Positions 1 to 64,000 of a DNA stretch of 64,000 nucleotides are shown here, in pieces (the stretch's first letter is position 1; each line of letters opens with the position of its first letter). Below the pieces are notes generated by a model. The model had not been told where the DNA came from, searched no databases, and saw only the letters and a program-made list of their open reading frames with translations. Origin of the DNA: Synechococcus sp. WH 8109 (lineage in GTDB: Bacteria > Cyanobacteriota > Cyanobacteriia > PCC-6307 > Cyanobiaceae); the NCBI RefSeq assembly GCF_000161795.2, contig NZ_CP006882.1, positions 186,001-250,000 of the forward strand, in the 5' to 3' direction. The position numbers were made by a program, and so were the translations under genes.

Positions 1-505
1 GCCGGAGCACTCCGCTGCTGCCGCCGTCATCAGCGACGGTGACGATGGCGGTGATGTGACTGCTGTATCGCTTGAGGCCGCTCAGCAGGGTCGATAGGCC
101 TGTTCCGCCGCCGATGGCCACGATGTTGGGCCCACGGTTCAAGCGGCTTTTTGCTCGCAGTGCATCCACCAGTACGGTGTCCTTGTCGGGGGCGAGAGCC
201 TGTTGAATCGAGCCGAAGCTGCGGCTCTGCCCCCAAAGCAAAAGGCCGCTACCGATCAGCAGCACCAGCGGGCCGGTGATCTCTCGCGGCAACACGGTGG
301 TGATGGTGCTCAGCAGCCAGCTGAGGGTTTCAAGGATCCAGTAGATCGGCTTCAGATCGGCCCAGACGGCGGCCCCCAGCAGCGCTGTCAAAAGGCCCAG
401 GCCGGAGGTGAGCAGCCAGCGCTTGACCACTAGGCCAGGCTGCAGCCAGCGCATGGCTCGTTGGGAGCGGGTCATGAGATCCCGTCGCCGACGATCCCGC
501 ATCAT
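1..505 (-). CDS. yvcK: YvcK/CofD-like gluconeogenesis factor, 5' part only
   Basis: The gene enters from the left edge, so only about the first 168 residues are visible. They read as a basic N-terminus, two hydrophobic segments (around residues 25-45 and 70-90) and then the family's nucleotide-binding start, IVAIGGGTGLSTLLSGLK, followed by VADDGGSSG. YvcK proteins are UDP-sugar-binding relatives of CofD that affect central carbon use and cell shape; the membrane-anchored N-terminus is the form expected in cyanobacteria. ATG codons at 505, 502 and 475 are all in frame, and the first is taken here. The product identity is firm; its cellular role here is inference. Confidence 0.85.
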   Translation of the reverse strand, partial: MMRDRRRRDLMTRSQRAMRWLQPGLVVKRWLLTSGLGLLTALLGAAVWADLKPIYWILETLSWLLSTITTVLPREITGPLVLLIGSGLLLWGQSRSFGSIQQALAPDKDTVLVDALRAKSRLNRGPNIVAIGGGTGLSTLLSGLKRYSSHITAIVTVADDGGSSGVLR

Positions 506-627
506 CCGGACTTGGCGTCTGCTTGTTGGGGGCTTCAGCGCCAAGGAACGGCTTGGTCCGTAAGTCCACCGAACTGTACGGAGCTTGTGGAAAGGCGGCA
601 GGATGACTTTGCCTTTCGGCCCAGATC

Positions 628-1413
628 GTGCCGCAGTCTCAACCTGTTGTGGAGATGCGGGACCTCACGATGCAGTGGGGTCCCCAGCCTGTACTTGATC
701 GGGTCTGCTTGACGGTGCATCCCGGTGAACGGTTGGCCGTGGTCGGCCCATCGGGGGCTGGGAAGTCCACGGTGCTGCGGCTTCTGGCAGGTTTGCAGTT
801 GCCCACCAGTGGTGAGCTTCGCTTGTTCAACAAACCCCAGACCTACCTGCGGTTGGACCAGACCGATCCGCCGGACGTGCGGCTGGTGTTCCAGAACCCC
901 GCGCTCCTGGCATCGCTCACCGTGGAAGAGAACGTCGGGTTTCTCTTGCGCGAACGTACGCACCTGTCGCGGCAAGAGATTCGTGACCGTGTGCATGCCT
1001 GCCTGGAGGAGGTCGGCCTCTATGACGTGGCCCACCTCTACGCGGGGGAGTTGAGTGGCGGCATGCAGAAGCGGGTGAGCTTTGCCCGTGCCCTGATTGA
1101 TGATCCTCAGAGGGGGGATCAGTCCATGCCTCTTTTGTTGTACGACGAGCCCACTGCAGGGCTTGATCCCGTGGCTTGCACGCGGATCGAAGATTTGATT
1201 GTCAAAACCACCACCGTGGCCCAGGGCTGTTCGGTGGTGGTGAGCCACGTGCGCAGCACGATCGAACGCTCAGCGGAACGGGTGGTGATGCTTTACGACG
1301 GACAGTTTCAGTGGGAAGGGTCGGTTGATGCGTTTCGCAGAACAGACAACCCCTATGTCGTCCAGTTCAGGACGGGTAGCCTGCGCGGACCGATGCAGCC
1401 TGCGGAGCACTGA
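628..1413 (+). CDS. ABC transporter ATPase, MlaF/TGD3-like lipid transport
   Basis: This is a 261-residue ATPase with Walker A GPSGAGKST (residues 40-48), Q-loop VFQN near 88-91, signature LSGGMQKR (142-149) and Walker B LLYDEPTAGLD (170-180). The next gene, 5 nt downstream, encodes an MCE-domain protein. That pairing is the hallmark of Mla/TGD phospholipid transporters, where the ATPase drives lipid movement between membranes. The MlaE-type permease is not in the window. The start is GTG at 628. The family assignment is secure; the lipid substrate is inferred from the partner. Confidence 0.85.
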   Translation: MPQSQPVVEMRDLTMQWGPQPVLDRVCLTVHPGERLAVVGPSGAGKSTVLRLLAGLQLPTSGELRLFNKPQTYLRLDQTDPPDVRLVFQNPALLASLTVEENVGFLLRERTHLSRQEIRDRVHACLEEVGLYDVAHLYAGELSGGMQKRVSFARALIDDPQRGDQSMPLLLYDEPTAGLDPVACTRIEDLIVKTTTVAQGCSVVVSHVRSTIERSAERVVMLYDGQFQWEGSVDAFRRTDNPYVVQFRTGSLRGPMQPAEH

Positions 1414-1418
1414 TCACC

Positions 1419-2279
1419 ATGCGACGCAGCGTTCGTGATGCCATCGTCGGATTCACGGTGATCGGCGGCATCATCGGATGCTCCTCTGCCGCCCTATGGC
1501 TTCGAGGTGTTCATTTGGGATTAAGCCATTGGACTCTGACTGCCCGTTTCAACGATGCAGCGGGTCTGGCGGAGCGTTCTCCTGTCACCTATCGGGGCAT
1601 CCTGGTGGGTTCAGTGCGCTCGATTTTGGTCACATCTGAGTCGGTGGTGGCCGAGCTCGAAATCAACAAAGCTGATCTGCGTCTGCCGCTGCCCGTCACC
1701 GCGACGGTGGGCTCGGCTTCCTTGTTGGGGGGGAGCGCCCGGGTGGCATTGGTCAGCAGCGGAACCCCGCTTCCACCGGATGCACCCCTCCCTCAATCGC
1801 CTGGCTGTCAGCCAACGCGACAACTTTGTAGCGGTGGAACTGTTGTGGGGCAAGAGGTCCCCAGCCTTTTCACTGTGACTGCAACCATGCAGGAACTGCT
1901 GGCACTGGTTCAGGACGAGCGGGTGATCCCCAATGTGGCGGCCTCCCTTGAACAGATTGAGGCCACCACGAAGTCGTTTGAGCTGCTGACGGTGCGGCTC
2001 CAGGATGAGCTGGTCAAGGCTGCTCCCGTGATCCGCAATCTGGAGTTGGCCACGGCTCACCTGAACAACATCGTGGCTTCACTCGACAATCCCCAAACGC
2101 TGCGTGAGCTTCAGCAGACGGTCGCCAATGCCGCGGAGCTCACCGCCAAGATCGATGCTGTAGGAAGTGATGTGGCCCAGCTCACAGGTGATCCTGAGTT
2201 CATGAAGGGCGTGCGCAATCTCACCATCGGCTTGGGTGAATTGTTCGGCGAAATCTATCCAGTGCAAACCGCTCAATAG
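1419..2279 (+). CDS. MCE/MlaD family lipid-binding protein
   Basis: This 286-residue protein has one N-terminal membrane anchor (about residues 9-30) and then an MCE domain, including FNDAAGLAERSPVTYRGILVG and a SASLLGGSARV strand. A long helical C-terminal part follows (about 150-280), which probably forms the needle or tunnel region. It lies 5 nt after its ATPase partner and is certainly cotranscribed with it. MlaD/TGD2 proteins form hexameric rings that bind phospholipid in the periplasm. The conserved start is ATG 1419. The gene is convergent with chlD, with 50 bp between the stops. Confidence 0.85.
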   Translation: MRRSVRDAIVGFTVIGGIIGCSSAALWLRGVHLGLSHWTLTARFNDAAGLAERSPVTYRGILVGSVRSILVTSESVVAELEINKADLRLPLPVTATVGSASLLGGSARVALVSSGTPLPPDAPLPQSPGCQPTRQLCSGGTVVGQEVPSLFTVTATMQELLALVQDERVIPNVAASLEQIEATTKSFELLTVRLQDELVKAAPVIRNLELATAHLNNIVASLDNPQTLRELQQTVANAAELTAKIDAVGSDVAQLTGDPEFMKGVRNLTIGLGELFGEIYPVQTAQ

Positions 2280-2329
2280 GCATGATATTGCTTCGATATT
2301 GGTGTGATTTCGACCCGATATCCTGCTGA

Positions 2330-4438
2330 TTAGATGGTGCTGATGGCGTCCATCGCAACCGCTGCAATCGCTTGATCGCTGGCCTTGGGCAGCTGCACAT
2401 ATTTGCCACCGGCGGCTTCCGCGAGGTCCTTGCCCATGCCGCTGCCGATGAACTTGCGCTCGGTGTCGATCACCAGCAGCTTGATCCCGAGCATGCGGTA
2501 GCGGGCGGCGACGTCCAGCACCTCTTGCTTGAGGTCGGGCTTCTCTTCCCCTTCCAGTTCGGGTTGGCCGAGAGAGGTGCTCAAGGGCACGTTGCCACGT
2601 CCGTCGGTGATGGCCACCACCACAACCTGGCCGAGATCTCCTGTGGCCAGCGCATTGGCACCAACGCGGGCCGCTTGCGTGAGGCCATGGGCCAGGGGTG
2701 AACCGCCGCCGCAGGGCATCGATTCCAGGCGGCGGCGGGCCGCCGTAATCGAGCGGGTGGGAGGGAGCAGCACTTCGGCTTGATCCCCACGGAAGGGGAT
2801 CAGGGCCACTTCGTCGCGGTTTTCGTAGGCCTCGGTGAGCAGACGGATCACGGCGCCCTTGGCGCTTTGCATCCGGTTCAGGGCCATCGAGCCGCTGGCA
2901 TCCACAAGGAACACCACCAGGGCACCGGCCTTACGTTGCAGCAGCTTGGCCCGCAGATCGCCCTCCTCCACAATCACCGAGCGGCCCGGCTCCCTTTCGC
3001 GGCGAATTTTTTGGTATGGCGCCGCTGCTCTCAGGGTGGCGTCGACGGCGATGCGGCGCACCGGTCCGCGGGGCAGCATCGGTTTCACATAGCGCCCGCG
3101 GCTGTCACTCAGCACCACAGAACGGCTGCCGCTGTTGCCGCTTTTCGCTTTGGCAGCATTGAACAGCAGCAGATCAGTGTCCACCTCGATCGCTTCGGGA
3201 TCGAGCATGAACTCCTCGGGCACCGCTGGTGGCGCCTGATCTTCCTCACCGTCGCCCTCATCGTCGTCGGTGTTGTCGTCGTCGCTGTTGTCTTCTGGAG
3301 GCTCGTTCTCCTCCTCGTCGGATCCTTCCGGTGGCGGCGGCGGATTCTCCTGTTGCTGGTCGCCTTGGTCCTGGGGCGGCGGCGGCGGCTCCTGGTCCTG
3401 CGGCGGCGGCGGCTCCATCTGTTGGTCCGGTGGTGGCATCTGCGATGCCCGCGGTGCGATCACCAAGGCCACGGCCACTTGAAGGTCATCAGCTTCCACC
3501 TGATCGCGGCCGCTGAGGGCGGCATGGGCCTTGGCCACTCGCACGGCGTAGAGCTCGGAACGATGGCCTTCGACGCCACCTCGGATGGCTTCGGTGACGA
3601 GGTACTCGATTTGTTCGCCGCTGATCTGCACATCCGGCAGCCACTGGCGGGCTAGCAGCAGCTGGGTGGCCAGGGCATCGGTTTCTTCGCTCCACTTTTC
3701 GGCAAAGCTGCGGCTGCACTGGCCATGGCTGATCACTGCGTTGGTGATCTCCACCCGCTGCTCGGTGCTCACCAGCTGGTTGGCGGAGAGCGCAATCGCG
3801 AAGCGATCCAGCAGGTGATCGCGGACGTTCCCCTCCTCTGGGTTGTAGGTGGCGATCAGCAGGGGCCGGCAGGGGTGGCTGAGGCTGAGACCTTCCCGCT
3901 CCACACGGTTTTCGCCGCTGCCGACGGCCGCCAGCATCAAGTTGACGATGCCGTCGTCAAGAAGATTGAGCTCGTCGACGTAGAGCACGCCGCGGTGGGC
4001 ATCGGCCAGCAGCCCGGGCTGGAACACCGCACTGCCACTGGACAGGGAGGCTGCGACATCCACAGCGCCCACCAACCGGTCTTCGGTGATGCCAAGGGGG
4101 ATCTGTACGAAGGGGGCAGGAATGACCGTGGAGGGTGCTTCGCCTGTGATCCGCTCACGGGTGGCGTCGTCCCATTCATCCGGGTTTTGGGGATCGAGGT
4201 TGCGCCCCACACCCCCATCGGCATCGAGGATGTCGATGGGGGGCAGCAGGGCATGCAGGCCCCGAGCCAAAACTGATTTGCCGGTGCCGCGTCCCCCCGC
4301 GATCACCACCCCGCCCAACCCAGGGTCCACGGCTGCCAGCAGAAGGGCCAACTTCAACGTCCCATGCCCCGTGATCGCTGCCAGCGGAAAGGCACGGGTG
4401 GCCTGATCGTCCTTCACCGCTACTCCGGTTGCCACCAT
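2330..4438 (-). CDS. chlD: Magnesium chelatase subunit D
   Basis: ChlD works with ChlI and ChlH to insert Mg2+ into protoporphyrin IX, the first committed step of chlorophyll synthesis. The 702-residue protein has an N-terminal AAA+ domain (Walker A GGRGTGKS near 48-55) and a linker of about 75 residues (330-405). The linker is first proline/glutamine-rich and then almost purely acidic. A C-terminal von Willebrand A domain carries the MIDAS motif DASGSMA at 513-519. Length and order match the family. The start at 4438 lies back to back with folK, and the two promoters must share the short overlap region. Confidence 0.95.
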
Positions 4439-4476
4439 GGACGCGTTCAGCCCGTTCGTGCGCGCCAGTCTCGCTG

Positions 4477-4959
4477 ATGCCCCCCATCGATGACCCTTTT
4501 GTTGCGGTGGCGCTGGGGGCGAACCAGCCCAGTGCGGCGGGATCGCCGCGCGAGACGTTGTTAGCGGTGAGGCCTTTGTTGGAGGAGCTGTTCAATCGTT
4601 GGTCCGTTCAACAGCTCCGCTTTTGCTGGTCGCAGCTCGTGGAGACCACGCCCGTCGGTCCGGTGGATCAGCCTGATTACCTCAATGCTGTGGTGCTGGT
4701 GGAGGGGCTGAAGGTCCTGCCGAGCGAGGCCGCCGCCTTGCAGCTGCTGGATGCGCTGCAGGGGTTGGAACAGCAGTTCGGCCGCGACCGATCGCGAGAA
4801 CAGCGCTGGGGGCCGCGCAGCCTCGATTTGGATCTGCTGTTTTGGGGGGAGCTACGGCTGGATCACCCGCGGCTGGTGCTGCCCCACCCCCGCTTGCATC
4901 TCAGGACGTTTGTGCTTGCGCCGTTGCTTGAAGCGATGCAGGGCTCGGCTCCACCGTGA
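4477..4959 (+). CDS. folK: Hydroxymethyldihydropterin pyrophosphokinase
   Basis: FolK transfers pyrophosphate from ATP to 6-hydroxymethyl-7,8-dihydropterin in folate synthesis. The protein has the opening [11 protein letters not shown] and the HPPK signature [15 protein letters not shown] with its metal-binding aspartates. A start at 4477 gives 160 residues, the usual length, and avoids running into chlD; an upstream in-frame ATG at 4429 adds an unconserved 16-residue tail. Its 3' end overlaps the convergent ABC exporter gene by 59 bp. No other folate gene is adjacent. Confidence 0.92.
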
Positions 4960-6631
4960 TCACCTGATCGGCCTGGGCCAGGAGCTCCGGGTCGTGACTG
5001 CTGATCAGCATCAGCCGTTGCTGGGCGCGTTCGAGAATCACCGAACGAACCTGCTCAGCGGCCTTGGCATCCAGGAAAGCCGTCGGTTCATCGAGCACTT
5101 CGAGTGGCTTGTCGCGCAGCCAGGCCCGCAGCAGCCCCAGCCGATGAATCTCTCCGCCGGAGAAGGGATCCTGCGCTAGTGCGAGCGGTGCATCCAGCCC
5201 GCCCTGGCGCTGAACCAGGTGGGCCAGCCCCAGCCGTTGCAGCCAGGTCTCGATGTCGTCTTGATGGAGATTCGACCCCAGCAGCAGGTTGTCGCGCAGG
5301 CTCGCTTCAAACAGCACCGCGTTCTGGGGGGCATAGGCGATCAGCTGATGCATCTGTCGCGACCCGGCCAGCCCGCTCAGTCGCCAGGTGTCGTCGGCGC
5401 AGTTCAGCTGCCAGTGACTGTCTTCCTCGTTGAGCAGTCCACAGACGCGATCGATCAGGGTGGTTTTGCCGCTGCCGGAGGGGCCGGTGATCGCCACCAA
5501 TCCGTTGGCGTTCAGGTCAAGCGACCTCAGGCCGGTGGAGGTGTTAGCGCTGCTGCTCCAGTGCAGCTGCATCCAGCGCGCCGAGGAAAGCCTGATCAGG
5601 CTGGCATCAGCAATCGTGCGGTCGCTGGTTTCTCCTTGGCGGGGGACCAGCTGGCCGCGCCGCTGGCGCAGCGCCTCATAGCCCGGCAGGTTGCCCAGGC
5701 AGAGGCGGCGGGCCTGTACCACCGTGCTCAGAGAAGCACTGGCGCGGTAAGCCAACACCAGGGTGGTGGTGAGCGTTTCGGCGGTGAGGGCCTCCCCTTG
5801 ACGCAGCATCCACAGACCGGCGACGGCCACCACCAGGGTGTCGCGCCAGGCGTTGTAGCTGGCCCGGCGGCGCACCCGTTCCCGCAGCAACCAACGCCCC
5901 TCCGCCGTTTCCTTGGCGAAGCGCTGCAGCAGCCAGCCCTCCGCCGTTGCGGCGCGCAGGGCCTTAAGGCCATGCAGCCCGTCCCCGACGGTGCGCTGCA
6001 GGGCTGCATTGAGTCGACTTTGGATACGGCCCAGGCCCCAGCTGCCGGAGCGCTGCAGCAGGGCCGCTGCCGTGGTGGCCAGCAAGGCGAGCAACAGCGG
6101 CCAGGCCGTGGCCCGGCCGACCAGCACCACGCTGGCGAGGTAGATGCCCATGGCCAGCAGCGACTGCCCCATCCGCACCGCCTGGTCCAAGCTCAGTGCC
6201 GTGCGGTTGATGTCGGCCATCAGCAGGGCGAGCAGTTCGCCGCGCCCCAGCCGCTCCAGCTGAGCCGAGGAGGCCTCGAACACCTGGTGTAGCAGCTGCT
6301 GCCGCAGCCGATCGGTGAAGCCCGAGCGCAACCGCTCCCGCTGAATGGCCACCTGGGCCTGGATCAGACCGCGCAGCAGGATCAGGCCCACAAGGATCCC
6401 CAGACTCCCGGCCACGGGCAGGCCCTGAATCAGCCCCGGTGAGCCGCTGCCCAGCAGCAGCGTCACCGCGAGACCCAGGCCGGCGATGTCGAGCAGGCTG
6501 CTGAGGCTGCTCAGCCCGCTCAGCCAGGCCAGGTGTCGCCATCCCGCTTCCCGGGCCAGGGCTTTGAGCAGCTGGATCTGCTGCAGGCGGGCCAGCGGTG
6601 GTGGACCTGATCGGTTCAAGGCAGGCGGCAC
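4901..6631 (-). CDS. ABC transporter, fused membrane and ATPase domains
   Basis: This is a 576-residue half-transporter. An N-terminal membrane domain with several hydrophobic helices fills roughly residues 30-310. The C-terminal ATPase has Walker A GPSGSGKTT, signature FSGGEIHR and Walker B LEVLDEPTAFLD. The domain order is that of type IV (MsbA/CydCD-like) exporters, which act as dimers. No partner half-transporter or substrate gene is adjacent, so the cargo cannot be named. It ends inside folK on the other strand. Confidence 0.85.
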   Translation of the reverse strand: MPPALNRSGPPPLARLQQIQLLKALAREAGWRHLAWLSGLSSLSSLLDIAGLGLAVTLLLGSGSPGLIQGLPVAGSLGILVGLILLRGLIQAQVAIQRERLRSGFTDRLRQQLLHQVFEASSAQLERLGRGELLALLMADINRTALSLDQAVRMGQSLLAMGIYLASVVLVGRATAWPLLLALLATTAAALLQRSGSWGLGRIQSRLNAALQRTVGDGLHGLKALRAATAEGWLLQRFAKETAEGRWLLRERVRRRASYNAWRDTLVVAVAGLWMLRQGEALTAETLTTTLVLAYRASASLSTVVQARRLCLGNLPGYEALRQRRGQLVPRQGETSDRTIADASLIRLSSARWMQLHWSSSANTSTGLRSLDLNANGLVAITGPSGSGKTTLIDRVCGLLNEEDSHWQLNCADDTWRLSGLAGSRQMHQLIAYAPQNAVLFEASLRDNLLLGSNLHQDDIETWLQRLGLAHLVQRQGGLDAPLALAQDPFSGGEIHRLGLLRAWLRDKPLEVLDEPTAFLDAKAAEQVRSVILERAQQRLMLISSHDPELLAQADQVITVEPSPASLQATAQAQTS

Positions 6632-6681
6632 GGGGGGCTGGGCTCACCCGCCATGCTGGGCCACAGCAATGCTCGTGACCC

Positions 6682-7242
6682 ATGGCGCCCCTGCCGTCAC
6701 CGGAACCGTTCGAACTGCTGGACACCGTCGAGGTGGTCGACGCTAGCAAGCTTCGTTTCGAGCGCAACCGGATCAAGTTGCCGATGGGTGTCGAGGCCAC
6801 CTTCGGGATGATCCGTCACCCAGGCGCCTCTCTGGCGGTGCCGATCACCGACGACGGTCAGGTTGTGCTGCTGCGGCAGTACCGCTTTGCGGTGCAGGCC
6901 CGCCTGCTCGAATTTCCTGCCGGCACTCTTGAAGATGGCGAAAATCCATTGGAATCGATGCAGCGGGAGCTGGGGGAAGAAGCCGGCTACAGCGCTGCGC
7001 AGTGGGATGTGCTCGGGCCGATGCTCCCCTGCCCAGGCTATTCCGATGAGGTGATCCACTGCTTCCTGGCCCGGAAGCTCACGCCCTTGGAGAACCCGCC
7101 AGCCGGCGATGACGACGAAGATCTGGAGGTGGTGCTGATGAGCCCAGCTCAGCTGGATGCAGCGTTGGCATCGGGCGATGAATGGCTCGATGGAAAAAGC
7201 GTGACCGCTTGGTTCCGTGCCAAGCAGCTTCTCGGCCTCTGA
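6682..7242 (+). CDS. NUDIX hydrolase, ADP-ribose pyrophosphatase-like
   Basis: The 186-residue protein carries a complete NUDIX box, G(x5)E(x7)REL(x)EE(x)GY. It begins at GTLEDGEN and ends REL GEEAGY, preceded by the VVLLRQYRFAV strand typical of ADP-sugar pyrophosphatases. These enzymes cleave X-linked nucleoside diphosphates such as ADP-ribose. Its stop overlaps the photolyase start in a TGATG, so the two are translationally coupled. The exact substrate cannot be read from the sequence. Confidence 0.88.
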   Translation: MAPLPSPEPFELLDTVEVVDASKLRFERNRIKLPMGVEATFGMIRHPGASLAVPITDDGQVVLLRQYRFAVQARLLEFPAGTLEDGENPLESMQRELGEEAGYSAAQWDVLGPMLPCPGYSDEVIHCFLARKLTPLENPPAGDDDEDLEVVLMSPAQLDAALASGDEWLDGKSVTAWFRAKQLLGL

Positions 7243-8675
7243 TGACTAGCTCTCGCGTTCTGTTTTGGCACCGCCGCGACCTGCGCCTGGCGGACAACCT
7301 TGGTTTGGTGGCTGCTACGGACATCAGTCCGGCGGTGACGGGGGTGTACGTGCTCGACCCGCAGCTGATCAACCCGACGGAGCATCTGCCGCCGATGGCG
7401 CCGGCCCGGCTTTGGTTTCTGATCGAGAGCCTGGTGGAACTGCAGCAGCGCTGGCGGGAGGCCGGTAGCCGATTGCTGGTCGTCAAAGGTGACCCGGTGG
7501 CGGTATTGCCGCAGCTGGCGCAGCAGATCGGTGCCGAAGCTGTGGTGTGGAGCCGCGATGTGGAGCCCTATGCCCGTGAGCGGGACCGCCAGGTGGCCAA
7601 AAAACTGCAGGCCGATGGCCGCAAGGTGGTGGTGGATTGGGATCAGCTGCTGATCGCTCCGGAGCTGCTCAAGACCGGAGGTGGTGACCCATACCGCGTC
7701 TATGGCCCGTTCCTGCGCAACTGGCGCGGCCAGGTGCTAGCTAAGCAACCCAGCACCGTTGCGGCCCCCACCGGGCTGGTGGATCTTGATCCTGCTCAGC
7801 TGCCGGCCCTTGAGTCCTTGGAGGCTCTGCGGGAGAGCCATGGTTTCAAGGGCGCCGAGATCTGTCCCTGTCGCCCTGGAGAAGCGGCGGCGCTGGCCCA
7901 ACTCAACAGCTTCTGTGATGGGCCGCTGCTCGCCTATGAGCCTGACCGCAATTTCCCCGGTACCGCAGGCACCTCTTACCTCAGCGCTGCCCTGAGCGTC
8001 GGCACGCTCAGCCCGCGCCAGGCCTGGTGTGCCGCCCAGGACTCCCGTGAGCAAGCCCGCAGCGAGGAGCACTTGCAGGCCATTGCAGTGTGGGAGCAGG
8101 AGCTGGGCTGGCGAGAGTTTTACCAGCAGGCTCTGTTTCATTTCCCGGAACTGGCCGATGGCCCCTACCGCGAGAAGTGGCACCGCTTCCCCTGGGAGAA
8201 CAACGAGGATTGGTTCGACTTCTGGAAGGAGGGGCAGACCGGCATGCCGATCATCGATGCCGCCATGCGCCAGCTCAACCAGACCGGCTGGATGCACAAC
8301 CGCTGCCGCATGATTGTGGCCTCCTATCTGGTCAAAGACCTGATCTGCGACTGGCGCTGGGGCGAGCGCGCCTTCATGGAACTTGAGGTGGACGGTGACC
8401 TGGCCGCCAACAACGGTGGTTGGCAGTGGAGCGCCAGCAGTGGCATGGATCCCAAGCCCCTGCGCATCTTTAACCCTGCTACTCAGGCCTCCAAATTCGA
8501 TTCAGCCGGCGACTACATCCGCCAGTGGGTTCCGGAGCTCCGCCATGTGAACACAAAGGATCTGCTAAGCGGTGAGATCGGAGCCCTGGAACGGCGCGAC
8601 TATCCCGAACCTCTGGTGGATCACAAGAAGCAGCAGGCTCGGTTTAAAGCGCTCTACGCCACCCTCCGGTCCTGA
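7242..8675 (+). CDS. phrB: Deoxyribodipyrimidine photolyase, class I
   Basis: This 477-residue flavoprotein uses blue light to split cyclobutane pyrimidine dimers. The N-terminal antenna domain begins VLFWHRRDLRLADN. The C-terminal FAD domain holds the conserved WMHNRCRMIVASYLVKDL and NNGGWQWSASSGMD stretches, which contact FAD and the lesion. ATG 7242 is chosen because it overlaps the NUDIX stop by one base and begins exactly at the conserved strand. The chromophore is probably a deazaflavin, as in other cyanobacterial enzymes; that is family knowledge. It overlaps the convergent DegT gene by 22 bp. Confidence 0.93.
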   Translation: MTSSRVLFWHRRDLRLADNLGLVAATDISPAVTGVYVLDPQLINPTEHLPPMAPARLWFLIESLVELQQRWREAGSRLLVVKGDPVAVLPQLAQQIGAEAVVWSRDVEPYARERDRQVAKKLQADGRKVVVDWDQLLIAPELLKTGGGDPYRVYGPFLRNWRGQVLAKQPSTVAAPTGLVDLDPAQLPALESLEALRESHGFKGAEICPCRPGEAAALAQLNSFCDGPLLAYEPDRNFPGTAGTSYLSAALSVGTLSPRQAWCAAQDSREQARSEEHLQAIAVWEQELGWREFYQQALFHFPELADGPYREKWHRFPWENNEDWFDFWKEGQTGMPIIDAAMRQLNQTGWMHNRCRMIVASYLVKDLICDWRWGERAFMELEVDGDLAANNGGWQWSASSGMDPKPLRIFNPATQASKFDSAGDYIRQWVPELRHVNTKDLLSGEIGALERRDYPEPLVDHKKQQARFKALYATLRS

Positions 8676-9895
8676 TCGCCTTCGTCGGCAGGTCGGAACT
8701 GGGTCGGCACATTGGGCGCCAGCAGCTGGCGCACCGTGTCGATCACAGCCTCTTGCTGCTGGCCACTTAACTCAGGGAAGATCGGCAGGCTCAGCACCTG
8801 GCTGCAGAGCTGTTCCGTCACCGGTAAGGAGCCCTGTTGCAAGCCCAGATGGGCGTAGGCCGGCTGCCGGTGGATTGGAATGGGGTAATAGATGATCGTG
8901 CTCACCCCACGCTCCTGCAGGTTCTGCTTGACCCAGTCGCGGCAGCAGCTCTCGGGGATGCCGTGGCGTGCACTGGTGTTGGAGGGGTTGCAGCTGACGT
9001 TGCAGAGCTGCTGGCCGGTGGGGCAACTGCCGATGCGCACTACGAATTGGTTCCAGCTGTGGCCGTCGTCGGCTGTCGGCAGGGTGAGGCCGTTGAGATC
9101 GCAAAGGGCATCTAGGTAACGCTTGGCGATGGCTGTTCGTTTGCCGATCCACGCCTCCAGCCTTGGCAGCTTCACGTTCAGTACCGCCGCCTGGATCGCA
9201 TCCAGTCGGCTGTTGTAGCCAAGGCTGGTGTGCAGGTAGCGCTCGGGCATGCCGTGCACGGCCAGCTCACGCATGGCCTGGGCCAGTTGGGCATCGCTGG
9301 TGGTGACGGCACCGCCATCTCCCGCCGCGCCGAGGTTCTTGGTGGGGAAGAAGCTGAAGCAGCCCACATCGCCGAAGCTGCCCACGGCCTGGCTATTCCA
9401 ACGGGCTCCCGTTGCCTGGGCGCAGTCTTCGATCACCTTGAGCTGATGGCGTTCGGCAATGGCCATCAGCCGCGTCATGTTCACCGCACGCCCGAACAGG
9501 TGCACCGGCATCAGGGCCCTGGTGGCGGGAGTGATCGCGGCTTCGATCTGATCGAAATCGATCAGGTAGGTGCCGGGGTCGACATCCACGAACACAGGCG
9601 TGGCGCCGACGGCGCTGATGGCCTCAGCCGTGGCGAAAAAACTGAACGAGCAGGTGATCACCTCATCGCCGGCGCCAATGCCCAGGCCGCGCAGGGCCAG
9701 GATCAGAGCGTCGGTGCCGCTGTTGCAGCCCACGGCGTGCTCGCAGCCAACGCTGGCGGCAAAGGCTTCCTCGAAGCGTTTGGTTTGCGGTCCACCGATG
9801 TACTGACCGCTGCGCAACACCTCGAGCACCGCCTCTTCGAGATCCACACCGAGATCGTCGATCTGCTGGCTGAGGCTGAAGGGAGGTACGTTCAT
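8654..9895 (-). CDS. DegT/DnrJ/EryC1/StrS aminotransferase
   Basis: This is a 413-residue PLP-dependent sugar aminotransferase-type protein. It has the phosphate-binding start GCNSGTDALILALRGLG, the VIEDCAQATGA aspartate that contacts the pyridine ring, and the Schiff-base lysine in SFFPTKNLGAAGDGG. Such enzymes aminate nucleotide keto-sugars for cell-surface glycans. No nucleotide-sugar dehydratase or epimerase sits next to it, so the substrate is unknown. Residues around 290-310 (CNVSCNPSNTSARHG) look like a small insertion relative to typical members. Confidence 0.88.
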   Translation of the reverse strand: MNVPPFSLSQQIDDLGVDLEEAVLEVLRSGQYIGGPQTKRFEEAFAASVGCEHAVGCNSGTDALILALRGLGIGAGDEVITCSFSFFATAEAISAVGATPVFVDVDPGTYLIDFDQIEAAITPATRALMPVHLFGRAVNMTRLMAIAERHQLKVIEDCAQATGARWNSQAVGSFGDVGCFSFFPTKNLGAAGDGGAVTTSDAQLAQAMRELAVHGMPERYLHTSLGYNSRLDAIQAAVLNVKLPRLEAWIGKRTAIAKRYLDALCDLNGLTLPTADDGHSWNQFVVRIGSCPTGQQLCNVSCNPSNTSARHGIPESCCRDWVKQNLQERGVSTIIYYPIPIHRQPAYAHLGLQQGSLPVTEQLCSQVLSLPIFPELSGQQQEAVIDTVRQLLAPNVPTQFRPADEGDQDRRVA

Positions 9896-9914
9896 GAAGC
9901 AAAGCTTAAGTGGC

Positions 9915-10499
9915 TCAGTCGAACCACTCAGGCTCGTGTCCGGGGTTCCACTTCACATTGCAGCCCACCGCGGCGGTCTGGTCTGGATTCACCAAAGATC
10001 CCGTCAGCACGGCCTCGAGGGCGGCCCGAAGGTCACGACCATCGAGGGGTTGGTCGTTGCCGGGTCGGCTGCCGTCCAATTGGCCGCGATAGCGCAGGCC
10101 CTGCAGGCCTTCGCTATCCGGTGAAAACAGGTAGAACTCCGGCGTGCAGGCGGCCCTGAGAGCTCGGGCCAGGGTTTGCTGCTCATCCAGCAGGTAAGGG
10201 AAGCTCCAGCTGTGGTGCCTGGCCTGTTCCGCCAGTTGTTCTGGCCCATCCTGGGGGTGGGTGATCAGGCTGTTGCTGCTGACGCCCACCCGTTGCACCG
10301 CATTGCTGAAGTCGTGGTCCAGCCGAGTGATCTCGGGCTCCACATGTTTCACAAATGGGCAATGGGCACAAAGCACCATCAGCAGTACAGGCCGTTGGTC
10401 GAGAGAACTGCTGATCAGCCGATCGCCGGTGACCAGGGGAAGATCAAAATCAGGCAGGCCTGTGCCCAGCGCCAGCATCGTGGATGGTGTCAGGGCCAT
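9915..10499 (-). CDS. Thioredoxin-fold redoxin
   Basis: The protein of about 194 residues belongs to the thioredoxin-like/AhpC-TSA group. It has the strand LLMVLCAHCPFVKHVEPEI with a CAHC active-site pair, a TPEFYLF cis-proline strand and a C-terminal GCNVKWNPG. It is probably a thiol-disulfide oxidoreductase or atypical peroxiredoxin in the cytosol, since no signal peptide is seen. ATG 10499 is preferred over 10541, which would add 14 basic residues before the fold. It lies 20 bp upstream of the aminotransferase on the same strand. Confidence 0.8.
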   Translation of the reverse strand: MALTPSTMLALGTGLPDFDLPLVTGDRLISSSLDQRPVLLMVLCAHCPFVKHVEPEITRLDHDFSNAVQRVGVSSNSLITHPQDGPEQLAEQARHHSWSFPYLLDEQQTLARALRAACTPEFYLFSPDSEGLQGLRYRGQLDGSRPGNDQPLDGRDLRAALEAVLTGSLVNPDQTAAVGCNVKWNPGHEPEWFD

Positions 10500-10556
10500 A
10501 AGGCGCAGGCAGATGCGGCGAATCTGCTTCAGGATGGCCACCTCCGGTGGTGATGG

Positions 10557-11075
10557 ATGCCGAGCCTGCGACTGCTTTGGGGAGTAGTCCTGCTGCTGGC
10601 GGCCTGCTCTACTCCAAAGGAACCGCCCAGCTGGCGCTTGTTCTCTTTAGAGCGCCATTCCCCCCATGACGGGGTGGCTGTGGTCAATCAGCCCGATGGC
10701 TACGGGCTCCACATTTACCTGGAGACAGACACCAGCTTCCCGGGGGTGTGTCGTCCCCGATGGCTGCCGGATCCAGCCCGCCTGTTCAACGGCAATGGAT
10801 CCACACCGTTCAGTTCTGGGCTGGCGACCCGTGAGGAGTTTTTTGACGCCGTGGCCCGGCGCGATGTGCGTGGCCTGTTGAAGAGCGAGCTGAAAGCTCT
10901 GTGCCAGGCGCGCGCTCCGGAAGACCGCTGGCAGTGGATCGAGCCGCCCCGGAACGACAATCAGGTGGTTCCCGTGCAGCTGCCCTCGCTCGAGGAGGAA
11001 GACCTGCTCACCAATCCCGTGGAGGAATTGAAGCGGGCCCGGCAGCTGCTGAGGGATCAACGGGCTGGTGAGTAG
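10557..11075 (+). CDS. Small predicted lipoprotein, function unknown
   Basis: The 172-residue product begins with a short charged region, a hydrophobic stretch and the lipobox LLAAC with the lipidated cysteine near residue 17. It should therefore be a membrane-anchored lipoprotein. The mature part is hydrophilic, with the segments PDGYGLHIYLETD and SGLATREEFFDAVARRD and a charged C-terminal helix. I do not recognise a characterised family. It is read away from the redoxin gene, with starts 57 bp apart, and its 3' end overlaps the photolyase-like gene by 19 bp. Confidence 0.7.
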   Translation: MPSLRLLWGVVLLLAACSTPKEPPSWRLFSLERHSPHDGVAVVNQPDGYGLHIYLETDTSFPGVCRPRWLPDPARLFNGNGSTPFSSGLATREEFFDAVARRDVRGLLKSELKALCQARAPEDRWQWIEPPRNDNQVVPVQLPSLEEEDLLTNPVEELKRARQLLRDQRAGE

Positions 11076-11497
11076 CCCTCCCACACCACCGTTTCGGCGT
11101 CGCGCCAATAGCGGCTGAACCGCCCCAGCCGAGGTGGCCGCGGCAGCGCCACGAAGGGTTCGGGATCCATCAGCTCAAGCGGCAGTTCTGCGTCGATGGC
11201 CTCGCCGATTCGTTCCAGGCGTGGATCCACCGCGCTGCTGCTCACCACACCATCGGCCTGATGGCGACGGGCAAAGGCCAGAACTTCAGCGGCCACATCC
11301 CCCTTGCGCAGGGTGAGGGGAAGGTCGAGGACGTTTTCGTAGAGGAAGCCAAGCCGTTTGCGGCTGATTCGAGCCTCTTGGATCCAGCGGGTGTCGAACA
11401 CGAACACCGCTGGTGCCTCTGGCCAGGCCTGCAGCGCTGGGTTGTTGGCGCCAAGGGCCTCGTCGTGAATCCAGAGGATGGGACGTTGAAATTTCAT
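11057..11497 (-). CDS. Photolyase/cryptochrome N-terminal domain, stand-alone
   Basis: This 146-residue protein corresponds only to the alpha/beta antenna domain of photolyases. It has an opening strand ILWIHDEAL, then VFVFDTRWI, a GDVAAEVLAFARRH helix and a C-terminal SRYWRDAETVVW. The matching FAD domain is encoded separately, 15 nt upstream on the same strand, so the two halves appear in reversed order compared with a normal photolyase. A good AGGAG ribosome site lies 8 nt before ATG 11497. It could bind an antenna pigment or simply help form the complex. Confidence 0.72.
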   Translation of the reverse strand: MKFQRPILWIHDEALGANNPALQAWPEAPAVFVFDTRWIQEARISRKRLGFLYENVLDLPLTLRKGDVAAEVLAFARRHQADGVVSSSAVDPRLERIGEAIDAELPLELMDPEPFVALPRPPRLGRFSRYWRDAETVVWEGYSPAR

Positions 11498-11512
11498 CGA
11501 GGAATCTCCTGC

Positions 11513-12424
11513 TTATCGCTTGGGACGGGCCAGGGTGGCACTGGCGCCTCCGCTGCTCCGGCGTTTGCGGTTGCGCTGCTGGTTGCGGTTGTTGCCCCTG
11601 TCCCGAATCGCTGGCATTGGGGCGAACAGCTGGTTCTCCAGTTGGTCGTAGCTGCCTTCGAATGGGCAGCTGTTCACGCTGGGGCAGCTGTCGCAGTAAA
11701 GCCCGTCGCTGTAGCGCTCCAGGTTGCCGCGGTTGAAGAAGTAGGGCTTGTGGCTGAAGGTGCTGGCCACCCACTGCCAGCTCAGATGGTTGCTGGCCGG
11801 ATCGCCATCCAGCAGATGCTCAAGAAACCAGTCGGCTCCGGCCTTCCAGTGCACCCGTCGCCAGTGCACGAGCCAGGCGGCCATCCACATGCGGGCGTGG
11901 TTGTGAAGCCAGCCGGTCGTTACCAGTTGATCGCGGAAGCCATCCATGCAGGCCAGCCCCGTGCTCCCTGCGCGCACATCGGCCGGCAGCTCCCGGGCAT
12001 AAGCCCCGGCGTCATGCCCCGTTTTGAAAGGTTCTTGGTCGTTGTTGATGGCGTCACCTAGGTCAAGCCACATCCGTTGCCAGAAGTCCCGCCACCCGAG
12101 TTCGTTGATCAGCTTTCCTCCCTCATCGCGGTTGCGGATTCGTGCAAAGACCGAATCGCGCACCTCCGCGAGGGTCAGCACGCCGTGGCGGATGTAGGGC
12201 GATAGCCCAGTGACCGCGCCCTTGAGGTGATTGCGACTTTTGGCGTAGTGCCTTACGTCAATGCGCCGCAGTTTGTCTTTGGCTGCTTCACGCCCACCGC
12301 GGATCGGGCTGAGCTCCCCTTCCGCCCCTGGGAACTCTTGCGCCAACAGGGTGTTGAGGGCATCGCGGGACGCGAATTGCCGCGGCAGGTCGCCGTTGAT
12401 CGGGGGTGATGCAGCGCTGGGCAC
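11513..12424 (-). CDS. Photolyase-like FAD-binding domain protein with Cys cluster
   Basis: This 303-residue protein is the helical FAD-binding half of a photolyase/cryptochrome. It shows LINELGWRDFWQRMW, TTGWLHNHARMWMAAWLVH and GDPASNHLSWQWVAS, the flavin pocket. After the flavin pocket it carries CDSCPSVNSC, giving cysteines at about 244, 247 and 253 plus C159. That spacing recalls the four ligands of FeS bacterial photolyases. The C-terminus is a basic, low-complexity tail (about 275-303). The start is GTG 12424. It heads a two-gene unit with the stand-alone antenna domain. Confidence 0.8.
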   Translation of the reverse strand: MPSAASPPINGDLPRQFASRDALNTLLAQEFPGAEGELSPIRGGREAAKDKLRRIDVRHYAKSRNHLKGAVTGLSPYIRHGVLTLAEVRDSVFARIRNRDEGGKLINELGWRDFWQRMWLDLGDAINNDQEPFKTGHDAGAYARELPADVRAGSTGLACMDGFRDQLVTTGWLHNHARMWMAAWLVHWRRVHWKAGADWFLEHLLDGDPASNHLSWQWVASTFSHKPYFFNRGNLERYSDGLYCDSCPSVNSCPFEGSYDQLENQLFAPMPAIRDRGNNRNQQRNRKRRSSGGASATLARPKR

Positions 12425-12507
12425 CGGCCTTTGTCAACGAAGGAGCGGTGATCTTGGCGGGGGATGGGGGAGAATCGCGCGAATTCAACCTGTTCCGGTC
12501 TGTCCCG

Positions 12508-13290
12508 ATGCTGCTTGATCTCACCGGCAAGAAGATTCTCGTCACCGGCATCGCCAACAACCGTTCGATCGCCTGGGGCATCGCTCAGCAGCTGAAGGCG
12601 GCCGGTGCTGAACTCGGCATCACTTACCTGCCTGACGACAAGGGCCGCTTTGAGGCCAAGGTGCGCGAACTCACCGCTCCCCTGGAGCCCAGCCTGTTCC
12701 TGCCTTTAAATGTGCAGGATGCCGACCAGATGGCTGAGGTCTTCGGCGAGATCAAGGAGAAGTGGGGCGTTCTCGACGGTCTGGTGCACTGCCTGGCCTT
12801 TGCCGGCAAGGAAGAGCTGATCGGTGACTACAGCGCCACCACCGCTGAAGGTTTTGCCCGTTCCCTCGACATCAGCGCTTATTCCCTGGCCCCCCTCTGC
12901 GCCCATGCCAAGCCGCTGTTCAGCGAGAAGGCCGGTGTGATCACGCTCTCGTACCTCGGTGCTGAGCGGGCGATCCCCAACTACAACGTGATGGGCGTCG
13001 CCAAGGCTGCTTTGGAGGCGTCCGTTCGCTATTTGGCGGCAGAGCTGGGCCCCGAAAAGCAGGTGCGCGTCAACGCCATTAGCGCCGGCCCGATCCGCAC
13101 CCTGGCCAGCTCCGCCATCGGGGGCATTCTCGACATGATCCACAACGTGGAGGAGAAGGCTCCCCTGCGCCGCACCGTCACCCAGATGGAAGTGGGCGGT
13201 ACCGCTGCCTTCCTGCTCAGCGATCTGGCCAGCGGCATCTCCGGTCAGACCATCTACGTGGATGCGGGCTATTGCGTCACCGGAATGTGA
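12508..13290 (+). CDS. fabI: Enoyl-[acyl-carrier-protein] reductase (NADH)
   Basis: FabI reduces trans-2-enoyl-ACP in the last step of each fatty acid elongation cycle. The 260-residue protein has the FabI form of the nucleotide site ([13 protein letters not shown]), the catalytic Tyr/Lys region ([14 protein letters not shown]) and the [15 protein letters not shown] segment. ATG 12508 begins directly at [14 protein letters not shown]; the reading frame extends upstream to 12406 but that part is not conserved. hisB follows within 30 bp. Confidence 0.95.
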
Positions 13291-13319
13291 GGCACGATGA
13301 GGTCACTGAAGCTCGGGTG

Positions 13320-13928
13320 ATGGCACGTCAGGGAACGATCCATCGGGTCACAGGTGAAACCGATGTGAAGGTGCGTCTGGATCTAGACGGCTCCGGCCAG
13401 TGTCAGGCCAGTACCGGTGTTCCGTTTCTCGACCACATGCTTCATCAGATCAGCAGCCACGGCTTGATCGACTTGGAGATCAATGCGGTGGGAGACACCC
13501 ACATCGATGATCACCACACCAACGAGGACGTGGGGATTGCCGTGGGGCAGGCCCTGGCCCAGGCCCTGGGGGACCGGCGCGGCATCCATCGCTTCGGTCA
13601 CTTCGTGGCCCCGTTGGATGAGGCCCTGGTGCAGGTGGCCTTGGACTGCTCCGGTCGCCCCCACCTGAGCTACAGCCTGGCGATCACCAGCCAGAAGATC
13701 GGCACGTACGACACCGAGCTGGTGAAGGAGTTCTTCGTGGCGGTGGTTAACAACAGCGGGCTAACCCTCCATATCCGTCAGCTGGATGGGGCCAACTCCC
13801 ACCACATCGTTGAAGCCTGCTTCAAGGCCTTTGCCCGAGCCTTGCGCATGGCCACGGAGGTGGATCCACGCCGGGCCGGCGCCATCCCCAGCAGTAAAGG
13901 GGTGCTGGAGCAGGCCGGAGCCAGCTGA
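13320..13928 (+). CDS. hisB: Imidazoleglycerol-phosphate dehydratase
   Basis: HisB dehydrates imidazole glycerol phosphate to imidazole acetol phosphate in histidine synthesis. The 202-residue protein has both metal-binding signatures, [13 protein letters not shown] with [14 protein letters not shown], and the later [18 protein letters not shown]. It is the monofunctional dehydratase without a phosphatase domain. ATG 13320 gives the family start [14 protein letters not shown]; a possible in-frame start at 13272 would overlap the end of fabI. It is probably cotranscribed with fabI. Confidence 0.95.
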
Positions 13929-13988
13929 GCTCGGCTCCGCGCTTCACAGTCAGTTACGAGAAGATGGGCGAACGTTGATCGTTCGCCC

Positions 13989-15467
13989 GTGACCGTCGCC
14001 CCCGCCCGCAGCTACGACCGCAGCGACTGGGCCAGCGCCTTTGTGAACGTTGAGCAGGAACTCACCGACGTGGCGCTGACGCCAGTACGTGGCGCGGTTC
14101 CTGCCGAACTTCAGGGCACGTTCTATCGCAATGGCCCCGGGCGTCTTGAGCGGGACGGGCATCGCGTGCATCACCCCTTCGATGGCGACGGCATGATTGC
14201 GGCGATGCGGTTTGAGAACGGCAGCGTCTGCTTCAGCAACCGTTTTGTGCGTACTGAGGGTTGGCTGGCGGAGGAGAAGGCCGGCCAGGTGCTCTACCGA
14301 GGCGTGTTCGGCAGTCAGAAGCCGGGTGGTCGGCTAGCCAACGCCTTTGACCTGCGCTTGAAGAACATCGCCAACACCAACGTGGTGCGTCTGGGTGATC
14401 AGCTGTTGGCCCTCTGGGAGGCGGCGGAACCCCATTCGCTCGATCCCCGCAGCCTGGAGACCCGCGGCCTGTCACGGCTCGATGGTGTGTTGAAAAAGGG
14501 CGAGGCCTTCAGTGCTCACCCCCGCTTCGACCCCGGCCACAACGGACGGCCTTGCATGGTCACTTTCGGCATTAAGACCGGGCCACGCAGCACCATCCGT
14601 CTGATGGAGTTCGCCACCGATGGCCCGAATGCCGGCGCCTTGCTGCACGACCGTTCCGACAGCTTCTCCGGCTTCGCCTTCCTCCACGACTTCGCCATCA
14701 CCCCCAACTGGGCGGTGTTCCTCCAGAACGCCATTGCCTTCAATCCCTTGCCGTTTGTGACCGGTGAAAAGGGTGCGGCCCAGTGCCTGGCATCTCAACC
14801 CGGCGGCAAGGGGCGTTTCTGGCTGATTCCCCGCGATTCCGGCCGCTTCGCTGGTCAGAAGCCCCGCATCCTCGAAGCTCCCGACGGTTTCGTCTTCCAT
14901 CACCTCAATGCCTTTGAGGATGGCGATCACGTTGTGGTTGAGAGCATCGTCTACGACGATTTCCCGTCCATCGGACCTGATGAGGATTTCGCTGAGGTGA
15001 ATTTCGACATGGTGCCGGAGGGAATCCTGCATCGTTGCCGCCTCGACCTCAGTCGGGAATCGGTGCAGACCCAGCGGATCAGCGAGCGCACCTGTGAGTT
15101 CGCCATGGTCAACCCCGCTCGTCAGGGCCTCAGCGCCCGCTTTGCCTGGATGGCGGTGGCGGAGAGGGAGAGGGGCAACGATCCTTTGCAGGCCATCCAG
15201 AAACTTGATCTGGATTCCGGGGCGACCCACACTTGGAGTGCGGCGCCCAGGGGCTTTGTGAGTGAGCCGTTGATGGTGCGTCGTCCCGGTGCTGAGGCAG
15301 AGGACGACGGCTGGGTGCTCGATCTGGTGTGGAACGGGGCCCGGGCCGCATCCGATCTGGTGATCCTCAACGCCCGTGATCTGTCGGAGGTGGCGGTGCT
15401 TGAGCTGCCGTTGGCCGTACCCCATGGCCTGCACGGGAGCTGGGCGGCGGGTTCAGTCACGGCTTGA
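13989..15467 (+). CDS. Carotenoid oxygenase (apocarotenoid cleavage type)
   Basis: This 492-residue iron(II) dioxygenase cleaves a carotenoid or apocarotenoid double bond, typically making retinal-like aldehydes. The four iron-binding histidines fall in AHPRFD, FLHDFAIT, VFHHLNAFE and the C-terminal HGLHGSW. The LQGTFYRNGPG opening is the family's first blade. The start is GTG 13989. The gene stands alone downstream of hisB. The regiochemistry cannot be read from the sequence. Confidence 0.9.
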   Translation: MTVAPARSYDRSDWASAFVNVEQELTDVALTPVRGAVPAELQGTFYRNGPGRLERDGHRVHHPFDGDGMIAAMRFENGSVCFSNRFVRTEGWLAEEKAGQVLYRGVFGSQKPGGRLANAFDLRLKNIANTNVVRLGDQLLALWEAAEPHSLDPRSLETRGLSRLDGVLKKGEAFSAHPRFDPGHNGRPCMVTFGIKTGPRSTIRLMEFATDGPNAGALLHDRSDSFSGFAFLHDFAITPNWAVFLQNAIAFNPLPFVTGEKGAAQCLASQPGGKGRFWLIPRDSGRFAGQKPRILEAPDGFVFHHLNAFEDGDHVVVESIVYDDFPSIGPDEDFAEVNFDMVPEGILHRCRLDLSRESVQTQRISERTCEFAMVNPARQGLSARFAWMAVAERERGNDPLQAIQKLDLDSGATHTWSAAPRGFVSEPLMVRRPGAEAEDDGWVLDLVWNGARAASDLVILNARDLSEVAVLELPLAVPHGLHGSWAAGSVTA

Positions 15468-15545
15468 CACAGAGGTCCGGTCACGGTTGAGCAGGGTTTG
15501 CCGCTCCAAGCCCGCCAGCATGGAGATCCCAACAGAAGGCTCGGC

Positions 15546-16245
15546 ATGACTTCTCGACTCTTGGGCGCTGCCAAGGTCGCCGTGGCCGGCCTCTTCGGGC
15601 TCAGTGTTGTGGCGCCATCCCCCTGTGGGCTGAGGAGCGCGTTCGCGATGGCACCCTGCTTCAGATCCAGGTGAATGAGCGTGGAACAAGCCGTAGCGAT
15701 CGCTTTCGCTTCTCGCTCGGGCTCGACGCTGAAGATCTCAGTAAGGACACTGCGCTGGGCGCCCTTAACGCCCGGTTGGCAGAGGGGCGTCAGGGCATTC
15801 AGCCGCTCGCCCTGGGTCAGCTCAGCATTCCTGCACCCCGCAGCTACGCCGTTGGGGAGGCGCGGCGGGATCACGACTGGAGCGGGCAAGCACCACCATC
15901 ACAGGGGAGGTGAGCCGTGACGATTACGACCCGCTGGTCCAGGCCGCCGGTCGCTTGTCGGGAGTGCGGCTGCAGGGAATGACGTCCTTGGCGTCCAGCG
16001 ACAGCCGTGCATCATTGGCTGATCAGTTGTCGAAACAAGCTCTTGAGATGTGGCGACGTCGCGCTAAGGCCACTGCAAGGGCTCTCGGCCTGCGCAAGGT
16101 GGAGTTGTTGCTGATTGACCAGCGGGGTTCGACCCATCGACCCATGCCGATGGTTGCGCGCATGGGGGAGGCAAGCTTCAGGCCTGGGGAGGCTCCCAAG
16201 CCCAGTCAGAACCTCACTCTCAAACTGAACTACTGCCTGCGTTGA
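15546..16245 (+). pseudogene. SIMPL (DUF541) domain protein with two frameshifts
   Basis: Three adjacent reading frames make one protein. Frame one from ATG 15546 gives a signal peptide (MTSRLLGAAKVAVAGLFG) up to the C5 tract at 15619-15623. Shifting by one base there continues as PLWAEERVRDG and on to about 15870. A second one-base shift near 15862-15876 leads to RLERASTTITGEV and the helix and strands ending LTLKLNYCLR at 16245. The last part matches SIMPL periplasmic proteins (ALEMWRRRAKATARALGL). Both breaks look like single-base losses, so this is either a decayed gene or an assembly with two indel errors. Confidence 0.7.
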
Positions 16246-16257
16246 CTGGCATCGGGA

Positions 16258-17830
16258 TCACTGTGGAGTGACCGTGGTGCGCCGCCATTCCTTCCAGGCC
16301 AGCCTTGGCGCTGACCAAAGGGTTGCCAGCACCAAGGGCGTGACAGGAACCGCAGCAATCACAATGAAGGCCTGAAGGGCGTTGATGGATGTGGGGTCGG
16401 TCAGGCTGGAGCCGACCCGGAGCAGCACCAGCGTGAGGCTGCCGATCATGAGAGCCCAGAAGAGGCGGAGTGGTGCTGGGGGTTCATCCCGGCCGCTCAC
16501 CACCATGGCTGCGGCGTAGCTCATCGAGTCGGCGCTGGTGCACATGAACAGCACCACCAGCAAAAGACCAATTGGAATCAGAAGTCCCGACAGCGGAAGC
16601 TGGCTGAGGATTGTCAGCAAGGTGGATGCGGCGGCATTGATGCCGTCGCTCTCAAGTGCACTGGTGATGTCCTTACCGTTCAGGTCTAGATACATCCCCG
16701 TTCCACCCACAAGCGTGAACCAGAGATTGGTGACCAGTGGGCAGAGAATGGCGACCGCAAGCACTAATTCCCGGATACTGCGTCCACGGCTCACCCCGGC
16801 GGTGAATAGGCCCATCAGGGGTGCGTAGCCCAGGAACCAGCCCCAGTAGAAGATCGTCCACCAGTTGAGCCATTCGCCGGTTTGGGCATTGCGAGGAAGG
16901 AGGGCCATCTGGGGGAGATGAACCACATTGCTCAGCAGTGCGCTGAAGAAGTGTTGGATCAACCAAAGTCCAGGGCCCAGAAGCAGCAGCCCAGCCGCCA
17001 GGGCGATGGTGAGCCACACGTTGAGCTCCGACAGCCATTTGATGCCTTTCTGAATGCCGCTGACGGTTGATGTGGCGAACACGGCAGTGAGTAGGACCAC
17101 TACGAGCGATTGCAGACCAGCACTGTTGGTGAGCCATGGCAGTTTGCCGGCAGCATCGCTGAGCTGAAGGGAGAGAAACCCAAGCGGCCCAACGGTGCCG
17201 GCGATGGCTGCGACCACTGAAAGCCCATCTGCGAGATCGCCGATGGGTCCGTCCACCCACCCCCTTGGCAGCACAGTGACCAAAAGGGCGCGGGGGCGAA
17301 GAGGTTCACCACGCCGCTCAAGAATCGAGAAGGTGATGGTGGTAGTGGTGGCGACCAGGGCCCAGGCGAGGAATCCCCAGTGCAGAAAACTCACGGCCAG
17401 GGCTGGATCCACGGCCGCAGCCGTTTTCCCCTCAACCCCTGCTGCTTGGAATAAAGGGGAAGGGGTGAGGTAGTGAAACAGCGGTTCGGCTGCCGACCAG
17501 AACACACCACCCCCCGCCAGCAGGGTGCAGATCAGCACTGCGCACCAATCGAAGAATTTGAGACTGGGCTTGCTATCCGCGCCTCCAAGCCTGAGTTTGC
17601 CGACTGGGCTGATGGCCAGGATCAGCGCGATCAGAAACAGCAGCACCACCATCCACTGCCAGACCCCGCCGAGGGCATCACTTATCACGGCTTTGCCGTT
17701 GTCGGTGAATTGCTTGGCCAGCGCCAGGTCGATGGCAGACACCAGCAGAAAGATCAGCAGGGGAGCAGCCCCCACCCAGAGGGGGGGGCTGTCGCCACCA
17801 GGAATGCTGGTTCGCGGGGGTGTCAGACAT
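16258..17830 (-). CDS. BCCT family betaine/choline transporter, frame broken near the start
   Basis: The protein has about 12 membrane helices and the BCCT core (FFDWCAVLICTLLAGGG, then the WTIFYWGWFLGYAPLMG motif of substrate-binding tryptophans). It should import betaine, choline or a related quaternary amine with Na+ or H+. The ATG at 17830 follows the oxidase stop by 18 bp and reads MSDTPANQHSWWRQ into a C8 tract (17781-17788 on the minus strand). The transporter frame PPLWVGAAPLLIF resumes only if one C is removed. The in-frame alternative from 17937 overlaps the upstream gene and looks like random coding, so the ATG plus frameshift reading is preferred. Confidence 0.8.
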
Positions 17831-17848
17831 CGGATGAGGGGTGAGGGG

Positions 17849-19039
17849 TCAGGCGCGGACGGCGGCGCGTTGGTGGCTCCAGCAGGAGAGATCCACCGCT
17901 GGTTGTTCGCTACTGGCGAGGCGTGCCAGGGAATCACCGATCAGGGGGGCGAACTTGAAGGCCTGGCCGGAGCCTCCTGCGAACAGGCTCAGCTTCGGGG
18001 TGAGCCGGTCCAGCACGAAGTTCACGTCGCTGGCCATGGAGTAGGGGCTGATCACGGTCTCCACACGCTCCTGCACACCCTCCAGTTCGTTGAACAGGAA
18101 GGTGTCAAGCAGCTCCACCAGGCGAGCGGGTGGCTCGGTAACCATGGCGTTGGGTTCGGCGACGCGCAGCTCCTGCGGAGCCCAGTCGATGCCCGCCTTG
18201 ATCCGTGGGCGGCCATCCGCCGTTTGGCTGAGGACGGGGAATCCGTAGTAGAGACCACCGTCATCGCCGCGTTCCTGCTGGAAGCAGAACCACTGGGGGT
18301 AGCGATCGGCCAGCGCCGGGTCGACCGTGTAGTGGGCCCATAGCATCGGCCACACCTCCAGTTTGGGTGAAAGGCCAAGAGGGGCCAGCAACAGCTGGCT
18401 CCAGATCCCGCAGGCCACTACCAGCTGTCCGGCGGCGATGTGTTCGCCGCTCTCCAGGGTGACGCCACCGCCATCGGCATCGAGGCCCGCCACTGGGCAG
18501 TGCTCGATCAGCTGATGGCCGGCATTGCGGGCGGTGTTGATCCAGTGGGCCACGACCCTGTCGCTACGCACGGCACCGGCGGTGGGCTCGAACAGTCCGG
18601 TGAAGCCCGGCTTCGGCTTCAGCGGGAAACGGGCCGCGATCTGTTCGGCGTTGAGGGCCTCATAGGGGATGCCCTGATCGTCCATGACCCGTCGGGCCCC
18701 AGGGATCGACCCCTCGATCGTCTCTTCATCCCAGCTTTCGCCGTAGAAGAGCAGGCCGTGGGTCTCCCGCAATTGCTGACTGGCGTGGTTTTCTTCCTCG
18801 CGCCAGAGGCGGTTGGCCTCCTGGGCAAGACGGCAGAGCACCGGGTCGGAATACATCTCCCGGAACATCCGGGTTTCGCCATAGCTACTGGCCTTGGCGT
18901 GGGCCAGGGTCTGGGCTTCCAGCAGCACCACATCGCGCACGCCGCGGCGGGCCAGGGATGCAGCGCAGCTGAGGCCGGCCATGCCGCCGCCAACGATCAC
19001 GACGGCTGCCCGGCTGGGCAGGGACGCGGGTGTGCTCAT
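17849..19039 (-). CDS. SolA-like FAD-dependent amine oxidase (sarcosine oxidase family)
   Basis: This 396-residue flavoprotein has the dinucleotide-binding VVIVGGGMAGLSCAASLARRG at 13-33, and the family's SYGETRMFR and GSGQAFKFAPLIG segments. Relatives oxidise N-methyl amino acids such as sarcosine or N-methyltryptophan, releasing formaldehyde and H2O2. At the position where monomeric sarcosine oxidase has its covalent-flavin cysteine, this protein reads SPYSMASD, so the flavin may be held non-covalently. Its ATGA start overlaps the dehydrogenase stop by 4 nt. The substrate is unknown, and the operon context suggests an N-methylated amino acid. Confidence 0.82.
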   Translation of the reverse strand: MSTPASLPSRAAVVIVGGGMAGLSCAASLARRGVRDVVLLEAQTLAHAKASSYGETRMFREMYSDPVLCRLAQEANRLWREEENHASQQLRETHGLLFYGESWDEETIEGSIPGARRVMDDQGIPYEALNAEQIAARFPLKPKPGFTGLFEPTAGAVRSDRVVAHWINTARNAGHQLIEHCPVAGLDADGGGVTLESGEHIAAGQLVVACGIWSQLLLAPLGLSPKLEVWPMLWAHYTVDPALADRYPQWFCFQQERGDDGGLYYGFPVLSQTADGRPRIKAGIDWAPQELRVAEPNAMVTEPPARLVELLDTFLFNELEGVQERVETVISPYSMASDVNFVLDRLTPKLSLFAGGSGQAFKFAPLIGDSLARLASSEQPAVDLSCWSHQRAAVRA

Positions 19040-20091
19040 TCGCTTTCTCCAAAGCTGAGGCCGATGGGGTCGGTGGAGGGTGTTGCGGCCACCTCCTCAA
19101 GGGCTGCACCGACTGACAAGCCTTGTTCGCGCTGATTCAGATACTCGCTGGCCCGTCGGCGCACCTCATCGCGAACGAACGCATAGACGTCCTTGGCACC
19201 AGCGTCTTTCCAGGCGTCGGGGGAGAACCGCTCGATTGAATCGGCGATCACAGCTCCTGCATTCACCAGGGGGTCCGGTAGCACTTGCACACCGCGGCGA
19301 CGCAGCTCATCCGCCAATTGGGGTTGCTGGAAGGGGGCATTGGCGGCAGGCACCACGGCTGGGGTTTTCAGCGCCGTCGCCATTTCGGCGTTGATCAACC
19401 CTGAGATCGAGCAGGGCAGCAGCAGGTCGAGGTTCAGTTCCCACCAGGCGCAGCTCTTAGGCAGCGGCGTCGCGCCGGGAAAACTGGCTTTCTCGCGGTC
19501 CAGATCCACGGTGAACACGGTCCAACCGTGCTCGACGAGATGGCGGGCAACGGTGCCACCAACGGCACCGCAGCCGTGCACGAGGGCCCGGCCAGGGCGG
19601 GCGTCGTTGAGGTCCTTGTCCAGAACGGCCTCCACAGCACCGAGGGTGCCGTGGGCGGTGGCGGCACTGGCGTCCACAGGGCTGCCGACCGCCGCCAGCA
19701 CATGGGGGGTGAGCGCCGTCAGACGCTCCATGTCCTCCAGACTGGTGTTGAGATCGCAGCCGGTGATCATGGCGCCGTCAAGTGACTCCAGCAGCTCGGC
19801 GGTGACGCTGATCAGCTCATCCTTGACGGCATCGGGTTCAGCGGCCCGGGCAACGATCTTGCCGCCGGCGAAACCGGTGCCGTAAAGATCGTGCTTGTGG
19901 GTCATCAACCCCGCCAGCCGTTGGCCGTCTGCGATGCAGGCCTCATCGCTCGGGTAATTGAGCACACGCAGGCCTCCGTTGGCGGGACGCTTGGCATCGG
20001 TGTCTTCCGCCACCACGAACACCGAGAGGTGGTCGGAGACGTGTTCCGCCAGCACCGACACGGTCGGCGCGGTTTTCTTGCCGCTGCTCAT
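19036..20091 (-). CDS. Glu/Leu/Phe/Val-type amino acid dehydrogenase
   Basis: The 351-residue protein matches leucine/phenylalanine/valine dehydrogenases. It keeps both active-site lysines (LMTHKHDL for substrate carboxylate, TGFAGGKIV for catalysis), the CDLNTSLEDM aspartate, the NAD site VHGCGAVGG and the VNAGAVIADSIE segment. It interconverts an amino acid with its 2-oxo acid using NAD(H). ATG 20091 shares one base with the upstream methyltransferase stop (TGATG). Such enzymes are unusual in phototrophs, and placement between a methyltransferase and an amine oxidase suggests a dedicated pathway. Confidence 0.85.
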   Translation of the reverse strand: MSSGKKTAPTVSVLAEHVSDHLSVFVVAEDTDAKRPANGGLRVLNYPSDEACIADGQRLAGLMTHKHDLYGTGFAGGKIVARAAEPDAVKDELISVTAELLESLDGAMITGCDLNTSLEDMERLTALTPHVLAAVGSPVDASAATAHGTLGAVEAVLDKDLNDARPGRALVHGCGAVGGTVARHLVEHGWTVFTVDLDREKASFPGATPLPKSCAWWELNLDLLLPCSISGLINAEMATALKTPAVVPAANAPFQQPQLADELRRRGVQVLPDPLVNAGAVIADSIERFSPDAWKDAGAKDVYAFVRDEVRRRASEYLNQREQGLSVGAALEEVAATPSTDPIGLSFGESE

Positions 20092-21128
20092 CAGGCCACC
20101 TTCTCCATCATCTGGTGGTGTTCGACGTAGTCGAGGCTCCATTCGCTGGGAGCTTCGGCGATGCGTTGCTGCAGCCGCTTGAACACCGTGTCTGCTGCGG
20201 TGTTGCCGGCAGCACTGGCAAAGCTGTGGCGGCTCCAGCTGCGGATCGTCGCCATCAATCCGGCGGCGAAAGTAGCCGTGTCACCGCTCTCCTTCCAGCG
20301 GCGACGGTAAGGGCACTTCACGTAAACGGTGCGCTCGTCCACCAGCCGCAGGCCATTGCGGTACGCGGCGCTGCTCTCGTCCTTCAGCGGAGCCATGAAC
20401 TCCTCGGGGGACTTGTAGAAGTTCAGAACCGTGCCTTGTTGATACTGCTCCTGGCTGATCAGGCCTTCCTCGGCCATGCTCCGCCAGATCTGGTGTAGCT
20501 GGTCGTGCACGTTGCGGGTTTCGTTGCCGTTGTGGCCGAGATAAAGCCCTGCTTCATCACGGGAGAGGTTCACCGTCAGCAGGCGGCCGCCCACCTTCAG
20601 TTCGCGGCTGCGCAGCTCGAGGATGTGGTGCCAGTCCTTCATCGCCTGGGCGGTGAAGCGCTGAAGTGCGTCGGCATCACCGGAGGCCAGCACATGGGTG
20701 TGGTTGTTCAGGGGGCCGGGGGAGGCGCTCAGCCAGTGCATGGCCGTGGCGGAAAAACCGAAGCTCACCGAGTTCGGAGCCACGGAGGGCTCGTAGAAGC
20801 TGCGGGCACTCACCAGCACCGTTGGCTTCGGATCCCGGGGGATCTGCAGGGCCAGGTTGTCGGCCAAAGCAATGTTGTCGTTGCTCGGTAGGTCGTTGCC
20901 GATCAACGTCAGGTGGGCCTTGGGTTGGTTGGCATGCAGGCGATCCAGCACCTGGTTCCAGAGCCCAACGGCGGTTCCACCGTCGGCAGCTCCGTAATCG
21001 ATCAGAACATGGCTGTCAGCGACAGCCAGTTGATTCACACAAGTCAGGGCCCAGTCCGAGGCGGCTTCGATGCACAGAAGAGCGCCCTCGGTCTGCGCGC
21101 TGTAACCCGTGGTCATGGCGATGGCCAT
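20091..21128 (-). CDS. SABATH-type SAM-dependent carboxyl methyltransferase
   Basis: This 345-residue protein has the layout of plant SABATH enzymes (salicylate, jasmonate and caffeine methyltransferases). A SAM-binding DYGAADGGTAVGLW is followed by LIGNDLPSND, then the diagnostic SFYEPSVAPNSVSFGF...MHWLSASP block that lines the acceptor pocket, and later GGRLLTVNL. SABATH members methylate carboxylates or ring nitrogens of small acids. It is first in the four-gene operon and coupled to the dehydrogenase by TGATG. The acceptor cannot be predicted. ATG 21128 is used; ATG 21116 is also possible. Confidence 0.82.
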   Translation of the reverse strand: MAIAMTTGYSAQTEGALLCIEAASDWALTCVNQLAVADSHVLIDYGAADGGTAVGLWNQVLDRLHANQPKAHLTLIGNDLPSNDNIALADNLALQIPRDPKPTVLVSARSFYEPSVAPNSVSFGFSATAMHWLSASPGPLNNHTHVLASGDADALQRFTAQAMKDWHHILELRSRELKVGGRLLTVNLSRDEAGLYLGHNGNETRNVHDQLHQIWRSMAEEGLISQEQYQQGTVLNFYKSPEEFMAPLKDESSAAYRNGLRLVDERTVYVKCPYRRRWKESGDTATFAAGLMATIRSWSRHSFASAAGNTAADTVFKRLQQRIAEAPSEWSLDYVEHHQMMEKVA

Positions 21129-21197
21129 GGACCTCGTCAGCGGCAGGCTTCACCGTACAGACCATGCCCCGAGGACCTTTGTATCCGTGGTTCTTCT

Positions 21198-21779
21198 TCA
21201 GCTTGCTTCGAGCAACTGGCGCAACTTGGGTTCCAGAAGGCTGAAGGCCTTGCCGCGGTGGCCGTGCTGCTTTTTCTCCGCCAAAGGCATTTCGGCGAAG
21301 GTGCGGCCGGTTCCAGCGACTTCAAAGATCGGGTCGTAGCCGAAACCCTGATCTCCCCGGGGTGAGGCCGTGATCAAGCCGTCGCAGCGGCCTTCCACCT
21401 CCAGCAGGATCGTGCCGTCCGCAGCGGCAATGCACAGTGCGGCACAGAAATAGGCCTGGCGTTGATCTGAGCCGTTCAGGGCCTTCAGCAGCCGGGCAAT
21501 GCGTTCCGGGTCGGTGGGCGCGTAGCGGGCGGAGTGAACCCCCGGCGCACCATTGAGGGCATCCACACTCAGGCCTGAATCGTCGGCCAAGGCCCATTCC
21601 CCTATGGCGGCGGCAACCGCTTGAGCCTTGAGCCGGGCATTGGCGGCAAAGGTGGTGCCCGTCTCCTCCACCTCTAAGCCTTCTGGCTGGGGTTGCACGC
21701 TGACGGGCAGGGCCCGTAGCAGACCCTGGAATTCACGAATCTTGCCAGCGTTGCCGCTCGCGATCACAAGGGTCTTCAT
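21198..21779 (-). CDS. rdgB: XTP/dITP diphosphatase (non-canonical purine NTPase)
   Basis: RdgB/HAM1 hydrolyses deaminated purine triphosphates to keep them out of nucleic acids. The 193-residue protein has the family start TLVIASGNAGKIREFQ, the WALADDSGLSVDALNG metal site and GYDPIFEVAGTGRTFAE. Its ATG overlaps the stop of the upstream phosphohexomutase gene by 4 nt, so the two are coupled. Confidence 0.94.
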   Translation of the reverse strand: MKTLVIASGNAGKIREFQGLLRALPVSVQPQPEGLEVEETGTTFAANARLKAQAVAAAIGEWALADDSGLSVDALNGAPGVHSARYAPTDPERIARLLKALNGSDQRQAYFCAALCIAAADGTILLEVEGRCDGLITASPRGDQGFGYDPIFEVAGTGRTFAEMPLAEKKQHGHRGKAFSLLEPKLRQLLEAS

Positions 21780-23239
21780 GTGGCCTCCGCAAACTGTCGG
21801 GCCCAGGTGAGCACCTCGTTCACCCGCTCGGCATCCGGCCCTTCGCAGTAGAGCCGCAGCAGCGGTTCCGTGCCGGAGAAGCGCAGCATCAGCCAGTGGT
21901 TCGGTCCCATCCTCATTTTGATCCCGTCGGTGCTGATCACCTCCAGTACTTCTGCGCCGGCAACGGTTGAGGGCGTGCTCTGGTCCAGCAGCGTCTCGAG
22001 CCGTCGGCGTGCCTCCATGTCGGCCAGGCGCAGGTCGAGTCGGTCGTAGTGACTGCTGCCTCCGTGTTGTTGCTGGAGTGCATCAAGACGCGCGCCCAGG
22101 GGTTGCTTTCCTTCCACCAGGGCTTCCAGCACCAGCATCGCCGCGAACAGGGCGTCCCGCTCGGGCAGGTGCATGCCGAAGCCCACACCGCCGGATTCTT
22201 CGCCGCCAATCAGCACATCCCCGGCCAGCATCTCTGCGGCGATGTACTTGAAGCCCACCGCGAGCTCCAGAACCTTGCGTCCTTGGGCCTCCGCCACCAG
22301 TCGCATCAGATCCGAGCCGCTCACGGTCTTAACCACGGCACCCGGCAGCTGGCGGGCTCGGGCCAGGTGATCGATCAACAGGGGCATCAGCAGCTGGGTG
22401 CTGCAGAACCGGCCGTTTTCATCCACGGCCGCGATGCGGTCACCATCGCCGTCGAACACCAATCCCACCGCAGGAGTTCCGGCGGCCGTTGAGGCTTTCA
22501 CGGCCGCGATTAACGCCCCGAGGTAGCGCGCCAGGGGTTCCGGCGGATGACCGCCAAACAATGGATCACGTTCGCTGCGGATTTCCTCCACGACGCCAGC
22601 GGCTTCAGGGCCGAGCAGCTCCGTCACACAGCCGGCGGCTGATCCATGCATCGGATCGACGATCACCTTGAGGTTGATGGCCTTGAGGCCATCAACCAGG
22701 GCACTGAGGTCCAACTTGCGGCGCAGCCCTTCCAGATGCTCGTCGCGCCCATCAAACCGGGGGACTTCCGCCTTGATCGGTGCCGTGATGCCGCCGGCGG
22801 CCAGACGTCGTTCGACTGCGGCTGTGAAGTCTCCCTCGACCGATCCACCGAAGGGCCCTTTGATCTTCAGCCCCAGCCATTCCGGTGGGTTGTGACTGGC
22901 GGTGATCACCAACGCTCCCAGGGCTTTGCGCTCCACTACGGCCCAGCTGCAGGCCGGCGTGGGCACAGCGGTGTCGGTAAGCAGGGGTTCCAGTTCACAA
23001 CCCCGCACAGCGGCCGCGATGGCTTCCGCCAGTTCTGGAGCCAAAAAGCGCCGGTCGTAACCGATCACCACCGTTCGGCTGTTGAGACCTTCGGGGGCGC
23101 GATGGGCGAGCTCCTGAGCCGCGGCAGCGGCAACGGGCAACAACCGCTCAACTGTGATGTCGACGCCGGTGATCCCGCGCCAGCCATCGGTGCCGAACTT
23201 GATCGGAGCTGGACTAAAAGGGAGGGGAGCCGATGCCAT
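21776..23239 (-). CDS. Phosphoglucomutase/phosphomannomutase
   Basis: This 487-residue alpha-D-phosphohexomutase has the opening FGTDGWRG, the phosphoserine loop TASHNPPEW, the metal loop DGDGDR and the C-terminal phosphate-binding RFSGTEPLLRLY. It interconverts hexose 1- and 6-phosphates, feeding glycogen and sugar-nucleotide synthesis. Preference for glucose or mannose cannot be set from motifs alone. It is the first gene of a pair with rdgB and diverges from the nuclease gene at 23293. Confidence 0.9.
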   Translation of the reverse strand: MASAPLPFSPAPIKFGTDGWRGITGVDITVERLLPVAAAAAQELAHRAPEGLNSRTVVIGYDRRFLAPELAEAIAAAVRGCELEPLLTDTAVPTPACSWAVVERKALGALVITASHNPPEWLGLKIKGPFGGSVEGDFTAAVERRLAAGGITAPIKAEVPRFDGRDEHLEGLRRKLDLSALVDGLKAINLKVIVDPMHGSAAGCVTELLGPEAAGVVEEIRSERDPLFGGHPPEPLARYLGALIAAVKASTAAGTPAVGLVFDGDGDRIAAVDENGRFCSTQLLMPLLIDHLARARQLPGAVVKTVSGSDLMRLVAEAQGRKVLELAVGFKYIAAEMLAGDVLIGGEESGGVGFGMHLPERDALFAAMLVLEALVEGKQPLGARLDALQQQHGGSSHYDRLDLRLADMEARRRLETLLDQSTPSTVAGAEVLEVISTDGIKMRMGPNHWLMLRFSGTEPLLRLYCEGPDAERVNEVLTWARQFAEAT

Positions 23240-23292
23240 GGCACAGCCTGCACTTCAGTGGATCTAGCAGCTGGCAGCCGTAAGGTCGGCGG

Positions 23293-24768
23293 ATGGGTGA
23301 CACCCCGCCTGCCGACAACGCTCTCACCGACCGGTTGCTGCGCAGTTGGCTGCGTTGCCGTCGCAAGGCCTGGCTCGATCGCCACGGGAATCCTGCCGAG
23401 CGGCGTTGGACGGCCCATCGCAATCTCTTGCTAGACGACCAGCAGCGCTGTTTTGTGGCCTTGCTTCCCCGTAAGCCTGGCCATGGCATCGCCGCCTGTG
23501 CTGTTGGTGCCGAGGCCGTGGTGGGTTTGCGCCTGAAGGGGTTTGGCCCATCCGGTGAGCCGTTGGAGGCACACCCTCCACTGTTGCGGCGGGTCAAGGG
23601 CCAGAGCTGCTGGGGTGACTTCGCCTATCAACCGGTCCTCGCCCGTCAGGGCCGCCGCACCACCCGGGAACATCAGCTGCCGCTGGCGCTGATGGCCCTC
23701 TTGCTTGAGCAGCATCAGCAGGGGGACGTTCCGTCGATGCTGGTGCTTGGCGGTGGTGGCCGGCGCCTGGAACAGGAGCGGCTGCAACTCTCCAGTGGTC
23801 TGCGCCGACAGCTGTCGGAGGGGCTGCGCAAACTGCGCTCTGACCTCGAGCGCCCGGTTCCTCCTCCGCTGGCCGCTGACCGGCGCAAGTGCTCACTTTG
23901 CAGTTGGCGTGTCGCCTGCAATGCCGTGGCGGCGGAGGAAGGGCATCTGAGCGAGGTCAGCGGCATCGGGGCCAAGCGGCGCGAGATGTTGCAGGAGCTT
24001 GGGATTCGCGGCTTGTCCGATCTGGCCGCGGCTGATCCGTTGCAGCTCGCCGAGCAGCTGCAGCGTTTTGGGGATCAGCATGGTGAGGTGGCCGCATCCC
24101 TGGTTGCTCAGGCGCGGGCGCAGCAGGATGGACGGGTGGAGCGTTTGGATGCCTCAGCGGCACTGCCGGAACTGCAGGACTGTCCTGGTGTGCTGCTTTA
24201 CGACATCGAATCCGATCCCGACGTCCGTCACGACTTCCTTCACGGTTTTCTGGTGTTGCCCAGAACCAAAAGCGGAAAATGGGATCTGGCATCCGTGGCG
24301 TATCACCCGATCCTGGCCCTGGCGGAGCATGGTGAAGCCCGTTGCTGGCTCCGTTTGCAACGGTTGCTGAATCGCTATCGGGGTTGGCCGATCCTGCACT
24401 ACGGGGAGACAGAAAGCCTGGCCTTAAGGCGTATGGCTGAGCGGCAGGATGCTGCAGAGGCCGAGGTGCTGCAGCTTCGTCAGCGGTTGGTGGATGTGCA
24501 TGCCCGGGTCAGACATCACTGGCGCTTGCCCCTGGCCAGTTATGGCCTCAAGGCCGTGGCTGTTTGGCAGGGGTTCCAATGGAGTCAGTCCGGTGTGGAC
24601 GGGGCCAGGGCCCTGCTGTGGTGGCGGCAGTGGCAGGGGGAGGGGCCCGATCGACGCGGCACCAGGCACGGGCTGCGCTGGATCTTCGATTACAACCGCG
24701 ATGACTGCCTGGCCACCTGGGCCGTAGCCGACTGGTTGCTTGAACAGGATCAGGCGTCGGGATCCTGA
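23293..24768 (+). CDS. TM0106-family RecB-like putative nuclease
   Basis: This 491-residue protein has the three-part layout of the TM0106 family. The N-terminal PD-(D/E)XK/Cas4-like region ends in a cysteine set KCSLCSWRVAC that could hold an FeS cluster. A helix-hairpin-helix follows (LSEVSGIGAKRREMLQELG, about 220-240). The C-terminal RNase H-like exonuclease fold has LLYDIESDPD and a final FDYNRDDCLATW. In the first domain the expected D-(D/E)-K triad is hard to see (GDFAYQPVLARQGRR), so that half may be inactive. The biological role is not established. Confidence 0.78.
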   Translation: MGDTPPADNALTDRLLRSWLRCRRKAWLDRHGNPAERRWTAHRNLLLDDQQRCFVALLPRKPGHGIAACAVGAEAVVGLRLKGFGPSGEPLEAHPPLLRRVKGQSCWGDFAYQPVLARQGRRTTREHQLPLALMALLLEQHQQGDVPSMLVLGGGGRRLEQERLQLSSGLRRQLSEGLRKLRSDLERPVPPPLAADRRKCSLCSWRVACNAVAAEEGHLSEVSGIGAKRREMLQELGIRGLSDLAAADPLQLAEQLQRFGDQHGEVAASLVAQARAQQDGRVERLDASAALPELQDCPGVLLYDIESDPDVRHDFLHGFLVLPRTKSGKWDLASVAYHPILALAEHGEARCWLRLQRLLNRYRGWPILHYGETESLALRRMAERQDAAEAEVLQLRQRLVDVHARVRHHWRLPLASYGLKAVAVWQGFQWSQSGVDGARALLWWRQWQGEGPDRRGTRHGLRWIFDYNRDDCLATWAVADWLLEQDQASGS

Positions 24769-25544
24769 AACGCCTCAGGTTGACGGATCTGGAGCTGTTC
24801 TCCGTTGGGACCTTCCAGCGTTGGACTGGCCAGGCATTGGCGGCGCACCAGGGCCAGCCCAAGCCACGTACCATCGCGTTCGAGAGCACTGGTGATCACC
24901 CCGGCTCGCTCGCCATCCAGCGTGAGCTTGGTGGCGGCCGCCAGCGGACTGGGGCAGCTCCAACAGCGCAGCTGTTGCTTCACCCCTGCCTGGCCGATGA
25001 GTTTGGCCATGGTCTCCTGGCCGAGGTAGCAGCCTTTCTTTGTGCTGACCTGAGCGACAAGCCCAAGCTCCAGGGGGTTGGTCTCGCCATTGAGTTCACC
25101 GGGTCCAGGGGGGAATCCGCTTTGAAGCCGCCATTGCTCCAGAGCCGTCGCGGTGGCTGCTTCTCCTGATGCCCAGGGCTCCGGCAGGGCCGCATCCGGA
25201 TCGCACCACACGGTTGCAGCCATGGGCTCGAGCCACTGCAGTCGGCGCAACTGGCCCAGGGGTTGGAGGCGAACCCGATCGGCTGGAAAGATCACCTGAT
25301 CAAATCCAGCATGAATGGCAGAGGCCTCTCCTGCCAAAACGATCACATCGGCCCCCTCTGCATCGAAACGAAGTTCCAGCACGGCCCGCAATCGTCCCGT
25401 TGCGGTCAGCCAGCAGGTCTGAAGAAAATCGCCGGATTGGAGTGCGTTGAGGTCAGCACTGGTCTGCCCCTGAAGAAACTGGCGTGCTCCGCTGCCGTTC
25501 AAGCGCAGCCAGGGGACCTGGGCGTCCCAAAACAACTTGCTCAT
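24750..25544 (-). CDS. YgfZ/GcvT-like folate-binding protein
   Basis: YgfZ proteins bind tetrahydrofolate and support FeS-cluster assembly or repair. The 264-residue product has the GcvT-like start [20 protein letters not shown] and the diagnostic KKGCYLGQE with its essential cysteine. The pyrE stop upstream overlaps its ATG by 4 nt. Its 3' end overlaps the convergent nuclease gene by 19 bp. Confidence 0.9.
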
Positions 25545-26113
25545 GCCGGCGTGAAGGCGGCGATTTCGGACAGCTTGTACAGGCTGATCAGTTCAAGATT
25601 TTCAGCCGTCATCGCAGCGTCACCCCCTTCTTCCCTGTCGACGATGGTGACGACCCGATCCACCTTGTAGCCGGCGTCGCGCAGCTGCCGGACCGCCTTG
25701 AGGGAGGAGCCTCCTGTAGTGACAACGTCTTCCAGCACGGTGATTCTTGCCCCGGGGGCGGGGAACGGACCCTCCAGCCAGGCACCGGTGCCGTGGCCTT
25801 TGGCTTCCTTGCGCACGATCAGCGCATCAAGCTCCCGACCCTGATCGGCGGCGGCCATGGCAACACCGCTCACCAGTGGGTCTGCTCCGAGGGTGAGACC
25901 AGCTACGGCCAGCGCATCGGCCTCCACGTGGGTGAGCATCGCCCGGCTGATCAGCGCCAGGCCGGAACCGCTCAGGCTCACGGGTTTGCAGTTCACGTAG
26001 TGCTCGCTCTTTCGGCCTGAGGCCAGGGTGAAGGCTCCGCGTCGGTAGGCCAGGGTGGCCAGACGGTTCAGCAGTTGCTCCCGCTCAGTCGGGACACTCG
26101 ACGATTCAGACAT
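25541..26113 (-). CDS. pyrE: Orotate phosphoribosyltransferase
   Basis: PyrE attaches orotate to PRPP to make OMP in pyrimidine synthesis. The protein of about 190 residues has the [14 protein letters not shown] opening, the flexible loop lysine region [10 protein letters not shown] and the PRPP-binding [15 protein letters not shown] 26113 is preferred to GTG 26125, which adds four residues. It is coupled to the ygfZ-like gene. Confidence 0.94.
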
Positions 26114-26145
26114 GGGGCTGGCCACGCTTCGCAGATGTCCTTAGT

Positions 26146-26559
26146 TTGCGCTTAGAGCTGTTTCACCCGGTGCTGCTCCTGCTCGCCGGCCCATCGGTGT
26201 TGGAGGGTCCGTTGGTCTGCACCACCAGTGAGCTGGTCAACCGTCGCTTCTACAACTGAACCTCGCCCATGGCCCGGGGCGCAGACCCCCTGCATCAGTT
26301 GACCGATTTTCAGGGGATCGCTATTGGCGGCATCGAGGGCAAGCGGTTCATGGGATTCGGCTTCCCCGACCAGACGCTGATCTGGGATGGGTCTGCACTT
26401 CAGAACACAACGGGAGCCCTGCTGGAGGAGCAGAGTCCGCCGCTGCTGATGCGAACCCTGGATATCTCGAGTGGGTTCAACGGCAGCCTGGCGGCCACCG
26501 AATCCATGCCGGACGAACTCAAGGAAGATCACTTCCCCAGCGTGACCCCCATGTGGTAA
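26146..26559 (+). pseudogene. Small secreted-protein gene interrupted by an in-frame TGA
   Basis: A single frame runs from a possible TTG start at 26146 through FHPVLLLLAGPSVLEG (signal-peptide-like) and CTTSELVNRRFYN to TGA at 26257. It continues in the same frame as TSPMARGADPLHQLTDFQG to TAA at 26557. The second half alone can be read from ATG 26269 (96 aa) but starts mid-fold and has no secretion signal. I recall small exported cyanobacterial proteins where the RRFY...TSP stretch is continuous, so the stop most likely marks a disrupted gene. No function is known. Confidence 0.6.
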
Positions 26560-26578
26560 CACTCCCCACATGGGGGTC
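26544..26578 (+). repeat. 13-bp inverted repeat reaching into the tRNA acceptor stem
   Basis: The left arm GACCCCCATGTGG (26544-26556) and right arm CCACATGGGGGTC (26566-26578) are perfectly complementary around a 9-nt loop that contains the upstream stop codon. The right arm includes the whole 5' acceptor strand of the following tRNA, and the left arm copies its 3' acceptor strand. Confidence 0.85.
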
Positions 26579-26644
26579 TAGCAATCTGGTGAATGCAGCG
26601 AACTCATAATTCGCCTAAGGCGAGTTCGATCCTCGCGACCCCCA
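26572..26644 (+). tRNA. tRNA with CAU anticodon, probably tRNA-Ile2 (or elongator Met)
   Basis: A full cloverleaf of 73 nt is visible: acceptor GGGGGTC/GACCCCC with discriminator A644, anticodon stem GCGAA/TTCGC around loop CTCATAA, and T-arm GCGAG/CTCGC around TTCGATC. The anticodon CAU could be elongator Met, or Ile2 whose C34 is modified to lysidine by TilS. The anticodon arm (AACTCATAATT) resembles plastid trnI-CAU, which favours Ile2. No CCA is encoded. Confidence 0.88.
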
Positions 26645-26657
26645 TACCCCCCTGTTG

Positions 26658-27941
26658 ATGCGGCTTCTTCTGCTGGCTGTTCTGCTGGTTCTGCCGGCCT
26701 TCTTCGCGGCTGCAGAGGTGGCCCTGCTGCGGCTACGCCCCAGTCGCGTTGAAGTGCTCGTCGAGGAAGAGCAGGCCGGGGCCCGTTCCATCCAGCGCCT
26801 TCAGCGACGCCTGCGGCGCGCTTTGCTGGTGTCTCAATTGGGTGCAACCCTTGCTCTGGTGGCTCTTGGCTGGGCTGGCCGTGGTCTGGGGGGGCGACTC
26901 TGGTCGGATGGGTCTGTGGGTGTCGCTTGGCGCGACACAGCCTTGTTCCTCAGCATCGTGCTTCTGGCCACGCTGGTGGCTGGTTTGCTGCCCAAGGCCT
27001 GGGTGTTGAACCGTCCGGAATCCTCGGCGCTTCGCCTGGTGCCGCTGTTGGAGGTGGTGATGCGCTGCCTGGCTCCACTGCTCAACCTGCTTGAGGCGCT
27101 GGCGGGCCTGTTGATGCGCCTGCTTGGCCTGGCTCCCCAATGGGATGTACTGGTGCCAGCCCTTTCAGCTGGTGAGCTGGAAACCCTTGTGGAATCTGGA
27201 CGGGTCACGGGTTTGTTCCCAGATGAGAAGAACATCCTGGAAGGTGTCTTCGCCCTGCGGGACACCCAGGTGCGGGAGGTGATGGTGCCGCGCTCTGGGA
27301 TGGTCACTCTGCCGTCCACGGTCCGTTTTGCGGAAATGATGGAGGCCGTGCACCACACCCGTCATGCCCGCTTTCCGGTGATCGGCCAGTCGTTGGATGA
27401 CGTGCGCGGCGTGCTGGATCTGCGTCAGATGGCTGAACCGATCGCACGGGGTGAGCTCCAGGCCGATTCGTTGCTCGAGCCGTATCTCCAGCCTGCGGTG
27501 CCCGTGCTGGAGACCTGCACGCTGGCGGAACTGCTGCCGATGATCCGCAGCGGTCAGCCGCTCCTGCTGGTGGTGGATGAGCACGGCGGCACCGAGGGTC
27601 TGGTGACCGCAGCTGACCTCACCGGAGAAATCGTTGGTGATGAGGATCCCGCCGAGACCGATGAACCGGATCTGCTCGAAGAGAAGGACTGCCCCGGTGC
27701 CTGGCTGGTGGCCGGAGATCTGGAGATTTTCGAGCTCAATCGACAGCTCGATCTCGATCTGCCCGAGGCCGATGACCATCACACCCTGGCCGGCTTCCTG
27801 CTGGAGCGGCTCCAGCACATTCCGTCCGCGGGGGAAGGGCTTCATTTCAATGGCCTGCAGTTCGAGATCACAGCCATGGCAGGGCCGCGGATTGAGCGGG
27901 TCCGGCTTGTTCTCCCCAACTCAGAGGAAGATTCCGACTGA
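26658..27941 (+). CDS. CNNM/HlyC-CorC family membrane protein
   Basis: The 427-residue protein has an N-terminal DUF21/CNNM membrane domain (three to four helices up to about residue 150), a CBS pair beginning VREVMVPRSGMVTL, and a C-terminal CorC_HlyC domain ending near the stop. Such proteins are implicated in Mg2+/Co2+ homeostasis. ATG 26658 is preceded by an in-frame TTG at 26655. The start lies 14 nt after the tRNA, so transcription may be shared. Confidence 0.85.
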   Translation: MRLLLLAVLLVLPAFFAAAEVALLRLRPSRVEVLVEEEQAGARSIQRLQRRLRRALLVSQLGATLALVALGWAGRGLGGRLWSDGSVGVAWRDTALFLSIVLLATLVAGLLPKAWVLNRPESSALRLVPLLEVVMRCLAPLLNLLEALAGLLMRLLGLAPQWDVLVPALSAGELETLVESGRVTGLFPDEKNILEGVFALRDTQVREVMVPRSGMVTLPSTVRFAEMMEAVHHTRHARFPVIGQSLDDVRGVLDLRQMAEPIARGELQADSLLEPYLQPAVPVLETCTLAELLPMIRSGQPLLLVVDEHGGTEGLVTAADLTGEIVGDEDPAETDEPDLLEEKDCPGAWLVAGDLEIFELNRQLDLDLPEADDHHTLAGFLLERLQHIPSAGEGLHFNGLQFEITAMAGPRIERVRLVLPNSEEDSD

Positions 27942-27978
27942 AGGCCGATAGTCTTCCCCCAATCGACCGCCTGCGCTG

Positions 27979-28986
27979 ATGTCTCCCGACCCCATGGTCC
28001 CAGTCAAGGTCGGGGTGATCGGCATCGGCAACATGGGCTGGCACCACGCGCGGGTGCTCAGTCTTTTGCGGGATGCTGATCTGGTGGGAGTCGCGGATCC
28101 GGATGCTGAGCGCGGCAAGCTCGCCACCGAGCAATTCGGCTGCCGTTGGTTTGCCGACTACAACGCCATGCTCTCGGAGGTGGAGGCCGTCTGCATCGCG
28201 GTTCCTACGCTGCTACACCATCCCGTCGGGCTGGCCTGCCTGCGTGCGGGGGTGCATGTTCTGATCGAAAAGCCGATTGCGGCCAGTCAGGACGAGGCCA
28301 CCGCACTAATCGAGGCCGCTTCAGCGGGGGGGTGTCTGCTGCAGGTGGGCCACATCGAGCGTTTCAACCCTGCCTTCCGCGAGCTCACCAAGGTGGTGGC
28401 CAACGAGGAGGTGGTGGTTCTTGAAGCGCGTCGCCATAGCCCCCACTCCGATCGGGCTAATGACGTCTCCGTTGTGCTGGACCTGATGATCCATGACATC
28501 GACCTCGTGCTGGAGCTGGCGAAGGCACCGGTGGTTCGGCTTGCCGCAGCCGGTGGTCGCAGTGCCGAAGGCCCGATCGATTACGTCAACGCCACACTGG
28601 GTTTTGAGAACGGTGTTGTGGCCAGCCTCACGGCCAGCAAGATGAGCCACCGCAAAATCCGCAGCCTCAGTGCCCATTGCCGTTCGAGCCTGGTGGAGAC
28701 AGACTTCCTCAACCACACCCTGCATATTCATCGCCGGGCCCACGAGTGGTATTCAGCCGATCACGGCGAGCTGCTGTATCGGAATGACGGCTTCATCGAG
28801 GAGGTGAGCACGACCTCGATCGAACCGCTCTATGCCGAGCTCGAGCACTTTCTGCAGTGCGTTCGCGGTCGGGAGACCCCTGCGGTGGATGGTCTTCAGG
28901 CTTCGCGAGCTCTCAAGCTGGCAGATCTGATCGAGCAGGCCGTTGAACACCCGGATACGGGAGCGCCCCTGTGCGCACCGATCTGA
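27979..28986 (+). CDS. Gfo/Idh/MocA family oxidoreductase
   Basis: This 335-residue NAD(P)-dependent sugar oxidoreductase has the Rossmann start VGVIGIGNMGWHHARVL, the EKPIA motif that positions the catalytic lysine, and GHIERFNPAFREL. Substrates in the family range from inositol to UDP-sugar acids, and none can be chosen here. ATG 27979 gives MSPDP; 27994 is an alternative. It follows the CNNM gene by 37 bp. Confidence 0.88.
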   Translation: MSPDPMVPVKVGVIGIGNMGWHHARVLSLLRDADLVGVADPDAERGKLATEQFGCRWFADYNAMLSEVEAVCIAVPTLLHHPVGLACLRAGVHVLIEKPIAASQDEATALIEAASAGGCLLQVGHIERFNPAFRELTKVVANEEVVVLEARRHSPHSDRANDVSVVLDLMIHDIDLVLELAKAPVVRLAAAGGRSAEGPIDYVNATLGFENGVVASLTASKMSHRKIRSLSAHCRSSLVETDFLNHTLHIHRRAHEWYSADHGELLYRNDGFIEEVSTTSIEPLYAELEHFLQCVRGRETPAVDGLQASRALKLADLIEQAVEHPDTGAPLCAPI

Positions 28987-29001
28987 GGGCTTTCATTGGG
29001 A

Positions 29002-32000
29002 TTACACCAGCCCCTGCTGTTCGGCCAGTTCCCGCAACGCCGTGACCTGCCAGCGTCGGCAGTCACCGGGTGAGGACCGATAAAACTGCCCCCAGGCCTG
29101 GGCCTTGTATTGCGGGTAGTTCTCTGGACGAAGAGAGGGATGGCTCTGTTGCCAGCCGACCCTGACGGCATGACCGATCACCACGTCGAGGGCCAGGTCA
29201 TCCTCGAAGCGCACCTCTGGATTGGCTTCGACAAAAGCCATCAGCGAAAGCAGGCATTCGCTGCAGAGTTGTCGGTATTCAGGTGCCTTGATCCGACTGA
29301 GCAAATGGTCGACCTGGGCGGCGAAATTGCGCTCCCCTGGTGTTTTTTCGAGAATGAGGCTGCTGTTGAGGCGATTGCGTCGTTCCAGCTTGTCGCCAAT
29401 CACCAGGCCGCGGCAGTGCTGCAGCAGCGACCAGATCCCGGCATAGAAATCGCGGGGAACTTTCTGGAAGGATCCCAGGCGGATGCGGTGTTGAAGCCAG
29501 TCCCCACCCCCCGGTGTTTCCTCCAACGGGTCAGGCACTGACCACTGCACTCGGCCGCTCACGTGCAGCTGTTCGCCGCGTTGCAGGGCTGCTCTGGCAT
29601 GGTCCACATCGGCGAGCACGACGCGCAAGCGCTTGCGTATCGCGTGGGGTGCTTCGCAGCAGAGGGCTTCAAAGGCTTCGTCTTGACTGAGCGTTTTCTC
29701 CACGGCCAGCTCTGATGTCAGCAGCAGCATCAGCTGCCCCAGCTGCAGGGTGAGGCTCCCCTTCAGCAGCACTGGCTCCCGCCGCGCCACGCTGTCGAGG
29801 GCAAGCAGGAGTTCCTGTTCGAGCATGCGTTCACGGCCGTCGATTCCGCTGGTGGTTTCAATCCGCTCGGCGATGGCGGCACTGTCCATCGGCTGACGCA
29901 GCCGGGAGTCGCCGGTGTAGTTGCGCCCCACTACCACCTGTTTCTGGCGAACGAGAAGATCGGTGAGGGCATCTTCGAGTTGGGGATGCACCATCCCCAT
30001 GGCGCCAGCACAGCGCCGCACCAAATTCCAGTCTTCACAACGCAAGCCCCGTTGATAGACCTCCTCAAGCAGGGTGCGCAGGGCCACCGGATGGCCCTCA
30101 GGGCTGCGTTGAATCCCCTGGGGGCCAAGACGCCGTTGCAGCAACTCGAGCACTTCCGCCTGTTCATGCAGCAGCGAACTGTTCCAGAGGCGCTGGCTCA
30201 GTTGTTCGATCGGTGTGTCATCCAGCTCCTGCTCTTCTGCGGCGGTCAGATCCCGTAGATCGGTGGCGTCGCGCAGAAGCGGTTTGGCCGGCTCTGAGCA
30301 TGGAACCGGTTTCTGTTGGAGCGGCGGCAGCTGCACCTCCTGCGCCTGATCCACCAGTTCACTGAGGCAGCCCAAGCGGACGGGGATGGTTTCAATGACG
30401 CCGCTGCTGAGTTGCCGGGCCAGTTTGAGCATGACGTCGCGGTGCCGCTGGAGGGCTGCGTCGCGAATGGGGATCACCAGAAGGGGACGTCCCATGCCGC
30501 GCCAGTGCCGTTGCAGCAGATGCAGCTCGTCCACAACGGTCTCCACCAGCTCCTCCGGGTCATCGGCCAAATAGCTGCTGACGTCTTCCAGCACGGACGG
30601 GGTGAACACACTGATGGCGCCGTCCTGGCGGTAGACCCGAGCCGTGTCTTCGGTTTCCACCCGGTGCCCGGGGCGCCCAGTGAGCTCAAGTCTCGGATTG
30701 GTGCCGGCGGCTTTCAACCGTTGCTTCAGCTCGTCGGACGACTTCACGGAAATCACTGAGGTTGGGTCGATCGGCACCTCTGCAGCCAGCAGTGCCTGGC
30801 GCACGTAATCCGTCTCCGCAGCCATCGCCACCAGAACAGTCTCTGCGCCCAGCAGCTTCGGCTCCCTGCGTCCACAGGGGTCAATGTCCTCGGGGCGGAT
30901 CAGATCGTCCAGCAGCATTTCCCCGAGCCACACCAGGCTCTGAGTCCAGATCAGAGGCAGGTTGGTATTGGCCACACGCTCTTGGCTGCCTGGATTGAGC
31001 CGTTCCTGGTCGACGGCACTGGCCGGGACCTGATAGAGCTCGGGGTAGAGACGTTCGCCGTCCTGTTCAACGGCCAGGGTCTTGAGCTGGCTGTGCAGGC
31101 GCCGGGCCTCCTCCCAGCGTGTTTCGCAGCATGCGGTAACCAGTTCGAAGGCCAGAAACAACGGCCACTCCGACTCGATCCCTTCAAAGGCGGCGAGCTC
31201 CTCCGGTTCGTAGTGCAGGCGGTTGACGTCTTCCACCGCCGTCTGGTGACCATCCCGGAGGAAGCGTTTGTAGCCGTAGGCCCCGCCGAGTTCCCGTCGA
31301 ATCCGCCGGCCGGTGCGCTCCACCAGGGCGGCATCCTCCACGGCCCAGGCGGGATAACCAATCACTGAGAGGCAGGCACTGTCGGCTTCCTTGCTGGCGG
31401 ATTCCCGCGGCAGGAGCCCTTGCAAGGCGCGCCGGAGCCGTGCGATGGCCCCCTGGGGAATCAGCAGGATGCAGCTGCCGTCGCCATGGGGGCCGTAGAG
31501 GTCAACCCCATCCAGGGCCTCCAGGGCGGCTTTGGCCATGCCGATGGAGCTGGCATTGCGCTCCGGCAAACCATGGTTGCCCTTGTCGCCCCGTTCCCAG
31601 ATCCCGTAGTCGGGGGTGCGGTAGGCCCTGGCGATGTAATGCACCAGGTTTTGGAGGAAATCCACTTCATCACGGCTTTGCACCACCGCGCAGCCGCCCT
31701 TGGTCAACTGCGCCAGCTGCAGCAGAAATAGGGAGGTGGCATCGAGTTGGAGATGTCCCCAGGCGTCGTCATCCACCACCGGCTCGCCGGTGCAGCTGTC
31801 GTATTTGGCGTGAAGGGCGTCGAGGGGGTTGAGGCTCTGCTTGAAGCGCTCCACCTTCTCGGCCTGCCGCATCATCGAGCGCATCAGGCCGCGCATGAGG
31901 GCCATCACCCGCTGCTCCAGCTCCCAGGCGCGCAGGCTGTTTTGCCCCAGCTGACGGCGGTGGGCCAGGGCCAGTCCCCAAACGCACTGCACCGAATAGA

Positions 32001-32190
32001 CGCAGTCCCGCACCCAGGCATCGCCATAGTTGCCATGGATGGTGTGAGCGGTGCTGGCAGGGAGCAGGCCGCTGATCGGGTCCTGCCGATCGAGAACCAC
32101 CCGTTGGATGGATTGATCCAGACGCTGAAGGGTTGTGGCGTGGTTCTGCGGAAGGGTTTCCGTCGTCGTCACAACCATGCCCTCATCCAT
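29002..32190 (-). CDS. Large GH15-type protein resembling phosphorylase kinase alpha/beta subunits
   Basis: The protein of about 1062 residues starts with a glucoamylase-like (alpha/alpha)6 domain: GNYGDAWVRDCVYSVQCVWGLA, then DYGIWERGDKGNHGLPERN, LPRESASKEAD and FLRDGHQTAVEDVNRLHY. These blocks are strikingly like animal phosphorylase kinase alpha/beta chains, as is the later LRCEDWNLVRRCAGAMGM. The glutamate of GIWERG, the GH15 acid position, is kept. It may bind or hydrolyse glucans or act as a scaffold; no catalytic kinase subunit is nearby. The frame stays open to 32547, but ATG 32190 avoids the divergent gene. Confidence 0.8.
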   Translation of the reverse strand: MDEGMVVTTTETLPQNHATTLQRLDQSIQRVVLDRQDPISGLLPASTAHTIHGNYGDAWVRDCVYSVQCVWGLALAHRRQLGQNSLRAWELEQRVMALMRGLMRSMMRQAEKVERFKQSLNPLDALHAKYDSCTGEPVVDDDAWGHLQLDATSLFLLQLAQLTKGGCAVVQSRDEVDFLQNLVHYIARAYRTPDYGIWERGDKGNHGLPERNASSIGMAKAALEALDGVDLYGPHGDGSCILLIPQGAIARLRRALQGLLPRESASKEADSACLSVIGYPAWAVEDAALVERTGRRIRRELGGAYGYKRFLRDGHQTAVEDVNRLHYEPEELAAFEGIESEWPLFLAFELVTACCETRWEEARRLHSQLKTLAVEQDGERLYPELYQVPASAVDQERLNPGSQERVANTNLPLIWTQSLVWLGEMLLDDLIRPEDIDPCGRREPKLLGAETVLVAMAAETDYVRQALLAAEVPIDPTSVISVKSSDELKQRLKAAGTNPRLELTGRPGHRVETEDTARVYRQDGAISVFTPSVLEDVSSYLADDPEELVETVVDELHLLQRHWRGMGRPLLVIPIRDAALQRHRDVMLKLARQLSSGVIETIPVRLGCLSELVDQAQEVQLPPLQQKPVPCSEPAKPLLRDATDLRDLTAAEEQELDDTPIEQLSQRLWNSSLLHEQAEVLELLQRRLGPQGIQRSPEGHPVALRTLLEEVYQRGLRCEDWNLVRRCAGAMGMVHPQLEDALTDLLVRQKQVVVGRNYTGDSRLRQPMDSAAIAERIETTSGIDGRERMLEQELLLALDSVARREPVLLKGSLTLQLGQLMLLLTSELAVEKTLSQDEAFEALCCEAPHAIRKRLRVVLADVDHARAALQRGEQLHVSGRVQWSVPDPLEETPGGGDWLQHRIRLGSFQKVPRDFYAGIWSLLQHCRGLVIGDKLERRNRLNSSLILEKTPGERNFAAQVDHLLSRIKAPEYRQLCSECLLSLMAFVEANPEVRFEDDLALDVVIGHAVRVGWQQSHPSLRPENYPQYKAQAWGQFYRSSPGDCRRWQVTALRELAEQQGLV

Positions 32191-32226
32191 TACCACTCCT
32201 AAATTCTCCAACGCAGCCCCACGGCA

Positions 32227-32961
32227 ATGGACTCTGTCAGCACCGCCCCCGATGACCGTCGCCGCTGCCAGGTGCTCGGCGTCCCTGTGCATGCCTGCCG
32301 TGATGTCTGTGCTGCTGCTCTCGGTCTGCATGCCCGGGGCGGCGGACGCATCGTCACCCTCAACGCTGAGATGACGATGTTGGCTCGGGCCGATGCAGCC
32401 TTGGGGCAGGCGATCGCAACGGCTGATCTGGTGATCCCCGATGGTGCGGGAGTGGTCTGGGCCCTGGGCCGTCAGCAGATCCGGGTTGTCAAAGCAGCGG
32501 GCATCGAACTGGCCTGGACCTTGCTGGAGTACGCCGCAGCCCATCACTGGCGTGTGGCGTTGGTGGGCGCATCACCTGAGGTGATGGCAACGCTGCGTGC
32601 GGAGTTGCCGCAACGGCTCAGCGGCCTCAACATGGCGCTCGCGGTGGACGGTTATCAAGCTCCCGAGGCCTGGCCGGGTGTTGAGGCTCAGCTCAAGGCG
32701 TTGAAGCCGGATCTCATTCTGGTGGCTCTGGGGGTGCCACGCCAAGAAACCTGGGCGGAGCGCGTGGCGGCTGGCCAGCCTGGACTGTGGATGGGTGTTG
32801 GCGGAAGTTTTGACGTCTGGGCCGGCTCCAAAAAACGCGCTCCCGGCTGGATGTGCCGGATGCAACTTGAGTGGCTATATCGGCTCATACAGGAACCTTC
32901 ACGCTGGCGACGCATGCTGTCGCTGCCAGCGTTTGTTCTGAAGGTGGTCCGGTTGGGCTGA
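32227..32961 (+). CDS. WecG/TagA/CpsF family glycosyltransferase
   Basis: The 244-residue GT26-type enzyme has IVTLNAEMTMLARAD, the catalytic DLVIPDGAGVVWA and the GVGGSFDVWAG and C-terminal LEWLYRLIQEPSRW motifs. Members transfer a sugar such as N-acetylmannosaminuronate to a lipid-linked acceptor in envelope polysaccharide synthesis. It diverges from the GH15-like gene (starts 36 bp apart) and converges on psbK with only 4 bp between stops. Confidence 0.9.
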   Translation: MDSVSTAPDDRRRCQVLGVPVHACRDVCAAALGLHARGGGRIVTLNAEMTMLARADAALGQAIATADLVIPDGAGVVWALGRQQIRVVKAAGIELAWTLLEYAAAHHWRVALVGASPEVMATLRAELPQRLSGLNMALAVDGYQAPEAWPGVEAQLKALKPDLILVALGVPRQETWAERVAAGQPGLWMGVGGSFDVWAGSKKRAPGWMCRMQLEWLYRLIQEPSRWRRMLSLPAFVLKVVRLG

Positions 32962-32965
32962 GGCT

Positions 32966-33118
32966 TCAGCGGAAGCCCACAGAGGCTTGCCAAACGAAGG
33001 CCAGCAGCAGGAAGAAGACCGGGATCAACGGAAGAATGTCGATCAGCGGAGAGAAGGCCTGATAGGCCTCGGGCAGCTGTGCCAGCAGGTCGAGGGTGAA
33101 GGCGGCCATCCCTTGCAT
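32966..33118 (-). CDS. psbK: Photosystem II reaction center protein K
   Basis: This is a 50-residue PSII core subunit. The precursor has a short leader ([14 protein letters not shown]) followed by the mature start [16 protein letters not shown] and one transmembrane helix ending [10 protein letters not shown]. The sequence is nearly invariant in the family, so identification is certain. ATG is at 33118. The gene sits just after tgt on the same strand. Confidence 0.97.
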
Positions 33119-33140
33119 CAAAAAGGCGTTGGGCTGGACG

Positions 33141-34259
33141 CTACCACGTGTGATGGGCTGGCGAGTCTGGCTCCCAGGGAGCGAAATCCTCTGAAAAACA
33201 GCCGTCGCGAATGGCTTGTGCCATGGCCGAGGTGAAACGAACCAGATGGGTGATGTTGTGAATGCTCAACAAGGTGAGGCCCAGAAGCTCCTCGCTGCGA
33301 ATCAGGTGATGCAGGTAGGCCCGGGTGTGACCGGTGCAGGCCACACAGGAGCAGCTCGGATCCAGGGGGGTGTGGTCGTGGCGGAACCGGGCGTTGCGCA
33401 GGTTCCAACGTTCACCGCCCACCAGGGCGGTGCCATGACGGCCGAGTCGGGTGGGCAAGACGCAGTCGAATAGGTCGATCCCGTTGGCCACGGCTATGGC
33501 CATCTCGCGCAGAGTGCCGATACCCATCAAGTAGCGCGGTTTGTGTGAGGGAAGCAGGGGCGTGACATCCCGCACGATGCGATGCATCTCCTCAGCGGGC
33601 TCACCAACGCTGACGCCACCGACGGCAATGCCCGGCAGATCAAAGGAAGCGACGGCCATGGCACTCTCCCGTCGCAGATGGGGGAAACAGCCGCCCTGAA
33701 CGATGCCGAACAGCGCCTGATCCTCGCGGGTCTGGGCTGTGACGCAGCGCTCGAGCCAGGCATGGGTGCGGCGACAGGCATCTATGACATCGTTCTCGGT
33801 CGCCGGATAGGGCGGGCACTGGTCGAAGGCCATGGCCACATCCGCCCCGAGGGCCATCTGAATTTGGGTGGCATGTTCCGGGGTCATGTCGATGGTGCGT
33901 CCATCGCGGGGGTTTCGGAACACCACCCCACGGTCATCGATTTTGTTCAGGTCTCCCAAGCTGAACACCTGAAAGCCGCCGGAGTCGGTGAGCATCGGGC
34001 CGTTCCAGCCCATGAACCGGTGCAGGCCACCGGCCGCTGCCACGATCTCCTCGCCCGGTTGCAAGTGCAGGTGGTAGGTGTTCGAGAGCACCATCTGTGC
34101 TCCCGTGCGTCCCAGTTGCTCCGTGCTGATGCCCTTGACGGTGGCCAGGGTTCCCACCGGCATGAAGCGTGGTGTGTGCACCGGCCCATGCGGGGTCTTA
34201 AAGGTGCCGCACCGTGCTGATGTGTTGGCGCAATGCGCGTTGATTTCGAAGCCGAACAC
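33141..34259 (-). CDS. tgt: Queuine/preQ1 tRNA-guanine ribosyltransferase
   Basis: Tgt exchanges guanine-34 for preQ1 in tRNAs with GUN anticodons. The 372-residue protein has the [14 protein letters not shown] catalytic aspartate segment, GIVQGG, the second aspartate in [17 protein letters not shown], and the zinc site [17 protein letters not shown]. psbK follows 22 bp downstream; cobS diverges from its start. Confidence 0.96.
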
Positions 34260-34288
34260 GACTGATCCGCCTCTGCATTGACCCTACG

Positions 34289-35059
34289 GTGAGAGCCGAT
34301 TGCATCCGTCGCGTTATTCCCAGGATTGTTCCGCCCTGGCTTTCCGATCTGGCGGGAGCCTGGATCTTCTACACGGTGCTGCCCGCATGGCCCTGGCCGC
34401 AGCCCTCGTTTCATCGCATTGCCCGCTTCGCCCCCTGGATGGGGCTGCTGATCGGTGCGCTGCAAGCCCTGCTCTGGATCGTTCTGTCCAGGCTCTCCTG
34501 GCCTCCGGCGGCCTGTGCCCTTTGCGTGGTGGCTCTCGGCATACAGCTCAGTGGTGGGTTGCACCACGACGGCCTGATCGATACGGCGGATGGCCTTGGG
34601 GCGCCAGCGGAGCGGCGGCTCGAGGCGATGGAGGACAGCCGGGTGGGCGCCAGTGGCGTACTGGCTCTCGTGATGGTGCTGCTGCTGCAGGTTGCTGCAT
34701 TGATCCACCTGGGGGGGCAGGCCCCGCTCGGGCTTTGCCTGGCTGCGTTCTGGGCCCGGGTGGCACCGCTCTGGGCCATGGCACGTTTCGACTATCTCCG
34801 AGCTGATGGAACCGCAGCGTTTCATCGCGAGCACGGCAGGCCGCTCAGGGATGCAGTGCCCGCACTTCTGGTGGTGGTTCTCTTGGCCGGTTGGGTGGGG
34901 GCCATGCCCCTTCTCCTGGGGGGCGTGGTGGCTCTGGTTGTAGCCCAGAGCCTCGGGCGACGCCTGGGGGGGCACACCGGTGACAGCTATGGAGCAGTTC
35001 TTGTGCTCACCGAGATGATCACGTTGTTGGGTCAGGCCATGCTCCTGCCGGCCAGCTGA
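34289..35059 (+). CDS. cobS: Adenosylcobinamide-GDP ribazoletransferase
   Basis: CobS joins adenosylcobinamide-GDP and alpha-ribazole in the last stage of cobamide assembly. The 256-residue membrane protein has the motif GGLHHDGLIDTADGLG with its metal-binding acidic residues, and about six hydrophobic helices. The start is GTG 34289. Marine Synechococcus make pseudocobalamin, so the lower ligand may be adenine (family knowledge). The 3' end overlaps the histidine kinase gene by 41 bp. Confidence 0.93.
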   Translation: MRADCIRRVIPRIVPPWLSDLAGAWIFYTVLPAWPWPQPSFHRIARFAPWMGLLIGALQALLWIVLSRLSWPPAACALCVVALGIQLSGGLHHDGLIDTADGLGAPAERRLEAMEDSRVGASGVLALVMVLLLQVAALIHLGGQAPLGLCLAAFWARVAPLWAMARFDYLRADGTAAFHREHGRPLRDAVPALLVVVLLAGWVGAMPLLLGGVVALVVAQSLGRRLGGHTGDSYGAVLVLTEMITLLGQAMLLPAS

Positions 35060-36140
35060 GGACGAATGCATTGCCCTGAGCGGGCAGATCCGGGGCGATC
35101 GTGGAAGGCTCCACGCAGAGCATGAGCTTGCGGCCCTGCTGCTCCGCCAGGGAGCGTGCAAGGGCGAGCCCAAGGCCGGTTCCCGCCCGGTCCTGTCCGG
35201 TGGACCCCCGTGCTCCCCGCTCGAAAATCAGGTCGCGCTCCCCCATGGGAATCGGTGGCCCGTTGTCCCAGACGCAGAGCCCATCGGGTAACAGGCACAG
35301 CCCCACGCTGCAGCCCGCTGGGCTGTAGCGGAAGGCATTCTCAAGGAGGTTGGCGACGATCTCCGCGATCGTTCCGTCTTGGGACGGTTGATCAATCCAC
35401 TGGGGCCACACGTGCGGACCCCGCCAGGGGCGGCCCTGCAGGCTTGCCGTCGCTTCCGCCCGCTCCAGCAGAGGCATCAGCAGGGTTTGCATGGTGGCCT
35501 CACCTTCGGCAGGCCCGGGGGGCAACAGGGTGGGGCCAACGGGTTCCTGTTGGGGGAGACGTTGTTGCCCGAGGCCATCGAGCACATCGATGTACTGGCC
35601 GAGTTGGCGTTGTTCCGAGAGCATTCCCTCCACGAGTGGACGGTGGGAGCTGTCGGCTTCGAGCCGCCGCAGCAGCAGCTGGGCGTAGGTGCGCAGGGCA
35701 GCCAGTGGATTGCGCAGCTGATGCACGAGCGTGCGCAGCTGGTCGTTTTGTTGGCTGAGTTCCTGGCGAAGTTGCAGGCATTCCATGTCACGCCCCAGGG
35801 CGTGGCTGATGGCGGCGGCACTGCGCCGCATCCGTTGGTCCAGGGTCTGCGTCCAGCTCCGCTGCGGATCCAAGTCCACGCGCAGGGCTCCCAGGATCAG
35901 ACCGGCATCCTGGAGTGGGTACCAGCGCCGACTCTCGTGCGGCAGGCGCAGGTTCGGGTCTGCTTCGGCAGGGGGGAGCGACCGTTCATTGGCCGACCAT
36001 TGCCGGATCAGCAGCAAGGGCGGGCCTTGCTGATTTGGTGGCGCACTGACGTACAGCCCCAGATGCTGGATGCCTTCTTTGGCGGTTAGATCAGCCAGCT
36101 GTTGATCGGTGAAATCGAAGAATCGATCGGTGAGCTGCAT
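35019..36140 (-). CDS. Soluble sensor histidine kinase, orphan
   Basis: The 373-residue kinase has an N-terminal sensing region (about 1-110) without membrane helices. A dimerisation and phosphoacceptor segment follows, RTLVHQLRNPLAALRTYAQLL (histidine near 139), and then a HATPase domain with N-box LLENAFRYSP, G1 VWDNGPPIP and G2 GTGLGLALARSL. No response regulator is adjacent, so the partner is encoded elsewhere. The signal is unknown. It overlaps the end of cobS on the other strand. Confidence 0.88.
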   Translation of the reverse strand: MQLTDRFFDFTDQQLADLTAKEGIQHLGLYVSAPPNQQGPPLLLIRQWSANERSLPPAEADPNLRLPHESRRWYPLQDAGLILGALRVDLDPQRSWTQTLDQRMRRSAAAISHALGRDMECLQLRQELSQQNDQLRTLVHQLRNPLAALRTYAQLLLRRLEADSSHRPLVEGMLSEQRQLGQYIDVLDGLGQQRLPQQEPVGPTLLPPGPAEGEATMQTLLMPLLERAEATASLQGRPWRGPHVWPQWIDQPSQDGTIAEIVANLLENAFRYSPAGCSVGLCLLPDGLCVWDNGPPIPMGERDLIFERGARGSTGQDRAGTGLGLALARSLAEQQGRKLMLCVEPSTIAPDLPAQGNAFVLSWPAGAWPDPTT

Positions 36141-36191
36141 CAGTTCCGGACGATCAATTCAGGTGTTTGGGCAAGCCTGCGCCAAGGGGAC

Positions 36192-36219
36192 TTGAAAAAT
36201 CTGGGAAAAGTCTTAAGAT
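36192..36219 (+). promoter_or_regulatory. Putative promoter of the DUF3155 gene
   Basis: TTGAAA (36192-36197) and TAAGAT (36214-36219) are 16 bp apart and form a reasonable sigma-70-type promoter. They point toward the DUF3155 gene about 260 bp downstream. Confidence 0.4.
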
Positions 36220-36238
36220 CCTCTTATCGACCGAGGCG

Positions 36239-36255
36239 CTGTTCATCATGAACAG
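36239..36255. promoter_or_regulatory. Dyad CTGTTCA-3-TGAACAG near the transcription start
   Basis: This perfect 7-bp inverted repeat with a 3-nt spacer sits about 20 bp after the putative -10 box, a position typical for a repressor site. Only the symmetry is seen; the binding protein is unknown. Confidence 0.35.
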
Positions 36256-36480
36256 ACGCCCGCCAGCACTCACAAAGGTTGCAATTGCTCCGCAACCAAA
36301 GCTACAGCAGAGGTTGCAGTGTCCTCCGCTGATTTCCGCTTGGGTGTTGGTGTCCTGCCGGTGATTGTGGTGTGTCTGCAATTGCCCTGACGCTTCCCTT
36401 GCGTCTGGCGTTTTCGCGCCGACGGCACCTGTTTGTTCTGACGATCCACCCCGTTCTTCCTTTCGTACCGGAGCCCTTCC

Positions 36481-36849
36481 ATGTCCAAGAAGCGCAAGCG
36501 CATTAGCCGTCGTCGCCTGGCAGGTCAGCGGGTCCTGGCCCATGTGCCAACCCATCGCCTCGAAACCGGTGAGTACAAGCCGGTAACGGCCGCTCGTCGT
36601 TACATCGCTGAGGGCGGACTGGTGCCTCCGGCGTTGCTGAATGTGCGCCGCAATGAGCACACCACCGACCGCTTCTTCTGGGGTGAGAAAGGACTGTTCA
36701 GCGCTCAATACGCCGAAGAGAACCATTTCCTCTTCCCCTCATTGCGCACGATTGTTGATTCGATCGGTGAAGACAAGCTGTTCGAGGGGCTCGAGCTTGG
36801 CGCTGATGATTGGGAGGAAATGGAGGAGTACGAATACGCCTTCGTTTGA
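36481..36849 (+). CDS. DUF3155 domain protein, cyanobacterial
   Basis: This 122-residue protein has a strongly basic N-terminus (SKKRKRISRRRLAGQRV), a conserved core (KPVTAARRYIAEGG, RRNEHTTDRFFWGEKGLF, EENHFLFPSLR) and a very acidic C-terminal tail (DDWEEMEEYEYAF). That matches DUF3155, which is confined to cyanobacteria as far as I recall, and has no assigned function. The basic start and acidic end suggest contact with nucleic acid or ribosomes, but this is inference. ATG 36481 has GGAG upstream. Confidence 0.82.
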   Translation: MSKKRKRISRRRLAGQRVLAHVPTHRLETGEYKPVTAARRYIAEGGLVPPALLNVRRNEHTTDRFFWGEKGLFSAQYAEENHFLFPSLRTIVDSIGEDKLFEGLELGADDWEEMEEYEYAFV

Positions 36850-37422
36850 TTAGGCGTTCTCCAGAACACTCTCGATAAACGTCAGGATCGGCTGCACCGT
36901 CTCATCAGGGATGGTGTGGCCGTTTTTGAACAGAAGTGTCTGACATCGATCGGGCTGCAACTGTGCAGCGATCGATTGCATGGCCTGGAACGGCACCACG
37001 GGATCGTCTGAACCATGCATCAGCAACACAGGGGGGTGTTGCTGGGGCGGAGCCCAGTTGGGGTGTGGATAGCCGCTGCAGCTGATCAGCCCTGCGATGG
37101 GCAGGGCGCAGCCGCCCTCCAGAGCCATGGCTCCCCCCTGGGAAAAGCCGAACACCACCGTTCGTTCGAGTCCGAGGCCTGAGCTGTGCAGGCTCTGAAG
37201 TTGAGCCTTGAGGCTCTCAACGGCCGCGGGCACGGCATCCCACTGGGCTGGGAACAGGCCATACCACTGACGCCCTCCCGGTTGGTCGGGATGAAGCTCA
37301 GGAGCCTCCAGGCAAACCACATCAAGGGTCTTGGAGAACTCTCGCGCTAGGCGATCGCCCAGGGGCTTGAGATCCTCTCCGTTGGCTCCCCAGCCGTGGA
37401 GCAGCACCAGCCGGCCATCCAT
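36850..37422 (-). CDS. Alpha/beta hydrolase, carboxylesterase/phospholipase type
   Basis: The 190-residue serine hydrolase has the oxyanion region LVLLHGWGANGED, the nucleophile elbow GFSQGG, the acid in LLMHGSDDPVVP and the histidine in KNGHTIPDE. Length and motifs match the phospholipase/carboxylesterase (YpfH/APT) group. Its substrate is unknown. The stop lies directly against that of the DUF3155 gene on the other strand. Confidence 0.87.
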   Translation of the reverse strand: MDGRLVLLHGWGANGEDLKPLGDRLAREFSKTLDVVCLEAPELHPDQPGGRQWYGLFPAQWDAVPAAVESLKAQLQSLHSSGLGLERTVVFGFSQGGAMALEGGCALPIAGLISCSGYPHPNWAPPQQHPPVLLMHGSDDPVVPFQAMQSIAAQLQPDRCQTLLFKNGHTIPDETVQPILTFIESVLENA

Positions 37423-37478
37423 GGGGCATGAACATCACTGCTGCGTAGGTTGGCTCACGACCCAGTCACGACCCTTCG

Positions 37479-39041
<1,563 letters not shown>

Positions 39042-39048
39042 CGCTGGT

Positions 39049-39065
39049 GGGGGCCGCCGGCCCCC
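39049..39065. terminator. GC hairpin after purH
   Basis: GGGGGCC and GGCCCCC form a 7-bp stem around GCC in the 54-bp gap between purH and the DUF4079 gene. No T-run follows, so it may only attenuate transcription or protect RNA ends. Confidence 0.4.
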
Positions 39066-39095
39066 TAGCCTCGCGTCACTGAAGAGTCCCCTTCA

Positions 39096-39554
39096 ATGCT
39101 CGCCACCCTCCCCTTCAGCTTCAATTTCGCTCACCCCCTAGCGGAGTGGGGCCTGCTCGCCGTCGGTGGTTGGGCTCTTTACCTTGGGATCAAGGTTAAG
39201 AAAACGCGCACCGGTACCCCAGAACAGCGCAAAGAACTGGTGCCGAAAAAGTTCGCCCAGCGCCATTACCTCTGGGGCAGCATCCTGCTGGCCGTGATGA
39301 CCCTCGGGACACTGGGTGGCATGGCGGTCACCTATCTGAACAATGGCAAGTTGTTTGTCGGTCCGCACTTGCTGGTGGGTCTGGCCATGACCGGGATGAT
39401 CGCCGTTGCCGCCTCGCTCTCACCCCTGATGCAGCGGGGCAATGTGATTGCGCGCAAGGCTCATGTGGGCCTGAACATGGGAATGCTCACGTTGTTCCTC
39501 TGGCAGGCCGTCAGCGGCATGGAGATCGTCAACAAGATCTGGACCAACCGCTGA
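39096..39554 (+). CDS. DUF4079 membrane protein
   Basis: This 152-residue protein has about four hydrophobic helices (near 12-30, 62-82, 90-108 and 128-145) and histidines inside or near them (FAHPLAEWG, KAHVGLNMG). That pattern recalls small cytochrome b561-like proteins, as noted for DUF4079. It is probably a thylakoid or plasma membrane protein of unknown role. It lies 54 bp after purH, on the same strand. Confidence 0.8.
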   Translation: MLATLPFSFNFAHPLAEWGLLAVGGWALYLGIKVKKTRTGTPEQRKELVPKKFAQRHYLWGSILLAVMTLGTLGGMAVTYLNNGKLFVGPHLLVGLAMTGMIAVAASLSPLMQRGNVIARKAHVGLNMGMLTLFLWQAVSGMEIVNKIWTNR

Positions 39555-39561
39555 AGATCCT

Positions 39562-40170
39562 TCAGAAGGCTGCCCGCTGACGGGGTGGGCAGCTCAGGCC
39601 ATGGGCGGCGTGGAAATCTTCCTGGACCTTCCAGGTGAGCCGTCGTGAAATCTGACGGACAATCTGCTTGAGTAAATGATCCCCACTGCTCTGGACCAAC
39701 TGATCCGGGAGCATGGTGATCACCTTGGGCAGACGGATCCAGACCTTGAGATCCAGGTCCCATTTGACGGAGGTGTGCTCCTGTTCGGGGATTAGGCGCA
39801 TCCCCGCGCGGAAGTCGACGTCGTAGTGATGGCGCAGGGCGAGCGACTGCGGCACGGTTCGAACGGTTTCGATTCGGTAGATCCCTTCCTGCTGTGGCAG
39901 TAGCCGCAGAGCGATCGTGGGCTCTACCTCGAAGCCGAAGTTGCCGAACCGGCCCAGGGTCAGGCTGTAGGACTGCCGATCGATGGCCTCGACCTGCATC
40001 GGGCTGGCGCAACGTTCAAACCAGCTCTGATGGTCATCCAGGTAACCAGCCACCATCGCTTGGGGCGCCAGCATCTGCATCGAATCCTCGAAGTGGCTTC
40101 TGTAGCAGCGCACCTGCGGGTCGGCACCGTGCAGCTGATTGTCGGTTTCAGTGGGCGACAAGACCGTCAC
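39562..40170 (-). CDS. DUF1997 family protein
   Basis: The 202-residue product fits DUF1997, found in cyanobacteria and plastids and predicted to have a START/polyketide-cyclase-like fold. Recognisable parts are LTLGRFGNFGFEVEPTIALR, VKWDLDLKVWIRLPK and a C-terminal helix. It has no signal peptide or membrane span. The function is not known. It converges on the DUF4079 gene, with 7 bp between stops. Confidence 0.8.
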   Translation of the reverse strand: MTVLSPTETDNQLHGADPQVRCYRSHFEDSMQMLAPQAMVAGYLDDHQSWFERCASPMQVEAIDRQSYSLTLGRFGNFGFEVEPTIALRLLPQQEGIYRIETVRTVPQSLALRHHYDVDFRAGMRLIPEQEHTSVKWDLDLKVWIRLPKVITMLPDQLVQSSGDHLLKQIVRQISRRLTWKVQEDFHAAHGLSCPPRQRAAF

Positions 40171-40230
40171 GGATGAGGAGCTGCCGGCGGAGGGCGATTA
40201 AAGATGAACCAATGTAAAGCTCTCTGCGCT

Positions 40231-41430
40231 TCAGTTTTCGCTCAATTGCATCAGTTTTTCGATCACCTCTTCCACCGCCCGATCTGGGGTTGAGGCACCG
40301 GAGGTGATTCCCACCCGCACGGGGCCCTCAGGCAGGAAATCGCCCTCACAACAGAGCTCGGCTGCCAGTGGTTTGTGCTCGATCGAATTGGTGCCGACGT
40401 CGATGCGCTCGGGCGTGTCGATGTGGAACGAGCGAATACCACGGCTGACGGCAATCTCCTGCAGGTGGGTGGTGTTGGAGGAGTTGAAACCACCGATCAC
40501 CACCATCAGGTCCAGGGGTTCATCCACCAGGGAGAACATGGCGTCCTGACGCTCCTGGGTGGCGTCGCAGATGGTGTTGAAGGCCAGGAAGTGGTCGTTG
40601 AGCTGGGTTGGACCGTATTTGCTCAACATCGTGCGTTCGAACAGGCGTCCGATCTCTTCCGTTTCGCTCTTCAGCATCGTGGTCTGGTTGGCCACGCCCA
40701 GACGTTCGAGGTCCCGATCTGGATCGAACCCTGGAGAGCAGGCTTTTGCAAACCTTTGAATGAAGTCATCTCGGTCCCCATTGCCGAGGATGTAGTCCGC
40801 GACGTACTGGGCTTCCTCCAGATCGAGCACCACCAGATAGGTGCCGGCAAATGAGCTGGTGGCCAGTGTTTCCTCGTGCTTCACCTTGCCGTGAATGATC
40901 GAGGTGAAGGTGTGCTTCTTATGTTTCTCCACGGTGTTCCAAACCTTGGAGACCCAGGGACAGGTCGTGTCAACGATGTGGCAGCCCCGTTCATTCAGCA
41001 GCTGCATTTCCTGAACGGTGGCACCAAAGGCCGGCAGGATCACCACATCGCCGGAGGTGACACCTGAGAAGTCCTTCACTCCCTGTTCGACGGGGATGAA
41101 TTGCACATCCATTTCCCTGAGGTGATCATTCACGGAAGGGTTGTGGATGATCTCGTTCGTGATCCAGAGACGCTCGCTGGGGTAGTGCTTGCGGGTCTCG
41201 TAGGCCATCGCCACAGCCCGTTCAACACCCCAGCAGAACCCGAAGGCTTCCGCCAACCGGACGTTGAGCCGGCCGTGGTCCAGTCGGTAGCCGTTGTCCC
41301 GGATCGTGCCGATCAGGCCGCTCTGGTAGGCCTGCTCAAGGCTTTCCGCCACTTCCTCGGCGCGCCCGAAGCCTCGCCGGTTGTAACGCTCGGAATGGTG
41401 GAGGGAGCGCTTGAAGGCGTGGGTGTCCAT
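40231..41430 (-). CDS. ispH: 4-hydroxy-3-methylbut-2-enyl diphosphate reductase
   Basis: IspH is the FeS enzyme that makes IPP and DMAPP at the end of the MEP pathway. The 399-residue protein is the longer cyanobacterial/plant form, with [11 protein letters not shown] and [12 protein letters not shown] holding cluster cysteines, and later [12 protein letters not shown] and [11 protein letters not shown]. Electrons probably come from ferredoxin. ATG 41430 is 111 bp from the amt stop. Confidence 0.95.
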
Positions 41431-41462
41431 GGAGGGCGCTGGAGTGGGGCAACTCTATGTGG

Positions 41463-41481
41463 CCTGAAGCGCTGCTTCAGG
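41463..41481. other. Small hairpin upstream of ispH
   Basis: CCTGAAGC and GCTTCAGG form a perfect 8-bp stem around GCT, just beyond the amt terminator and 33 bp upstream of the ispH start. It may be part of the terminator pair or of the ispH leader. Confidence 0.4.
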
Positions 41482-41484
41482 CAT

Positions 41485-41513
41485 TAAAAAAGCCCGGCCA
41501 GTCGGCCGGGCTT
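41485..41513 (-). terminator. Rho-independent terminator of amt
   Basis: On the minus strand a 9-bp stem AGCCCGGCC/GGCCGGGCT with a 4-nt loop is followed by six T residues, 28 bp after the amt stop codon. Confidence 0.85.
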
Positions 41514-41540
41514 GAGATCAACAACTAATCCGAAGCTGAA

Positions 41541-43013
<1,473 letters not shown>

Positions 43014-43115
43014 GAACGAGGGTGCAGAGCTGCGTGACACGCCCAGTTGTAACTAGGCGAACCACCCCACGCTGCACCTCAAGAAAGTCTTTCCATGTTC
43101 GATCTGCTACCAAAA

Positions 43116-43880
43116 TCAATCTAGGTTGACTAGACGTGTCCCCTGCCAGTGGACCGCGTCGGCGCTGAAGCTGAAGCAGCACGGCAGAACTTCCACACCG
43201 CTGTGGGTGGCCTGGCGAAACAGCTCTCCATACCGCGGATCAGCGCTGTCACCGGGAGAAAAGGCTTTCACATCCGGCCGGCTGAGGCAGGGCACCAGCA
43301 CCGCACGCGCGTCTGGAAGGACCCCCATCAGCTCAATCAGATGCTTTTGCCCTCGTTCAGTCACCGTGTCGGGGAACAGGGCTGTGCTGCCGTCGGTCCA
43401 GGTGGTGTTCTTCACTTCCAGGTAGATCGGTCGTTGATCTGGGTTCTGAGCGGCTGGAGTCAGCAGGAGGTCGATCCGGCTGCGCTTGTTGGTGCCATAG
43501 GCCACCTCAGCGCGGATCCCCTCAATGGCGCCGAGCTGGGCCTCCAGGCACCCCGCTTCGACCGTGGCGCGAATCAGTCGGTTGGGCAGGGCCGTGTTGA
43601 TACCCACCCAGCAAGGTTGGCCATCGGAGCCAGGTACTTCGGCTTGCTCCCAGGTCCAGGCCAGCTTGCGTTTGGGGGAGGGTGTGTAGCGCAGACGCAC
43701 CCGTTGGCCAGGGATCAAGACTCCGGTCATCGGGCCGGTGTTGGCGCAGTGGGCGGTGACGGTCTCGCCGCTGCTCAGCTCCACATCGGCCAGGAAGCGT
43801 TTGTAGCGCTTCAGCAGCACGCCCTCCGTTAGGGGTTCAAAGCGCAGCAGGGCATCGCCCAGAGAGGGAAGGCCAGTCAT
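43116..43880 (-). CDS. sfsA: SfsA family nuclease/sugar fermentation stimulation protein
   Basis: The 254-residue protein has an OB-like N-terminal part (RFLADVELSSGETVTAHCAN) and a PD-(D/E)XK-type core with SRIDLLLT and YLEVKNTTW, ending in the SfsA pattern ALFPDTVTERGQKHL. SfsA was named for sugar fermentation but the core is a nuclease fold. ATG 43880 fits the family start; the frame is open to 43976, but that segment crosses murJ's promoter region. Confidence 0.9.
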   Translation of the reverse strand: MTGLPSLGDALLRFEPLTEGVLLKRYKRFLADVELSSGETVTAHCANTGPMTGVLIPGQRVRLRYTPSPKRKLAWTWEQAEVPGSDGQPCWVGINTALPNRLIRATVEAGCLEAQLGAIEGIRAEVAYGTNKRSRIDLLLTPAAQNPDQRPIYLEVKNTTWTDGSTALFPDTVTERGQKHLIELMGVLPDARAVLVPCLSRPDVKAFSPGDSADPRYGELFRQATHSGVEVLPCCFSFSADAVHWQGTRLVNLD

Positions 43881-43948
43881 GGCAGCAGCCGAGATTGGCC
43901 CATGGTCTCGTGTGGTGCCTCCACAATGCGCCCAATGCTGGGGGCCGA

Positions 43949-45556
43949 ATGGCGCGTTCACTGAAGGGGATCGCACTGGTGGTAACCCTCGGTACCCTGC
44001 TGAGCAAGGTGGGTGGCCTGATTCGGCAGCTGGTGATTGCAGCGGCCTTCGGGGTGGGCGCGGCCTATGACGCCTACAACTACGCCTACGTGCTGCCTGG
44101 ATTTCTGCTGATCCTGCTGGGAGGGATCAATGGCCCCTTCCACAGCGCGATGGTGAGCGTGCTGAGCCGGCGCCCCCGGGGTGAAGGAGCGCACATCCTT
44201 GCGGCGCTCAGCACCAGCGTCAGTGCTCTGTTGCTCCTGGTCACCATCGTTTTGGTGCTAGCGGCGGATCCCCTGATCACCCTTGTGGGCCCTGGCCTTG
44301 CCCCCGAGCTTCACGCCATCGCACGGGTCCAGCTGCAGGTGATGGCGCCGATGGCGCTGCTGGTTGGGCTGATCGGGCTCGGCTTCGGGTCCCTCAACGC
44401 CGCCGACGAATTCTGGATTCCTGCGATTTCTCCGCTGATGTCCAGCGGGGCCTTGATCGTGGGGGTGGGACTGCTCTGGTGGCAGCTCGGCGCTGAGATC
44501 GCCTTGCCGTCCGCCGCCATGACAGGTGGTGTGGTGCTGGCCTTGGCCACGTTGGTGGGGGCCTTGCTGCAGTGGCTGATCCAGCTGCCGGCGTTGATCC
44601 GGCAGGGGTTGGCCCGTTTCCAACTGGTCTGGGACTGGCGGCACCCGGGAGTGCGGGAGGTGTGGCGTGTGATGGGGCCGGCGACGTTGTCGTCCGGAAT
44701 GCTTCAGATCAATGTTTTCACTGATCTGTTTTTCGCCTCGGGCATCGTCGGTGCAGCGGCGGGTCTGGGGTACGCCAATTTGCTGGTGCAAACCCCCCTG
44801 GGCCTGATCTCGAATGCGCTGTTGGTGCCTTTGTTGCCCACTTTTGCCAGGCTCACGGCTCCGGAGGATCGTCCGCAGCTGATCGATCGGATCCGCCAGG
44901 GGTTGATGCTGTCTGCGGCATCGATGATCCCTCTGGGGGGACTCTTCATTGCTTTGGGTGGCCCCATCGTCGCCTTGGTGTACGAGCGCGGTGCCTTCGA
45001 TGCATCAGCCGCACAGCTGGTGACGGGCTTGCTAATGGCCTATGGCCTGGGCATGCCGGCCTACCTCGGCCGGGATGTGCTGGTGCGCGTCTTTTATGCC
45101 CTTGGAGATGGAACAACGCCTTTTCGGCTCTCGCTGGCGGGGATCGGTCTGAACGTATTTTTTGACTGGATGCTGGTGGGTGGTCCGACCCCTTGGGGGA
45201 ATCAGTCGCCGTTCAATTTCGGTGCGCCAGGGTTGGTGCTCGCCACGGTTACCATCAACCTGCTTACCTGCCTTGCCCTTTTGGTAGGTCTGCGGAAATG
45301 CATTCCAGGACTGCCGCTGCGGCGCTGGGGCATGGACCTGCTGCGGCTCGCCATCGCCGGAGTTCTGGCAGCGGGGGGCGCGGCGATCCTGGTGACCGTC
45401 GTGCTTTGGCCCGCAGGGTTTCTGGGCCTACTGCTGCAGGTTTCTGCTCCTGGCCTGCTGGGTTTGGCGCTATTCGCTTTCGTAGGTGCACGACTTCAGG
45501 TGCAGGAGGTGCGTGAGGTCACGCAGTTGGTGGTGGGCCGATTCAGGGCTCGCTGA
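43949..45556 (+). CDS. murJ: Lipid II flippase MurJ
   Basis: MurJ moves lipid II across the plasma membrane for peptidoglycan synthesis. The 535-residue protein has about 14 hydrophobic helices, the MOP-fold start VVTLGTLLSKVGGLIRQLVIAAAFG and the conserved YERGAFD segment. ATG 43949 gives MARSLKG; an upstream start at 43895 adds 18 unconserved residues. The end overlaps the small gene at 45543 by 14 bp. Confidence 0.93.
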   Translation: MARSLKGIALVVTLGTLLSKVGGLIRQLVIAAAFGVGAAYDAYNYAYVLPGFLLILLGGINGPFHSAMVSVLSRRPRGEGAHILAALSTSVSALLLLVTIVLVLAADPLITLVGPGLAPELHAIARVQLQVMAPMALLVGLIGLGFGSLNAADEFWIPAISPLMSSGALIVGVGLLWWQLGAEIALPSAAMTGGVVLALATLVGALLQWLIQLPALIRQGLARFQLVWDWRHPGVREVWRVMGPATLSSGMLQINVFTDLFFASGIVGAAAGLGYANLLVQTPLGLISNALLVPLLPTFARLTAPEDRPQLIDRIRQGLMLSAASMIPLGGLFIALGGPIVALVYERGAFDASAAQLVTGLLMAYGLGMPAYLGRDVLVRVFYALGDGTTPFRLSLAGIGLNVFFDWMLVGGPTPWGNQSPFNFGAPGLVLATVTINLLTCLALLVGLRKCIPGLPLRRWGMDLLRLAIAGVLAAGGAAILVTVVLWPAGFLGLLLQVSAPGLLGLALFAFVGARLQVQEVREVTQLVVGRFRAR

Positions 45557-45830
45557 GACGAACATCGAGCTCTTCACGCACCTGAATGGGAAGTTCCAGA
45601 TGCTCGCGACCCACGAGTTGCGGGCCCTGAACAGACACGATCCGTGCCTCGATCCCAAACTCTTTAAAGGCGGTTTCCAGTTCCTGGATCAGGGCCTTTT
45701 CAACCTGGGCCTCCGCATCCACGACACGACCGATCAGCCGTTCACCTAGGCGGCCGATGCGTTGGCGCACCAAATCTCTGGAGTTGGTGACTTCAATAAT
45801 CAGCACACCACCGCTGCGGATGGAATGCAA
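45543..45830 (-). CDS. Small conserved protein, function unknown
   Basis: This 95-residue soluble protein has one amphipathic helix-rich section (SRDLVRQRIGRLGERLIGRVVDAEAQVEKALIQELE is its span, about 17-52) and a beta-rich end (IVSVQGPQLVGREHLELPIQV). I do not recognise a named family. It follows DUF3181 by two bases and surely belongs to the same transcript. A GTG at residue 9 (LIIEVTN) is an alternative start. Confidence 0.68.
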   Translation of the reverse strand: MHSIRSGGVLIIEVTNSRDLVRQRIGRLGERLIGRVVDAEAQVEKALIQELETAFKEFGIEARIVSVQGPQLVGREHLELPIQVREELDVRLSEP

Positions 45831-45832
45831 CC

Positions 45833-46123
45833 TTATCCGCAGTACGGCTCGAGGATCTCTTCAAGATCCCTCAGCTGGGCAGGGGGAATCAGCTTGGAGA
45901 GCGGGAGCTGACTGGCGCCTCCTGCCAGGGGCACCTTGACGGCGTCGAGGGCCTGCCGGGCCGCTACCTCAGCACCTTGATTGACGCGGGCACTGCACTC
46001 GATCGCCAGCGCTGAAGCCACGTTGGCATCACCGAGGTAGAGATGCCAGCCGCTGATCTGAACGTAGAGGCGTTCAGCCAAAGCACTCTGAAGTTCCTGC
46101 AGGTCACTGGCGGAGAGGGACAT
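45833..46123 (-). CDS. DUF3181 family protein
   Basis: The 96-residue product fits the cyanobacterial DUF3181: an N-terminal helix (SDLQELQSALAERLYVQISG), the WHLYLGDANVASALAIEC stretch and a C-terminal RDLEEILEPYCG. There is no signal or membrane segment. Its role is unknown. It is the middle gene of a three-gene minus-strand cluster. Confidence 0.8.
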   Translation of the reverse strand: MSLSASDLQELQSALAERLYVQISGWHLYLGDANVASALAIECSARVNQGAEVAARQALDAVKVPLAGGASQLPLSKLIPPAQLRDLEEILEPYCG

Positions 46124-46165
46124 CAGTCCGGAAGGATCGAGGTGGAGATTGCGTCCATGCTGGCT

Positions 46166-46411
46166 TTATTCCTCCGGCTTGGGGCGCTGAAGAATCACCC
46201 AGGTCAATTGGCCCAGCCACAGGGTTGCCCAGAGGCTGGTGACCCAGGTCAGGCTGCCTTCGGGGAAGGGGTGGCGCATCTCCTGCAGAAACCAGCCTCC
46301 GCTGTTCACCGCGGCGAACACTCCGCCGTGCAGACACAGGTTCACGATGCGCTCGAAATGCCGGTAAGTCGGATCCTCAGTGTTAGCGGGGCCATACCAG
46401 CGGATCGGCAT
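46166..46411 (-). CDS. Small conserved membrane protein
   Basis: This 81-residue protein starts with a hydrophilic segment (MPIRWYGPANTEDPTYRHFE), followed by two hydrophobic helices around 23-42 and 53-74. A similar protein next to DUF3181 is common in picocyanobacteria as I recall, without assigned function. It leads the small-gene cluster and ends 42 bp before DUF3181. Confidence 0.72.
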   Translation of the reverse strand: MPIRWYGPANTEDPTYRHFERIVNLCLHGGVFAAVNSGGWFLQEMRHPFPEGSLTWVTSLWATLWLGQLTWVILQRPKPEE

Positions 46412-46499
46412 TGCTTGGGCTCAGAAACACCTGAATCCTGACGCGGCCCGCACCCAGTTGACGAGCGGACCCTCGATGGGCTCTGATGGTTTGGCGCAA

Positions 46500-46573
46500 G
46501 CGCTTGTAGCTCAGCGGATTAGAGCATCTGACTACGGATCAGAGGGTCGGGAGTTCGAATCTCTCCAGGCGCG
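46500..46573 (+). tRNA. tRNA-Arg (ACG)
   Basis: The 74-nt cloverleaf has acceptor GCGCTTG/CAGGCGC with one G-U pair, anticodon stem TCTGA/TCAGA with loop CTACGGA, and T-loop TTCGAAT. The anticodon ACG is normally edited to ICG to read CGU, CGC and CGA. Discriminator G573; CCA is not encoded. A strong terminator follows. Confidence 0.96.
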
Positions 46574-46578
46574 TTTCA

Positions 46579-46604
46579 ACTGCCCTACGTGGGCAGTTTT
46601 TTTT
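46579..46604 (+). terminator. Terminator of tRNA-Arg
   Basis: ACTGCCC/GGGCAGT with a 5-nt loop is followed by eight T residues, 5 nt after the tRNA. Confidence 0.92.
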
Positions 46605-46667
46605 GGTTGATCGGTCGGGCTGATCGCTGCGGTTTCTTACGATTGACCAAAGCTTTACTGACATTTC

Positions 46668-47957
46668 ATGGGCCAGGTTTCTGGACGCGCCATCGACGCT
46701 GATCTGGCTCAGTCGGATCCGGATATCGCCGCGTTCATCAATCAAGAACGGCAGCGTCAGGAAACCCACCTGGAATTGATCGCATCGGAGAACTTTGCCT
46801 CCCGTGCGGTGATGCAGGCCCAGGGTTCCGTGCTCACTAACAAGTACGCCGAGGGGCTGCCCAGCAAGCGGTATTACGGCGGTTGTGAGCATGTTGATGC
46901 CATTGAAGAGCTGGCCATCGAGCGGGCCAAGCAGTTGTTTGGTGCCGCCTGGGCCAATGTCCAACCCCACAGTGGGGCCCAGGCGAACTTCGCCGTCTTC
47001 CTGGCCCTGCTGCAGCCCGGCGACACGATCATGGGACTGGACCTGTCCCATGGCGGTCACCTCACCCATGGTTCCCCGGTCAACGTCAGCGGCAAGTGGT
47101 TCAACGTTGTTCAGTACGGCGTTGACAAGGAGACCCAACGCCTCGATGTGGAGGCGATCCGCCAGCTGGCTTTGGAGCACAAGCCGAAGCTGATTGTTTG
47201 CGGCTATTCCGCGTATCCACGCACCATCGACTTCGCCGCCTTCCGCGCCATCGCTGATGAAGTGGGTGCCTATCTGCTCGCCGATATGGCCCACATCGCC
47301 GGCCTCGTTGCCGCTGGAGTGCATCCCAGCCCTGTGCCCCATTGCGATGTGGTAACTACCACCACCCACAAGACCCTGCGCGGCCCCCGCGGCGGCCTGA
47401 TCCTCTGCCGCGATGCTGAGTTCGCCAAAAAGTTCGACAAAGCCGTGTTTCCTGGCAGCCAGGGCGGCCCTCTGGAGCACGTGATCGCTGCCAAGGCTGT
47501 GGCCTTCGGGGAAGCGCTGCAGCCTTCGTTCAAGGCCTACAGCCAGCAGGTGGTTGCCAACGCAGCAGCCCTCGCTGAACAGCTGATCGCCCGCGGCATC
47601 GATGTCGTCAGCGGCGGCACCGACAACCACGTGGTGCTGCTAGATCTGCGTGGCATCGGGATGACTGGAAAAGTGGCTGATCTGTTGGTGAGTGATGTGC
47701 ACATCACGGCCAACAAAAACACAGTTCCCTTCGACCCTGAATCGCCTTTCGTCACCAGTGGCCTGCGGCTGGGAACCGCTGCGCTCACCACTCGTGGTTT
47801 TGACGCACAGGCCTTCCGGGAGGTCGCTGATGTGATTGCCGATCGTCTTCTCAATCCTGAGGATGATGCGATTCGCCAGCGTTGCCTCGATCGGGTGGCT
47901 GCCCTCTGTGAGCGCTTCCCCCTCTACGCCGACAGCAAGCAGCCTGTTCTGGCTTGA
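46668..47957 (+). CDS. glyA: Serine hydroxymethyltransferase
   Basis: GlyA interconverts serine and glycine with tetrahydrofolate, supplying one-carbon units and acting in photorespiration. The 429-residue PLP enzyme has [14 protein letters not shown], the [18 protein letters not shown] block, the Schiff-base lysine in [16 protein letters not shown] and the [14 protein letters not shown] ending. It is full length. ATG 46668 follows the tRNA-Arg terminator by about 60 bp. Confidence 0.97.
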
Positions 47958-48071
47958 GGCTTGGCATTAGCTCTCGAATGGGCCGTGGCGGTGGCTGGTT
48001 GAACGGTTGCAGGCTCTCTAGAATTGGGGTGACTCCTTCTGACCGGGGATCGTCTCTTTTTTGGAGCCTGC

Positions 48072-49214
48072 GTGAACCTCTTGGCCAGCCCTATTGCGGT
48101 CGCCTCGGTCAGCTTTTTTCTGGCCGCGGTGACCACTACGGTGCTGGTGCCTCAAGTGCGCCGGCTGGGTTTGCGCTTCGGGTGGACCGATCAACCGGAT
48201 GAGCGCAAGCAGCACATCACCCCCATGGTGAGGTTGGGGGGCATCGCCATGGTGTTTGGTTTTGCCCTGGCTTTGTCGGCGGTGTGGTCCGTGGGGGGCT
48301 TTGGCCTTCTGGCCCCGGCCAGGGATCAGCTGATCTGGAGCACCCTGGCCGGTTCGCTCTGCTTTTTTCTGATTGGCCTGGCCGATGACCTCTTCGCTCT
48401 CTCTCCCTGGCCGCGGCTGGCTGGGCAAGTCGCCGTGGCTTGTGCGGTGTGGAGCCAGGGCGTTCGGATTGGGGCGATCGATCTTCCCTGGTTCACCGCT
48501 TCAGCCGGTCCGATTGCTCTGCCGGACAGCCTCAGCTTGCTGGCCACTGTTGTTTGGCTGGTTGGGATCACTAACGCCATCAACTGGCTAGATGGCCTCG
48601 ACGGTCTCGCTGCGGGAGTGGCTGGCATTGCCGCTGTTGGGCTGATTTCTGTCAGCTTTTCGTTGCATCAGGTTGCCGCTGGATTCCTTGCCGCAGCGTT
48701 GGCGGGCTGCTGCCTCGGTTTCCTTAGGCACAACTTCAACCCCGCCCGCATCTTCATGGGGGATGGGGGCTCCTACTTTCTTGGCTTCACTCTCGCTGCC
48801 GTGAGCATCGTGGGACCCGCCAAGGGGCTCACGACGGTGAGTCTGCTGCTGCCGTTGCTGATTCTCTCGCTGCCTCTGGCCGATATGTCGGCCGTGATCA
48901 TGGGCCGTCTGAGGGAAGGCCGTTCTCCCTTCTATCCCGACCGGCGTCACCTCCATCACCGCCTGTTGCGCGCAGGGTTCAGTCATCGGCGCACGGTGCT
49001 GTTGATCTACGTTTTCACCCAGTGGCTTGCTGCCCTGGCCCTAGTGGTGGCCAATGCTGAGATGCGTTTCCTCTGGCTGGCCTTGGCAACGGCCATCCTT
49101 GTGGCCACGGTGGTGATCAGCCGTCGCCAACTGCAGCATGAGCGGGCTCTGTTGAACACCAACCCTTGCTCCACCCCGGTTGATCCTGCGGCCCTTGGCG
49201 AACCGCGTGGCTGA
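48072..49214 (+). CDS. WecA/MraY-family polyprenyl-phosphate sugar-1-phosphate transferase
   Basis: The 380-residue membrane protein has about ten helices and the family's catalytic aspartates in the [12 protein letters not shown] loop and [15 protein letters not shown], with the later [12 protein letters not shown]. It also has the [16 protein letters not shown] histidine motif of the WecA branch, so it is more likely a UDP-HexNAc transferase for envelope glycans than MraY itself. The start is GTG 48072; the stop overlaps cinA. Confidence 0.9.
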
Positions 49215-50466
49215 ATCGTGTGTCGAAATCTTGTGCGTGGGCACAGAGCTGTTGTTAGGGGACATCCTCAACGGCAATGCCCGATGGATTGCCGAACAGT
49301 TGGCGGGGCTGGGGCTGCCGCATTACCGCCAAACCGTTGTTGGCGACAACAAAGAGCGTTTGATCTCCGCTGTACTCGAGGCATCGCAGCGTTGCAGGGT
49401 TCTGGTGACGACAGGAGGTTTGGGCCCAACCCCCGATGACATCACCACCGAGGCCCTGGCCGCTGCTTTCGACACTCCCTTGGAGGAGCGGCCCGAACTC
49501 TGGCTGGAGATCCAGCAGAAGTTATCGGCAGGTGGCCGGCCGGTTGCTTCCAGCAACCGCAGCCAGGCTTATTTGCCCCGTGGCTCGGAGGTTCTCCCCA
49601 ATCCAAAGGGGTCGGCACCGGGAATGATCTGGTCTCCCCGGCCTGATTTCACGATTCTCACCTTCCCGGGGGTGCCTGCGGAAATGCGGGCGATGTGGAT
49701 GGAAACGGCCGCCCCGTGGCTTCAAGCCAATGGTGGGGCTTCCGGTGTATTCGTGAGCCGTCAGCTCCGCTTCAGTGGTATTGGCGAATCCGATCTGGCT
49801 GAGCGCGTTGCCGATTTGTTGGAGTCGACCAACCCAACGGTGGCTCCCTATGCCTCCCTCGGCGATGTGAAATTGCGGCTCACAGCCTGTGCGTCCAGTG
49901 CCGATAACGCTGCTCAGCTGTTGGTGCCGCTGGAGGTTGAGCTGCGTCGTCGCACGGGCAATCACTGCTACGGCGTCGATGCGGACAGTCTGGCGTCGGT
50001 GGTGATCGACCTGCTCAAGCAACGGCACCAGACGCTGGCGGTGGCGGAGTCCTGCACCGGTGGTGGATTGGCGGCAGCCCTGACGGCTGTTCCAGGCTCT
50101 TCGTCGGTCTTTCAGGGTGGCGTCGTCGCCTATAGCAATGCGGTGAAACAGGCTGCGCTTGGGGTGTCTACGGATCTGCTCACTGCCAATGGTGCTGTTT
50201 CACAGCCTGTGGTGGAGGCGATGGCTCGGGCAGCCCGGGAGAAACTCAATTCCGATTGGGCGATTGCTGTAAGCGGCATCGCCGGCCCTGGCGGTGGCAG
50301 TGCTGAGAAGCCGGTGGGCCTGGTGCACCTGGCCTTGGCTGGTCCCGATGGCTGTGAGGCCTGGGTGCAGCATTTCGGTGAGCGGCGGGGACGGGAGGCC
50401 ATTCAGAGGATGAGCGTGATCCGCGGCTTGGACCGTCTGCGTCTTCGCTTGCTCGCTCAGGTTTAG
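49207..50466 (+). CDS. cinA: CinA: competence-damage protein / NMN deamidase
   Basis: The 419-residue protein joins an N-terminal MoaB/COG1058 domain ([36 protein letters not shown]) to a C-terminal NMN-deamidase domain ([31 protein letters not shown]). It recycles pyridine nucleotide and may process ADP-ribose. GTG 49207 gives an 8-nt overlap with the upstream transferase; the frame continues to 49180. Confidence 0.93.
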
Positions 50467-50492
50467 GGTCGACGGTTCTTGCGGCTGAACTG

Positions 50493-51911
50493 TTGAGTTC
50501 CGGCACCCTCTACGACAAGGTGTGGGACCTGCATCGGGTGGCGGAGCTCCCCGGCGGATCCACCCAACTGTTTGTCGGTCTGCATCTGATCCATGAGGTC
50601 ACCAGTCCTCAGGCCTTCTCAGCGTTGAACGACAAGGGGCTGACGGTTCGCTGTCCTGAGCGCACGGTGGCCACGGTGGACCACATCGTTCCGACCACTT
50701 CTCAGCAACGGCCGTTCGCTGATCCGTTGGCAGAGGAGATGCTCAGCACGTTGGAGCGGAACTGCCAGGAGCACGGCATCCCTCTCAACAACATCGGCAG
50801 CGGACGTCAGGGCATCGTTCATGTGATTGCCCCGGAGCTGGGCCTGACCCAGCCGGGCATGACGGTGGCCTGCGGTGATTCCCACACCTCCACGCACGGC
50901 GCCTTCGGGGCGATTGCCTTCGGGATCGGCACCAGTCAGGTGCGCGATGTGTTGGCCAGCCAGAGCCTGGCCATGAACAAGCTCAAGGTGCGCCGGATTC
51001 AGGTGAATGGCCGTCTCTCCGAGGGCGTGTCAGCGAAGGATCTGATCCTGCATGTGATTCGCCACCTGGGTGTGAAGGGCGGCGTTGGCTATGCCTATGA
51101 GTTCGCCGGCTCTGCCATCGAGGCGTTGTCGATGGAAGAGCGGATGACCCTCTGCAACATGGCGATCGAGGGGGGAGCCCGTTGCGGTTACGTCAATCCC
51201 GATCAGGTCACCTTTGACTATCTGCAAGGTCGCGCCCATGCCCCCGAGGGTGAGGCCTGGAATCGTGCTGTCGCCTGGTGGAGCTCCCTGGCCACTGATG
51301 CCAACGCAACGGTCGACGATGAGGTGGTGTTTGATGCCGCTGCGATTCCACCCACGGTGACCTGGGGCATTACCCCGGGCCAGGGACTGGGGATCAATGA
51401 AACGGTGCCCAGCCTTGATCAGCTGGATCCAGGCGAGCGTCCGATTGCTGAGGAGGCCTACCGCTACATGGATCTCCAGCCGGGAACAGCTATCGCCGGG
51501 GTCCCTGTGGATGTCTGTTTCATCGGCAGTTGCACCAATGGTCGTCTCAGCGATCTGCGTGCTGCTGCCGATGTGGCCCGTGGGCGCCAGGTGGCTGAAG
51601 GTATCAAGGCGTTTGTGGTTCCCGGTTCGGAGCAGGTTGCGAAAGCTGCTGAAGCAGAAGGGCTGGATGCGGTGTTCCGTGCCGCAGGTTTTGAGTGGCG
51701 GGAGCCCGGCTGCTCGATGTGTCTGGCGATGAATTCGGATCGGCTGGAGGGGCGTCAGATCAGTGCTAGCTCCAGCAACCGCAATTTCAAGGGTCGGCAG
51801 GGATCGGCCAGTGGCCGGACGTTGTTGATGAGTCCTGCCATGGTGGCGGCAGCTGCCGTTAACGGTCGTGTGACCGATGTCCGTACTTTGATTTCTACGT
51901 CCGCATCGTGA
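50493..51911 (+). CDS. leuC: 3-isopropylmalate dehydratase, large subunit
   Basis: LeuC with LeuD isomerises 2- to 3-isopropylmalate in leucine synthesis, using a 4Fe-4S cluster. The 472-residue protein has the cluster cysteines in [14 protein letters not shown] and GCSMCLAMN, and the substrate-binding DHIVPTTSQ and [15 protein letters not shown]. The start is TTG 50493, 26 bp after cinA. Confidence 0.96.
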
Positions 51912-52525
51912 TTGCTCTCTTCCCGACTGGTCCGATTCAAAAGGTGAGTGGAACGGCCATCGCCGTCCCGGGTGAAGACATCGACACCGATCGAATCATT
52001 CCGGCACGGTTCCTTAAATGCGTCAGTTTCGAGGCGCTGGGTGACCAGGTGTTTGCCGACGATCGTCTTGAACTCTCCGGTGAGCATCCCTTTGATCAGG
52101 CCCGTTATCAGGGGGCATCGATCCTGGTGGTGAACGGTAATTTCGGCTGCGGTTCCAGCCGTGAGCATGCCCCTCAGGCGTTGATGCGCTGGGGAATTCG
52201 CGCGGTGGTTGGGGTGAGTTTTGCCGAGATCTTCTACGGCAACTGCCTCGCCCTTGGCATTCCCTGTGCAACGGCGACTCCGGAGCAGATCAAGGCGATT
52301 CAGGCCCAGGTGGATGGCGATCCGGGACGCTCCTGGAGCCTCGATCTTGCCGGCTTGGAACTGACCTCAGTCGACTCCAGTTGGCCTGTGTCGATCGATC
52401 CCGGCCCCATGGACATGCTGCGCAGCGGTCGTTGGGATGCAACGTCCCAGCTCCTGGACCATGGCCCCCAGGTTGCGGAATTGATGCAAACACTGCCCTA
52501 TATCAACCAGTTCGCCGCCAGGTAA
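51908..52525 (+). CDS. leuD: 3-isopropylmalate dehydratase, small subunit
   Basis: The 205-residue swivelling domain has [16 protein letters not shown] and the [15 protein letters not shown] loop. It starts at GTG 51908, overlapping the leuC stop by 4 nt, so the two subunits are made together. Confidence 0.96.
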
Positions 52526-52528
52526 CAG

Positions 52529-52575
52529 CCAAGCGCGACTCCTGTGTCTATGAAAGAGATAGGAGTCGCGCTTGG
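52529..52575. promoter_or_regulatory. 15-bp perfect inverted repeat before the pentapeptide gene
   Basis: CCAAGCGCGACTCCT (52529-52543) and AGGAGTCGCGCTTGG (52561-52575) pair perfectly around a 17-nt loop. No T-run follows, so it is a poor classical terminator. The last GG begins the GGAG (52574-52577) that serves the gene at 52589, so the stem may hide or expose that ribosome site, or end leuCD transcripts. Confidence 0.7.
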
Positions 52576-52588
52576 AGCTTGAATCTCA

Positions 52589-53032
52589 ATGGCTCATTTG
52601 CTTTTGCGGTTGTTGTTTCCGTTGGTGCCCCTGTTGGTTGTTGCCGGTGTGGCTCCGGTTGGTGCCGTTCCGCTTCAGGTCGAGCCCCATGATCCGTTGG
52701 ACCGCAGCTGTCCTGGCTGTGACCTCCGCCAGGCGGATTTCCGTCAGGCCCATCTGATCGGCGCTGATTTTCGAGGCACTGATCTGCGTGGTGCCGATCT
52801 GCGGGAGGCGAATCTGGAAGGTGCTGACCTGACGGGAGCGTTGCTGGAGGGTGCTGACCTGCGGGGAGCCAACCTCACCAATGCTGAGTTGTCTGGTGTG
52901 GATCTGCGCAATGCCGATCTGCGGGAGGCTCAGGTGATCAATGCCTATGCACCGAACGTACGGACCTCCGGCATGCGCTATGCGGGAGCTTCCCTGTTCG
53001 GCAGCGATCTGATTATTGGGGGTGGTGATTGA
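52589..53032 (+). CDS. Exported pentapeptide repeat protein
   Basis: A signal peptide (MAHLLLRLLFPLVPLLVVAG, cleavage near APVGA) precedes about 16 pentapeptide units of the A(D/N)LxX type from residue 48 (DLRQADFRQAHLIGADFRG onward). These fold into a right-handed quadrilateral helix. The product is probably in the periplasm or thylakoid lumen. A CPGC pair (about 46-49) just before the repeats could form a disulfide. The function is unknown. It converges on the DUF3769 gene with no gap. Confidence 0.85.
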   Translation: MAHLLLRLLFPLVPLLVVAGVAPVGAVPLQVEPHDPLDRSCPGCDLRQADFRQAHLIGADFRGTDLRGADLREANLEGADLTGALLEGADLRGANLTNAELSGVDLRNADLREAQVINAYAPNVRTSGMRYAGASLFGSDLIIGGGD

Positions 53033-55870
53033 TCAGAAGGGGCGATCCGCGTTGGTCGTTTCCATCCAGTTCGTTGGGGTGTAGGGCACAAACGGCACGC
53101 CTGTGCCTTTGAAGTCAAAGTCGTGGAGCCTGAACCGGAAACCGCCGATGCCTTCGTAGGGATTGAAGTAGAAGCCGAGGTCATAACTGCGCTTTTGCCA
53201 GCGAAGTTCGATGTTCGAGTCGATCACGTCGCCGTAGTACTCGGAAGCTGGATCCACATTGAGGCCGATACCGGCATTCAGGACCAAGGGGCCGGCGATC
53301 TGTTGGGTGATGCCGATGCCAAGCGTGCCCAAGTCGATGGCTTGGTCGAACGCAAAGGGGCTGGCCCCCTGGGTGAAGGTGATCCCAGCACCGATAGAGA
53401 GCTTTGTGTAATCCAGGAATGGTTTGCTGAAGGTTCCCAGAGTCAGCGTCGGACCTGCCGAAAAGTTGATCAGGGTTTGACGGGTGCCATCGCCGTACGC
53501 TGTCAGAAGGGTGTTCACATTGGTGTTGAAGCGGAGGCCCGGAACGATGGCTGTCGGTGAGTAGCGGTAAGCGTCCTCAGAGGTCAAAGGTGCTGCTTGC
53601 CCGCGCCAGATTGGATAGACGCTGTTGATGGAGCCGTAGAAGTTCGCGCGTAGGCTCTCGGCGCGGTTGTTGTCACTGAAGCTCTCTGCCTGGTAGTTGC
53701 CCACACCGACACGCCAAATGTAGGAATTGCTCAACTTGCCCCATCTGAGCGCCTGCCTCTGCTCGATGAAACCGCCCAATGCGCTGTAGACGTCGGTTTC
53801 GCCTAATGAGCCGTTCCAGGTGCGATATCGATAGGCGCCAAACAAGCGGGCGGTGACGTCTCCAATCCAGGGCAGCTCAAAGTTGTTTTCGATGCTGCCC
53901 CAGTAGCGGCTGCCGTCGGCGAAATCCTGAGGGTTAAAGGTGCTGATGTCGGCCTCCAAAGTGGTATCCCAGCCCCAGATCTGGCCTTTGAGTTCAGCTT
54001 CAAGGCCGACCAGCTCACTGACAGAGGAGGTTTGGCCGTCGATGGCGCGTTGGACCAGGAACTGGGGTTCCAGGCTCAGGGTGTAATCACGGCTCAGTTC
54101 AATTGGTTTGAGATTGCGACCAACGAAGAAGCCGTCGCGATCCTTGTTGTCAATGCCAAAGACCCAGCGGTTCTCCACTTCCTCCTCCTTCTGGATGAGT
54201 TGCCGCCTGGTCACCGGGATGGGCAATTGTTCTTCGATGATCAGGCGGTTGCGCCGCGCCGAAATCAGCACGTCGCCATTGGTTTGTTCTTTGGCGACCA
54301 CACCCTCTGCATCAATCCTGGTTTGCGCCGGTGTGAAGGGGTCATTGCTGAAGCCCATACGTTCGGCTTCCCAGCCATTCGGCGTAATCAGAATCTTCGA
54401 GGCCTGAACTCTCCAGCGACTGATCGTTCCATTGAGCAATTGTTTTTTCTCCTGGCGTTTCAGTTGAGGAGGTTTGACTGCGCCGAAGCGGGTTTCAACG
54501 GAATTCGGACGTTGGCCGGGCAGGCCGGTGCGTCGTTCGATGCTGAAGCTGCCCTGGTAGGTGACGTTGGAAATCCGCTGATCGATCTGGACGATCGCCT
54601 CGTTCCGCATGGCCTGCTGCTGGGCTGGGGGGATCGGTTGCTGCTGGGTGGTCTCATTACTGGAGACGTGTAGCTGAGGATCACCTCCATCGCCGAGGGC
54701 AATCGAGTCGAGACGCTCGGAGAGGGAGGAGGGCTTGACGCGCTGGCCGCGATCAGGATCTTTACATTCAGGCAGGGGAGGCATCACATCGCTCTCTGGC
54801 TTCGGTATGTCCTGTCCCCAGCGGTATCGCAGGCCGAGCAAGTAACCATTGCTTCCTTCGGAGACTCCTGAATAGGTGCCGAAAGCTCCAGAGCGGTGGT
54901 GAATTCGACCAACGAGTGACAGGTCGGAGGACACCGCTGCTTCAACCTCGAAGGCGAGGTAGTTCAGCAGCTGGGTGTAATTCTCGCGAAATGTTTTCTC
55001 GTAGAGGCTGACATCGGTGTTGTAACTGACGCCTTCAACAACGCTGAAGCTCAGCCAAGGCTGCACCCAGACGCGCGCTCCAATCCCGATTACCGCCTCG
55101 CTGAAGTTCTGGGGGGGCAGGTCGGCGTAGGGCGTGCTCTGGTTGAATGCGCCGCCCTGTTGCTGCTTGGCGATGTGGCTGAACAGGTCAGCCTCAAGTT
55201 CAACGGCGATTGGACCAGCGCGCATGATCCGTTTCTGCACGCCGACGCCCAGTACGGCTTCCGGACGCATGCGTCCGTTGAACAGGAAGGTGTCTCCGAA
55301 GGGGGCATCCATCATCTGCCCGCCCCAGGCCGTTACTGCCCAAGGTTGTGGATGCCAGTCGGGAACCGGAGGAAGCAGTGGCGGACAGGCCACGGTCGGC
55401 ATGTCTTCAAGGCTGGCTGGCGCGGATGACTCGCGTCGGGCTGATGTTGCTCGAGAACTATTTAATGGATTGGTGAGGGGCTCCTCGAGGTCGATGACCC
55501 CGTAAACATCATTGAGCAGTCCTTCCTGTTGAACGAGGTTGTAGCGGAAGCTTGACGCTTGAAAATATTGACTGCCGCGCCTGAAGCGGACAGCGCCGCG
55601 CGCGTAGAGCGTGCGGTAGGCCGCATCAAATTCGATCCGATCGGCGTGCAGTTCGGCGTTTCCGAGCTGAACTGAAACGTTGCCTTCGGCGACGTTGGCT
55701 TTCGACTTGGTGTCGGAGTATTGGCGGTCCGCTCGAACGTTCAGGCTCGCCGGTGCTGGAGCCGCTGAATCAGGCGTTGATGCAGCCGAACCTGCCGCTG
55801 CGGGCAACACGGATAACGACCCTGTGATCAGGGTTCCGGTCAATGCAAAAAGGAGGCGGTGCGCCGCCAA
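53033..55870 (-). CDS. DUF3769 outer-membrane protein, LptD/OstA-like
   Basis: The 945-residue protein has a signal peptide (about 1-26) and an OstA-like N-terminal domain (NVRADRQYSDTKSKANVAEGN, LHADRIEFDAAYRTLYARG). A long region of alternating beta strands ends with an outer-membrane-type C-terminus. That layout matches the cyanobacterial DUF3769/LptD group, thought to insert lipopolysaccharide. A low-complexity QQQPIPPAQQQAM section lies near the middle. It starts at TTG 55870; a TGA closes the frame just upstream. Confidence 0.85.
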   Translation of the reverse strand: MAAHRLLFALTGTLITGSLSVLPAAAGSAASTPDSAAPAPASLNVRADRQYSDTKSKANVAEGNVSVQLGNAELHADRIEFDAAYRTLYARGAVRFRRGSQYFQASSFRYNLVQQEGLLNDVYGVIDLEEPLTNPLNSSRATSARRESSAPASLEDMPTVACPPLLPPVPDWHPQPWAVTAWGGQMMDAPFGDTFLFNGRMRPEAVLGVGVQKRIMRAGPIAVELEADLFSHIAKQQQGGAFNQSTPYADLPPQNFSEAVIGIGARVWVQPWLSFSVVEGVSYNTDVSLYEKTFRENYTQLLNYLAFEVEAAVSSDLSLVGRIHHRSGAFGTYSGVSEGSNGYLLGLRYRWGQDIPKPESDVMPPLPECKDPDRGQRVKPSSLSERLDSIALGDGGDPQLHVSSNETTQQQPIPPAQQQAMRNEAIVQIDQRISNVTYQGSFSIERRTGLPGQRPNSVETRFGAVKPPQLKRQEKKQLLNGTISRWRVQASKILITPNGWEAERMGFSNDPFTPAQTRIDAEGVVAKEQTNGDVLISARRNRLIIEEQLPIPVTRRQLIQKEEEVENRWVFGIDNKDRDGFFVGRNLKPIELSRDYTLSLEPQFLVQRAIDGQTSSVSELVGLEAELKGQIWGWDTTLEADISTFNPQDFADGSRYWGSIENNFELPWIGDVTARLFGAYRYRTWNGSLGETDVYSALGGFIEQRQALRWGKLSNSYIWRVGVGNYQAESFSDNNRAESLRANFYGSINSVYPIWRGQAAPLTSEDAYRYSPTAIVPGLRFNTNVNTLLTAYGDGTRQTLINFSAGPTLTLGTFSKPFLDYTKLSIGAGITFTQGASPFAFDQAIDLGTLGIGITQQIAGPLVLNAGIGLNVDPASEYYGDVIDSNIELRWQKRSYDLGFYFNPYEGIGGFRFRLHDFDFKGTGVPFVPYTPTNWMETTNADRPF

Positions 55871-55888
55871 GGCAATGCTGCTGCGGAC

Positions 55889-55908
55889 AATGAGCTTGCC
55901 AGCTCATT
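55889..55908. other. Hairpin between psbI and the DUF3769 gene
   Basis: AATGAGCT/AGCTCATT forms an 8-bp stem around TGCC, between the psbI stop and the DUF3769 start. It lacks a T-run on the minus strand and may only modulate read-through. Confidence 0.4.
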
Positions 55909-55965
55909 TCTGAAATCACGCTCTGGTCAGACCAGTGTGTGGCGCGGTTTGATCAGGAGATGGCA

Positions 55966-56085
55966 TCAATCTTCCAGGTCTTTGCGGCTAGGGGTGCGGC
56001 TTGGATCGCTCGCAAGGAACCCGAACACAAAGATCCCGAGGAAGAAGAAGACGACCGAGTAAACGGAGATCTTGAGGGCGAGCAT
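55966..56085 (-). CDS. psbI: Photosystem II reaction center protein I
   Basis: The 39-residue protein [20 protein letters not shown]... with ending [14 protein letters not shown] is the near-invariant PsbI, which stabilises the D1/CP43 side of PSII. It has a single transmembrane helix (about 4-26). The start is ATG 56085. It lies upstream of the DUF3769 gene on the same strand and 37 bp from the divergent mannosidase start. Confidence 0.97.
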
Positions 56086-56122
56086 GGAGACCGACCGGCG
56101 TCTGTGACAAGGGCATCATCCT

Positions 56123-59089
56123 ATGGGGCATGACAGCGTCAGCAGGGGAATGAACCCTGATCAAGTCGGTCGATCGGAGTGGATTGAAACGTTTCGCAGT
56201 CGCTCGCGGTGTGATCTGCGTGCTGGTTGGAGCCGCTCAGGCGCCGCCCAGGCTGGGTTTTTTCTCGATGAAAGCTGGGGATCAACGCACCGGCCGGACT
56301 GGGCCAAGCGTGGTCTGCTGATCTGGCCCAGGGGACGCCAATGGCTGCGTCTTGAGCAGCGGTTGAGCTGGCCTGATGGCTGGAGTGACAGTGATTCCTG
56401 CCGTGCCCGGCTGGTGCTGAGCTGGTGGGCCGAGCAGATGCGTCTCTGGGTGGATGGTGTGTTGGTGCATGAAGGAGATCTCTTCGATACCGCCTGTCGC
56501 TGGCCTTTGCCCCAGCGATGTCGCCAGGGAGCTGCACTGGGTCTTGTGCTGGAACTCTGCAGCCCCTTGCATGACGATGGAGCTCTGATCAGCAGCCATC
56601 TCGACCTGGAGCCGCAGACCGCAGGCTCCGACCCCGAGGGCACGCTGTTGCCTGCGGCCCTCGAGCTGCATCTGGCGGCAGATGGCGATCTGCCGCCGCA
56701 TTGGGCGGATCTGGATCCCAGCGGTGTTGCGGCGCAGGCTGCTGTTGCAAAGCACCTGCACCAGGCAGACACTCCACGAGGGGCGTTGCATTGGCTGGGT
56801 CATGCCCATCTCGATCTGGCTTGGCTTTGGCCGGTCGCTGACACCTGGCAGGCCGCTGAACGCACCTTCCGATCAGCGTTGGCTCTGATGCGTCGCTGGC
56901 CCGAGCTGCGCTTTGCCCATTCCACGCCGGCGCTTTACGCCTGGATGGAGCAACATCGGCCAGCTCTTTTTGCGGAGATCCAGGTGGCCAGCCGGTCCGG
57001 CCGCTGGGAACCGATCAATGGCCCCTGGGTGGAGACCGACTGTGTGCTGGTCAGCACGGCGTCGTTGTGGAATCAGTTCGCTCTCGGTCAGGACGACAGC
57101 CGCCGCCGTTTCCCGGAGTGGACCCATGAGTTGGCCTGGTTGCCGGACAGCTTTGGCTTCGCTGCTGGCCTGCCTGCCGTGGCGTCAGCCACCGGTGTGC
57201 GCTGGTTTTGCACCCACAAGCTGGCCTGGAACGCTGAAAACGCTTTCCCCCACCGTTTGTTCCGCTGGCGGGGACGGGGATGCTCCGAGCTGCGCAGCCT
57301 GATGCTGCCGCCGATCGGGCGTCGCGCCGATCCTGTCGAGATGCTGGACGAGCAGCGGGCCTGGCATCAGGCCACGGGGCTGGAGGCGGCGCTCTGGATT
57401 CCAGGTGTTGGTGATCACGGTGGTGGTCCCACTGAGGAATTGCTGGAGCAGATCGAGCTCTGGGAAGGGCAAGCGGCCGCTTTGCCCACCCGAGCCGGCA
57501 CGGTGCGGGAGTTCTTGACCGAGCTGGAGCAAGATGATCAGGCCTGGCCGGTGTGGCGTGATGAGCTCTTCCTGGAGTTGCACCGTGGCTGCGCCACAAG
57601 CCGTCCGGATCAGAAGCGCCACAACCGAACGCTGGAGCGGCTTTTGCGGGAGGCTGATGCAGTCTCAGCCCTGTTGGCGATCGCAGGTCGCGACAGCGGC
57701 AGCAGCGACTGGCGCCCGCTTTTGTTTCAGCAGTTTCATGACATCCTTCCGGGAACCTCGATCCCGGAGGTATTTGACCAGGCCGAACCGGTCTGGCGCT
57801 CGGCCCGGCGCCAGGCCCGCGAGGAACGCGACCGGCGGCTGGCAAGGCTGCCGCTTCCGAAGGACACAGCGGCAGCATGGAGTTGGTGGGGTCTGCAGCC
57901 CTTGGCCTCCTGGTCGCCTCTGGTTCGCCTTCCTGCGGGATCGTGGTCAGCGGACGCCGTTTCACTGCCGCAGCAAGGCGCTGCCGCTGGTGGTACCTGG
58001 GTGCAGCTACCGCGTCAGCACGGGATTTGTTCGGTGCCGCTCCGGCGTGAACCAGGCTTGACGTCCTGCGCGGCTGAGCCCCGTCAGGCTGTGGTCATCA
58101 CGTCGCTGGGGGCGGAAGCTTGGCGTGTGGGCAATGGTCTGATCGAGCTCGATGTCTCCGCGGCCGGACTGCTGACTTTGCGGGATCGCGATGGACAGGA
58201 CCAGTTGTCGTCTCCCCTGCAGTTGGAGCGTTATCGGGACCGGGGCGAATTCTGGGATGCCTGGGATCTTGCGGCGGACTACCGATCTCAGCCCCTGGGC
58301 GTGCTCTGTACGGATTCCCTGGAGTGGCTCGACCAGGGCCCCCTGGTGGCGCATCTGGTGCTGCGGCGCCAGCTCGGTGCCAGTTGCATGCGTCTGGACC
58401 TGCGGCTAAAGGCCGACACGCCCTGGCTGGAGCTGATTTGCAGTATCGACTGGCGCCAGACCCATGAGCTGCTGCGTCTGGAGCTACCGCTGGCGACCCC
58501 CGCCGTCCGCATCGCTGCTGACACCAGTGGAGGGGTGATCGAACGGCCCGCTGAACCGATGACGGCTCGGGAACAAGCCCGTTGGGAAGTTCCTGTGATC
58601 TCCTGGTTCGCCTCGCAGTCGGCAGCTCCCGGAGGCGGGATGGCTGTGTTGCTGGATGGCCCCCAGGGTGTGGATTGGTCTTCAGACCGACTCGGCACTT
58701 CGCTGCTGCGTGGTCCGACCTGGCCTGATCCGAGCGCTGATCAGGGATGGCATCGCCAGCGTTTGGCCCTCATGCCGTTTTCGGGCTCGTGGAGTGATGC
58801 CGGTGTGTCTCAGGCGGCCATCGCCTTCCGCGAGCCAGGGTGGTGTGCGGCGTTTCCTGCGGAGCTGCGTCAGTGGTTCCCATCGCTGCCGTTGCAACTG
58901 ACGCCGGTGGTGTTGGAGCGCCATGCCGATGGTTGCCTGCTGAAGCTGCTCAATGCAGGATCTGCGCGCTGTCGCTGGACCCCCGGAGCGGGTTGGACTG
59001 TCCGCAGGGAAGCTGACTCAATTGCTGCTACTGCCTTGGTGATCGCACCGGGAGAACTCGTCTCCCTGGTGGTGGATCAGTCCTCGTGA
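56123..59089 (+). CDS. Alpha-mannosidase, GH38
   Basis: The 988-residue cytosolic enzyme begins with a beta-rich domain (about 30-200) and then the GH38 catalytic core: WLGHAHLDLAWLWPVADTW (zinc ligands), the nucleophile Asp in WLPDSFGFAAGL, and HDILPGTSIPEVF. Beta-sandwich domains follow to the end. There is no signal peptide. GH38 enzymes trim alpha-mannose from glycans or mannosylglycerate-like compounds. ATG 56150 is an alternative start. The tail overlaps psbN by 13 bp. Confidence 0.88.
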   Translation: MGHDSVSRGMNPDQVGRSEWIETFRSRSRCDLRAGWSRSGAAQAGFFLDESWGSTHRPDWAKRGLLIWPRGRQWLRLEQRLSWPDGWSDSDSCRARLVLSWWAEQMRLWVDGVLVHEGDLFDTACRWPLPQRCRQGAALGLVLELCSPLHDDGALISSHLDLEPQTAGSDPEGTLLPAALELHLAADGDLPPHWADLDPSGVAAQAAVAKHLHQADTPRGALHWLGHAHLDLAWLWPVADTWQAAERTFRSALALMRRWPELRFAHSTPALYAWMEQHRPALFAEIQVASRSGRWEPINGPWVETDCVLVSTASLWNQFALGQDDSRRRFPEWTHELAWLPDSFGFAAGLPAVASATGVRWFCTHKLAWNAENAFPHRLFRWRGRGCSELRSLMLPPIGRRADPVEMLDEQRAWHQATGLEAALWIPGVGDHGGGPTEELLEQIELWEGQAAALPTRAGTVREFLTELEQDDQAWPVWRDELFLELHRGCATSRPDQKRHNRTLERLLREADAVSALLAIAGRDSGSSDWRPLLFQQFHDILPGTSIPEVFDQAEPVWRSARRQAREERDRRLARLPLPKDTAAAWSWWGLQPLASWSPLVRLPAGSWSADAVSLPQQGAAAGGTWVQLPRQHGICSVPLRREPGLTSCAAEPRQAVVITSLGAEAWRVGNGLIELDVSAAGLLTLRDRDGQDQLSSPLQLERYRDRGEFWDAWDLAADYRSQPLGVLCTDSLEWLDQGPLVAHLVLRRQLGASCMRLDLRLKADTPWLELICSIDWRQTHELLRLELPLATPAVRIAADTSGGVIERPAEPMTAREQARWEVPVISWFASQSAAPGGGMAVLLDGPQGVDWSSDRLGTSLLRGPTWPDPSADQGWHRQRLALMPFSGSWSDAGVSQAAIAFREPGWCAAFPAELRQWFPSLPLQLTPVVLERHADGCLLKLLNAGSARCRWTPGAGWTVRREADSIAATALVIAPGELVSLVVDQSS

Positions 59090-59217
59090 TCGTCGAACGG
59101 GTCGTCGAGTGCTTTTGATGGAGGGCCAAAGGCTTGATACACGCCAAATCCGGTGAGTCCGAACAAAACGGCGAGCACGCCAATGGCGACGGACAGGGCT
59201 GGGGACGACGTTTCCAT
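59077..59217 (-). CDS. psbN: PsbN, PSII assembly factor
   Basis: The 46-residue protein [20 protein letters not shown]... ending DDPFDDHED is PsbN, needed for assembly and repair of PSII reaction centers. It has one hydrophobic helix (about 6-28) and an acidic tail. ATG 59217 is 85 bp from psbH, on the opposite strand, the usual arrangement. Confidence 0.97.
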
Positions 59218-59301
59218 CACATCTCTCGACAGGATCAACCCCGAACCGGAGTCGGCCCCTACAGTATCGAGACTTCAAACCACCCGAGACCCAGCGTCGC
59301 C

Positions 59302-59502
59302 ATGGCACAACGCACCCGTCTGGGAGACCTTCTCCGCCCACTGAACTCCGAGTACGGCAAGGTGGTTCCCGGTTGGGGCACCACTCCCGTGATGGGCATC
59401 TTCATGGTGCTGTTCCTGGTATTTCTGCTGGTGATTCTTCAGCTGTACAACAAGTCCCTCATCCTCGAGGGCATCAACGTGAACTGGAACGGCCTCGGCT
59501 GA
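59302..59502 (+). CDS. psbH: Photosystem II protein H
   Basis: This 66-residue PSII core subunit begins [19 protein letters not shown], has a conserved GWGTTPVMG turn and one membrane helix (about 30-50), and ends [12 protein letters not shown]. Cyanobacterial PsbH lacks the phosphorylated N-terminus of plants. A weak -10-like TACAGT (59260-59265) lies upstream. tatA follows by 9 nt. Confidence 0.97.
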
Positions 59503-59511
59503 TCTGCACCC

Positions 59512-59742
59512 ATGAACATCTTCGGCGTCGGTCTCCCCGAAGTGGCGGTTATCGGCGCAGTTGCTTTGTTGGTCTTCGGCCCGAAACGCCTACCCGAGCT
59601 TGGTCGGACACTTGGTAAAACCCTGAAGGGCTTCCAATCCGCGTCCAAGGAATTCGAACGCGAGATCAATAAAGCCATGGCTGAACCTGAAGTTTCCGGT
59701 GAGGCTTCAAAGCCGGTCGAAGAACTTCCCCCCAGCGACTGA
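59512..59742 (+). CDS. tatA: Sec-independent translocase TatA/E
   Basis: The 76-residue protein has the Tat A-type layout: hydrophobic helix (VAVIGAVALLVFGPKRLPELG) with the FGPKRLP hinge, an amphipathic helix (LGKTLKGFQSASKEFEREI) and a charged tail. It forms the pore for folded twin-arginine substrates. It is cotranscribed with psbH. Confidence 0.95.
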   Translation: MNIFGVGLPEVAVIGAVALLVFGPKRLPELGRTLGKTLKGFQSASKEFEREINKAMAEPEVSGEASKPVEELPPSD

Positions 59743-59756
59743 GTTGATCCAGCGGT

Positions 59757-60374
59757 ATGACCACTGATCTCAAGCTGGTGGTGGGTCTGGGAAATCCGGG
59801 AGCGAAATATGCCGGCACCCGTCACAACATCGGCTTCATGGCCTTAGAGCTTTTGGGTGAGCGCTCTGGGTTTAGTTTTCGTCATCAAGCCAAGTTGCAC
59901 GGTCTCGCAGCCGATACAGGGGTTGGTGAGCAGCGGTTGCGCTTGCTGATGCCTCAGACCTACATGAATGACAGCGGTCGTGCCATTCGTGCGGCCCTCG
60001 ATTGGTTCGGCCTGGAGCCTCACCAATTGCTGGTGCTGGTGGACGACATGGATCTTCCGCTGGGTCGTTTGCGGTTGCGGGCCCAGGGCAGTGCCGGCGG
60101 GCACAACGGTTTGCGCAGCACCATTCAGCATCTCGGGACCCAGGCGTTCCCGAGGCTGCGAATCGGCATTGGTGCGCCGGCTGAGAACCCTGCCGAACGC
60201 CGCGCCCGAACGGTGTCCCATGTTCTTGGTTCGTTCAGCAAGGCGGAGCAACCATGTGTCGGCGCTGTTCTTGATGCTGTTTTGGATGGGATTCAACGTC
60301 TTCAGCGCCAGAGCTTTGAGCGCGCTGGAACCTGGATCAACGGCTTCCGCTATGACCTGGAGCCGGTCGACTGA
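59757..60374 (+). CDS. pth: Peptidyl-tRNA hydrolase
   Basis: The 205-residue enzyme frees tRNA from prematurely dropped peptidyl-tRNA. It has VVGLGNPGAKYAGTRHNIGF with the catalytic His, PQTYMNDSGRAI and the DDMDLPLGRLRLRAQGSAGGHNGLRS motif. It shares one base with the DUF3146 start. Confidence 0.95.
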   Translation: MTTDLKLVVGLGNPGAKYAGTRHNIGFMALELLGERSGFSFRHQAKLHGLAADTGVGEQRLRLLMPQTYMNDSGRAIRAALDWFGLEPHQLLVLVDDMDLPLGRLRLRAQGSAGGHNGLRSTIQHLGTQAFPRLRIGIGAPAENPAERRARTVSHVLGSFSKAEQPCVGAVLDAVLDGIQRLQRQSFERAGTWINGFRYDLEPVD

Positions 60375-60631
60375 TGCCGGCACTTCCGGCGACAACGGCC
60401 CATTTACGGGTGCTCCGACAGTGTTTTCAAGCCAAGTGCGTGGAGGGTGAAGTTTCTGCTGGAGGGTTTGAGTGGCAGTTTTCCTGGGCCTTTGATCGCG
60501 GCGAACTTGTGGTGGAGCCGTCCCTGGGACGTGCCCTGATTGAGGATGCCCTGCGACGGTTTCTGGTGCGTTCTGATTACAGGCTGGAACCGGGGGGTGA
60601 TTACACCTTCATGGTCCGGGCCAGGTTCTGA
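60374..60631 (+). CDS. DUF3146 family protein
   Basis: The 85-residue product, translationally coupled to pth through TGATG, matches cyanobacterial DUF3146 by VEGEVSAGGFEWQFSWAF and a C-terminal PGGDYTFMVRARF. It is soluble with no known function. The 3' end overlaps the convergent YqgF-like gene by 23 bp. Confidence 0.78.
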   Translation: MPALPATTAHLRVLRQCFQAKCVEGEVSAGGFEWQFSWAFDRGELVVEPSLGRALIEDALRRFLVRSDYRLEPGGDYTFMVRARF

Positions 60632-61055
60632 GCGAGAACGTGGGAGCAGGCTCCGGCCATTTCAGGCGACATTGCAGGTGCTCCTCAAGCATCACCAAAG
60701 CTGCAACAGCATCCAGATCCACCGGTGGAATGCGCAGTCCTGCCGGCAGCATCCGTCGCCAACCTCGAGCCGGCCACAGCGCCCAATAACGCTGTCTTGC
60801 CCTCAGGGTTGTTCCCTGCTCCGGAACCACGGTGAGATGGCCCAGCCGTTCCAGTCGCTGGATCCAGGCTCGGCTTCCCGTGCCATCGCCGATCAGGATG
60901 CGGTCGAGAGCTTGGTCTTGATTCCACTGCTCCAGCCAGGGTTCGACGGCCTCCGGGGCTAGTACATGCCCTTCGCGCACCAGACCGAGCTGAAGATCGG
61001 CCAGCACAAGACCACATTTGCAGCGGCCTGGATCGAGAACGGCCACCCGTTTCAT
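60609..61055 (-). CDS. RNase H-fold protein, YqgF/RuvX-like
   Basis: The 148-residue product opens VAVLDPGRCKCGLVLAD, the first acidic strand of the YqgF/RuvX Holliday-junction resolvase fold, and ends near DLDAVAALVMLEEHL with a second acidic motif. Bacterial YqgF is a 16S rRNA processing nuclease, and cyanobacteria often have a second, divergent copy such as this. Two cysteines (C12, C14) lie in the first strand. Its ATG overlaps the DUF3084 stop by 4 nt. Confidence 0.68.
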   Translation of the reverse strand: MKRVAVLDPGRCKCGLVLADLQLGLVREGHVLAPEAVEPWLEQWNQDQALDRILIGDGTGSRAWIQRLERLGHLTVVPEQGTTLRARQRYWALWPARGWRRMLPAGLRIPPVDLDAVAALVMLEEHLQCRLKWPEPAPTFSLRTWPGP

Positions 61056-62203
61056 GGGGAGGCCTGAATGGTGACGACGACAGGATCGGCACTGTCGCTG
61101 ACCCCCGCGGAAATCACTTCCAAGACCACGCTTTGGCTGGGTCCTTCCATCAGGGTCTGGGCCAGTTGGGAGAGGGCTGATCCATCGAACTGAAGGCCCT
61201 CGGTCAGGGATCCCCGCCGCTGCACTTCGGCATAGGCCGAGGCCAGGAGAAGGTTCAACCGTGTGCGAATGCCCTCTGGGGTGCGTTCACCCGGTTGCAG
61301 TGCGGTGGTGGCCAGCACATCTCCGCGTTGGGTCACCGGACGGTTCGGACGCACCTCGGGGAAGGCATAAACCGCTGTTTCACCCCGCAGCACATTGGTG
61401 GCTGAGCGCAGCGAGATCACCCAGGTCTCCGGTTTGCGGATGATGCTTTGCAGGCGTTCCACATCGCTGCGCGGAACGCGGATCAACTGGCGTTCGGGTG
61501 CTTCGCCAGGTCGCACTTTCCGGTAGGCGTTGAGATTGGCCTCCTGCAACAGCCTGTCGACAGCCTGTTTGGCCTGGTCCAGGGCATCGAGTCGAACAGT
61601 TGCTCTTGCCAAGGTCTGTCCGCTGCTGATCACCACCGATCCACGCCTCAAGGCGACCAGATTGCGTTCCAGTTCTTTGAGTTCCTGCTCACCGGCACGG
61701 ATGCGGCTGCGAACGCTGTTGAGTTCTGCTTCCGTGCGCTGGATGTCTGCATCGCGTGAGGCGATGTCCTGGCTGAGGCGTTCACGTTCGGCTTCGAGTT
61801 GGGCCAGCTCCTTCTGAAGAGGAGCCAGTTCGAGGCGCAGGGTGTTGGCCCGTTGCTGCGATTGCTCGAGCTCAATGACGATCCGTTTGGTTTCCGTTTG
61901 GGTCTTGTCCCGTTCCCGCTCGGCTGCCTCCAGCTGTTGACGGCTGTCCTGGAGTTTCTCCTGCAGGGCATCCAGTTCAAACAGGCCCACCCGCAACTGC
62001 CGGCTCACCAGAAGCATCAGGCCAAGTGAGAGTGCGCTGATCAGGCTGCCGGTCAACACCGTGATCAAAACGGCGGTGCGCCGTGGGCGCATGCTGAACA
62101 AACTCAGTCGCGCTTTGCCGACACGGCTGCCCAAGCGGTCGCCCAGGGTCGACAGCACACCCCCGAGCACCAACAGAACCAGGATCAGTGCCCAGCCGCT
62201 CAT
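61052..62203 (-). CDS. DUF3084 membrane-anchored coiled-coil protein
   Basis: The 383-residue protein has two N-terminal membrane helices (about 4-20 and 45-67), a long coiled coil rich in Glu/Gln/Arg/Leu (about 78-195) and a C-terminal globular domain with two strand-rich repeats (VRPGEAPERQLIRVPRSD onward). This matches DUF3084, of unknown function; the geometry suggests an envelope or cell-division scaffold. It is coupled to the YqgF-like gene. Confidence 0.8.
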   Translation of the reverse strand: MSGWALILVLLVLGGVLSTLGDRLGSRVGKARLSLFSMRPRRTAVLITVLTGSLISALSLGLMLLVSRQLRVGLFELDALQEKLQDSRQQLEAAERERDKTQTETKRIVIELEQSQQRANTLRLELAPLQKELAQLEAERERLSQDIASRDADIQRTEAELNSVRSRIRAGEQELKELERNLVALRRGSVVISSGQTLARATVRLDALDQAKQAVDRLLQEANLNAYRKVRPGEAPERQLIRVPRSDVERLQSIIRKPETWVISLRSATNVLRGETAVYAFPEVRPNRPVTQRGDVLATTALQPGERTPEGIRTRLNLLLASAYAEVQRRGSLTEGLQFDGSALSQLAQTLMEGPSQSVVLEVISAGVSDSADPVVVTIQASP

Positions 62204-62230
62204 GGCTGCACAAGTCGTGCGATGGCAGGC

Positions 62231-62947
62231 CTAGCTGAAGCGCTTGGCCAGCGCGATCGGATCCAGAACCGTGATTTTCTTGCGGTCAATCTGAACCAGA
62301 CCGGACTGACGCAAGTCTCCCAGCAGACGCGTAATTGTGACGCGTGTTGAGCCAATTGCTTCAGCGATGGCCTGATGGGACAGGCGCAGGTCGATGGTGA
62401 TGCCCAGCTCATCCGCTACTCCGAAATCCCTGCAAAGCACCAGCAGGAAGCTCACCAGCCGGGATGACATGTCCCGATGGGTGAGGGTTTCAATCATCGT
62501 CTCGGTCTGCAGAATCCGGCTGGAGAGACCCTGAAGCAATCGCAGGCCAACGCTGGTGTCTGCTTCGATGGCGGCCTTTACGGAGGTCGCCGGTGCCGTC
62601 ACCATTTCGACCCGGGTGAAGGCCACAGCGTGATAGAAGCGGTCGGACCGTTGACCTGTCAGCAGCGACAGCACCCCGAAGAGGCTGTTCTCGCGGAGCA
62701 GGGCAACGGTGATCTCTTCTCCTGATTCGTAGACGCGGGATAGACGAACGGCTCCCCGGCGGATCAGATACACCCGTTCTGCGGGATCTCCGGGGAAGAA
62801 GATGGTCTTGTTGCGATCCACCAGTTCACTGCTGGCGCCATCGAGATCCCGGATGATCTCCAACAGAGAACGGTTGGCGGGCTCTGCGCTGGGAGCTGGA
62901 GCCACCATCTGCGGGGCGTATCGGCTGAAACCTCGGCTACTGGTCAT
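62231..62947 (-). CDS. ntcA: Global nitrogen regulator NtcA
   Basis: NtcA is the CRP-family activator that responds to 2-oxoglutarate under nitrogen limitation. The 238-residue protein has the effector-binding barrel ([22 protein letters not shown]) and a C-terminal HTH ([22 protein letters not shown]). ATG 62947 is chosen because the transcription start implied by its promoter lies near 62961; the ATG at 62995 would fall upstream of it. A strong AGGGGG ribosome site precedes it. It probably activates its own gene. Confidence 0.96.
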
Positions 62948-62967
62948 GACAACCCCCTGTTGAAGCG

Positions 62968-62973
62968 AAGTTA
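62968..62973 (-). promoter_or_regulatory. -10 element of ntcA (TAACTT)
   Basis: TAACTT, matching TAN3T, lies exactly 22 nt after the NtcA box on the minus strand, the spacing of NtcA-activated promoters, and 20 bp upstream of ATG 62947. Confidence 0.75.
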
Positions 62974-62995
62974 CGGAGCCGGCGGTGGCGGCCAT

Positions 62996-63009
62996 GTAGC
63001 GGTTATTAC
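62996..63009. promoter_or_regulatory. NtcA binding site GTA-N8-TAC
   Basis: A perfect GTA-N8-TAC palindrome sits upstream of ntcA and overlaps the rph stop codon (63006-63008). Position and -10 spacing predict autoactivation. Confidence 0.85.
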
Positions 63010-63749
63010 GTAACGCTGCTGTGCTCGTTGAAGGCCTGGCGTTGCGCCTGCATCAGGGATGTCAATCCCGGCTCTGCTAGATCCAGCAGCTCATTGAGTT
63101 GGCTGCGACTGAAGGGCGCACCCTCCGCAGTCCCCTGGATTTCTAGCAGACGGCCATCGCCGGACTGCACAACGTTCAGGTCCACCTCGGCACGGCTGTC
63201 TTCGCTGTAGTCCAGATCCAGCAAGGCCTGGCCATCAACCAAGCCCACGGATACCGCCGCCACCTGATCGATCAGGGGCGATTGCTCCAGGACTCCTTGG
63301 TCCACCAGTGATCGGCAGGCCTGGTCCAGGGCGAGCCAAGCCCCGGTGATCGAGGCCGTCCGGGTGCCGGCGTCCGCTTGGATCACGTCGCAGTCGATCA
63401 GCAAGGTGCGCTCCCCTAGGCGCTCCATGTCGATCACGGCGCGCAGGCTTCGGCCAATCAGCCGCTGAATTTCCTGGGTGCGACCCGAGAGTTTCATCAG
63501 CTCCCGTGATTGCCGCTGTGGGGTGGATCCTGGCAGCAACCGGTATTCGGCGCTGAGCCATCCGAACCCTTCTCCCTTGCGCCAGCGGGGAACCTTGTCC
63601 TCCAAGCAAACGCTGCAGAGAACAGCGGTTCGGCCGGTGTGAACCACAAGAGAGCTCAAGGCAAACCCCATGGGATTCCAGTTCACCGAGAACGGTCGCA
63701 ACTGCTGCGGGCGACGGCCATCAGTGCGTTGTTCAGGGGATTGACTCAT
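63006..63749 (-). CDS. rph: Ribonuclease PH
   Basis: RNase PH trims tRNA 3' ends using phosphate. The 247-residue protein has the [18 protein letters not shown] start, [18 protein letters not shown] and the [23 protein letters not shown] active-site region in two stretches. ATG 63749 fits the family; the open frame to 63803 is unconserved. ntcA follows on the same strand. Confidence 0.94.
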
Positions 63750-63894
63750 CGGTGGTGTGCAGTTCGTCAAGCCTCGCAGGCGGTTGGTTCTCGCCCTGTC
63801 CAAACACCATGGGTGGTGTCAATCCCCTTGTGGAATGTGATCTCGCCGCTACATTCAAGGTCTTGCCGGGGTCGCCCGGACAGATGCTTCCGTG

Positions 63895-64000
63895 ATGACC
63901 ACAAGCCTCGCCGACCCCCAATCCTTCCAGAATTCCCTGGATCGGGATCAGCAGGCCTTACAGCGGGCGGGCCTGAGGCCCTTGCCTGACGTCTCTAACT
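63895..64000 (+). CDS. Start of an unidentified gene, runs off the right edge
   Basis: ATG 63895 opens a frame MTTSLADPQSFQNSLDRDQQ that is still open at the window end (35 residues). It is hydrophilic and helical. A GTG at 63892 is in frame. I cannot identify it. Its start is 146 bp from the divergent rph start. Confidence 0.55.
   Translation, partial: MTTSLADPQSFQNSLDRDQQALQRAGLRPLPDVSN

Follow-up and report, generated by a model that had tools for sequence, protein, structure and literature searches.

What does Synechococcus sp. WH 8109 make, or take up, with a compact gene set that combines a SABATH-type methyltransferase, an amino acid dehydrogenase, a flavin oxidase and a betaine-type transporter? 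The answer developed here, to which we assign a probability of roughly three in four, is that the set makes homarine (N-methylpicolinate) from lysine. In the window, the 64,000-nt stretch of DNA that was analyzed, a Pfam search confirmed the four genes at 16258-21128, all on the minus strand. The SABATH-family SAM-dependent methyltransferase (20091-21128; 345 aa) is followed by an ELFV (Glu/Leu/Phe/Val) amino acid dehydrogenase (19036-20091; 351 aa, ATG at 20091), a NikD-like flavin oxidase (17849-19039; 396 aa), and the body of a BCCT-family betaine transporter (16258-17832). The methyltransferase stop overlaps the dehydrogenase start by 1 nt, and the dehydrogenase stop overlaps the oxidase start by 4 nt. 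Thirty-nine loci carry the gene; after three with split hits (L050, L068, and L070) were left out, the first junction was a 1-nt overlap in 30 of 36 loci and a 4-nt overlap in 6, and the second was a 4-nt overlap in 35, the remaining locus having a 4-nt gap. The genes and overlaps given by the initial annotation are thus confirmed, and the overlaps are conserved across loci. Its start for the BCCT gene, an ATG 18 nt past the oxidase stop, is not upheld: in this assembly, that ATG and the BCCT body are in different reading frames. Directly 5' of the methyltransferase gene, a conserved leader (21129-21166, minus strand; TGTACGGTG ... GCTGACGAGGTC ... ATG) perhaps comprises a promoter -10 element and a ribosome-binding region. 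A comparison of this leader with those of 36 further Synechococcus-type loci showed it throughout, in weaker form in L052, L054, L057, L059, L063, and L065-L067. An Rfam search over 15500-21900 returned two matches, both under their gathering scores, and no family for the leader.

The three enzymes and the transporter have a common phylogenetic profile. Among 251 genomes of the family, the methyltransferase occurs in 40, the dehydrogenase in 41, the oxidase in 40, and the BCCT gene in 39; such co-occurrence is far beyond chance. The BCCT gene was found only where the three enzymes occur. Gene order is identical in 38 of 38 Synechococcus-type loci, and the enzyme triplet is present in some Prochlorococcus (records MIT 9401, MIT 9201, HNLC1, and HNLC2). 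The genes are therefore not scattered in relatives, and the earlier view of them as one conserved unit is upheld. In one genome (G216), the whole four-gene block is missing. Another (G030) has the dehydrogenase without the other enzymes, which counts against a joint pathway. A search of 386 genomes of the phylum gave 20 matches, all within the same picocyanobacterial family. One genome (G222) carries a second SABATH-type gene, with no partner genes in the 12-kb stretch around it (L071).

The oxidase matches PF01266 (E 3.7e-45). Its top solved relative is NikD (2oln; E 1.4e-37 with a single sequence and 1.2e-42 with a profile). In the single-sequence search NikD scored 132.6 bits and the next best chain that is not NikD 121.3; in the profile search the two scores were 149.4 and 132.9. 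The four-residue Glu101 insertion and Asp276 of NikD, both of which we take to have functional roles in that enzyme, are found in 10 of 10 oxidase orthologues and in none of 8 sarcosine/SolA-type comparators. Three details count against the assignment: the profile alignment is shifted by two positions around Asp276, which two other alignments are not; the position of NikD Trp355 is Gln in all 10 orthologues; and at the position of Cys321, presumably the covalent flavin link of NikD, all 10 have Ser. Because of this Ser, the oxidase is classed as NikD-like and not as NikD. Its score and two signatures in the active site nevertheless set it apart from plain SolA demethylases. A NikD-type enzyme converts lysine-derived piperideine-2-carboxylate to picolinic acid, according to the part of PMC4021061 consulted.

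This result bears on the initial annotation, in which the oxidase was a SolA-like N-demethylase. On such a reading, the locus would turn over or salvage N-methyl amino acids or imported betaines, and the dehydrogenase would deaminate the product. The best NCBIfam model for the oxidase is in fact N-methyl-L-tryptophan oxidase (189.3 bits, under the cut-off of 257), which agrees with a place in the sarcosine/N-methyltryptophan oxidase superfamily, and a BCCT carrier adjoins the enzymes. However, NikD-type residues stand in place of the demethylase ones. In addition, the enzymes are retained in all 12 Prochlorococcus loci, where the stretch examined shows no BCCT match, and genome G229 has none genome-wide at E <= 1e-30; a degradative route would also be wasteful, since the methyltransferase consumes SAM. 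We regard turnover or salvage as distinctly unlikely. The earlier interpretation thus stands for the conserved unit, the SABATH family and the betaine-type carrier, and falls for the N-demethylase. Of the three roles it offered with respect to a methylated amino acid, namely synthesis, breakdown and salvage, synthesis is retained, narrowed to the single betaine homarine.

The dehydrogenase matches PF00208 (E 2.3e-16) and PF02812 (E 1.8e-6). Its AlphaFold model (pLDDT 86.3) matches Leu/Phe/Trp dehydrogenases, and the top Foldseek matches are Leu/Phe dehydrogenases, with TM scores by query length of 0.70-0.80 among the matches listed; its score against the ScyB family, 101.3 bits, is far under the cut-off of 600. 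With the Leu/Phe/Trp (ScyB) enzymes it shares the two-domain ELFV fold and the LeuDH catalytic residues Lys68, Lys80, and Asp115, kept in 11 of 11 sequences. It differs from them in its pocket: position 40 is Asn and position 294 is Asp in all 11, the hydrophobic Leu40/Val294 of LeuDH being absent, and the position of LeuDH Asn262 is Ala. The specificity of LeuDH involves L40, A113, V291, and V294, and positions 40 and 294 are crucial for GluDH (PMC2723916, in part). An Asp at the side-chain end of the pocket would fit a cationic side chain such as that of lysine. Some alignments (8gxd) insert a gap that shifts this Asp away from position 294, and the predicted lysine alpha-dehydrogenase would be a new specificity within the ELFV family; both count against the preferred reading. 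The Asp/Asn pocket could suit any cationic side chain and the NikD-type residues other cyclic imino acids, so that the same logic might apply to ornithine or another cationic amino acid: the oxidase would aromatize its cyclic imine, and the methyltransferase would yield a different N-methylated heteroaromatic acid. We consider this unlikely, though the least so of the alternatives: the substrate stated for the NikD-type enzyme in the consulted part of PMC4021061 has a six-membered ring, homarine is an abundant product in Synechococcus according to PMC8269262, and the literature consulted mentions no five-ring product.

Membership of the methyltransferase in the SABATH family, as first proposed, was confirmed. 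The protein matches PF03492 (E 4.7e-24; 85.6 bits against a cut-off of 29.8), and the segments DYGAADGGTA, NDLPSND, SFYE, and HWLS, which we take to be the SAM-binding and SABATH core motifs, vary little or not at all among 10 orthologues. The solved relatives found by single-sequence and profile searches are SABATH-type enzymes, and no other family emerged. Identity is 85-97% in 14 other genomes of the genus with an unsplit copy, and 51-55% in Prochlorococcus. Among solved structures, its closest relative is a fatty-acid O-methyltransferase. In the profile search the O-methyltransferase 5f2k reached E 1.3e-21 against about 1e-5 for N-methyltransferases, which counts against N-methylation and would suit formation of a methyl ester in place of a betaine; methyl picolinate, for instance, could serve as a volatile or a signal. 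The profile search also found the N-methyltransferases 2efj, 2eg5, 6lyi, and 6lyh; E was 3.4e-6 to 2.6e-4 for chains named N- or xanthosine/xanthine methyltransferase and 1.6e-7 for IpCS3. Residue 16, however, which is Ala in every one of the 10 orthologues, aligns with a Gln of the plant carboxyl methyltransferase 8wwq that presumably binds the carboxylate in carboxyl methyltransferases; this argues against ester formation, and not against the SABATH family. The betaine-family carrier alongside in 39 of 40 genomes and the abundance of homarine also speak against an ester, which is in our judgment the least probable of the alternatives. On the basis of this one aligned position and of product logic, the enzyme could be a picolinate N-methyltransferase. 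An AlphaFold model built with 10 sequences (pLDDT 59.7) was too poor for analysis of the acceptor pocket.

The transporter matches PF02028 (E 8.6e-127; 424 bits against a cut-off of 27), in line with the betaine-type family named at the outset, and scores 296.9 bits against the glycine-betaine equivalog model, under the cut-off of 650. It is the sole BCCT match in the genome. Plain glycine-betaine/DMSP uptake (PMC13310141 and PMC4390839, in the parts consulted) was rejected as its main role, the gene occurring in the family sample only with the three enzymes, though it may be a side activity. Upstream, the reading frame of the BCCT gene stays open as far as GTG 17937; it contains internal GTG codons. 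Near the start, the window shows 8 C in a row, against 7 C in six of nine relatives (L032-L035, L038, and L039); the other three (L040, L043, and L052) have a differently built stretch at this site. All nine have an in-frame ATG 18-36 nt past the oxidase stop. The apparent N-terminal frameshift is thus either strain-specific or an assembly error.

From the gene families, the operon structure, the joint presence and absence of the genes, and the NikD-type and altered LeuDH-type residues, we infer the following reactions, methylation site and transporter cargo. The ELFV enzyme, a predicted NAD-dependent L-lysine alpha-dehydrogenase, would oxidatively deaminate L-lysine at the alpha carbon to 2-keto-6-aminocaproate, which would cyclize to piperideine-2-carboxylate. 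In two O2-dependent turns, the NikD-like flavoenzyme would then remove four electrons from the ring and so aromatize it to picolinate, which may pull the first step forward. Finally, the SABATH enzyme would transfer the SAM methyl to the ring nitrogen of picolinate, yielding homarine, a betaine compatible solute, and the BCCT carrier may recapture leaked or environmental homarine. With moderate confidence, we propose that this picocyanobacterial lysine-to-homarine route comprises a new ELFV alpha-lysine dehydrogenase, a NikD-like oxidase without covalent flavin, a SABATH picolinate N-methyltransferase (homarine synthase), and a homarine-specific BCCT.

Known systems resemble parts of this scheme. 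Trigonelline synthase of plants methylates the ring nitrogen of a pyridine carboxylate, nicotinate. The plant SABATH N-methyltransferases (caffeine-type) belong to the same family as the operon enzyme, which by contrast lies on a distant bacterial branch and would accept the 2-carboxylate isomer. The picolinate branch of nikkomycin synthesis, with lysine 2-aminotransferase (NikC/SanL) and then NikD, likewise runs from lysine through piperideine-2-carboxylate to picolinate (PMC4021061, in part), and its NikD shares the Glu101 insertion and Asp276. However, nikkomycin synthesis uses an aminotransferase where the Synechococcus operon has a dehydrogenase, its NikD has the covalent-flavin Cys that the operon oxidase lacks, and its picolinate is CoA-activated, whereas that of the cyanobacterial host would be N-methylated. 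The glycine-betaine system of WH8102 (GsmT/SdmT and ProVWX; PMC2874817, in part) also combines SAM-dependent betaine synthesis with dedicated transport, but through different genes and from a different precursor.

Published data on homarine, taken here from part of PMC8269262, agree in part with the lysine route. Homarine reaches up to 400 mM in Synechococcus WH8102 and 4-5 mM in WH7803, and WH7803 carries the operon in the checked order (L077). On the other hand, WH7803 contains about 100 times less homarine than WH8102, and homarine also occurs in 4 of 6 diatoms and one Emiliania huxleyi strain; both count against the proposal. In WH8102, the BCCT gene SYNW0229 lies in the predicted operon SYNW0229-0233, whose published gene number fits the expected order BCCT-oxidase-dehydrogenase-methyltransferase-rdgB; that work interpreted SYNW0229 as BetT and the other members of the operon as potential subunits of a transporter (PMC2874817, in part). 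The homarine pathway is described as uncharacterized in PMC8269262, and our search, which covered titles and passages of open-access PMC papers, found no named genes of homarine biosynthesis. PMC8269262 assumes that homarine arises from quinolinate by decarboxylation and N-methylation, citing a 1975 Penaeus study, with the decarboxylase uncharacterized. If Synechococcus used that route, the operon would make something else, and it would be a coincidence that a NikD-like oxidase lies beside a SABATH methyltransferase and a betaine-family carrier; we hold this to be very unlikely.

If the lysine route is correct, these are the genes for one of the ocean's most abundant metabolites, hitherto assumed to be quinolinate-derived. 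On a transect in the North Pacific, homarine accounted for up to 3% of particulate carbon, and its share in WH8102 is estimated at 4.8%. With caveats, the authors extrapolate to as much as 0.5-1% of net primary production in the ocean (PMC8269262, in part). Homarine production would be predicted in the Prochlorococcus records named above, and marker genes would let surveys locate homarine makers in place and time. In the open ocean, the route would also tie lysine metabolism to a SABATH methyltransferase and to a picolinate enzyme of the antibiotic type.

Searches were extended beyond picocyanobacteria. Among viral contigs, none of 35 stretches matching a pattern encodes a relative of the methyltransferase. 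Plasmids gave three distant methyltransferase matches. The best, from Rhizobium sp. CB3171 (30.9%), neighbors a glycine-oxidase-like flavoenzyme that barely matches the operon oxidase (E 0.054), a protein whose B12-binding and radical-SAM matches fall under the cut-off, and a membrane-protein-like ORF; from these neighbors it was judged a different cluster. None of the 14 features listed for the Novosphingobium match bears the name of a partner gene. The third match was in a Sinorhizobium record.

The genes of this conserved, specific operon (16258-21128, minus strand) are best read as a predicted pathway from lysine through piperideine-2-carboxylate and picolinate to homarine (N-methylpicolinate). 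The NAD-linked dehydrogenase would deaminate lysine, an uphill step that may be drawn forward by cyclisation and irreversible aromatisation downstream, and the methyl donor indicates that the route is biosynthetic. On this best reading, known enzyme kinds occur in a new combination, with a predicted change of specificity in at least the dehydrogenase; earlier publication outside the journals searched is possible.

The oxidase (17849-19039, minus strand) is a flavin enzyme of the sarcosine-oxidase superfamily. NikD came out as its best solved relative in the single-sequence search (E 1.4e-37) and again in the profile search, where it scored 149.4 bits, versus 132.9 bits for the best sarcosine oxidase. 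Its top NCBIfam model was N-methyl-L-tryptophan oxidase, scoring below the model cut-off. As described in PMC4021061, a sarcosine-oxidase-type enzyme in nikkomycin synthesis converts lysine-derived piperideine-2-carboxylate to picolinic acid. With MAFFT, 10 orthologues were aligned with NikD and eight comparators, of which two were sarcosine oxidases and six SolA-type oxidases encoded on plasmids. NikD and all 10 orthologues share a four-residue insertion with Glu101, plus Asp276; neither feature is found in any of the eight comparators, one of which has Glu at position 276, and the comparator 1l9c may be a mutant chain at this position. The Asp on NikD Asp276 also appeared in the single-sequence alignment, and the profile alignment was shifted by two there. 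Arg53 and Lys358 are common to every aligned sequence. However, NikD differs from all 10 orthologues at Cys321, the flavin attachment site, which is replaced by Ser, and at Trp355, replaced by Gln. The positions compared are active-site residues.

The predicted model of the dehydrogenase (19036-20091, minus strand; pLDDT 86.3) best matched leucine and phenylalanine dehydrogenases, and the enzyme, of the ELFV type, retains Lys68, Lys80 and Asp115 of LeuDH. Positions 40, 113, 291 and 294 are named as LeuDH specificity positions in PMC2723916, with 40 and 294 crucial in GluDH. In all 11 dehydrogenases, including the lone copy of G030, Leu40 is replaced by Asn and Val294 by Asp. Position 113 carries the Gly that the Phe and Trp enzymes also have, and Ala takes the place of Asn262. 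The alignment around 294 depends on gap placement and calls for care: HMMER set a two-residue gap directly before the Asp against 8gxd and none against 6acf, while MAFFT set the gap after it, placing the Asp on 294. The model has one helix (279-289) in this region. We infer a substrate with a cationic side chain, lysine being the best fit.

The core motifs of the SABATH-family methyltransferase (20091-21128, minus strand) are invariant or almost so. Ala16, present in 10 of 10 orthologues, aligns with a Gln of the plant carboxyl methyltransferase 8wwq; in enzymes of that kind this Gln binds the substrate carboxylate, and its replacement weakly favours N-methylation. Solved O-methyltransferases outscore N-methyltransferases against the profile, and product logic weighs more in the assignment than the Ala16 alignment. 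Elsewhere in the family, G222 encodes a second, distant SABATH-type methyltransferase (L071:7974-9065; 23% identical) with no partner genes nearby. Another small cluster, of unexplained role, lies amid transposases and recombinases on a plasmid of Rhizobium sp. CB3171 (L134:9226-14339). There a SABATH methyltransferase is accompanied by a flavoenzyme resembling glycine oxidase, a protein that weakly matches B12/radical-SAM models, and an ORF of membrane-protein type.

Homarine reaches 400 mM in Synechococcus strains, being high in WH8102 and 4-5 mM in WH7803; the same source calls it a likely compatible solute, gives quinolinate as its origin and describes its biosynthetic pathways as lacking characterisation (PMC8269262). 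According to PMC8269247, genetic information on its synthesis and degradation is lacking. WH7803 possesses all four operon genes. WH8102 is not among the 43 named loci; its BCCT gene SYNW0229 lies in the predicted operon SYNW0229-0233, the other four genes of which are read as possible transporter subunits in PMC2874817. The number and neighbourhood of the genes in that operon would match a series of BCCT, oxidase, dehydrogenase, methyltransferase and rdgB. The same paper assigns glycine-betaine synthesis to SYNW1913-1914 and its uptake also to ProVWX and SYNW2494, which leaves the operon free for another solute. The 100-fold homarine gap between WH8102 and WH7803 is not accounted for by the proposed pathway.

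The operon-type methyltransferase occurs in 40 of 251 family genomes (43 match at E <= 0.001; G102, G122 and G194 have weak matches only). At E <= 1e-30, a threshold that leaves out remote paralogues, the dehydrogenase was found in 41, the oxidase in 40 and the BCCT in 39, in the same genomes throughout except for an additional dehydrogenase in G030 and an absent BCCT in G229. The G030 gene (L130:8549-9673; 462.8 bits) is a lone orthologue whose pocket has the same Asn and Asp; its genome gave no hit to the methyltransferase at E <= 0.001 and none to the oxidase at E <= 1e-30. Among 386 genomes of the phylum, 20 matched, all in the window's family; within the genus, the methyltransferase is present in 28 of 34 genomes and in 17 of the 19 that are at least 90% complete. 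In G216, a genus genome lacking it, window DNA aligns on both flanks and 16246-21196 is missing, the four genes being missing together in a single block between a Ham1-family gene and a DUF541 (SIMPL) gene.

The four-gene order proposed in the initial annotation was identical in 38 Synechococcus-type loci among 40 fetched stretches, but did not extend to a Prochlorococcus locus without BCCT; the last stretch held a methyltransferase paralogue without partner genes. In three of these loci one gene is broken into two frames, namely the methyltransferase of L068 and of L070 and the oxidase of L050; these are either natural knock-outs or sequencing errors, and of use in homarine tests. Among the 43 named loci, the enzyme triplet stands in this order in 30, of which 29 bear the title Synechococcus and one 'Cyanobacteria bacterium', and BCCT is present in 29 of the 30; contigs end inside the oxidase (L092), BCCT (L073) or methyltransferase (L113). 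All 12 named Prochlorococcus loci, among them MIT 9401, MIT 9201, HNLC1 and HNLC2, have the triplet, and their stretches gave no BCCT hit at E <= 1e-8, so import would not be essential to the enzymes.

The 1-nt and 4-nt overlaps first reported are present in the window and kept across 36 of 39 loci, three with split hits being left out: the first junction overlaps by 1 nt in 30 and by 4 nt in 6, and the second by 4 nt in 35, with a 4-nt gap in one. A leader before the methyltransferase (21129-21166), conserved in most Synechococcus-type loci printed and not seen in eight Prochlorococcus leaders examined, points to a promoter belonging to the operon itself. The BCCT body (16258-17832, minus strand) and the methyltransferase are the only BCCT and PF03492 matches in the genome (2,111,515 bp). 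The ATG 18 nt past the oxidase stop, proposed as the carrier's start, proved out of frame in this assembly because a C run within 17770-17830 has 8 residues, against 7 for six of the nine relatives compared; the remaining three differ in their build at this point, and all nine have an in-frame ATG. This apparent frameshift may be strain-specific, a phase-variable tract or an assembly error. The adjoining SIMPL/DUF541 gene (15671-16245) looks broken in the window, as a 111-aa piece covering profile positions 100-185 of 205; it is 244 aa long in G216.
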